Of a DNA stretch of 34,122 nt, positions 1-34,122 are shown piece after piece (positions within the stretch are counted from its first letter, which is position 1; each line of letters begins with the position of its first letter). The notes under the pieces are model-generated. The model searched no databases and was not told the origin of the DNA. It was given only the letters and a program-made list of their open reading frames with translations. The DNA is from Parabacteroides sp. (GTDB lineage Bacteria; Bacteroidota; Bacteroidia; Bacteroidales; Tannerellaceae). The stretch spans positions 1-34,122 of the forward strand of contig JALFJR010000093.1 in the NCBI GenBank assembly GCA_022775005.1. The letters are read 5' to 3'. The translations under genes and the position numbers were made by a program.

Positions 1-515
1 ACGTAATCCACCGCTTCAAACCCGTATGAATCCAACACGTCTGAGACGAACATGTTATCCACCTTCTCGCCAACGCTCAATTTGAGTGTGTTCTCTTTCA
101 GCACGTCTCGCTCCACTACACGTTCAGCCAAGGCATCCGGATAGGAGACGATCAAATTTACGTTATTGGAGTCTTGCAATCGGCTCAATACCTCCGTACG
201 CAGAATCTCATTAGCTGGGTCGATGTGGCCATACTTAATGTCTCGGCGATAGGCGGAGGGGAAGAAAAATACCGCTTCATTGCCCAGAAGCTGCGTCAGA
301 TCATGGTAGAAATAACCCGCCTCTTCTTGGTCATTCAGTATGGCTAATAGCGGCATGGGATGCCGTTTAAAGAGAGAAGCGATCACTAAGGCGCCCGCTG
401 ATCCGTTCAATCCTTTCAGAACCAGATTCTTTGCGTCGCCATCTCGTAAAAGGCTTTCCAAGGCTGCCACGCCGGGATGGGCGGCATATAGTTCCAATAA
501 TGCTTGTATTTCCAC
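1..515 (-). CDS. mfd: Transcription-repair coupling factor Mfd, N-terminal part (runs off the window)
   Basis: Mfd is the DNA translocase that removes RNA polymerase stalled at lesions and recruits UvrA. The first 171 residues are present. Reading on the minus strand gives stretches typical of the Bacteroidetes Mfd N-terminus: LKGLNGSAGALV, ILNDQEEAGYFYHDL, FFFPSAYRRDIKYG, ANEILRTEVLSRL and SVGEKVDNMFVSDVL. This is the UvrB-like region that precedes the RNA-polymerase-binding and helicase domains, which lie outside the window. The start is GTG at 515-513: an in-frame TAA lies five codons upstream and AGGAG sits just before the GTG, so no ATG option exists. It follows the esterase gene by 15 bp on the same strand and is probably co-transcribed. 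Identification is from recognised family sequence, not from a search. Confidence 0.88.
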   Translation of the reverse strand, partial: MEIQALLELYAAHPGVAALESLLRDGDAKNLVLKGLNGSAGALVIASLFKRHPMPLLAILNDQEEAGYFYHDLTQLLGNEAVFFFPSAYRRDIKYGHIDPANEILRTEVLSRLQDSNNVNLIVSYPDALAERVVERDVLKENTLKLSVGEKVDNMFVSDVLDSYGFEAVDY

Positions 516-530
516 TGCTCCTGTTTTGCT

Positions 531-1349
531 TTACTTCAAATGCTCTACCAAGAAGCTGACGGCTAAGTCTGTCACTTTCCGCAAGTCTTGCGTGAACCCA
601 TGGTCGTGCCCATCCATGCGGTGATATACGCTACCAGGCCATTGATGATGGAAACGTTCGCCATAAGTGAAAGGCACCACCCGGTCGCCCGTTCCATGGA
701 TGATGCATGCTGGACCTGTATATTTTTCGGCCGTTTCAAAGATCGGCAACCAAAAAGCGGTTTTAATGTATTCCCGACCTAACTTCAAACCGCCGAACAT
801 CTCTACATACTCCGGTGGGTTCAGAGGGTCATAGACCTTACCCATCGTATTACCTCGAATAGCGTCATCACGCAATACGGCTGCCGGAGCCAGTAGCACG
901 ATGCAGGCTACCTCAGCAGTGCCTAATTCTCCTGCTGTCATGGCTGTAACTACACCTCCTTGCGAGTGGCCAGACATAGCTATCTTTTCCACGAAAGGTA
1001 ATGACTTGGCGAAGGCATAGATCTTTTTCGCATCCTCGATTTCGTTAGGTACGGTCATCTCTTGGAAATCGCCCTCACTTTCGCCGTGACCATTGAAGTC
1101 AAAACGGATTGAGGCAATGCCTTGCGCCTCCAGCTCATCCGCCATCTGTTGCTCCAACGCTCCATTCTTGTTGCCCATGAATCCATGCATCAACATCACC
1201 ATCGGCACTTTCTCGCCTGCTTTTAGCTCCGGCACTTGAATCACAGCAGATAGCTTTCCTTTCGAGCCCTCCACCATCCGTTTCTCTGTCTTGGCGTGTG
1301 CACTTAAACAGAGTGCCATCGCCATCCATATGATTGCAATCTTTTTCAT
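531..1349 (-). CDS. Secreted alpha/beta hydrolase, cinnamoyl/feruloyl esterase-like
   Basis: Serine hydrolase of the alpha/beta fold, 272 residues, with a Sec signal peptide (MKKIAIIWMAMALCLSAHA). The start at 1349 is preferred over an upstream ATG at 1409 because the signal peptide begins there. Visible motifs: oxyanion region HGFMGNK near 55, RFDFNGHGES near 82-91, nucleophile elbow GHSQGG with Ser129, acid Asp222 in HGTGDRVVPF, and His250 in DGHDHGF. The insert between strand and lid (LAPAAVLRDDAIRGNT) and the DFNGHG motif resemble LJ0536/Est1E-type cinnamoyl esterases, which release ferulic or caffeic acid from plant material. That substrate is inferred from family resemblance and a generic carboxylesterase is possible. 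It probably acts in the periplasm. mfd follows 15 bp downstream. Confidence 0.82.
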   Translation of the reverse strand: MKKIAIIWMAMALCLSAHAKTEKRMVEGSKGKLSAVIQVPELKAGEKVPMVMLMHGFMGNKNGALEQQMADELEAQGIASIRFDFNGHGESEGDFQEMTVPNEIEDAKKIYAFAKSLPFVEKIAMSGHSQGGVVTAMTAGELGTAEVACIVLLAPAAVLRDDAIRGNTMGKVYDPLNPPEYVEMFGGLKLGREYIKTAFWLPIFETAEKYTGPACIIHGTGDRVVPFTYGERFHHQWPGSVYHRMDGHDHGFTQDLRKVTDLAVSFLVEHLK

Positions 1350-1529
1350 ATTATGTCCTTCTGTTTTTATCTTGAAACAGTTATAAGCCCCAATCAAGAG
1401 AAATATCATTTCATAAGTCTATGAAATCGTACTGCAAATATCAAAAGAAAAAGTGAATTAGGCAAGCGGAATGATTACTATATAATCAGTTTACTCAGAT
1501 CGATGATGTTGGATAAGCCTAATAATGGG

Positions 1530-1563
1530 AAAATAAAAAAGGCACTCAATTTGTTTGAGCACC
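1530..1563 (-). terminator. Intrinsic terminator of the initiator tRNA
   Basis: On the minus strand GGTGCTCAA and TTGAGTGCC pair over nine positions (two G-T wobbles) around a five-base loop. TTTTTTATTTT follows immediately. It starts 14 bases after the tRNA 3' end. Confidence 0.75.
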
Positions 1564-1576
1564 TTCCTTGACCAAG

Positions 1577-1648
<72 letters not shown>

Positions 1649-1681
1649 ATATCATTGCAATCAGTTACCCGGTTGCGAGTG

Positions 1682-1713
1682 CAAAAGTAGGTGATAAGAT
1701 TGAAACTTCCAAA
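1682..1713 (-). promoter_or_regulatory. Promoter of the initiator tRNA
   Basis: Minus strand reads TTTG, 20 bases, TACTTTTG. This matches the Bacteroidetes -33/-7 consensus TTTG-N19-21-TAnnTTTG. The -7 element lies about 33 bp before the tRNA 5' end. Confidence 0.75.
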
Positions 1714-1831
1714 TTTTTGCGCAAGAATTTTTTCTTGATGCCATTTATATGATCTGGAACGCCAAGCTTAAATCGAGGGGTTTTTGTGGCGCAAAAGTGG
1801 GGATTTGGATGCGATTTTCAAATTATTTACA

Positions 1832-1839
1832 TACCTTTG
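1832..1839 (+). promoter_or_regulatory. Probable -7 element for the STAS gene
   Basis: TACCTTTG matches TAnnTTTG and lies 24 bp before the STAS ATG. A well-spaced TTTG -33 element is not clear; the nearest TTTG is 24 bp upstream. Confidence 0.5.
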
Positions 1840-1863
1840 TCCGACAAACAGTAATTAATAGAG

Positions 1864-2175
1864 ATGGAAAATATTGAAGTAAAGAAGGTTGTTGAAGGGT
1901 CGATCTTAAATGTCGGTCTTAAAGGTCGATTGGATACGGCAAATAGTGGAGAAGTATCCCAAGACTTATTGGGATCTCTGAGTGGTGTGAAGCAATTGGT
2001 GCTCGATTTTACGGATTTGGTGTATATTAGTTCGAGTGGCTTGCGCATCTTGTTGCAGTTGGTGAAACAGTTGAAGGCGCAACAGGGCGAGTTGATCGTT
2101 CGCCATGTATCCAAGGAGATTATGGAGGTCTTCAAGATGACAGGCTTTAGCAGTTTGCTTAAAATAGAGGATTAA
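1864..2175 (+). CDS. STAS-domain protein, anti-sigma factor antagonist type
   Basis: Single STAS domain of 103 residues, the size of SpoIIAA/RsbV-type antagonists, which bind an anti-sigma kinase and are switched off by serine phosphorylation. The core reads LVLDFTDLVYISSSGLRILLQLV. Aligned by eye to SpoIIAA (MDSSGLGV), Ser57 is the phosphorylatable position and the usual preceding Asp is replaced by Ser56. The N-terminal strand is LNVGLKGRLDTANSGE. No HATPase-type anti-sigma kinase, PP2C phosphatase or sigma factor is adjacent, so the partner must be encoded elsewhere and the role stays open. Its stop codon overlaps that of the convergent AraC gene. Confidence 0.85.
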   Translation: MENIEVKKVVEGSILNVGLKGRLDTANSGEVSQDLLGSLSGVKQLVLDFTDLVYISSSGLRILLQLVKQLKAQQGELIVRHVSKEIMEVFKMTGFSSLLKIED

Positions 2176-3077
2176 TTCGTTGTCTTTCTTCTCGCTACCT
2201 CCTGTGAGCGGTAGCGAGAGGGAGAGATACCCATCACATGCGTAAAGATGCGGCTGAAATAGGCGGCATCCTCAAAGCCTAACCGGGAGGCGATCTCGCT
2301 CAACTTGAGGTCGGACAACTCGATATACTCGCACGCCTTCTGTATTTTGAGCCGTATATAATAATGTATAGGGGAGACACCTGTCTCTTTTCGGAAAAGT
2401 GCGGAGAAATGGGAGGGTGAATATTTAAAGTAGGCAGCCAACTCCTCCAAGGTGAGGTTTTGGTGGATGTTTTCATGCATATAGTGGGTCACTTTAGCGA
2501 TGAAGGGGTATTCCTTCTGCGTGGGGATCGCGGAGTGGCGGAACTGCTCAACATAGATGAACGATGCCAAGAACTGATGCAGGCACATCGAGGCGTAGAT
2601 CATATATTCCTTAATATACCCCATTGCGAAACAATTCAGAATTTCTTCAAACAGCTTGATGCGATATTGCAGTCGGGAATGATCTCCCGGTAGGATCTCG
2701 ACGGGACCTGGTCGTTTAGGCAGGAAGCATTTGGCCAATTCTCCCTCGAAATGGAGCCAATAGATTGTCCAAGGCTGAGCCTCATCGGCGCCGAAAGCAT
2801 AGGGCACATGGGGTGGAATCAAGATATATTGGTTGCGCTGAACGGGAAAGGTCTGCCCTTGGAGGGTGTACCAACCTTCACCTTCTGTACAATAGATCAG
2901 CATGGCATAGTCTGTACCCTCGTTTTTCTGTACATAGTGGTATTTGACCCGGGGAAAATAGCCTATCTTGCGTACATAGAGTGGTGCGATAAGCGGCTCC
3001 TTGCGATAGTCTTCCAATAATTTCTCAGGCATGGAAACTAACCGCTCTCCCTTAAATCCTTCCTTGATCTTCGCCAT
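2172..3077 (-). CDS. AraC-family transcriptional regulator
   Basis: A 301-residue AraC/XylS regulator. The N-terminal half is a cupin-type ligand-binding domain (EGWYTLQGQTFPVQRNQYILIPP, WTIYWLHFEG). The C-terminal ~100 residues hold two helix-turn-helix motifs (LTLEELAAYFKYSPSHFSALFRK region and LSEIASRLGFEDAAYFSRIF) and the GISPSRYR signature. The start at 3077 is chosen because upstream reading-through overlaps the divergent manA and a -7 promoter element lies at 3114-3121. It is transcribed away from the mannose operon with a 102-bp shared intergenic region, a common arrangement for a sugar-responsive activator of the neighbouring operon. That regulatory link is inference. Confidence 0.9.
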   Translation of the reverse strand: MAKIKEGFKGERLVSMPEKLLEDYRKEPLIAPLYVRKIGYFPRVKYHYVQKNEGTDYAMLIYCTEGEGWYTLQGQTFPVQRNQYILIPPHVPYAFGADEAQPWTIYWLHFEGELAKCFLPKRPGPVEILPGDHSRLQYRIKLFEEILNCFAMGYIKEYMIYASMCLHQFLASFIYVEQFRHSAIPTQKEYPFIAKVTHYMHENIHQNLTLEELAAYFKYSPSHFSALFRKETGVSPIHYYIRLKIQKACEYIELSDLKLSEIASRLGFEDAAYFSRIFTHVMGISPSRYRSQEVARRKTTN

Positions 3078-3113
3078 GGTATGTAATCGTAAGATTGTAC
3101 AAGTAAATCGGAA

Positions 3114-3121
3114 CAAATGTA
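3114..3121 (-). promoter_or_regulatory. Probable -7 element for the AraC gene
   Basis: Minus strand TACATTTG matches TAnnTTTG, 36 bp before the chosen ATG at 3077. No clear -33 TTTG. Confidence 0.5.
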
Positions 3122-3144
3122 GCATTCTTTTTGGATATGAAGGG

Positions 3145-3164
3145 CTATTTTCGCGGGAAAATAG
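3145..3164. promoter_or_regulatory. Perfect inverted repeat upstream of manA, possible operator
   Basis: CTATTTTC-GCGG-GAAAATAG is a perfect 8-bp inverted repeat with a 4-bp spacer. It sits in the intergenic region between the AraC gene and manA and ends 15 bp before the manA ATG. TATTTTCG within its left arm is one mismatch from a -7 element. It could bind a regulator of the mannose operon or form a small hairpin in the leader. Function is inferred from position only. Confidence 0.45.
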
Positions 3165-3179
3165 ACTAATAACCATAAA

Positions 3180-4925
3180 ATGAGAAAAAGCAATTACGAT
3201 AAGTTTCCTGCCACACCTACGGAGGGTAGGTTGTGGAAAGGTTGGGAGGCCATCTTGGCTCAGCTGTCGGAGGAGAGAACGCTGCGAGGTGAGCGACAGG
3301 TTTGGGTAGTTGAATGTTATCAGGGCGTGCACATGGAGTTGCTCCGGGCAGCTTTGGAACAGCTGGCACCGGATCGCCTGATCGAGTCAGATACCCTATT
3401 TAAGTCTGCAGAGGAGATCGAGCAGATGACCTATCCCTATGTCACGGATGATCGACTCTTTGGATACAGGGCTCGCTTTACTTATGCGGATTTCTTCGAC
3501 AAGGAGCGATTGGCGTCTTGCCGTGCAACATTGGAGGAGGAGACAGGTTGGACTATTCTCTTTGGCCATGGCGCAGCAGAGGTGGAGACAGCGCCGAGTT
3601 TGCTTGTCTATGTCGATATGGCTCGCTGGGAGATTCAGTTGCGGAGTCGTCGGCATGAGATTGAGGGCCTGGGTGTACATAATCGGCAGGAATCTCCTTC
3701 GGCACACTATAAGCGAGGCTATTTTGTGGATTGGCAAGTGTGTGACCACTTGAAGAAGCGATTGCTTCCCAAGGTGGACTATTGGTTGGACACGCATCAA
3801 GCAGAAGTACCCAAATTGATTGAAGGGGAAACCATGCTCCAAGGTTTGCGCAAGACAGCTCATCGACCTTTCCGTGTGGTGCCCTTCTTTGACCCGGCTC
3901 CTTGGGGCGGTCAATGGATGAAGCAGGTGTGTGGCTTGGATCCTGAGCCAGCAAATTACGGTTGGTGTTTCGACTGCGTGCCGGAGGAGAACAGCTTGTA
4001 TCTTTCTGTGGAGGGTGAGCTTTTTGAGATTCCTTCCAATGATTTGGTCTTTGCGGAGACCCGTGCGCTGTTAGGAGGTCCGGTAGAGGCTCGTTTCGGA
4101 CAGGATTTCCCGATTCGTTTTGATTTCTTGGACACGATGGGCGGTGGCAATCTGAGTTTGCAGGTGCATCCGACTACGCAATATATTCGCGACACCTTTG
4201 GTATCCCATATACTCAGGATGAGAGCTATTATTTATTGGATGCAGAGGAGGGAGCAACTGTTTATTTGGGCTTGCGTGACGGGGTCAATCCTGAAGAGAT
4301 GATCGCTGCCTTGGAGAAGGCGCAGCGCACAGGCGAGGCTTTCGATGCGGAGCGCTATGTCAATCGCTGGCCAGCGAAGCGGCATGATCACTTCTTGATT
4401 CCAGCAGGTACGATCCACTGCTCTGGAGCAGGCGCGATGGTGCTGGAGATCAGTGCTACGCCGAGCATCTTCACATTTAAACTCTATGACTGGGGACGCT
4501 TGGGACTGGACGGCCAGCCTCGTCCGATTAACATTGGGCATGGATCAAAGGTGATCCAGTGGGAGCGTCAGACTGATTTCTGTCGTCAGCACCTGGTCAA
4601 TCAAGTAGAGGTGATCGCCGAGGGTGAAGGCTGGCGTGAGGAGCGTACCGGCTTGCATGAGAATGAGTTTATCGAGACCCGTCGCCATTGGTTCACGGAA
4701 AAGGTGGAGCACGACACGGATGGTGGTGTGCAGGTGCTGAATGTGATCAAGGGTGATGAGTTGATCGTGGAGAGTCCGGCCGATGCCTTCGAACCGTTCG
4801 TGGTTCACTATGCGGAGACCTTCATTATTCCCGCTTCCGTGGGAGCCTATACGATCCGTCCTTATGGTACGTCGGTAGGTAAGTATTGCGGTACGATCAA
4901 GGCGTATGTCCGTTTTCGTTCCTAA
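3180..4925 (+). CDS. manA: Class I mannose-6-phosphate isomerase with N-terminal extension
   Basis: Zinc enzyme that interconverts mannose-6-phosphate and fructose-6-phosphate. At 581 residues it is much longer than classical ManA (about 300-400). Residues from about 230 on are the cupin-type isomerase: PFFDPAPWGGQWM, the metal-binding NLSLQVHP, DESYYLL and the PAGTIHCSG histidine motif. The first ~225 residues (EAILAQL to VDYWLDTHQ) resemble a nucleoside/uridine-kinase-like fold, but where a P-loop would be expected it reads VWVVECYQGVHME, without the GxxGxGKS signature. Such long forms are, as I recall, known in Bacteroidetes and some Firmicutes; the role of the extension is unknown to me. 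First gene of the operon, 18 bp ahead of the ROK kinase. Confidence 0.87.
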   Translation: MRKSNYDKFPATPTEGRLWKGWEAILAQLSEERTLRGERQVWVVECYQGVHMELLRAALEQLAPDRLIESDTLFKSAEEIEQMTYPYVTDDRLFGYRARFTYADFFDKERLASCRATLEEETGWTILFGHGAAEVETAPSLLVYVDMARWEIQLRSRRHEIEGLGVHNRQESPSAHYKRGYFVDWQVCDHLKKRLLPKVDYWLDTHQAEVPKLIEGETMLQGLRKTAHRPFRVVPFFDPAPWGGQWMKQVCGLDPEPANYGWCFDCVPEENSLYLSVEGELFEIPSNDLVFAETRALLGGPVEARFGQDFPIRFDFLDTMGGGNLSLQVHPTTQYIRDTFGIPYTQDESYYLLDAEEGATVYLGLRDGVNPEEMIAALEKAQRTGEAFDAERYVNRWPAKRHDHFLIPAGTIHCSGAGAMVLEISATPSIFTFKLYDWGRLGLDGQPRPINIGHGSKVIQWERQTDFCRQHLVNQVEVIAEGEGWREERTGLHENEFIETRRHWFTEKVEHDTDGGVQVLNVIKGDELIVESPADAFEPFVVHYAETFIIPASVGAYTIRPYGTSVGKYCGTIKAYVRFRS

Positions 4926-4943
4926 ACAAAAGAGGAGGAGTGC

Positions 4944-6050
4944 ATGATGGATTATAGTGCCGATCAACGAGTGGTGATGACTTTGGATGCGGGTGGAACT
5001 AATTTCGTCTTTTCTGCGATGCAAGGGGGGAGGGAGATTGTCTCCCCCGTGTATCAAACTGCCTGTGTTAATTCGCAGTCACGCTGTTTAGCGCAGATCG
5101 CTGCGGGTTTCCGGGCGGTGCGTGAGCAGCTCTCAGAGAATCCGGTAGCGATCAGTTTCGCTTTTCCGGGACCTGCGGACTATCCGGCGGGTATCATTGG
5201 CGATCTGCCCAACTTCCCTGCTTTCCGTGGAGGTGTGGCGTTAGGTCCCTTCTTGGAGGAGCAGTTCGGGTTGCCCGTCTTTATTCAGAATGATGGTGCC
5301 CTGTTCGCCTATGGAGAGGCATTGGCGGGTGCGTTGCCGGAGGTGAATGACCGTTTGGCGGAGGCCGGTAGCACCAAACGTTATCGCAACCTATTGGGCG
5401 TAACGTTAGGCACCGGATTTGGTGGGGGTGTCGTGATCAATGGCGAGCTGTTGATAGGCGACAATGCGACAGGTGATTGTGTTTGGTGCTTCCGAAACAA
5501 GAAATATCCGAATTTGATCGCTGAGGAGAGCGTCAGCATCCGAGCGGTGAAGCGGGTCTATCGTGAGTTGTCGGGTGACACGGCGGAGTTGACGCCGAAA
5601 GAGATTTTCGAGATTGCCGAGGGCTTGCGTCCCAGTAATCAGTCAGCAGCCCGGAACGCTTTCGCCGAGTTGGGTGAGATGGCTGGCGATGCGATTGCTA
5701 TGGCAATCACCTTGGTCGATGGTTTGGTGGTGATTGGCGGTGGCCTCTCCGGTGCGGCGAAATATATCTTGCCTGCGCTGTTGAAAGAGCTGAACGGCGA
5801 GACAGGCATGATGGATGGCAACCGTTTTCCACGTTTGCAGATGAGAGCTTATAACCTGGAGGAGCCAACCGAATTTGCGGCGTTTGCGGCAGGAGAGCCG
5901 GTCATGCTTTCGGTGGAGGGCTCCGCACGAAAGGTGAACTATGATGCCTGTAAGCGCATCGGTGTGGTGTGCAGTCGGCAGGGAGCGAGCCGTTCCATTG
6001 CGATGGGAGCTTATGTGTATGCGTTAAATCATTTATCAAAAAAACAATGA
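4944..6050 (+). CDS. ROK-family sugar kinase, probable mannose/hexose kinase
   Basis: ROK-family kinase, 368 residues. The ATP-binding start LDAGGTNFVFSA, the catalytic-Asp motif IQNDGALFAYGEA, GVTLGTGFGGGVVINGE and VVIGGGLSGAAKY are all present. The usual ExGH and CxCGxxGCxE zinc-binding segment is absent; the same place reads ATGDCVWCFRNKKYPNLIAEES. Between manA and two mannosidase genes, the likely job is phosphorylation of imported mannose to mannose-6-phosphate, which ManA then isomerises. The substrate is inferred from context. AGGAGGAG precedes tandem ATG codons at 4944 and 4947. The stop overlaps the GH92 start as ATGA. Confidence 0.85.
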   Translation: MMDYSADQRVVMTLDAGGTNFVFSAMQGGREIVSPVYQTACVNSQSRCLAQIAAGFRAVREQLSENPVAISFAFPGPADYPAGIIGDLPNFPAFRGGVALGPFLEEQFGLPVFIQNDGALFAYGEALAGALPEVNDRLAEAGSTKRYRNLLGVTLGTGFGGGVVINGELLIGDNATGDCVWCFRNKKYPNLIAEESVSIRAVKRVYRELSGDTAELTPKEIFEIAEGLRPSNQSAARNAFAELGEMAGDAIAMAITLVDGLVVIGGGLSGAAKYILPALLKELNGETGMMDGNRFPRLQMRAYNLEEPTEFAAFAAGEPVMLSVEGSARKVNYDACKRIGVVCSRQGASRSIAMGAYVYALNHLSKKQ

Positions 6051-8413
6051 GAACATTGAAATATTTTCCTTTTTGTGGTTTACTTGGTATGTTACTGGGG
6101 CTATTTGCTTGTGATGGAGGCTCCCAACGAATGGAGTTGGAGCCGTTAGGGCAGTATGTCGAGCCTCGTATAGGCACGGCACATTGCCGCTGGTTCCATT
6201 TCACGCCGGGGGCCATGCCGTTTGGTATGGCCAAACCGGCTCCTTCCACCAATGGTCATGTTGGAAATAAGTGGGGATGGGAGGCAACCGGTTATGATTA
6301 TCGAGATCAATCCATCGAGGGATTTCCCTGCTTGCATGAGTTTCAGGTGGGTGGTATCGTGCTGATGCCCACAGAGGGTGCATTGAAGACGATCCCTGGT
6401 GCGGTGGATGACACGACTGGCGTGGGCTATCGCTCCCGTTTTGATCATGCGGAGGAGGTGGCTATCCCCGGTTATTATGCGGTCAATCTGAAAGATTACG
6501 GTATTCATGCTGAATTGACCGCTACACCCCGTGTTGCCTTTCAACGTTACACCTTCCCGGCTTCTGAAGAGAGCCATTTGCTGTTCGACATCGGTAATCG
6601 TCAAGGCGAGAGCGGTGCGGTTGTGGATGCGGAGGTGCGTCTGACCGAAGAGGGATGGGTAGAAGGCTGGGTGATCACCGAACCGGAATATGTGAAGAAA
6701 TATGAGCCGGGTAGCCAGGTACCGCTTTACTTCTCGGCGAAAGTAGATAAGCAGCCCACAGGCTACGGTGTATTCCATGGTGAGCAGGTGGAGGTGGGAC
6801 AGTCAGTGGCGACCGGCGTAGGAGCGGGTCTTTATCTGACTTTCTCGACTGCTGAGCAAGAGCAGATCACGGCGAAGGTGGGACTTTCCTATACCTCCGT
6901 GGCGAATGCCCGCCTGAATCGAGAGACGGAGGCAGCTACTTGCTCCTTTGACGAGGCCAAGGCAGAGGCCGTACAGACTTGGGAAGACTATTTGGGCCGC
7001 ATCCGGGTGGAGACCGCCAATCGTGCGGATAAATTGAAATTCTACACCGGCCTTTATCATGCGCTGTTAGGACGTGGCTTGGCGAGCGATGTGAACGGAG
7101 CCTATCCGAAACACAATGGCGCAATCGGCCAGATTCCGATGAAGGAGGGCAAGCCAGCCTTCTCCTTCTATAACTCTGATGCGGCTTGGGGAGCGCAGTG
7201 GAACCTCTCGCAATTGTGGGCGTTGGCCTATCCGGAGTATTTGAGCGACTATATCAGTACCCATCTGCAGGTCTATAAGGATGGGGGTTGGTTGGCCGAT
7301 GGTATTGCCAACAGCCGTTATGTCTCTGGTGTGGGCACGAACTTGCTGAGCACGATCATCGTGGGTGCCTATCAGTGTGGCATCCGGGATTTCGATTTGG
7401 AGACCGCCTACGCTGCCTGCTTGAAGAACGAACTGGACGGTGAGGATCGTCCCTTGGGTGCCGGTAAGGTAGATACCCGTTATTTCGTGGAGAAGGGTTA
7501 TGTGCCACATGTAGATAACGGTGAGGGCTATGATGAGGTGTTCCGCTTCTCTGCTTCTCATACGTTGGAGTATTCCTACAGTGCTTGGGCGGTAGCGCAA
7601 TGGGCGAAGCTGCGAGGCGATGAGGCCAACTATGCGAAATTGATGGATCTCTCGAAAGGGTGGGAGCGGCTCTATGACCCCGCTTCCAATTTCATCTGTC
7701 CGAAGCAAGCGGATGGCACTTTTATTCCCAACTTCAATCCGATGGAGGTGTGGCGTGGTTTTCAGGAGGGAAATGCTTGGCAATATACCTTCTATGTGCC
7801 GCACGATCCACAAGGATTGATCGACAAGGTGGGTGTGGATGTGTTCAACACTCGTTTAGATAGTATCTTTACGGTGTCGAGAGAGTTAATTTTCAGTGGC
7901 GGTCAGCAGGTCGATGCCTTTGCGGGTTTGCAAACCCTCTATAACCACGGCAACCAGCCCTGCCTGCATATCTCTTGGCTTTTCAACGAGGCCGGTCGTC
8001 CTTCACTGACGCAACACTGGGTTCGTGCCATCCTTAATGAGTTCTACGGGACGGATGGTATCCATGGCTACGGCTACGGACAGGACGAGGACCAAGGTCA
8101 GTTGGGTGCTTGGTATGTGATGGCTTCCTTGGGATTGTTCGACATCAAGGGCTTGACGGCTGCCGATCCCACGATGGGCATCACCCGTCCGCTCTTCGAT
8201 AAGGTGACGATCCAGTTGAGCGATCGTTATTATACAGGAAAGCAATTCGTGATCGAGACGCAGGGCAATATGCCGGAGAACAATTATATCGAGGCGATTC
8301 AATTGGATGGGCAACGATGGACAGACACGCACATCCCCTTCTCGAAAATCGTGAAAGGTGGACATTTAGAAATGAAGTTAGGCACGCAACCCAAGGATGA
8401 CTATGCGCAGTAA
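6047..8413 (+). CDS. GH92 alpha-mannosidase lipoprotein
   Basis: Glycoside hydrolase family 92 enzymes are calcium-dependent exo-alpha-mannosidases acting on N-glycans and fungal mannans. 788 residues. The start at 6047 gives a lipoprotein signal ending in LLGLFAC, so the enzyme is membrane anchored. The N-terminal domain begins with VEPRIGTA and TPGAMPFGMAKPAPSTN. The C-terminal barrel has FQEGNAWQYTFYVPHD with Glu574, matching the catalytic acid region, and GYGQDEDQGQLGAWY with Asp680 and Asp682. Their spacing (106 and 108 residues) is close to the Glu533 to Asp642/Asp644 spacing I recall for BT3990. A common HGNEP motif reads HGNQP here. The residues after the lipid-Cys (DGGSQR) do not look like a surface-export signal, so a periplasmic location is my guess. 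Linkage specificity cannot be told. Confidence 0.92.
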   Translation: MRTLKYFPFCGLLGMLLGLFACDGGSQRMELEPLGQYVEPRIGTAHCRWFHFTPGAMPFGMAKPAPSTNGHVGNKWGWEATGYDYRDQSIEGFPCLHEFQVGGIVLMPTEGALKTIPGAVDDTTGVGYRSRFDHAEEVAIPGYYAVNLKDYGIHAELTATPRVAFQRYTFPASEESHLLFDIGNRQGESGAVVDAEVRLTEEGWVEGWVITEPEYVKKYEPGSQVPLYFSAKVDKQPTGYGVFHGEQVEVGQSVATGVGAGLYLTFSTAEQEQITAKVGLSYTSVANARLNRETEAATCSFDEAKAEAVQTWEDYLGRIRVETANRADKLKFYTGLYHALLGRGLASDVNGAYPKHNGAIGQIPMKEGKPAFSFYNSDAAWGAQWNLSQLWALAYPEYLSDYISTHLQVYKDGGWLADGIANSRYVSGVGTNLLSTIIVGAYQCGIRDFDLETAYAACLKNELDGEDRPLGAGKVDTRYFVEKGYVPHVDNGEGYDEVFRFSASHTLEYSYSAWAVAQWAKLRGDEANYAKLMDLSKGWERLYDPASNFICPKQADGTFIPNFNPMEVWRGFQEGNAWQYTFYVPHDPQGLIDKVGVDVFNTRLDSIFTVSRELIFSGGQQVDAFAGLQTLYNHGNQPCLHISWLFNEAGRPSLTQHWVRAILNEFYGTDGIHGYGYGQDEDQGQLGAWYVMASLGLFDIKGLTAADPTMGITRPLFDKVTIQLSDRYYTGKQFVIETQGNMPENNYIEAIQLDGQRWTDTHIPFSKIVKGGHLEMKLGTQPKDDYAQ

Positions 8414-9557
8414 GACAACAGGATCCGTATTGTTTCCTATCCTCTTTGGTTTCTTTGTGATGGGATTTGTGGATGTCGTGGGTATCGCCACCAACTACGT
8501 GAAGCAGGACTTTGCACTCTCCGACACGTTGGCGAACCTGCTGCCCATGATGGTATTCCTCTGGTTCGCTCTCTTCTCCATCCCCGCCGGTATTTGGATG
8601 GGACGCTGGGGACGGCGTAATACGGTGTTAGTGTCTTTAGGAATTACCTGGGTAGCTATGGACTTGCCTTTGTTGGCCTACCGCTTTGATTGCCTGTTGA
8701 TTGCCTTTGCCCTGTTGGGCATTGGCAACACGATCCTGCAAGTCTCTTTGAATCCCATGGTAGCGGCGGTCGTGCGGCCGGACAGGGTCACCAGTGTGTT
8801 GACCGCCGGTCAGTTTCTTAAGGCGATAGCCTCTTTCTTGGGACCGATTTTGGCCGCTTTCACAGCTCTTTATATGGGGGACTGGCGTTGGATTTTCCCC
8901 GTCTATGCGCTGACAACCCTGTTGGCAATGGCATGGGTAACTTGGAGTATTCCCAATGACAAGCAGCCGGAGGGACAAAGCTCTAATTTTGCCTCTACCT
9001 GTTCGCTCTGTCGGAACAGGGTGGTGCTGATGCTGTTGATCGGTATCGTCTGCATCGTGGGCATCGACGTGGGATTGAATACCTCTATCCCGAAGTTGTT
9101 GATGGAGCGTTTGGCAATGCCTTTGGAGGAGGCGGGATTAGGTAGCAGCCTCTATTTTGCGGCGCGCACGGCTGGTTCCTTCTTGGGGGCGATCGTGCTG
9201 GCCCATTGCGCCTCTCGCCAGTTCTTGCGTGTCAGCATGGCGGTTGCGTTAGTGGCTTTTGCTGGTTTCCTGATGGCAGACAGCTTCATGGCACTCGCCG
9301 TGCTGATCGTCTGTATCGGGTTGGCCTGTTCGAATGTCTTCTCGATCCTTTTTGGCTTTGCCTTGGCGGAGGTGCCGACGAGACAGAACGAGGTATCTGC
9401 CCTGATGATCATGGGCGTATCGGGCGGTGCGCTGTTGACCCCTCTGATGGGCCTGATGGCCGATGCGTTCGGGCAGGAGGCGGCTTTCGGCTTGTTAGGG
9501 GTTTGTTTGGTATATATTGGATGGATAGCTATTAAAAATAAAAACAGGATAAAATGA
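8397..9557 (+). CDS. MFS sugar transporter (mannose uptake inferred)
   Basis: Major facilitator superfamily permease, 386 residues with about 12 hydrophobic segments. FFVMGFVDVVGIATNYVKQDF in TM1 and the loop motif GIWMGRWGRRNTVL after TM2 resemble FucP-like sugar:proton symporters. It overlaps the GH92 gene by 17 bp at its 5' end and the GH38 gene by 4 bp at its 3' end. ATG codons at 8397 and 8403 are both possible starts, with AAGG six bases before the second. Placed between two periplasmic mannosidases and downstream of a cytoplasmic kinase and isomerase, it most likely imports free mannose. Substrate is inferred. Confidence 0.87.
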   Translation: MTMRSKTTGSVLFPILFGFFVMGFVDVVGIATNYVKQDFALSDTLANLLPMMVFLWFALFSIPAGIWMGRWGRRNTVLVSLGITWVAMDLPLLAYRFDCLLIAFALLGIGNTILQVSLNPMVAAVVRPDRVTSVLTAGQFLKAIASFLGPILAAFTALYMGDWRWIFPVYALTTLLAMAWVTWSIPNDKQPEGQSSNFASTCSLCRNRVVLMLLIGIVCIVGIDVGLNTSIPKLLMERLAMPLEEAGLGSSLYFAARTAGSFLGAIVLAHCASRQFLRVSMAVALVAFAGFLMADSFMALAVLIVCIGLACSNVFSILFGFALAEVPTRQNEVSALMIMGVSGGALLTPLMGLMADAFGQEAAFGLLGVCLVYIGWIAIKNKNRIK

Positions 9558-12448
9558 TGCGAAAAGGTAAGTTTTTAGTGGTGGGGTTGGCTCTTCTCAT
9601 GGGGATAGGGTCAGCTTTTGGAGCAGGCCTCTCGGACGTGAAAAGTCGTGTGCTGCCTGCGGTGTATAAATCGAGTGGGGGATTGACTCAGAAGGTCGAG
9701 GTCTCGGTGAAGCACGAGGGGAATCCCGTGTCGCTGACGATTCAGTTGGGAGATCAACGTCAGAAAGAACGGTTGCAGCCGGGCGAAAACACCTTCTATG
9801 TGGAGGTGCCGGCGGTGGAGAGTGCGAAGGCATTACCCTTGACATTGACTGCCGGGAAGGAGCAGCAACAGGCGACTGTACAATTGACTCCCGTGCGACA
9901 TTGGCAGGTGAATTTCGTGCAACATACGCATACCGACATCGGCTATACCCGCTCGCAGATGGAGATCTTGCAGGAGCAGTTGCGCTACATCGACTATGCG
10001 TTGGACTATTGCGACTTGACGGACGATTATCCTGAGGCGGCTCAATTTCGCTGGACCTGTGAGACGGCCTGGGCGGTCAGCGAGTATTTGAAATGCCGCC
10101 CTGCGGCACAGATCGAGCGCCTGAAGCAACGGGTGAAGGAGGGACGTATTGAATTGGCGACCATGTACCTCAACTTCGATGAGCTGCCCGACGAGCAGAC
10201 CTTGGCTGTTTCGTTGGCTCCCTTGAAGCAGTTCCGCGACTTGGGTATGCGGGCGGAGTTGGCGATGCAAGACGACGTGAACGGTATTGGCTGGTGCTTC
10301 AGCGAGTTTTTTGCCGATGCGGGCGTGAAGTATGTCAATATGGGTACGCATGGCCATCGTGCCTTGATCTGTTTCGATCAGCCCACCCTCTTCTGGTGGC
10401 AATCACCCTCTGGAAAGAAGGTGTTGACCTATCGGGCGGAGCATTACCACTATGGTAATTTCTTGGGTATTGAGAAGGATGATTTTGAGAGCTTCGAGCA
10501 GAAGGTACTCAACTACCTCGGCGAACTGGAGGCGAGACGCTATCCGTATGACATCTGCGCTTTGCAACATTCGGGTTATCTAACGGATAATGCGCCCCCT
10601 TCGACCAAGAGTTGTGAGATGGTGCGCCGATGGAACGAGAAATATGCTTGGCCGCAGCTGCGCTCGGCGGTAGCGACCGAGTTCTTTAAGACCGTGGAGA
10701 AGGACTATGCCGACCAGATCCAGACTATCCGTGGCGCATGGCCCGATTGGTGGACCGATGGCTTCGGCTCTGGTGCCCGTGAGGCAGCGGTTTCCCGTGT
10801 GACCCACTCTGACATCATCGCTAACCAAGCGGGATTGGCCTTTGCGCAGATGTTAGGTGCCAAGTTGCCGGAGAAGACGCAAGAGCAGATTGATGCCGCT
10901 AACAAGGCATTGCTCTTCTATGACGAGCATACCTTTGGGTATAGCGAGAGCGTGCGTGATGCTTATGGTTTGGAGACTTGGGAGCAGCGTTCGTTGAAGC
11001 AATCCTACGCTTGGGAGGCTTATCGTCATGTCGGTCTATTAGGAGAGACTACGATGGGTCTATTGCAGACTTTCACGCCGAAGGCGGATTGTCCCTCGAT
11101 CGTAGTCTATAACACGTTGAACTGGAGTTATAGCGGATTGGCGAAAGCCTACATCGACCATCAGATCCTGCCGAGAAACAAAGCCTTTGAGATCGTGGAC
11201 GCACAGGGTAATCCTGTGCCGGCACAGCCGGGCGAGGTGCGCTCTGACGGTACCTACTGGAACATCTATGCCAAGGATGTGCCTGCTTTGGGCTTCACCC
11301 GCTATTATATAAAGGTAAAGGACGCACCACGTCCTGAGATCGTCAGTGCCGATAAGCTGGCCGACAAGCATGTGGAGAACAACTGGTATGCCATCGACTT
11401 CAACCCCTCGAAGGGTACAATCAAGCAGCTCTACGACAAAGAGCTGGGCAAGAACCTGCTGAGCGAGCAGCCGGAGTGGGAGATGGGCGAGTTCATCTAT
11501 GAGATCATCGACAGCCGTCGCCCCATGGAGCTCTACAAGGCCCCCCAGTTCCTGCGTCGTCGCCCGGAGAAGATGCGTTTCGAGCGTTACGAGCAGGGAG
11601 CCATCTGGGACACCTACCGTTTCCGTGGCGAGACCGTGGCTGGCCGTGAGCCAGACAACCTGATGGTGGAGTTCCGGGTTTATAAGGTGGAGAAGAAGAT
11701 CGAGGTGGTTTATCGCCTGCGCAAGAAGGCGGTGACCGATCCAGAGGCGGTCTATGTGGCTTTCCCCTATGAGGTGGCACAGGGAAAGATTCATTTGGAT
11801 GTGCCGGGTGGTACGATCGAGGCTGGTGTGGATCAGATCAAGGGTTCGTCTAACGATTGGTACACCGTGCAGAACTTTGCGACAGCTTGCAATGGGGAGT
11901 CACAAATCGTGATGGGTAGCCAGGAGATTCCCTTGATGCAGTTTGGTGCGATCAATACCGGCCGTTATGAGGCAGGCGCTGTTCCTCAGAGCACGCACAT
12001 GTATTCTTGGCCGATGAACAACTATTGGGTGACCAATTTCAATGCCGATCAGATGGGTGCGATCCAGTGGAGCTACTTCATCAACTCCTCGGCAGACAAC
12101 TCCATCGCCTATGCGACCCGTTTCGCTTGGTCGAACCGTATTCCCTTCTTGACCCGTGTGTTGCCTGCCGGGCATGATGCGGAGAAGTTGACAGAGACCT
12201 CGGTTTCGCTGTTTCGCATCGTACCGGAGAATCTGTTGTTGGTCAACATGCGCCCCGTGGAGGGTGAGAACGCCGTGATGCTCCAACTGCGTGAGATCGG
12301 TGGTCAGGCCGCACGCTTCGCCGTGGAGCCGGGCAAGGTCGCTCCAAAGCAGCTGCAGGCTTGTGATGTGGTCGGTTCTCCGATTGGCGACGCCTCCGCC
12401 CTCGAATTCAAGCCGTGGGAGAACAAGTTTATCAAGGTGACCTATTAA
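9554..12448 (+). CDS. Secreted GH38 alpha-mannosidase
   Basis: Glycoside hydrolase family 38, a retaining zinc alpha-mannosidase. 964 residues with a signal peptide (GKFLVVGLALLMGIGSAFG). A beta-sandwich-like stretch occupies residues ~25-110. The catalytic domain starts with FVQHTHTDIGYT; His126 and Asp128 correspond to the zinc ligands in the HxHxDxGW motif of GH38. AMQDDVNGIGW contains Asp240, 112 residues after Asp128, the separation I recall between zinc-ligand and nucleophile Asp in Golgi mannosidase II. The long C-terminal half is the GH38 beta domain (FRGETVAGREPDNLMVEFRVY). ATG codons at 9554 and 9557 are both usable. Last gene of the mannose operon; a strong terminator follows. It probably completes trimming of manno-oligosaccharides in the periplasm. 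Confidence 0.9.
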   Translation: MMRKGKFLVVGLALLMGIGSAFGAGLSDVKSRVLPAVYKSSGGLTQKVEVSVKHEGNPVSLTIQLGDQRQKERLQPGENTFYVEVPAVESAKALPLTLTAGKEQQQATVQLTPVRHWQVNFVQHTHTDIGYTRSQMEILQEQLRYIDYALDYCDLTDDYPEAAQFRWTCETAWAVSEYLKCRPAAQIERLKQRVKEGRIELATMYLNFDELPDEQTLAVSLAPLKQFRDLGMRAELAMQDDVNGIGWCFSEFFADAGVKYVNMGTHGHRALICFDQPTLFWWQSPSGKKVLTYRAEHYHYGNFLGIEKDDFESFEQKVLNYLGELEARRYPYDICALQHSGYLTDNAPPSTKSCEMVRRWNEKYAWPQLRSAVATEFFKTVEKDYADQIQTIRGAWPDWWTDGFGSGAREAAVSRVTHSDIIANQAGLAFAQMLGAKLPEKTQEQIDAANKALLFYDEHTFGYSESVRDAYGLETWEQRSLKQSYAWEAYRHVGLLGETTMGLLQTFTPKADCPSIVVYNTLNWSYSGLAKAYIDHQILPRNKAFEIVDAQGNPVPAQPGEVRSDGTYWNIYAKDVPALGFTRYYIKVKDAPRPEIVSADKLADKHVENNWYAIDFNPSKGTIKQLYDKELGKNLLSEQPEWEMGEFIYEIIDSRRPMELYKAPQFLRRRPEKMRFERYEQGAIWDTYRFRGETVAGREPDNLMVEFRVYKVEKKIEVVYRLRKKAVTDPEAVYVAFPYEVAQGKIHLDVPGGTIEAGVDQIKGSSNDWYTVQNFATACNGESQIVMGSQEIPLMQFGAINTGRYEAGAVPQSTHMYSWPMNNYWVTNFNADQMGAIQWSYFINSSADNSIAYATRFAWSNRIPFLTRVLPAGHDAEKLTETSVSLFRIVPENLLLVNMRPVEGENAVMLQLREIGGQAARFAVEPGKVAPKQLQACDVVGSPIGDASALEFKPWENKFIKVTY

Positions 12449-12477
12449 GCGCACTATTCATATCTTTTTTGTCAGCA

Positions 12478-12523
12478 CCGCAAAGCGAGAGGTAGGAACC
12501 TGCTATCGCTTTGCGGGTTTTTT
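12478..12523 (+). terminator. Terminator of the mannose operon
   Basis: CCGCAAAGCGA pairs perfectly with TCGCTTTGCGG (11 bp) and is followed by a run of T. It begins 30 bp after the GH38 stop. Confidence 0.88.
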
Positions 12524-12541
12524 GTATGCGGGCTGAAAGGC

Positions 12542-13491
12542 GAGCTGAACAACATCAATAACATCAGTATGCTCAAACCCTATGCCACTATCTGTGGCAT
12601 CACCGAGGAGGAGATGCTGACGCAGATGTCCGGTCACATCGATCAGATGGCTCAGGCGTTAGGTTGCACACGAGAGGAGACAATTGCGAAATTAAAACAG
12701 AGGTATGACGGCTATCATTTCACTTGGCCTTCGCCTGATATTTATAATCCTTTCAGCCTGCTCAATGCGTTTGACAATGAAGAGATCAATGATTACTGGT
12801 TCGGCAGCGGCACGCCGACTTACCTAATCGAAATGATGCGGAAGTTTCATACTTTGCCCACGGAGATCGGTAGGCAAGATTGTCTTGCCTCTGAGTTTGA
12901 TGCCCCAACGGAGCGCATGAATAGTATTGTGCCTTTGCTCTATCAGAGCGGTTATATTACGATCAAGGAGGGTGATCCGCTGTTCCAAACTTATTCGTTA
13001 GACATTCCAATCAAGAGGTTCGCATTGGATTGATGAAAAGTCTGTTGTCGAATTATGTAATGCCCGACACAGTGGCGCCTTTGCAGTTAATCGTGCGCTT
13101 TTCCAGAGCCTTGTTACAGGATAAGATGGACGATGCCCTGCGACTGCTGCAAACCTTCTTGAGTACTGTCCCCTATACTGATAATATAAAAGATTCGGAG
13201 GGGCATTACCTGCAGATGCTCTATGTGATCTTCTCGCTCTTCGGGATGTATGTGGATGTGGAGGTGCGCACACCGGTTGGCCGGCTGGATATGGTGATGC
13301 GAACGACCACGACCCTCTATGTCGTAGAACTGAAGTTGAACCAGAGCGCCGAGGCAGCGATGCACCAAATCGACTTGAAGCAATATCCGGAGCGTTTCCG
13401 ACTCACGGGTCTTCCCATCGTGAAGGTAGGTATTAACTTCGACAGCGAGCGGCACACCCTGCGGGACTGGACGATCGAGGCGACTCAGTGA
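12542..13491 (+). pseudogene. Broken AAA-ATPase/PD-(D/E)XK nuclease-like protein (5' truncated, frameshifted)
   Basis: Remnant of the large Bacteroidetes family with an N-terminal AAA-ATPase-like domain and a C-terminal PD-(D/E)XK nuclease-like domain. Homologous-looking sequence starts abruptly at GELNNINNISM; the Walker-bearing N-terminal part is missing. The first frame ends at 13033 with SLDIPIKRFALD; the second starts at 13030 with MKSLLSNYVMPD. One extra A in CCAATCAAG near 13010 would restore IPNQEVRIGLMKS across the junction, so a single-base deletion caused the break. The C-terminal part keeps VEVRTPVGRLDMVM and VVELKLNQSAEAAMHQI, the nuclease-fold D...ExK signature. The function of intact family members is not established to my knowledge. 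The left boundary is approximate. Confidence 0.8.
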
Positions 13492-13544
13492 TTCATTTTG
13501 CGTTGATCAAGTAGAGGTTACAAGTGCTCAATTTTGTTGTTGAA

Positions 13545-13709
13545 CTAATCTTCACCGAATAGCTCCGCATAGACCTCGTGACCATTGCCGAGTATGTCGT
13601 GATTCCCAATCAGCCCAACATAGGGCACACGAAGTTGATTCAGTCGTTCGACGGCCCACTCAAACTCTTTGGTCATGCCGAACTCGGTGTAGTCTCCGCC
13701 ATGAATCTT
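13545..13709 (-). pseudogene. Metallophosphoesterase fragment
   Basis: Minus-strand frame of 54 residues ending at TAG (13547-13545). It contains HGGDYTEFGMTKEFEWA and VPYVGLIGNHD, the GD...GNHD core of calcineurin-type metallophosphoesterases, followed by an early stop after ELFGED. The N-terminal DxH motif and the C-terminal GHxH region are both missing, so the piece cannot encode a working enzyme. No start codon fits the frame. It adjoins another remnant on the same strand. Confidence 0.65.
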
Positions 13710-13716
13710 TTTAGGA

Positions 13717-14001
13717 TTAGAATGAATGCGTTATCGTCATGCGAACACCACCCTTCTGGATATTCGAGTGCTCCAGATAGGTCAGTCGCCAGACGTAGTC
13801 GATGCGAAGGAATTTGAAAATGTTTTCGATACCGACGCTCGCCTCCTCCGGCCGTTGGCTTTCCCAGAAGGCTTCGCTTTGCTGGTGGGCGCCTTGCAGG
13901 GTGATCGTAGGGGCCTTCTCGGCGAAGGCTTTCTCTGCCTCCTCGCCGGGCGGGTTGAAGGAGTGGTTGCGATACATGTTAAAGCGGCGCAAAAATAGCA
14001 C
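13717..14001 (-). pseudogene. Decayed C-terminal fragment, possibly of a DUF5686-like outer-membrane protein
   Basis: Open minus-strand frame of about 94 residues (GTG at its 5' end; open for 17 more codons upstream to a TAA). The last part, VGIENIFKFLRIDYVWRLTYLEHSNIQKGGVRMTI, looks like the final beta strands of an outer-membrane barrel such as DUF5686 proteins. The preceding EAFWESQRPEEA resembles a segment that lies hundreds of residues earlier in that family, which suggests a large in-frame internal deletion. Family assignment is from memory and uncertain. It could alternatively be a short expressed protein, though no signal peptide or good ribosome-binding site is visible. Confidence 0.45.
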
Positions 14002-14121
14002 GCAGTGTCGGCTGGGCAGTGTCCCGAAAGTTTTCAGAAATGTCCGTTTTTCTTATGATTAGCCTAAACGGAAAACAAAGAAGATAGATAGGACAGTCTT
14101 AGTAGATTACGATCATAAAAT

Positions 14122-14162
14122 AACCGCATAGCGAGATGGTGGTTCTGCATCGCTATGCGGTT
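14122..14162 (-). terminator. Terminator of the xpt-pbuX operon
   Basis: AACCGCATAGCGA and TCGCTATGCGGTT pair perfectly over 13 bp with a 15-base loop. On the minus strand the hairpin is 30 bp after the permease stop and is followed by ATTTTATG, a weak U-tract. Confidence 0.7.
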
Positions 14163-14192
14163 GATAAAGGGTTGTCGAGATATCTTTTGTAT

Positions 14193-15491
14193 TTAGTGCT
14201 CCGCTTCTTTCTCCTTAGGTAGCACAAGGTTGAGGATCACAGCGAGGAGGAAGACAACCGCTACGCAATTCTCAGCGAAGACCGTCTGTACGATTTGCGG
14301 GAAGATGGAGAACAACTGTGTGACAGAGGTGAATCCCAGCCCTACGCTCAGCGAGAGGCTTACGATGATCATGTTGCGCTGAGAGAAACCACAACGAGCC
14401 ATCATCTGGAAACCGGCGAATAGGATGCTGCCGAACATCATGATCGTACAACCGCCCAATACCGCCTGCGGAATGGTAGCCAAGAGGTTACCCACAAAGG
14501 GAAACAAACCGCCCAAGATCAAGATGCAAGCTCCCGTAGCGATGGCGAAACGATTCACCACCTTCGTCATGGCCGACAAACCGACATTCTGCGAGAAGGA
14601 GGTAATCGGCGTGCACCCGAACAGCCCAGCGATCACACTCACGAAACCATCACAGGCCACAGAGGCACCCATCTCTTTTTTATGCACGCCTCTTCCTAAC
14701 GCTCCTGAGCAAATGGCAGAGGTATCACCAATGGTCTCTGTCGCCGAAACCAAATAGACACAGACAATAGCTAAGATCGTATCTAAATGAAACTCGGGCG
14801 TGAAGGGCAGCAGGGTCGGAAGGGCCGCAATTGATACGCCGCTCAATCCTGAGAAATCGACCATGCCCATACACAAGGCTAAGAGATACCCCACTATCAA
14901 TCCGATCAATACGGATAGGGAGCGAACCATCGGATGGTTGACTAACTGGGCGACCAAGCAGGTCAGCAACGTGACGGTTCCGACCACCCAATTCTGCCAG
15001 CTGCCGAAATCAGCCGCACCCTGTCCACCGGCGAAGCTGTTCGCTCCGATCGGCAGCAGCGAGAAGCCGATGGCGGTCACCACCGTGGCGGCTACGATGT
15101 GCGGAATCAATTTCGTCCATTTATCCGGGAAAAGCCCTAAGCAACCCTCCACGACACCACCTACGATAACGGCTCCCATCAAGGTACCCATCCCTTTGGT
15201 GGTAGCGATGCCAATGGCCAACGAGAGGAAGGTAAACGAGATACCCATCACGATCGGTAGGCGGGAGCCGATGCGCCAGATCGGATAAAGTTGGACCAAG
15301 GTGCCGATACCGGCGATGATCATGCAGTTTTGGATCAAGGCCGCGCTGATACTCTTGTCTAACCCGACTACCCCCGCAAGGATCATGATCGGGGTGATGT
15401 TGGCCACGAACATCGCCAATACATGCTGCAAGCCGAAGGGCACAGCCTTCGCGAGAGGCACTCGGCCGTCTAATTCATATACGCTACTCAT
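14193..15491 (-). CDS. pbuX: Xanthine/uracil permease, NCS2 family
   Basis: Nucleobase:cation symporter-2 protein, 432 residues and strongly hydrophobic (about 14 segments), in the inner membrane. Visible NCS2 features: FGLQHVLAMFVANITP near the N-terminus, VSATETIGD in the substrate region, and the family signature QNVGLSAMTK (Q-N-x-G-x-x-x-x-T-K). It lies 17 bp after xpt on the same strand, and the xpt-pbuX pairing supports xanthine as substrate. Uric acid or another purine cannot be excluded from sequence alone. Confidence 0.88.
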   Translation of the reverse strand: MSSVYELDGRVPLAKAVPFGLQHVLAMFVANITPIMILAGVVGLDKSISAALIQNCMIIAGIGTLVQLYPIWRIGSRLPIVMGISFTFLSLAIGIATTKGMGTLMGAVIVGGVVEGCLGLFPDKWTKLIPHIVAATVVTAIGFSLLPIGANSFAGGQGAADFGSWQNWVVGTVTLLTCLVAQLVNHPMVRSLSVLIGLIVGYLLALCMGMVDFSGLSGVSIAALPTLLPFTPEFHLDTILAIVCVYLVSATETIGDTSAICSGALGRGVHKKEMGASVACDGFVSVIAGLFGCTPITSFSQNVGLSAMTKVVNRFAIATGACILILGGLFPFVGNLLATIPQAVLGGCTIMMFGSILFAGFQMMARCGFSQRNMIIVSLSLSVGLGFTSVTQLFSIFPQIVQTVFAENCVAVVFLLAVILNLVLPKEKEAEH

Positions 15492-15508
15492 GGTATTTCC
15501 CTCCTCCT

Positions 15509-16117
15509 TTAGGCTTTCTGTTTCAATGTTTGAGCGGGTTGCCCACGGAACACGATCGTCTGTGTAGCATAATCCATCGACTCCAAGATGGCGATCGACT
15601 CTAACTGATAGCCCGCCTCACGGAGCAATCGACCTCCCTGCTGTTGGCCCTTCTCGATGGCGATGCCGATACCCACCACCTCGCCGCCTGCCTGATGCAC
15701 GATGTCGATCAATGCTTTGGAAGCCTGACCGTCGGCCAAGAAGTCATCCACGATCAACACCTTGTCTTCAGCGGTCAGATAAGGACGCGACACGAAGACA
15801 TTGTTCATCTTCTTGTGGGTGAACGAATAGGCCTGCGCCACATACTTGTCGTCAGTGCTGTTGGCTGTCTGTCCCTTCTTGGCGAAGACCACGGGCACGT
15901 CATACAGGTCGCCCAGCAACGCGGCGATAGCGATACCGCTGGCCTCGATGGTCAAGATCTTGTTCACCGTCTTGCCTCGGAAACGACGTTTAAACTCGAA
16001 TGCGATCTGTCGGATGATGTCCACATCAATTTGGTGATTGAGGAAGTTATCCACTTTCAGGATATTGCCCTCTTTGATCACGCCATCTTCAATAATTTTC
16101 TGCTCTAAGAAGTTCAT
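15509..16117 (-). CDS. xpt: Xanthine phosphoribosyltransferase
   Basis: Converts xanthine and PRPP to XMP in purine salvage, in the cytoplasm. 202 residues, close to Bacillus Xpt (194). The PRPP-binding motif VLIVDDFLADGQA is clear. ILTIEASGIAIAALLG and VFAKKGQTANSTDDKY are characteristic of Xpt rather than hypoxanthine or adenine transferases. First gene of a two-gene operon with the permease. The leader is short (about 35 nt from the -7 element) and shows no purine riboswitch. Confidence 0.93.
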   Translation of the reverse strand: MNFLEQKIIEDGVIKEGNILKVDNFLNHQIDVDIIRQIAFEFKRRFRGKTVNKILTIEASGIAIAALLGDLYDVPVVFAKKGQTANSTDDKYVAQAYSFTHKKMNNVFVSRPYLTAEDKVLIVDDFLADGQASKALIDIVHQAGGEVVGIGIAIEKGQQQGGRLLREAGYQLESIAILESMDYATQTIVFRGQPAQTLKQKA

Positions 16118-16156
16118 ATAAGTATCTACCTTTTAATCAAAAATAATTTTAGAACA

Positions 16157-16164
16157 CAAAGATA
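16157..16164 (-). promoter_or_regulatory. -7 element of the xpt-pbuX promoter
   Basis: Minus strand TATCTTTG matches TAnnTTTG, 39 bp before the xpt ATG. It is directly preceded by the 12-bp palindrome AACAAATTTGTT (16165-16176), a possible operator. Confidence 0.6.
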
Positions 16165-16363
16165 AACAAATTTGTTGTTTGTGGAAGTATCCAGCTGTTC
16201 TAATTCGTGAGTATCTGTGATTTCATTTGTTGGCGACAGCTTTTCCACTGCAAGTTTTTTCTTGTTGTCAGCTTGCGACGGCTTTACTACATGGTGTAGT
16301 TGAGTGCGCAATTCGCAACAAGATTTTTCATGGGCTTAGTATCTCGATCATTGAAATAATCCT

Positions 16364-16371
16364 TATTTTTG
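16364..16371 (+). promoter_or_regulatory. Probable -7 element for the 16405 lipoprotein gene
   Basis: TATTTTTG matches TAnnTTTG and ends 33 bp before the ATG. No clear -33 TTTG. Confidence 0.5.
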
Positions 16372-16404
16372 CACACAAGTCATTTGAGTTAAAAATATTC
16401 GAAT

Positions 16405-16836
16405 ATGACGAAACGATTGTATTGCATCTGTTGCAGCGTTCTCTGTCTGTTGCTGTTTCTATCCTGTCATCACGACGGGGAACAAATCAAGTTGGAGGAA
16501 GCTGTGAATTACTGTTGGGAATATGCGCAGCATCACCCAAATGGTTTTACGCTTGACATTAGCGATTATAGTGTGCCCAAAGAGGGTATAGTGGTTGCTT
16601 ATATGGAGACGCAGGATAGCTTCGGAAAGGAAGGATTGAGAGTGGCCGTACATCATTCGTTGGCGCACAATCAGATTGTGGGCGGTTGGTATAACGATGA
16701 TAACGGCAAGTATTATTTTGACAGCGATACCATATTCCAAGAGGATATGTTGCAAGAAGCCATTGAATGGGCAAAACGGAATAAGCAATATGGAATATTT
16801 ATTCTTTCGAAGAATGAATCGATCAGCATTAGGTAG
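16405..16836 (+). CDS. Small lipoprotein of unknown function
   Basis: 143 residues with a lipoprotein signal ending in LLLFLSC. I do not recognise a named domain. The mature part is mixed alpha/beta; VGGWYNDDNGKYYFDSDTIF followed by EAIEWAKRNKQYGIFILSKN resembles a C-terminal pattern (YYFDS...F.ED....AI.FA..N.Q..I..LS) that I associate with small Bacteroidales lipoproteins, without a known function. A -7 promoter element lies upstream. The YgbA-like gene follows after 27 bp and may be co-transcribed. The acidic residues just after the lipid-Cys (CHHDGEQ) leave open a cell-surface location. Confidence 0.75.
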   Translation: MTKRLYCICCSVLCLLLFLSCHHDGEQIKLEEAVNYCWEYAQHHPNGFTLDISDYSVPKEGIVVAYMETQDSFGKEGLRVAVHHSLAHNQIVGGWYNDDNGKYYFDSDTIFQEDMLQEAIEWAKRNKQYGIFILSKNESISIR

Positions 16837-16863
16837 TGATTCTATATATTGAAAGCGGTGGAA

Positions 16864-17178
16864 ATGAGACGCATAGAGGAGGAGAAGAGTGTAGTGGAGC
16901 AGATGATACGTTTGTATTGTCGGAGGAAAGAGGGCAATCGTTCGCTTTGCCCGAGTTGCCAGGAGCTGTTGGAGTACGCCCAAGGCCGGCTTGACAGTTG
17001 CCGTTATGGGGATGCGAAGCCGACTTGTAAGGTGTGTCCTATTCATTGCTACCGACTGGAGATGAAGGAGTGCATCCGTACGGTTATGCGCTGGGCGGGG
17101 CCGAGAATGATCCTGTATCATCCTGTCGCAGCCATTAAGCATTTGATGCGTGAAATGCATGGAAAGAGCATGAGATAA
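16864..17178 (+). CDS. YgbA-like protein (nitrous oxide-stimulated promoter family)
   Basis: 104 residues from the ATG at 16864; a TTG at 16849 is a less likely start. Six cysteines in CPSCQELLEYAQGRL, CRYGDAKPTCKVCPIHCY, then RTVMRWAGPRMILYHPV, match Escherichia coli YgbA and PF11756. That family is induced by nitric oxide/nitrosative stress and is probably metal-binding; its biochemical role is unsettled as far as I know. Cytoplasmic, without signal peptide. It sits between two lipoprotein genes of unknown function. Confidence 0.87.
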   Translation: MRRIEEEKSVVEQMIRLYCRRKEGNRSLCPSCQELLEYAQGRLDSCRYGDAKPTCKVCPIHCYRLEMKECIRTVMRWAGPRMILYHPVAAIKHLMREMHGKSMR

Positions 17179-17201
17179 TGGAAAGATAAACAGCTAAAAA
17201 T

Positions 17202-17888
17202 ATGATACAAAGTAGATGGATTTGGATAGGGCTGATTGCTATGGGGTTGGCTCTATGTATGTGCGACGGACGGCCGCAGGTGGATCGTGCCGTGGAGCAG
17301 GAACGTTGCGAGGAGCTGCTGCGGACGGAGTTTCTCTCCCGTGGACAGTTGTTGTTTCGAGGCGACTTCTCGGAGAGTGGCTTGCTGAGCGAGAAGGGCA
17401 TTTGCTGCAAGGGAATCGTGCTTTTCCCGGATAGGTTAGCGCTTTGCGAGATTAAGGGTGAGCGACAAGGGAAAGGCTGGAGCTATCAGGTGCTTTCTCC
17501 CCGGCCTTTTTTCGACCATGAGGTTGTGCTTCCCCTGGCGCGTTTCGACAGGGAGGAGGCGGTGGTTGCGCTGCGTGCTTACCTTGAGGAGCCATCTGCC
17601 CGGGTGAAAGTGATGGATGATTTAACGGTGGGGGATTTCCGGGTTTGCATGTTACATAAGTTTGGTTATGAGGATGCGGCGGATGCTTATTTGGTTTCCT
17701 TGCCTGATGGGACAGCTGCGCTCTGCGTCACGCATGATGCCAAAGGCCCGCTGTTCATGGATCGGTTTTATGACTTTGCCCGACAGGAACTGAGCGGTGG
17801 GGAGGCAATCGGTAAATCCAAAGTCTCTCTGTTAGAAATTAGGGAGGGTAATGATGTGCTACGTCCCACGTGCCAGCCTACTCCTTGA
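17202..17888 (+). CDS. Lipoprotein of unknown function
   Basis: 228 residues; hydrophobic N-terminus IWIGLIAMGLALCMC with Cys at the lipobox position. I recognise no domain. The mature part has an alternating beta pattern (KGIVLFPDRLALCEIKGE, WSYQVLSPRPFFDHEVVLPL) and an AYLEEPSARVKVMDDLT segment. It starts 23 bp after the YgbA-like gene and ends 24 bp before the inositol-phosphatase-family gene, so a four-gene transcription unit is plausible. Confidence 0.7.
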   Translation: MIQSRWIWIGLIAMGLALCMCDGRPQVDRAVEQERCEELLRTEFLSRGQLLFRGDFSESGLLSEKGICCKGIVLFPDRLALCEIKGERQGKGWSYQVLSPRPFFDHEVVLPLARFDREEAVVALRAYLEEPSARVKVMDDLTVGDFRVCMLHKFGYEDAADAYLVSLPDGTAALCVTHDAKGPLFMDRFYDFARQELSGGEAIGKSKVSLLEIREGNDVLRPTCQPTP

Positions 17889-17912
17889 TAATGTACAATA
17901 AATGAATTGCGT

Positions 17913-18698
17913 ATGGAAAGAATAACTTTGGAGCGATTGATCGCCATCGTGCAGGAGGCAGCCGGACGGATGCGGACGGAGCATTTCGAGGTGTTCGAGA
18001 AGGAGGGGGTCGCCAATATCGTGACTTCTTCGGATGTGGCCGTGCAGGAGTTTCTATGTGAGCGGCTGAGTGAGGCGATGCCGGGCAGTGGCTTCCTCTG
18101 TGAGGAGTCTGACCGATGGGTGATGGCGGATTACACTTGGATTATCGACCCGATAGATGGTACCTGCAATTATAGTCGAGGCATCCCGCAATGCGCGATC
18201 TGTGTGGGTTTAAAGCATGGAGAGACGATGGAGTTAGCGGTGGTGTATCTGCCGATGACGGGTGAGCTGTTCTCCGCCGAACGGGGGAAGGGGGCTTACC
18301 TGAACGGCAAGCGCATCCAAGTGTCGGATAGGCCGTTTGAGAATGCGGTGATGTGCACGGCCTTGGCGGTTTACCACAAGGAGCATGCCCGGCTCTGCTC
18401 GGAGATTATCTTGGATACCTTCATGCAGTGCAACGATATTCGTCGGTTTGGAGCGGCGGCTCCTGAGTTGTGCTACTTGGCGATGGGACGTTGCGAGCTC
18501 TATTTTGAGTATCAGTTGAGTCCTTGGGATTATGCGGCGGCCTCGTTGATCGTGGAGGAGGCGGGTGGTATGCTCTCGGCGTTGGATGGCTCACCGCTCC
18601 CCTTGACGCATCCTTCGGGTGTCTTGGCAGCGAACAGCGAGCAGAACCTTCAGCGGTTGCAGGGGATCGTCAAGCGGCATCTTAACGCAGAGAGATAG
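17913..18698 (+). CDS. Inositol monophosphatase-family protein
   Basis: 261 residues from the ATG at 17913; a TTG two codons earlier is a less likely start. Magnesium-dependent sugar/inositol phosphatase fold. Motifs in order: LCEESD (metal-binding Glu), WIIDPIDGTCNYSRGIP (the DPIDGTxN metal site), GKGAYLNGKRI and SPWDYAAASLIVEEAGG (WDxAA...EAGG). All key acidic residues are intact, so it should be active. The substrate (inositol phosphate, PAP, fructose-1,6-bisphosphate or other) cannot be decided. Its last 49 bp overlap the 3' end of the convergent ThiE-like gene. Confidence 0.9.
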   Translation: MERITLERLIAIVQEAAGRMRTEHFEVFEKEGVANIVTSSDVAVQEFLCERLSEAMPGSGFLCEESDRWVMADYTWIIDPIDGTCNYSRGIPQCAICVGLKHGETMELAVVYLPMTGELFSAERGKGAYLNGKRIQVSDRPFENAVMCTALAVYHKEHARLCSEIILDTFMQCNDIRRFGAAAPELCYLAMGRCELYFEYQLSPWDYAAASLIVEEAGGMLSALDGSPLPLTHPSGVLAANSEQNLQRLQGIVKRHLNAER

Positions 18699-19261
18699 CT
18701 ATCGACCGCAGGATCGTCGATGCGATTCCAAATGTCACCGAGGAAGGCGGCTCCACCGAAATGCCATTGATGGAGTAGGGAGATATGCGTAGCTGTGATG
18801 CCTCCTAAAGCGATCACTTGCTGGTCGATGATGCCTTGCAGAGCGGCCTCTAGCAGGGTCTCTTCGGGAAAAGCAGCGGTATAGCCTGCCTTGGAGATGC
18901 TGTTGAAGATGGGGCTGAGAAAGAGGTAATCCCGATACGGCTTCTGTGCGGTCACCTCCGATAAGCTGTGGCAGGAGGCCGAGCAGGAACCTTGCCATAA
19001 GGCAGGAGGGAGCGGATTACGTCGGTTGAGATGCACCCCATGCAGAGCGAAACGCTCCGTCAGCTGAAAATGATCATGCAGGACGATGCGGTTGTGCCAT
19101 GGCTCCGGGATGGCTTCGAGCAGGTGGGCGTATGTCGTCTCATCCGCCTCGGGTTTCCGGAGATGGAGCAGATCCATACCGTGATCGAACAGCCGTTCGA
19201 TAAAAGAAACCTCCCCCGGCACAGCGTCGGGAGAGGTGATGACTATCCATTTCATAGACAT
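18650..19261 (-). CDS. Divergent thiamine phosphate synthase/TenI-like protein
   Basis: 203 residues of the ThiE/TenI TIM-barrel superfamily. It has DLLHLRKPEADE where ThiE has QLRxK, HGVHLNRRN for GVHLGQxD, YLFLSPIFNSISKAGYT for the phosphate/thiazole loop, and VIALGGITATHI near the C-terminus. It begins nine bp after the thiC stop and is the last gene of the thi operon, which also has a canonical thiE. TenI (thiazole tautomerase) or a second ThiE are the main options; the KAGY rather than TK(KD) motif leans to TenI. The 3' end overlaps the inositol-phosphatase gene tail-to-tail. Confidence 0.8.
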   Translation of the reverse strand: MSMKWIVITSPDAVPGEVSFIERLFDHGMDLLHLRKPEADETTYAHLLEAIPEPWHNRIVLHDHFQLTERFALHGVHLNRRNPLPPALWQGSCSASCHSLSEVTAQKPYRDYLFLSPIFNSISKAGYTAAFPEETLLEAALQGIIDQQVIALGGITATHISLLHQWHFGGAAFLGDIWNRIDDPAVDSYLSALRCRLTIPCNR

Positions 19262-19270
19262 GTTGCTTCT

Positions 19271-21521
<2,251 letters not shown>

Positions 21522-21525
<4 letters not shown>

Positions 21526-22340
21526 GGTTGTATCTGAAGAGATTGAGGTTGATAAAAATGGTTCACAGGCCCATGGCCGTGGCCGATGGTGACCGCTGCT
21601 CCTTGCCGGAGGGCTTCGGTCAGGTATTCCTTGGCGTGCTTGATCGCCTCAATGAGCGAATCACCCAACGCTAAGCGAGCCGTAATCGCTGAGGAGAGGG
21701 TGCATCCTGTGCCGTGCGTGTTGCGGGTATCGACACTGGCCGCTTGATAGTTGGCAATGTTTCCCGCTGCCGTGAAGAGTCGATCCGCTTTGGTTGCTCC
21801 CGCTAAATGTCCACCTTTGATCAACACCGCCTGGCAGCCTTTGGCCAAGATTACTTGTGCGGCCGCTTCCATCGCCTCTGGTGAATCAATCGGTTTGCCA
21901 GAGAGCAGCTCCGCCTCTGGTACGTTGGGTGTCAACAGCGTTGCCATAGGCAGCAATTCCTGCTCGAAACAGGCCAAGGCATCCGGTTGCATCAGTCGTG
22001 AGCCGCTCGTAGCCACCATCACGGGATCGATAATGAGTTGAGCCGGACAATAGTAATGTAGGGCCTTGGAGATTGCTAATATCGTAGCCTTGTCATTGAC
22101 CATCCCTATTTTCACCGCTTTCGGCTCGATGTCGTCCATCACGGCACGGATCTGTCCCTCCACGATCTCAGGTGCTACCGCTTGTACTGCCGTGACCCCG
22201 CAAGTGTTTTGCACGGTGATGGCCGTGATCGCCGTGGCGGCATAGACCCCCAGGGCAGACATGGTTTTCAAGTCCGCTTGGATACCGGCTCCTCCGCTGC
22301 AATCAGATCCGGCGATGCTCAATGCGCAAACATAGTTCAT
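21522..22340 (-). CDS. thiD: Hydroxymethylpyrimidine/phosphomethylpyrimidine kinase ThiD
   Basis: Phosphorylates HMP and HMP phosphate to HMP diphosphate. 272 residues, ribokinase fold. Visible: IAGSDCSGGAGIQADLKTMS (substrate binding), VYAATAITAITVQNT, LIIDPVMVATSGS, VLIKGGHL and the anion-hole/catalytic Asp region NTHGTGCTLSSAI. First gene after the TPP riboswitch; the leader between aptamer and ATG is about 64 nt. Confidence 0.95.
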
Positions 22341-22403
22341 CTGTTCTACTTTTTACAATTGATCAATAAAGATAGGATAGGGGGAGAAGTCGTTCTGTTC
22401 ACG

Positions 22404-22492
22404 TCGCTGTTCCCTTCGTCGGCATAATCCGCATCAGGTTCAATGGGTATGATCTCAGCAGCTGTCAGTCGGGCTGCACCCCTCGCATCGTC
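22404..22492 (-). promoter_or_regulatory. TPP riboswitch (THI element)
   Basis: Minus strand contains the conserved thi-box blocks in order: GGGGTGC, CTGAGATCATACCC, GAACCTGATGCGGATTATGCC and GACGAAGGGAA. TPP binding should turn off thiD-thiE-thiC expression. I see no U-tract hairpin between aptamer and thiD ATG, so control is more likely at translation initiation; that point is inference. Confidence 0.95.
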
Positions 22493-22508
22493 TTTCTCAA
22501 TGATGGAG

Positions 22509-22516
22509 CAAAGATA
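22509..22516 (-). promoter_or_regulatory. -7 element of the thi operon promoter
   Basis: Minus strand TATCTTTG matches TAnnTTTG, 17 bp before the start of the TPP aptamer. No clear -33 TTTG. Confidence 0.6.
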
Positions 22517-22564
22517 GGAATATTTCTTATTTCCGCCTCTTGCCGGTCGAAAATAGTGGGTTTA

Positions 22565-22596
22565 TTTCACTTCATCGCCGTAAAACATTATCTTTG
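22565..22596 (+). promoter_or_regulatory. Promoter of the lytS-like operon
   Basis: TTTC, 20 bases, TATCTTTG: a near-consensus -33 and a full -7 element, 26 bp before the kinase ATG. Back-to-back with the thi promoter. Confidence 0.6.
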
Positions 22597-22622
22597 TCGG
22601 TGTCTCAAAACAGATACGCAGC

Positions 22623-23651
22623 ATGAAGAAATGGACGAAAAATGATTGGATTTTGTTGGTCAGCCAAGTGGTCGGATGGATGTCGCTCTGGTTGATCCCG
22701 GCGGCTATTGCCTTCTCTACGGAGTTGAGTAGCGAGGCGGCATGGGGAATCTTACGCAAGAACGGGGAGTTCGTTTTGTGGTATTCCGGGTTTTACTTCT
22801 TGAACTTCTATGGTTTAGTCCCTTATTTGCTGTTCAAGAAGCGGGTCCGTTGGTTCCTTCTCGGCAACGCAGGGGTGATACTTTTCCATTTAATCGGTTC
22901 GTTGAGCGAGATGGTCACATTGGAACCGTTACAGGAGTGGCGTCCGGTACTCTATCTGATCGGTTTCGGCATCCTTTTCTCGGACTCCTTGGTGGTGGCC
23001 GCTCCAGTGGCGATTCGGTATGCCTTGCGCTGGAACGAGACTCGCTTGGCTCTGCAAGAGGAGAAGCGGAAACATGCCGATGCGGAGTTAGCTTGGTTGA
23101 AGAATCAATTGAATCCCCATTTCCTGTTTAATACATTGAATAATATCTCGTCGTTAGTGCAAATTGATGCCGACTCGGCGCAAGAGAGTATTGGCCAGTT
23201 GAGCGACCTGTTGCGTTACGCCCTCTACGAGTCGAACCATGAGAGCGTGCCGTTGGAGAATGAGGTGGAGTTTATGACCAACTATATCGACCTGATGAAG
23301 CTGCGCTGCAATGAATTGACGCAGGTGGATACCTATTTCGCTCCGCCTCCCCATCCTGTGCGGGTGGCTCCGTTGCTGTTTATCTCGGTGATCGAGAATG
23401 CTTTCAAGCATGGAGTGAACAGTCGGAAGCACTCTTTCGTGCGCATCTCCTTGACTTGGCAGGGGAATGACTTGATTTTCACGGCTGAGAATAGCAACGA
23501 CCCGAAGCGAGATGCCGACCGTAGCGGTTCGGGCATTGGTGTGGAGAACCTGCGTCGTCGATTGGAGCTGCTCTACCCGAATCGCTACCGCTATGAGCAG
23601 GAGCTGAAGGGAGATACCTATTTTGTTAAAATCGTATTGAATGGACTTTAA
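22623..23651 (+). CDS. LytS/YehU-type sensor histidine kinase
   Basis: 342 residues. Four hydrophobic segments in the first ~140 residues form the membrane sensor. A short coiled linker (ALQEEKRKHADAELAWLKNQ) leads to the His_kinase box LNPHFLFNTLNN with phospho-acceptor His166. The ATPase domain has the N box ENAFKHGV and G box GSGIGVENLRRRL. It should phosphorylate the LytTR regulator encoded just downstream. The signal sensed is unknown; there is no periplasmic domain of any size. Confidence 0.93.
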   Translation: MKKWTKNDWILLVSQVVGWMSLWLIPAAIAFSTELSSEAAWGILRKNGEFVLWYSGFYFLNFYGLVPYLLFKKRVRWFLLGNAGVILFHLIGSLSEMVTLEPLQEWRPVLYLIGFGILFSDSLVVAAPVAIRYALRWNETRLALQEEKRKHADAELAWLKNQLNPHFLFNTLNNISSLVQIDADSAQESIGQLSDLLRYALYESNHESVPLENEVEFMTNYIDLMKLRCNELTQVDTYFAPPPHPVRVAPLLFISVIENAFKHGVNSRKHSFVRISLTWQGNDLIFTAENSNDPKRDADRSGSGIGVENLRRRLELLYPNRYRYEQELKGDTYFVKIVLNGL

Positions 23652-23654
23652 GTG

Positions 23655-24389
23655 ATGGTTGAACTGACTTGTATGATTGTCGATGATGAGCCTTTGGCGG
23701 TGAAGATGCTGGAGAGCTTCGTGGAGCGGACACCCTACTTGCGGTTGGCAGGCTCCTATACAGATCCGGTGCTGGCACTCTCGCAGTTGCGTAGCCACCC
23801 GGTGGATTTGCTGTTTTTGGATATTCAGATGCCCGACTTAGACGGGATGAACCTTTCCCGCATGGTGCCTGCGGAGACCCGTGTGATCTTCGCCACCGCC
23901 TTCAAGGAGTATGCCTTCGACAGCTATGAGGTGAATGCGTTAGACTTCCTGCTGAAGCCGATCCGTTACCATAAATTCTTGCAGGCGGCGGAGAAGGCCA
24001 GACAGTGGTTTGAGCTGCAAGAGCAGGCCAAGGAGGGACAAGCCAAGGAGCCGGAGCGGGAGAATCTCTTTATCCGAGTGGATGGCGAGTTGAAACAGAT
24101 CGACGTGAGCCGCATCCTTTATGTAGCTGGTTTGAAGGATTATGTAACCATCTATTTGGAGAATGAGCCCAGAGGGTTAATTACCCATGTGACGATGAAG
24201 GCGATGGAGGAGATGCTGCCTGCCGGACGTTTTATGCGGGTGCATCGTTCTTATATCGTGGCCTTGGACAAGATCCGCTCGGTGGATCGTAACAACTGTA
24301 TTTACATCGGCAAGGAGGTAATCCATGTGACGGATGCCTACCGGGATGCGTTTACTACCTATTTAAAGGCTAATCTTCCTACCTTATGA
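23655..24389 (+). CDS. LytTR-family response regulator
   Basis: 244 residues from ATG 23655 (a GTG directly before it is also possible). Receiver domain: MIVDDEPLAVKML, LLFLDIQMPDLDG with phospho-acceptor Asp56, ATAFKEYAFDSYE and FLLKPI. C-terminal LytTR DNA-binding domain: FIRVDGELKQIDVSRILYV, LKDYVTIYL, FMRVHRSYIVALDKI. Partner of the upstream kinase, from which it is separated by 3 bp. It overlaps the NlpC/P60 gene by 4 bp, which may be a target or part of the same pathway. Confidence 0.94.
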   Translation: MVELTCMIVDDEPLAVKMLESFVERTPYLRLAGSYTDPVLALSQLRSHPVDLLFLDIQMPDLDGMNLSRMVPAETRVIFATAFKEYAFDSYEVNALDFLLKPIRYHKFLQAAEKARQWFELQEQAKEGQAKEPERENLFIRVDGELKQIDVSRILYVAGLKDYVTIYLENEPRGLITHVTMKAMEEMLPAGRFMRVHRSYIVALDKIRSVDRNNCIYIGKEVIHVTDAYRDAFTTYLKANLPTL

Positions 24390-24952
24390 GACGGATAAAG
24401 TGGCTTTTCTCGGGCGATAAAACGGCCTTTGTATGGATGCTACTCCTCCTTTGTCTGGCACTTAGCTTGGGAAGCTGTGGGTCTCGTAAGGCAGGAACCG
24501 TAGCGTTGCCAGCCGATTTCAAGGGACCGAAGGAGTTGGCTCGGCTCTATGGGGTACGCATCACGGAGAACGACAACATCTTCCTCTACAACGAAGGGGC
24601 TCGCTGGCTCGGTGTACCGCATAAATTGGGTGGTAGCACAAAGCGGGGTGTGGATTGCTCGGGATTCGTGGCGATTGTCTATCGGGAGGTCTATGGCAAG
24701 TCGCTCTCACGTTCTTCCGCTGATATGCTGAAACATGACTGTCGCAAGGTGTCTCGTGACAAGCTGAAAGAGGGCGACTTGGTCTTTTTCAAGACTACCC
24801 GAGGCGGCAAACGAAGTGTGCCAAACCATGTAGGTATCTATCTGAAAAATGGCCGTTTCATTCATACAAGCACCTCCAGTGGGGTGATGGTGAGCAGCCT
24901 GAGTGAGCCGTATTACACAAGAACATGGCTATCGGGTGGTCGCGTAAAATAA
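24386..24952 (+). CDS. NlpC/P60 (C40) peptidase lipoprotein
   Basis: 188 residues. Hydrophobic N-terminus ends in LALSLGSC, a lipobox. The C40 cysteine peptidase domain has VDCSGF with Cys91, NHVGIYL with His148 and FIHTST with His160, the complete catalytic triad. Such enzymes cut gamma-D-Glu-diamino acid bonds in peptidoglycan stem peptides, here at the periplasmic face of a membrane. Translationally coupled (ATGA) to the LytTR regulator, so cell-wall remodelling may be tied to this two-component system; that link is inference. Confidence 0.92.
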   Translation: MRRIKWLFSGDKTAFVWMLLLLCLALSLGSCGSRKAGTVALPADFKGPKELARLYGVRITENDNIFLYNEGARWLGVPHKLGGSTKRGVDCSGFVAIVYREVYGKSLSRSSADMLKHDCRKVSRDKLKEGDLVFFKTTRGGKRSVPNHVGIYLKNGRFIHTSTSSGVMVSSLSEPYYTRTWLSGGRVK

Positions 24953-24959
24953 AAATCAC

Positions 24960-24967
24960 TACCTTTG
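24960..24967 (+). promoter_or_regulatory. -7 element of the serS promoter
   Basis: TACCTTTG matches TAnnTTTG, 37 bp before the serS ATG and 8 bp after the upstream stop codon. No T-box or other leader structure is seen. Confidence 0.55.
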
Positions 24968-25004
24968 CGCCTCAGAAGGCAAAAATAGAAAACATAAGAA
25001 TTAT

Positions 25005-26279
25005 ATGTTGACAATCAAATTAATCACAGAGAACACCGACGCGGTGATCCGCGGATTGGAGAAGAAGCACTTCAAGGGAGCCCAAGAGACTATCGCAAAG
25101 GTGCTGGAATTGAATGATAAAAGACGTAGCACACAGAATGAATTAGATAAGAACCTGGCGGAGATCAACGCCACTTCCAAGTCGATCGGTCAGCTGATGA
25201 AGGCCGGCCAGAAGGAGGAGGCCGAGGCCGCTAAGAAGCGTGTAGCCGAGATCAAGGAGACCAGCAAGACGCTCCAAGCCGATATGGATCAAGCAGCCGC
25301 AGATTTGCAGGCATTGCTCTACACGATCCCCAATATTCCCTACGAGGAGGTGCCGGAAGGTGTTTCCGCTGAGGATAATGTGGTGGAGAAGATGGGTGGC
25401 ATGGAGACTGAGCTGCCGAAGGATGCGCTGCCTCACTGGGAGTTAGCGAAGAAGTATGACTTGATTGATTTTGACTTGGGTGTGAAGATCACGGGTGCGG
25501 GATTCCCGGTTTATAAGGGACAAGGCGCTCGTTTGCAGCGTGCGTTGATCAATTTCTTCCTCGATGAGGCACGCAACGCCGGTTATACCGAGATCATGCC
25601 GCCGACGGTAGTGAACGCCGCTTCCGGCTATGGCACAGGCCAGTTGCCCGATAAGGAGGGCCAGATGTATCACTGCGAGTTGGATGATCTCTACCTGATC
25701 CCGACCGCTGAGGTACCCGTGACTAATATCTATCGTGACGTGATTCTGGATGAGAAGCAGTTGCCGATTAAGAACTGCGCTTATACGCAATGTTTCCGTC
25801 GGGAGGCCGGTTCCTACGGTAAGGACGTGCGTGGCTTGAACCGTCTGCATGAGTTTTCAAAAGTGGAGATCGTGCGCATTGATAAGCCGGAGCACTCCAA
25901 GCAGTCTCACCAAGAGATGTTGGATCATGTGGAGGGCTTGCTGAAGAAGTTAGAGTTGCCCTATCGCATTCTCCGTCTGTGTGGCGGTGACATGAGCTTC
26001 ACCTCTTCCATCTGTTTCGACTTCGAGGTTTATTCTGAGGCACAGAAGCGTTGGTTGGAGGTTAGCTCTGTCTCTAATTTCGACACTTATCAAGCGAACC
26101 GCTTGAAATGCCGCTATCGGGACGAGAACAAGAAGATCCAGCTCTGCCACACCTTGAATGGTAGTGCCTTGGCTCTCCCCCGTATCGTCGCTGCCCTGTT
26201 GGAGAACAACCAGACCCCGGAGGGTATCCGTATTCCGAAGGCTCTCGTTCCCTACACCGGGTTTGAGATGATCAAGTAA
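25005..26279 (+). CDS. serS: Seryl-tRNA synthetase
   Basis: Class II aminoacyl-tRNA synthetase charging tRNA-Ser (and tRNA-Sec where present). 424 residues, typical length. The N-terminal ~110 residues form the tRNA-binding coiled coil (LELNDKRRSTQNELDKNLAE, EEAEAAKKRVAEIKETSK). The catalytic domain contains motif 2 (FRREAGSYGKDVRGLNRLHEF) and motif 3 (LNGSALALPRIVAALLENNQ). Own promoter upstream, terminator 26 bp downstream. Confidence 0.97.
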   Translation: MLTIKLITENTDAVIRGLEKKHFKGAQETIAKVLELNDKRRSTQNELDKNLAEINATSKSIGQLMKAGQKEEAEAAKKRVAEIKETSKTLQADMDQAAADLQALLYTIPNIPYEEVPEGVSAEDNVVEKMGGMETELPKDALPHWELAKKYDLIDFDLGVKITGAGFPVYKGQGARLQRALINFFLDEARNAGYTEIMPPTVVNAASGYGTGQLPDKEGQMYHCELDDLYLIPTAEVPVTNIYRDVILDEKQLPIKNCAYTQCFRREAGSYGKDVRGLNRLHEFSKVEIVRIDKPEHSKQSHQEMLDHVEGLLKKLELPYRILRLCGGDMSFTSSICFDFEVYSEAQKRWLEVSSVSNFDTYQANRLKCRYRDENKKIQLCHTLNGSALALPRIVAALLENNQTPEGIRIPKALVPYTGFEMIK

Positions 26280-26304
26280 AAAGAAAAGATCTATTTTTAG
26301 ATAG

Positions 26305-26335
26305 GGGGCTGTGTCAAAAGATGCAGCCCCTTTTT
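26305..26335 (+). terminator. serS terminator
   Basis: GGGGCTG and CAGCCCC form a 7-bp GC-rich stem with a 12-base loop, followed by TTTTT. Confidence 0.85.
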
Positions 26336-26421
26336 ATGGATAGATATGCTGTTACATTACTTCGCAAGTATACATATTACCTGCGATTTACCAACGAAAA
26401 CCAAACAAATGTTGTCGCTTT

Positions 26422-27150
26422 TCAATAAGCAATCCGGAAATAATCGAGGATGCATTTGAAGGTGTCCTGAGCTGTGAGGCAGGTATCTCGAAGGTAGCCG
26501 GGAATGCGAGGCCATTCATGCAGTCCTCGGTAATAGAAGAAACGCAGTTCCTCAGTGATAATGAAAGGCACGATCCCATTCGCCAAGCACTCCTTGAATA
26601 GGATCAAACGACCGACTCGGCCATTGCCATCTTGGAAAGGATGGATCGCCTCGAAACGCTGGTGAAAATCCAGCAGATCATCCAGAGTACGTGTCTCCAA
26701 ACTGTTGTAGTGCGCCAAAAGAGCCTCCATGTCGGTATGCACTTGCTCCGGAGCCGATGTCTCCATACCGCCTACCTCGTTGGGTAATTGCTTGTATTCT
26801 CCCACGTTGAACCAAGACTTGCGACTGTCCGAGGTGCCTGATTTCAGCAACCGATGTAACTCTTTGATCATCTTTTCGGTCAAGGGTTGCTCCGCCTGTT
26901 CGATGATAAAGTCGTTGCACCGGAAATGATTGGTGGTCTCGATGATGTCATCCACGTTGATCGTCTCCTTGCTCGTCACCCCAATGGTATTTGTCTCGAA
27001 GATATAGCGTGTTTGGTCGTGTGTCAGCCGACTTCCCTCGATATGATTGCTGTTGAAGGTCAGGTCAATCTGCACCTTGTGATAGATGCCGCCTTTCAGC
27101 TGCATCCGCTTCTGCTCCCGCAACGTTTCCAGAAGATAGTTCTTTGCCAT
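26422..27150 (-). CDS. Fic-domain protein, class II with N-terminal inhibitory helix
   Basis: Fic enzymes transfer AMP (or other phosphate-containing groups) to protein hydroxyls. 242 residues from the ATG at 27150, chosen because a -7 promoter element at 27171-27178 leaves upstream codons untranscribed. The active-site motif HPFQDGNGRVGR (His170 to Arg181) is complete. Near the N-terminus SNHIEG fits the (S/T)xxxE(G/N) inhibitory motif with Glu38, so the enzyme should be autoinhibited in cis. No antitoxin gene is adjacent, as expected for class II. Target unknown. Confidence 0.92.
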   Translation of the reverse strand: MAKNYLLETLREQKRMQLKGGIYHKVQIDLTFNSNHIEGSRLTHDQTRYIFETNTIGVTSKETINVDDIIETTNHFRCNDFIIEQAEQPLTEKMIKELHRLLKSGTSDSRKSWFNVGEYKQLPNEVGGMETSAPEQVHTDMEALLAHYNSLETRTLDDLLDFHQRFEAIHPFQDGNGRVGRLILFKECLANGIVPFIITEELRFFYYRGLHEWPRIPGYLRDTCLTAQDTFKCILDYFRIAY

Positions 27151-27170
27151 CACTTTAATAGATTTGTGGG

Positions 27171-27178
27171 CAAAGATA
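27171..27178 (-). promoter_or_regulatory. -7 element of the fic promoter
   Basis: Minus strand TATCTTTG matches TAnnTTTG, 21 bp before the chosen ATG. The 22-bp repeat array begins about 45 bp further upstream. Confidence 0.6.
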
Positions 27179-27222
27179 CGATTCCCCTTGAATCTCCCAA
27201 AGCGGAGAGGGACGGATTTTTC

Positions 27223-27342
27223 GTTGCCCATCGAAAAGAAAAACGTTGCCCATGGTCTTGAAAAACGACGGGCAACGTCTCAAAAAACGATGGGCAATGT
27301 TTTCGAAAACGACGGGCAACGTTTTGTGAAATGACGGGCAAT
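27223..27342. repeat. Six-copy, 22-bp-period repeat array between trpA and fic
   Basis: A 9-base core occurs six times, starting at 27223, 27245, 27268, 27290, 27312 and 27334: spacing 22, 23, 22, 22, 22. The two left copies read GTTGCCCAT; the four right copies read RYGGGCAAY (ACGGGCAAC, ATGGGCAAT, ACGGGCAAC, ACGGGCAAT). Spacers are A/T-rich and share GAAAACG-like sequence. The period is not a multiple of three, so it is not coding. On the minus strand ACGTTGCCC and GGGCAACGT of the third and second copies form a 9-bp stem followed by TTTTTCTTTTC, which can terminate trp transcription. It may also bind a protein. Confidence 0.8.
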
Positions 27343-27370
27343 ACTTTTTACAGCTATGAGCTATGCTATT

Positions 27371-28144
27371 TCACTGCTTCAGCGCAGCTAACAATTGATC
27401 CACCGCACCGGCAATGGTCGGCTCACTCTTCAGCAGTTGCACGAACTTGCTGCCGATGATGGCACCGGAGGAGTTGGCCGCAGCGGCCTCGAAGGTGGCT
27501 TTGTTGCTGATGCCGAAACCGACCAAACGAGGGTTGCGCAGGTTCATGGAGTTGATGCGACGGAAATAGGCCTGCTTCTGCTCGTTGAAACTCTGCTGGG
27601 CACCTGTCGTGGCCGCACTTGACACCATGTAGATAAATCCGCTGGTGTGTGCGTCAATCAGGCGGATGCGCTCCTCAGAGGTCTCTGGGGTAATCAACAT
27701 GATCATCTTCAAGTCATACCGATCGGCGATCGCCTTGTAGTCGGCTATATAGTCTGCATAGGGCAGGTCGGGAATGATCATGCCATCCACACCCACCTCG
27801 GCACAGCTTTGGCAGAAGGCCTCGAAGCCATATTGCATGATGGGGTTCAGATAGCCCATCAAGATGATCGGGATCTGCACCGTTTGCCGGATCTCTTTCA
27901 GCTGCTGGAAGAGCAGACGCAGGGACATGCCGTTGCGCAGGGCCACGGTACTGGCCTCTTGGATCACGGGGCCATCGGCCATCGGATCGGAGAAGGGTAT
28001 GCCTACCTCCACCATGTTCACACCTTTCGCCTCCAGTTCCCGCAGGATGGTGGTCGTATCGTTCAGTTGGGGATAGCCTGCCGTGAAATAGACGGAGAGT
28101 ATGCCCGCTTTCTTTGTCTCAAATAAGTTGGTTATGCGATTCAT
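27371..28144 (-). CDS. trpA: Tryptophan synthase alpha chain
   Basis: Cleaves indole-3-glycerol phosphate to indole and glyceraldehyde-3-phosphate and passes indole to TrpB. 257 residues, TIM barrel. [18 protein letters not shown] carries Glu46 and Asp57, with the same 11-residue spacing as the catalytic Glu49/Asp60 of E. coli TrpA. PDLPYAD and [14 protein letters not shown] are also typical. Last gene of the operon, separated from trpF by a 100-bp gap with an A/T-rich repeat. Confidence 0.96.
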
Positions 28145-28171
28145 CTTTTTCGATTTTGAGTTTTGAATAAT

Positions 28172-28253
28172 AAATTATGAGTTATGAATTATGGATTATG
28201 AATTGTTTTTGAGTGAATCGAAAAGGTCATTCATAATTCAAAATTCATAATTT
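28172..28253. repeat. A/T-rich inverted and direct repeats between trpF and trpA
   Basis: The left arm (28172-28204) is built of TTATGAATT-like units in tandem. The right arm (28229-28253) is ATTCATAATTC-AAAATTCATAATTT, largely complementary to it, so the transcript could form a long weak hairpin inside the trp operon. The right arm supplies the last residues and TGA stop of trpF. Such ATTCATAATTC tracts are, as I recall, common between Bacteroidales genes. Confidence 0.75.
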
Positions 28254-28883
28254 AAAATTATTTTGAAAGCTGCGCAGGGTTTCTGCTTGCTTCACCCCGG
28301 GAGCCGACTCGAAGCCGCTGTTGAGGTCGATGCCTGCCCAACGGGGATGGTGAAAGCGTTGCAGATCGGCGGCCATCTCGGGGCGAACACCTCCGCTCAA
28401 CAGGAAGGGAGTCTCCCCTTGATAGTCTTGCAGCAGGCTCCAGTCAAACCGTTGGCCGGAGCCGCCATAGCCTGCACACTTGGTGTCGAAGAGGAAATAG
28501 TCCACCCGACCGGCATAGTCCGCCGTGTGCGCCAGATCCTCCGCCGTAGCGATGGAGAAGGCCTTGATCAATGCATAGCCTCGCTTCTGCAGGGCATAGC
28601 AAAAGTCGGGTGACTCGTGGCCATGCAGCTGTAAATAGTCCAGTCGATACTGTTGCGCTACCTCCATGATCTCCTCTTGCGATGCGTTGACGAAGACACC
28701 CACCCGCTTCGGACGGAAAGCGTCAGCCGTGATCAGCTGTCGCACTCGCTCCGCCTCGGCCGGATCCCGCAACAGGCAGCGAGGAGAGGGGGTATAGAAG
28801 ATGAAGCCCGTCCACTGGATGCCTGTCTTGGCTACGGCTTGGATATTTTCGGCCTGGCATAGGCCACAAACTTTCGTAATCAT
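28245..28883 (-). CDS. trpF: Phosphoribosylanthranilate isomerase
   Basis: Amadori isomerisation of phosphoribosylanthranilate to CdRP. 212 residues, TIM barrel. ITKVCGLCQAENI gives the catalytic Cys (KxCG), RVGVFVNAS, YLQLHGHESPDF, FLFDTKCAGYGGSGQRFDW with the catalytic Asp, and PFLLSGGVRPEMA the phosphate site. Overlaps trpC by 4 bp. The final residues and stop lie inside the A/T-rich repeat, so the original 3' end may have been altered by it. Confidence 0.95.
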   Translation of the reverse strand: MITKVCGLCQAENIQAVAKTGIQWTGFIFYTPSPRCLLRDPAEAERVRQLITADAFRPKRVGVFVNASQEEIMEVAQQYRLDYLQLHGHESPDFCYALQKRGYALIKAFSIATAEDLAHTADYAGRVDYFLFDTKCAGYGGSGQRFDWSLLQDYQGETPFLLSGGVRPEMAADLQRFHHPRWAGIDLNSGFESAPGVKQAETLRSFQNNFKL

Positions 28884-29671
28884 TGCAGTGCTTCGATAAA
28901 GTGACGCAATGTTTCACCCGGCTGAGCGGTCTTCATGAAGGTCTCACCGATCAAGAAGCCCCGGAAACCGGCGGCTCTAAGCAGCTTGACGGTCTCCGTT
29001 TGCGAGATACCGCTCTCGGAAACCAACAGGGGATCGTAGCCTTTGAGTTGCTCGATCAGCTTGAAGGAATGCTTCACGTCCGTGTCGAAAGTACCTAAAT
29101 GCCGGTTGTTTACACCCAGCATATCAATGTCGGCATTCACGTGATCCAGTTCTTCGGCACGATGCACTTCTAACAGCACCTCCAACTGCAAGCTGTGCGC
29201 CGTGGCTGCCAACTGGGCACACTCCTCGGTCGTGAGGCAGGCGGCGATCAGCAACACCGCATCGGCACCCATCACCCGGGCTTGGTAAAGCTGGTAGGGA
29301 TCGATGATGAAATCCTTCCGCAGCAACGGGATTTCCACCAACCGACGAGCCTGTTGCAGGTCAGTCAGCGAGCCACCGAAGAAGTTTCCGTCGGTCAGAA
29401 TCGAGCAGGCCGAAGCACCGCCCTCGGCATAGAAGGGGAGCACCTCCTGCACCTGCGCACCGGGATGCAACCACCCTTTTGAGGGGCTCTTCCGCTTGAA
29501 CTCGGCGATGATGCCCGTTTCAGAGGTGGCCAAAGCCTGTCGCATGGAGCGGGTGGGACGTTCCAACCGGTCACCTCCCAAAGCCACCAACGTCTGGAGG
29601 CTGACGGCCTGTTTCTGCCGCTCCACCTCCTTCCGTTTGTTCGCTACGATTGTCTCTAAGATGTCTGCCAT
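28880..29671 (-). CDS. trpC: Indole-3-glycerol phosphate synthase
   Basis: Closes the indole ring: CdRP to indole-3-glycerol phosphate. 263 residues. Conserved pieces: IIAEFKRKSPSKGWL (catalytic Lys and substrate site), ILTDGNFFGGSLTDLQ, LLRKDFIIDPYQLYQAR, LGVNNRHLGTF and VSESGISQTETV. Separate from trpF (no TrpC-TrpF fusion as in enterobacteria). Four bp after the trpD stop. Confidence 0.96.
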   Translation of the reverse strand: MADILETIVANKRKEVERQKQAVSLQTLVALGGDRLERPTRSMRQALATSETGIIAEFKRKSPSKGWLHPGAQVQEVLPFYAEGGASACSILTDGNFFGGSLTDLQQARRLVEIPLLRKDFIIDPYQLYQARVMGADAVLLIAACLTTEECAQLAATAHSLQLEVLLEVHRAEELDHVNADIDMLGVNNRHLGTFDTDVKHSFKLIEQLKGYDPLLVSESGISQTETVKLLRAAGFRGFLIGETFMKTAQPGETLRHFIEALQ

Positions 29672-29675
29672 AGGA

Positions 29676-30671
29676 TCAGCTATTCATAGATACATATTGC
29701 TTGAATGTCGCTAACGCACGGCCGCTCTCCAACGATTCCTTCGCCTCGGCGATACAGATCTCGATCGGTTTCTCCGAGCAGATCACTTGGATAGCGAAGG
29801 CGGAGTTGATCACCACGCAGTTGCGCTGTGCCTCCGTAGCCCGGTTCTCCAAGACGGCGTCGAAGATGCGTGCGGCCTCTTCCGGGGTGCTCCCTCCGTC
29901 GAGATCCGCCTCCGTGCAACGCTTGAAGCCCAACATCTCGGGTGAGTAGATCTTCTCCTTCTCCGGCATAGCCACCTTGAAATCGGCGGTCAAGGAGATC
30001 TCGTCATAGCCGTCCAAACTGTGTACCACAGCGAAGCGGGTACCGCTCTCTTGGTAGGTGTAGTTGTAGAGACGCAACAGCGGCAGGTTATAGACACCCA
30101 ACAGCTGATAGGCCGGCATGGCCGGATTGACCAACGGACCCAGCATGTTGAAGAAGCTACGCACACCGAGGTTCTTGCGCACCGGAGCGACCGCCTTCAA
30201 GGCCGGGTTGAAGAGCGGCGCATGCAGGTAGGTGATGTGGCAAGTCTCCATGTTGCGACGCAGTTGGTCGTTGTTGTTCGTGAACTTCAGGCCATGTTGC
30301 TCCATCACGTTGCTGGCACCGCTGACCGAAGTGGCACCATAGTTTCCATGCTTCACCACGTTGTAGCCCGCACCGGCCACCACGAAGCAGGAGCAGGTGC
30401 TGATGTTGAAGGTGTTCTTGCCGTCACCGCCTGTTCCGACGATGTCGATCGGCTTGAAATCTTGCAGATCCACGGGGACACGCATCTCAAGCAAGGCCTC
30501 CCGGAAACCGGTCAACTCCTCCACGGAGATACTGCGCATCAAGAAGACCGTGATCAGGCTGGCGATCTGCGCATCGTTGTAGCGCCCTTCGGCGATATGC
30601 TGGAGGATGGCCCGTGCCTCCTCCCGTCCTAAGTATTGATGTTCGAATAGACGATATAAGAGTTGTTTCAT
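29676..30671 (-). CDS. trpD: Anthranilate phosphoribosyltransferase
   Basis: Adds PRPP to anthranilate. 331 residues. PRPP/metal motif DIVGTGGDGKNTFNIST and the glycine-rich KHGNYGATSVSGASNVME are clear. The latter differs slightly from the usual KHGNRxxSSxSGxADxLE. NLGVRSFFNMLGPLVNPA follows. Independent of the glutaminase TrpG, unlike the fused enterobacterial form. Confidence 0.95.
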   Translation of the reverse strand: MKQLLYRLFEHQYLGREEARAILQHIAEGRYNDAQIASLITVFLMRSISVEELTGFREALLEMRVPVDLQDFKPIDIVGTGGDGKNTFNISTCSCFVVAGAGYNVVKHGNYGATSVSGASNVMEQHGLKFTNNNDQLRRNMETCHITYLHAPLFNPALKAVAPVRKNLGVRSFFNMLGPLVNPAMPAYQLLGVYNLPLLRLYNYTYQESGTRFAVVHSLDGYDEISLTADFKVAMPEKEKIYSPEMLGFKRCTEADLDGGSTPEEAARIFDAVLENRATEAQRNCVVINSAFAIQVICSEKPIEICIAEAKESLESGRALATFKQYVSMNS

Positions 30672-30690
30672 AATACAAAGTTCTTGCGAA

Positions 30691-31257
30691 TTAAATGGAT
30701 AACCAGTTTTTAATGATCTCTTTGCCTTGCGGGGTCAGCACCGATTCGGGATGGAACTGGATGCCACGCACGTTGTATTCCTTGTGGCGCAGTCCCATGA
30801 TCTGTCCCTCTTCCGTGTCCTCTGCTGTAATCTCCAAGCAATCGGGGAGATCCTCTTTTGACACGACCCAAGAGTGGTAGCGACCGACACGAAGTGTACG
30901 ATCTAAGCCATTGAACAGGGGATCATTCGCTACGACACGTACATCGGAGCAAACGCCGTGATGCACCTCCGTCAGGTTGATCAGCTTGGCACCGAATGCC
31001 TCGCCGATGGCTTGCTCGCCTAAACAGACTCCCAGAATGCTCTTGGTCGGTGCATAGCGACGGATCAAGGGAAGCAGAATACCTGCCTCCTCGGGAATAC
31101 CCGGACCGGGAGAGAGCACGATTTTGTCGAACCGATCCACCTCGTCGAGCGTGATCTTGTCGTTGCGGAACACCTCCACATCCGCACCTAATTCCTTCAG
31201 GATGTGCAGCAGGTTGTAGGTGAAGGAATCGTAGTTGTCAAATAGTAATATCTTCAT
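30691..31257 (-). CDS. trpG: Anthranilate synthase glutamine amidotransferase subunit
   Basis: Class I glutaminase that supplies ammonia to TrpE. 188 residues. FDNYDSFTYNL at the start, SPGPGIPEEAG oxyanion region, nucleophile Cys78 in GVCLGEQAIGEAFG, and His169/Glu171 in IQFHPES. The residue after GVCLG is Glu81 rather than the common His; it is not one of the catalytic triad. Could also serve folate synthesis as a shared PabA; no second candidate is visible in the window. Confidence 0.94.
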   Translation of the reverse strand: MKILLFDNYDSFTYNLLHILKELGADVEVFRNDKITLDEVDRFDKIVLSPGPGIPEEAGILLPLIRRYAPTKSILGVCLGEQAIGEAFGAKLINLTEVHHGVCSDVRVVANDPLFNGLDRTLRVGRYHSWVVSKEDLPDCLEITAEDTEEGQIMGLRHKEYNVRGIQFHPESVLTPQGKEIIKNWLSI

Positions 31258-31272
31258 GGTTTTCAGCTTTTA

Positions 31273-32673
31273 TCAGTTGATTAATTTCTCGGCCAGGTCG
31301 ATCGCCTTCTTCAAGGCACCCAGCTTGTTGTTCACCTCTTGCAACTCTCTTGCGTCGTTGCTCTTCGCCACGATACCGGCTCCGGCCTGGTAGTAGAGCA
31401 CATTGCCACGGCTCACGAAGCTACGGATCGTGATGGCTTGGTTCAGGTCGCCATCCAGTCCGATGAAACCGATGCAACCGCCATAGGCGCCTCGGTTGTG
31501 CTTCTCCAAGTCGGTGATCAACTGCATTGCCCGTACCTTCGGCGCACCACTCAGCGTACCGGCCGGGAAGGTGTCAATATAGGTCTTCACGGGATTGCTC
31601 TCCGGGTTGATCTCACCGCTGACCCGAGAGACGAGGTGGATCACATGGCTATAGAACTGCACTTCCTTGTAGAAATCCACCTGCACGTGGTTAGCATTGC
31701 GGCTCAGGTCGTTGCGGGCCAGATCAACCAACATCACATGCTCGGCATTCTCTTTCGGATCGTTTACCAATGCCTCGGTACGCTGTTTATCCACCTCCAT
31801 ATTACCCGTACGGAAGGCGGTTCCGGCGATCGGGTCGATGCTGGCATGACCAGCGGCTACCTTGCAGTGTGTTTCCGGGGAAGAGCCGAAGATGCGGAAG
31901 CCCCCAAAGTCGAAATAGAAGAGGTAGGGAGAGGGGTTGATGCTGCGCAAAGCCCGATAGACCTTGAAATCATCTCCCTTGAAAGCCTGTTCGAAACGGC
32001 GGCTCAACACGATCTGGAACACATCACCCCGGAGGCAATGCTTGATGCCTTGGCGCACCATCGCCCGATACTCGTCGTCGGTGATGGGAGAGCTCTCCGG
32101 TCCCACGGCCTGGAAGTTGTAGGAGGCGAAGTTGCGGTTCTCCAAGAGTGTCTGGATCTCGTCCAACTGGCTTGCCTCTCCCTCGCCTTGCAGCTGCACC
32201 AAGGTCAGCTCATTCTTGAAATGGTCGAAGACAAGGATATACTTATATAATAGGTAGAGCATATCGGGAGCGTCGTTCTCGGCATGGTGAGCCTCCATGA
32301 CCGGGATCTGCTCGAAGTAGCGCACCGCATCGAAAGCGGTATAGCCGAAGAGACCGCAGATCTTGCGATCCGCTCCCGTCACTTGGAACTGACTGAGGAA
32401 CGCATTCATCGCATCTGCCACGTTATAGCTTTCCGTGAGCGGTTTCACCTCCCGATGGCCATCGGGGAACTCGCTGGTGCATTCGCCATTGTTGATGCCT
32501 ATGCTGGCGATGGGGCAGAGGGCGATGTAGGAAAGGCTGTTTTCGTTGCCGTGGAAGTCGGAACTCTCCAACAATGCGGATTCGGGATAGATGTCCCTCA
32601 CCTTCAGATAGATGCTGACGGGCGTATGCAGGTCGCCCATGATCTTTTTACTGATCGTATGAAACTGATACAT
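31273..32673 (-). CDS. trpE: Anthranilate synthase component I
   Basis: Converts chorismate to anthranilate with ammonia from TrpG. 466 residues. LLESSDF near residues 35-41 is the tryptophan feedback site (LLES). The chorismate-binding domain has VFQIVLSRRFE, DPIAGTAFRTG, EHVMLVDLARNDLSR, GTLSGAPKVRAMQLI and GGCIGFIGLDGDLNQAITIRS. The LLES motif and trp-operon context favour TrpE over PabB. Starts six bp after the trpB stop. Confidence 0.95.
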   Translation of the reverse strand: MYQFHTISKKIMGDLHTPVSIYLKVRDIYPESALLESSDFHGNENSLSYIALCPIASIGINNGECTSEFPDGHREVKPLTESYNVADAMNAFLSQFQVTGADRKICGLFGYTAFDAVRYFEQIPVMEAHHAENDAPDMLYLLYKYILVFDHFKNELTLVQLQGEGEASQLDEIQTLLENRNFASYNFQAVGPESSPITDDEYRAMVRQGIKHCLRGDVFQIVLSRRFEQAFKGDDFKVYRALRSINPSPYLFYFDFGGFRIFGSSPETHCKVAAGHASIDPIAGTAFRTGNMEVDKQRTEALVNDPKENAEHVMLVDLARNDLSRNANHVQVDFYKEVQFYSHVIHLVSRVSGEINPESNPVKTYIDTFPAGTLSGAPKVRAMQLITDLEKHNRGAYGGCIGFIGLDGDLNQAITIRSFVSRGNVLYYQAGAGIVAKSNDARELQEVNNKLGALKKAIDLAEKLIN

Positions 32674-32679
32674 GATGGT

Positions 32680-33870
32680 TTACTTTTTATTCATTTTGTA
32701 ATGGATGTAGGTCGGCATGTCCTTGTCGCCACGACCGGAGACAGTCAGCACGACTACGTCGGTGGGTTGGAAATTCATTTTCGGCAGGGCACCCAGTGCG
32801 TGGGCACTCTCCAAGGCCGGAATGATACCCTCCAAGCGGGTCAGATCGAAGGCAGCATCTAAGGCTTCATCGTCGTTCACGGCGATCACCTTTGCCCGGT
32901 GTGTCTCGGAGAGGTTGGCGTGCATCGGGCCAATACCCGGATAGTCCAAGCCGGCGGAAACGGAATAGGGCTCCTCGATCTGGCCATCCTCGTTTTGCAT
33001 CACGAGTGTACGTGCGCCGTGGATGATTCCTTTCTTGCCCAACTGGATCGTGGCTGCGCTCTTACCGGAGAAGATGCCTAAACCACCGGCCTCAGCCAGG
33101 ACGATCTTGACCCGCTCATCGTCGAGGAAGTGATAGATGGTGCCCGCCGCGTTACTACCACCGCCCACGCAAGCCATCAGGTAGTCGGGATAGTCCCGTC
33201 CCTCTTGCTCCAAGAGTTGCTTCTTGATCTCGGCACTGATCACCGATTGCAGACGAGCCACCATGTCGGGATAGGGGTGAGGCCCTACCGTAGAGCCAAT
33301 GATATAATAGGTATCGGAGGGGTGGCAGCACCAGTCACGGATCGCCTCGTTGGTGGCATCTTTCAGGGTCATGTTGCCCGAAGTCACCGGTACGACGGTC
33401 GCACCCAACATCTCCATCTTTTGTACATTGGCATGTTGCCGTTCTACGTCGGTCTTACCCATATAGACCACGCACTCCATGTTCATCAAGGCACAAACGG
33501 TAGCGGTCGCCACGCCATGCTGTCCGGCACCCGTCTCGGCGATAATCCGCTTCTTGCCCATGCGTCGGGCGATCAGGATCTGGCCGATCGTGTTGTTGAT
33601 CTTGTGTGCGCCTGTGTGGTTGAGGTCTTCTCGCTTCAGATAGATCTTGCAGCCGTAGCGCTCACTGAGTCGTTTGGCGAAGTAGAGTGGAGAGGGGCGA
33701 CCCACATAGTCCTTCAACAGCTGGATGAACTCTGCTTTGAAGCTATCGCTCTCCATCACCTTAAGGTAGTTCTTGCGTAGGTTCTCCACGCATTGATGCA
33801 GGATCTCGGGAATATAGGCCCCGCCAAATTCTCCGTAGTAACCATTCTGATCTACTTGATACGTTTCCAT
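32680..33870 (-). CDS. trpB: Tryptophan synthase beta chain
   Basis: PLP enzyme joining indole and serine into tryptophan. 396 residues, type 1 Trp[14 protein letters not shown] at the N-terminus, PLP Lys90 in [37 protein letters not shown] (phosphate loop) and [11 protein letters not shown]. It is the first structural gene of the operon, unlike the enterobacterial order, and lies directly behind the attenuator. Confidence 0.97.
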
Positions 33871-33921
33871 CTTTGTCTATTATTTGTTTGTTGTTTCATT
33901 CCTGATCAATTCGATAACCCT

Positions 33922-33963
33922 TCTAAAAACAGAAGAGGCCCGCCGCAAGTGCGACAGACCTCT
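33922..33963 (-). terminator. trp attenuator hairpin
   Basis: In the leader RNA AGAGGTCTGTCGC pairs along all 13 positions (some G-U) with GCGGCGGGCCTCT around the loop ACTT, followed by TCTGTTTTTAG. It lies 38 bases after the leader-peptide stop and about 50 bp before trpB. The upstream segment GGGACGAAGGCC (34001-33990) can pair with the GGTCTGTC of its 5' arm, giving a mutually exclusive antiterminator. Confidence 0.85.
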
Positions 33964-34001
33964 TTGTTCTTATCTTGGTATATACATACGGCCTTCGTCC
34001 C

Positions 34002-34061
34002 TTACGACTTTGTGAGTTGTAAAGAGCGCCACCACCAATATGTATTTACGAATGTTCTCAT
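34002..34061 (-). CDS. trpL: trp operon leader peptide
   Basis: A 19-codon reading frame MRTFVNTYWWWRSLQLTKS on the minus strand, ATG at 34061-34059 and TAA at 34004-34002. Three consecutive Trp codons occupy 34037-34029. It sits between a consensus promoter and a terminator hairpin ahead of trpB. A ribosome stalled at the Trp codons leaves GGGACGAAGGCC free to form the antiterminator; a ribosome that reaches the TAA would cover that same segment and allow termination. This is the classical attenuation design; the peptide itself needs no function. Confidence 0.88.
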   Translation of the reverse strand: MRTFVNTYWWWRSLQLTKS

Positions 34062-34085
34062 CTGTTTGTTTTATTATTTCGGCAG

Positions 34086-34116
34086 CAAAAGTAGCTGTTT
34101 TTTGATAATCCGCAAA
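34086..34116 (-). promoter_or_regulatory. trp operon promoter
   Basis: Minus strand reads TTTG, 19 bases, TACTTTTG, a full match to the Bacteroidetes -33/-7 consensus. The -7 element ends 24 bp before the leader-peptide ATG. Confidence 0.8.
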
Positions 34117-34122
34117 TAAAAA

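Follow-up and report, generated by a model that had tools for sequence, protein, structure and literature searches.

A Bacteroid-trp-family leader predicted to control trpBEGDCFA by ribosome-mediated attenuation in Parabacteroides, and candidate leaders of similar layout ahead of other amino-acid operons

Introduction

The DNA upstream of trpB in a Parabacteroides genome raises the question of whether the tryptophan synthesis genes are switched by a ribosome that translates a short, Trp-rich leader, and whether such a switch belongs to a known kind. In the trp leader attenuator of Escherichia coli, a leader peptide containing two Trp codons is combined with three mutually exclusive hairpins, 1:2, 2:3 and 3:4. 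An earlier note on the window (the whole stretch of DNA analysed, 34,122 nt) had read a promoter, a 19-residue leader with three tandem Trp codons, a terminator and a competing antiterminator strand ahead of trpB, and suggested that attenuation of this kind may be little described in Bacteroidales. Judged from its sequence, the trp attenuator is real and of an already catalogued kind, and its function is what we infer from the evidence given below. What the present analysis adds is a refined picture of the antiterminator and a set of sister leaders in the same genome.

Anatomy of the trp leader

The leader lies on the minus strand between 34116 and 33925, and the contig ends at 34122, up to which the upstream sequence could be read. 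The promoter reported ahead of it was confirmed by eye as the element TTTG (34113–34116, −) followed after 19 nt by TACTTTTG (34086–34093, −), a pair which we take to represent the Bacteroidota −33/−7 promoter type. Among 108 related leaders, 105 have the −7 form TAnnTTTG ahead of them, compared with 5 of the 108 when the opposite strand is read, and a sigma-70 scan of 33800–34122 detected no site on the leader's strand. The ORF at 34061–34002 (−) translates to MRTFVNTYWWWRSLQLTKS and comprises 19 codons and a stop codon, as had been claimed; its three tandem Trp codons (WWW, 34029–34037, −) constitute the putative sensor. No Shine-Dalgarno sequence was seen ahead of this ORF.

The terminator hairpin (3:4; 33964–33933, −) has 14 pairs, a 4-nt loop ACUU and a folding energy of −23.5 kcal/mol; according to the terminator scan it carries the tail CTGTTTTT, and the U-rich stretch CUGUUUUU occupies 33925–33932 (−). 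Two terminator-like sites were detected in 33800–34122, compared with a mean of 0.2 in shuffled sequences, one of them being the leader terminator and the other lying on the opposite strand. Thus, the locus has tandem sensor codons within a leader ORF and an intrinsic terminator before the first gene. That gene is indeed trpB (32680–33870, −; TIGR00263, 579 bits, cut-off 392), the start of which lies 131 nt past the leader stop codon. Profile matches identified homologues of trpE, trpG, trpD, trpC, trpF and trpA after it (27371–32673, −), the best trpE and trpF matches scoring under their curated cut-offs. Among the matches listed, the closest named relative of trpB (96% identity) comes from a strain labelled Parabacteroides distasonis An897. 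Downstream of trpA, the ORF at 26422–27231 (−) gave a weak, below-cut-off match to a Fic protein adenylyltransferase (32.6 bits).

The leader belongs to a catalogued family

The leader matched the Rfam 15 family RF01692, Bacteroid-trp ("Bacteroidete tryptophan peptide leader RNA"), at 33953–34084 (−) with 77.3 bits (gathering score 49, E 2.8e-8) over the full length of the model (1–131). With a score above the gathering cut-off and a position upstream of tryptophan synthesis genes, it is a clear member of this family, with which it shares the sequence and structure model, the tandem-Trp leader peptide and the location ahead of trp genes. The genome contains one RF01692 copy. At the gathering score, the Rfam matches of the window were Bacteroid-trp, a tRNA and TPP, and no others; the TPP riboswitch match (22392–22493, −; 54.7 bits versus a cut-off of 54.3) lies ahead of minus-strand ORFs extending from 22340 down.

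The expectation that the arrangement may be little described was not borne out for the kind as such. Bacteroid-trp originates from a 2010 survey (PMC2864571), where Table 1 gives the motif, assigned to Bacteroidetes, a lower-case y (likely) both as an RNA and as a cis-regulatory element, and a passage of PMC6414381 discusses the Bacteroid-trp leader of Flavobacterium psychrophilum; the name also occurs in PMC4977773. In the main text of the survey, the terms leader peptide, attenuation and tryptophan have no occurrences. The RF01692 model describes the 1:2 structure and ends inside the 5' arm of the terminator, which places the 2:3 and 3:4 helices outside the model; the original supplement of the family may describe these two helices.

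Conservation of the leader and its terminator

Of 123 genomes of the family, 64 contained RF01692, as did 46 genomes in a phylum-wide sample of 392; both searches had been run with stricter filters that lose weak matches. Since two genomes (G000 and G033) were common to both sets, this gave 108 distinct loci, all of which were read. A tandem-Trp frame starting with ATG was present in 106 of them, a count that is partly circular because the RF01692 model itself contains UGGUGG, and in the two exceptions (L030 and L072) the frame could be read by eye with a GTG start. The Trp run consisted of three codons in 85 and of two codons in 21 of the 106 ATG leaders, and an SD-like 4-mer preceded only 3 of them. 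The terminator was found at all 108 loci, even though the model covers no more than part of its 5' arm. Every one of the 106 ATG leaders was followed by a hairpin with a U-rich tail and a folding energy of −12 kcal/mol or lower, compared with 1/106 in mononucleotide-shuffled stretches.

According to tblastn with the proteins of the window, the first trp homologue downstream was trpB at 66 loci, trpE at 40 (a count which could include pabB-like genes) and trpD at 2. It started 30–336 nt past the Rfam match (median 69), the distance exceeding 200 nt at two loci (L024 and L079).

The presence of UGGUGG in the model was the reason for an independent search starting from trpB. The best 80 of 453 named trpB relatives were taken, of which 78 were usable and two were left out for short upstream sequence. 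A tandem-Trp leader with a terminator was present at 76 of the 78 loci, many of the 80 sharing species and the species overlapping with those of the Rfam-found set. The tandem Trp codons are therefore conserved in related leaders by both routes, as the earlier note required of a genuine attenuator. By eye, the trpB leader of L211 (about 1150–1500) has a single Trp codon and a retained terminator, its sensor codons being apparently reduced, and no tandem-Trp leader was seen upstream of trpB at L264.

Within the genus, a near full-length trpB match was obtained in 32 of 38 genomes (in one case with an internal stop codon), and 30 of these 32 also had an RF01692 match. The other two (L136 and L138, about 1289–1400) were seen by eye to carry a longer trp leader with YYYWW that was missed by Rfam, and additional Tyr sensing is possible there. 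The remaining six genomes, two with a partial trpB and four with a distant homologue only, had no RF01692 match (0/6).

Predicted exclusive folds and the core of the antiterminator

Folding of the leader RNA yielded mutually exclusive structures, as had been anticipated: 1:2 with the terminator on the one hand and 2:3 on the other, so that three mutually exclusive states are supported. In the whole free leader, 1:2 and the terminator form together (−53.8 kcal/mol). Folding and pair counts place strand 1 of the 1:2 protector structure at 34015–34049 (−), where it overlaps the Trp codons, and strand 2, the antiterminator strand GUCGUAAGGGACGAAGGCC, at 33990–34008 (−), where it holds the last codon and the stop codon of the leader. 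Strand 2 pairs in 16 pairs with GGUCUGUCGCACUUGCGGC (33942–33960, −), which consists of the terminator 5' arm, the loop and the upper 3' arm. When the growing RNA was folded from a 5' edge at 34020, presumably the boundary set by a ribosome positioned on the Trp codons, 2:3 appeared partially from 33956 and completely at 33942–33938 (−20.4 kcal/mol), and the terminator appeared only once its 3' arm had emerged. At full length the terminator (−34.3 kcal/mol) is far more stable than 2:3 (−18.9 kcal/mol), and antitermination would therefore have to be kinetic.

The antiterminator strand had previously been read as GGGACGAAGGCC, directly after the stop codon. This sequence is present at 34001–33990 (−) and does belong to strand 2, but it makes up only part of the strand, and the less conserved half. 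The better conserved half begins 7 nt before GGGACGAAGGCC and includes the last codons of the leader and its stop codon. On this reading of the sequence, the core of 2:3, GUCGUAAG, contains the leader stop codon and is predicted to pair with the terminator loop and 3' arm, a refinement that is absent from the RF01692 model. The leader stop codon lies at the same place in strand 2, starting 4 nt into a GUCGURA-type motif, in 73/106 cases. The frame passes through strand 2 in 7/106 leaders and stops 27–38 nt past the start of the motif; a frame translated through strand 2 would hide it too, but with a different reset step. In 5/106 leaders the motif was not found by the search pattern.

Pair counts were made for 67 leaders of the order (65 distinct rows) and for 41 leaders of the same class from outside the order; the helices share columns and the sequences share ancestry, so the counts do not represent independent events. 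In the order, 98.1% of the terminator cells were paired and 9 pairs had changed on both sides, compared with at most 59.0% and 6 pairs when the helix was slid. For the 2:3 core, GUCGUAAG with CUUGCGGC, the corresponding values were 96.9% and 4 pairs, sliding giving no more than 47.8% and 2 pairs, and one core A-U pair facing the terminator loop was G-C in 10 of 65 rows. In the second half of 2:3, where GGGACGAAGGCC lies, 8 pairs were tested, 74.6% were paired and 2 had changed on both sides; its slid versions reached at most 53.5% paired but up to 5 changed pairs, and its covariation in the order (0.135) was not above that of shuffles (0.138). For 1:2, 80.6% were paired (slid versions, at most 57.9%), with a covariation score of 0.213 against 0.177 in shuffled and at most 0.102 in slid versions. 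The 12 pairs of 1:2 that had changed on both sides speak neither way because slid versions gave 13 and 14; 1:2 exceeded its slides only in the cells paired, the cells changed and the covariation score.

Outside the order, 97.8% of the terminator cells were paired and 4 pairs had changed on both sides. The 2:3 core, which takes the form GUCGUGA with UCACGAC there, was 91.6% paired with one changed pair (slid versions, at most 55.9%), and its covariation among these 41 leaders was not above shuffles. In the second half of 2:3, 4 pairs were tested, 87.2% were paired and 2 had changed on both sides.

In addition, strands 2 and 3 were swapped between loci and scored as free local duplexes at 106 of the 108 loci, and native pairs were not favoured. 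The energies were −9.96 (native) versus −10.21 kcal/mol (swapped) for the rows of the family and −8.96 versus −8.57 for the other rows. Compared with shuffled strand 2, the native strand 2 had a mean z of −0.46, 24 of 106 loci falling below −1 (window, −0.5). With strand 3 hardly varying between loci and no register imposed, we regard the swap as a poor test and relied on the fixed-register pair counts in its place; the negative result stands.

Proposed mechanism and alternatives

Taken together, the conserved Trp codons, the exclusive folds and the Rfam match make ribosome-mediated trp attenuation the best reading of the locus, as originally proposed, and we are highly confident that trpBEGDCFA is under the control of an attenuator belonging to the Bacteroid-trp family. 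The transcript would begin shortly after the −7 box, and its 19 leader codons would be translated by a ribosome. When tRNA-Trp is charged, this ribosome would reach the stop codon and cover strand 2 (34008–33990), which would let the terminator (33964–33933) form. With uncharged tRNA-Trp, a ribosome stalled on WWW would break 1:2 and leave strand 2 free. While the 3' arm of the terminator was still being transcribed, strand 2 would pair with the upper part of this arm, the loop and the 5' arm; once 2:3 had formed, RNA polymerase would read into trpB. If the leader were not translated, 1:2 would form and transcription would be terminated. An exclusive antiterminator freed by a stalled ribosome is what the folding and the pair counts predict. 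Disruption of the core GUCGUAAG/CUUGCGGC should prevent induction, and a weaker effect is expected for CGAAGGCC.

The conserved 1:2 fold is an aptamer-like feature, and it could be imagined that the terminator is switched by a tryptophan- or tRNA-binding RNA (a riboswitch or a T-box) or by a TRAP-like protein, the short ORF being incidental. We consider this extremely unlikely, since pairing between strand 2 and the Trp-codon region accounts for the 1:2 fold, the tandem-Trp frame is kept open in 106/108 leaders with its stop codon held at one place in strand 2 in most of them, and the Bacteroid-trp, tRNA and TPP matches are the only ones in the window at the gathering score. The rarity of SD-like sequences ahead of the leaders is compatible with another role of leader translation, acting mainly through coupling, reinitiation (treated for leader genes in passages of PMC4833913) or Rho rather than through an intrinsic antiterminator. 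Such a role is very unlikely here: the terminator is universal among the 108 loci, the core of the exclusive antiterminator covaries in the order, and 131 nt separate the leader stop codon from the start of trpB.

The attenuator favoured here resembles that of E. coli in its Trp-codon leader peptide and in the three exclusive hairpins 1:2, 2:3 and 3:4. It differs from the latter in that a Shine-Dalgarno sequence is lacking, the promoter is of the Bacteroidota type, the leader has three rather than two Trp codons and carries its stop codon within strand 2, and trpB is the first gene of the operon.

Candidate sister leaders for other amino acids in the same genome

Upstream of hisG in the same genome (L147, contig C27 of G000, reverse strand), a His-rich leader, MKVIATLHLHHHCDGQ, with the run HLHHH is followed by a terminator. 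A leader with at least three His residues and a terminator was present at 22 of 30 hisG loci, this one included, whereas on the opposite strand of the same stretches the His rule gave 3/30 leaders and 0/30 with a terminator. The 30 loci derive from 31 returned out of 74 genomes with a match, L160 having given no start; the loci without such a leader were L148, L155, L157, L163, L164, L166 (start misplaced), L167 and L168. A poly-His pattern search of the genome gave nine places, the hisG leader not being among them, and none of those translated (that is, excepting L142, L146 and the ninth) was leader-like.

Upstream of ilvD (L179, contig C79), the leader MNNVLHIDLVVVLLSVSR is accompanied by a terminator, and GGAGAAAGG after its stop codon pairs with CCUUUCUCC in the terminator. 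Of 30 ilvD loci, including this one, 28 had a terminator preceded by an Ile/Leu/Val-rich leader, which often contained MNNVLHIILVVVLLVISR; all 30 loci returned, out of 57 genomes with a match, were counted, L267 and L268 were the misses, and the opposite-strand control refers to the His rule only. For the own genome only, a Leu-rich leader, MTRNTLQDLLISLSGILLWQQDRK, with a terminator was found upstream of leuA (L182, contig C71), where GGAAGUGAGA at the leader end pairs with UCUCACUUCC in the terminator, and a Phe/Tyr-rich leader, MHRFSFTYYFYYFYFSKVKAGVCM, with a terminator was found upstream of the prephenate dehydratase gene pheA (L178, contig C61), where the corresponding pairing is between GGCAGGA within the leader and UCCUGCC of the terminator.

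When partial transcripts of the his, ilv, leu and phe leaders were folded from past the sensor codons, each formed an antiterminator using the terminator 5' arm. At full hairpin length, the his and leu RNAs switched to the terminator, and the minimum of the phe and ilv RNAs was still the antiterminator.

None of the hisG, ilvD, leuA and pheA leader loci had an Rfam 15 match at the gathering score. Our literature search, which mostly excluded subscription papers, found none on leader-peptide attenuation of the his operon in Bacteroides, and we do not claim its absence from print; the same kind of search for ilv leader-peptide attenuation in Bacteroides gave only titles off topic. Passages of PMC9723704 report strong clues to leader-peptide attenuation before amino-acid operons in Flavobacterium psychrophilum and, for Flavobacteriaceae, name elements at hisG and pheA that had no Rfam hit, which resembles the present leaders in the mechanism proposed and in the lack of Rfam hits. 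However, that work concerns Flavobacteriaceae, whereas the hisG, ilvD, leuA and pheA leaders described here belong to a Parabacteroides-type genome. In Bacteroides thetaiotaomicron, short ORFs in 5' UTRs are described in a passage of PMC7366714 as reminiscent of leader peptides.

We think it likely that one shared SD-independent layout of leader-peptide attenuator serves five or more amino-acid operons of Bacteroidales, among them trp, his, ilv, leu and phe. In this layout the antiterminator strand is placed at the leader stop codon or close to it, where it would necessarily be hidden by a ribosome that completes the leader. The his, ilv, leu and phe leaders would then represent new RNA families, trp alone matching Rfam 15. 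If the sister leaders act alike, gut Bacteroidales would possess general amino-acid sensing by ribosome stalling without Shine-Dalgarno sequences, and a stalling system of this type would, if true, bear on transcription-translation coupling in the phylum.

Upstream of thrA in the same genome, no Thr run or clear attenuator was seen by eye; the region (L294) contains a short ORF of about 22 codons at about 2121–1990 (−).
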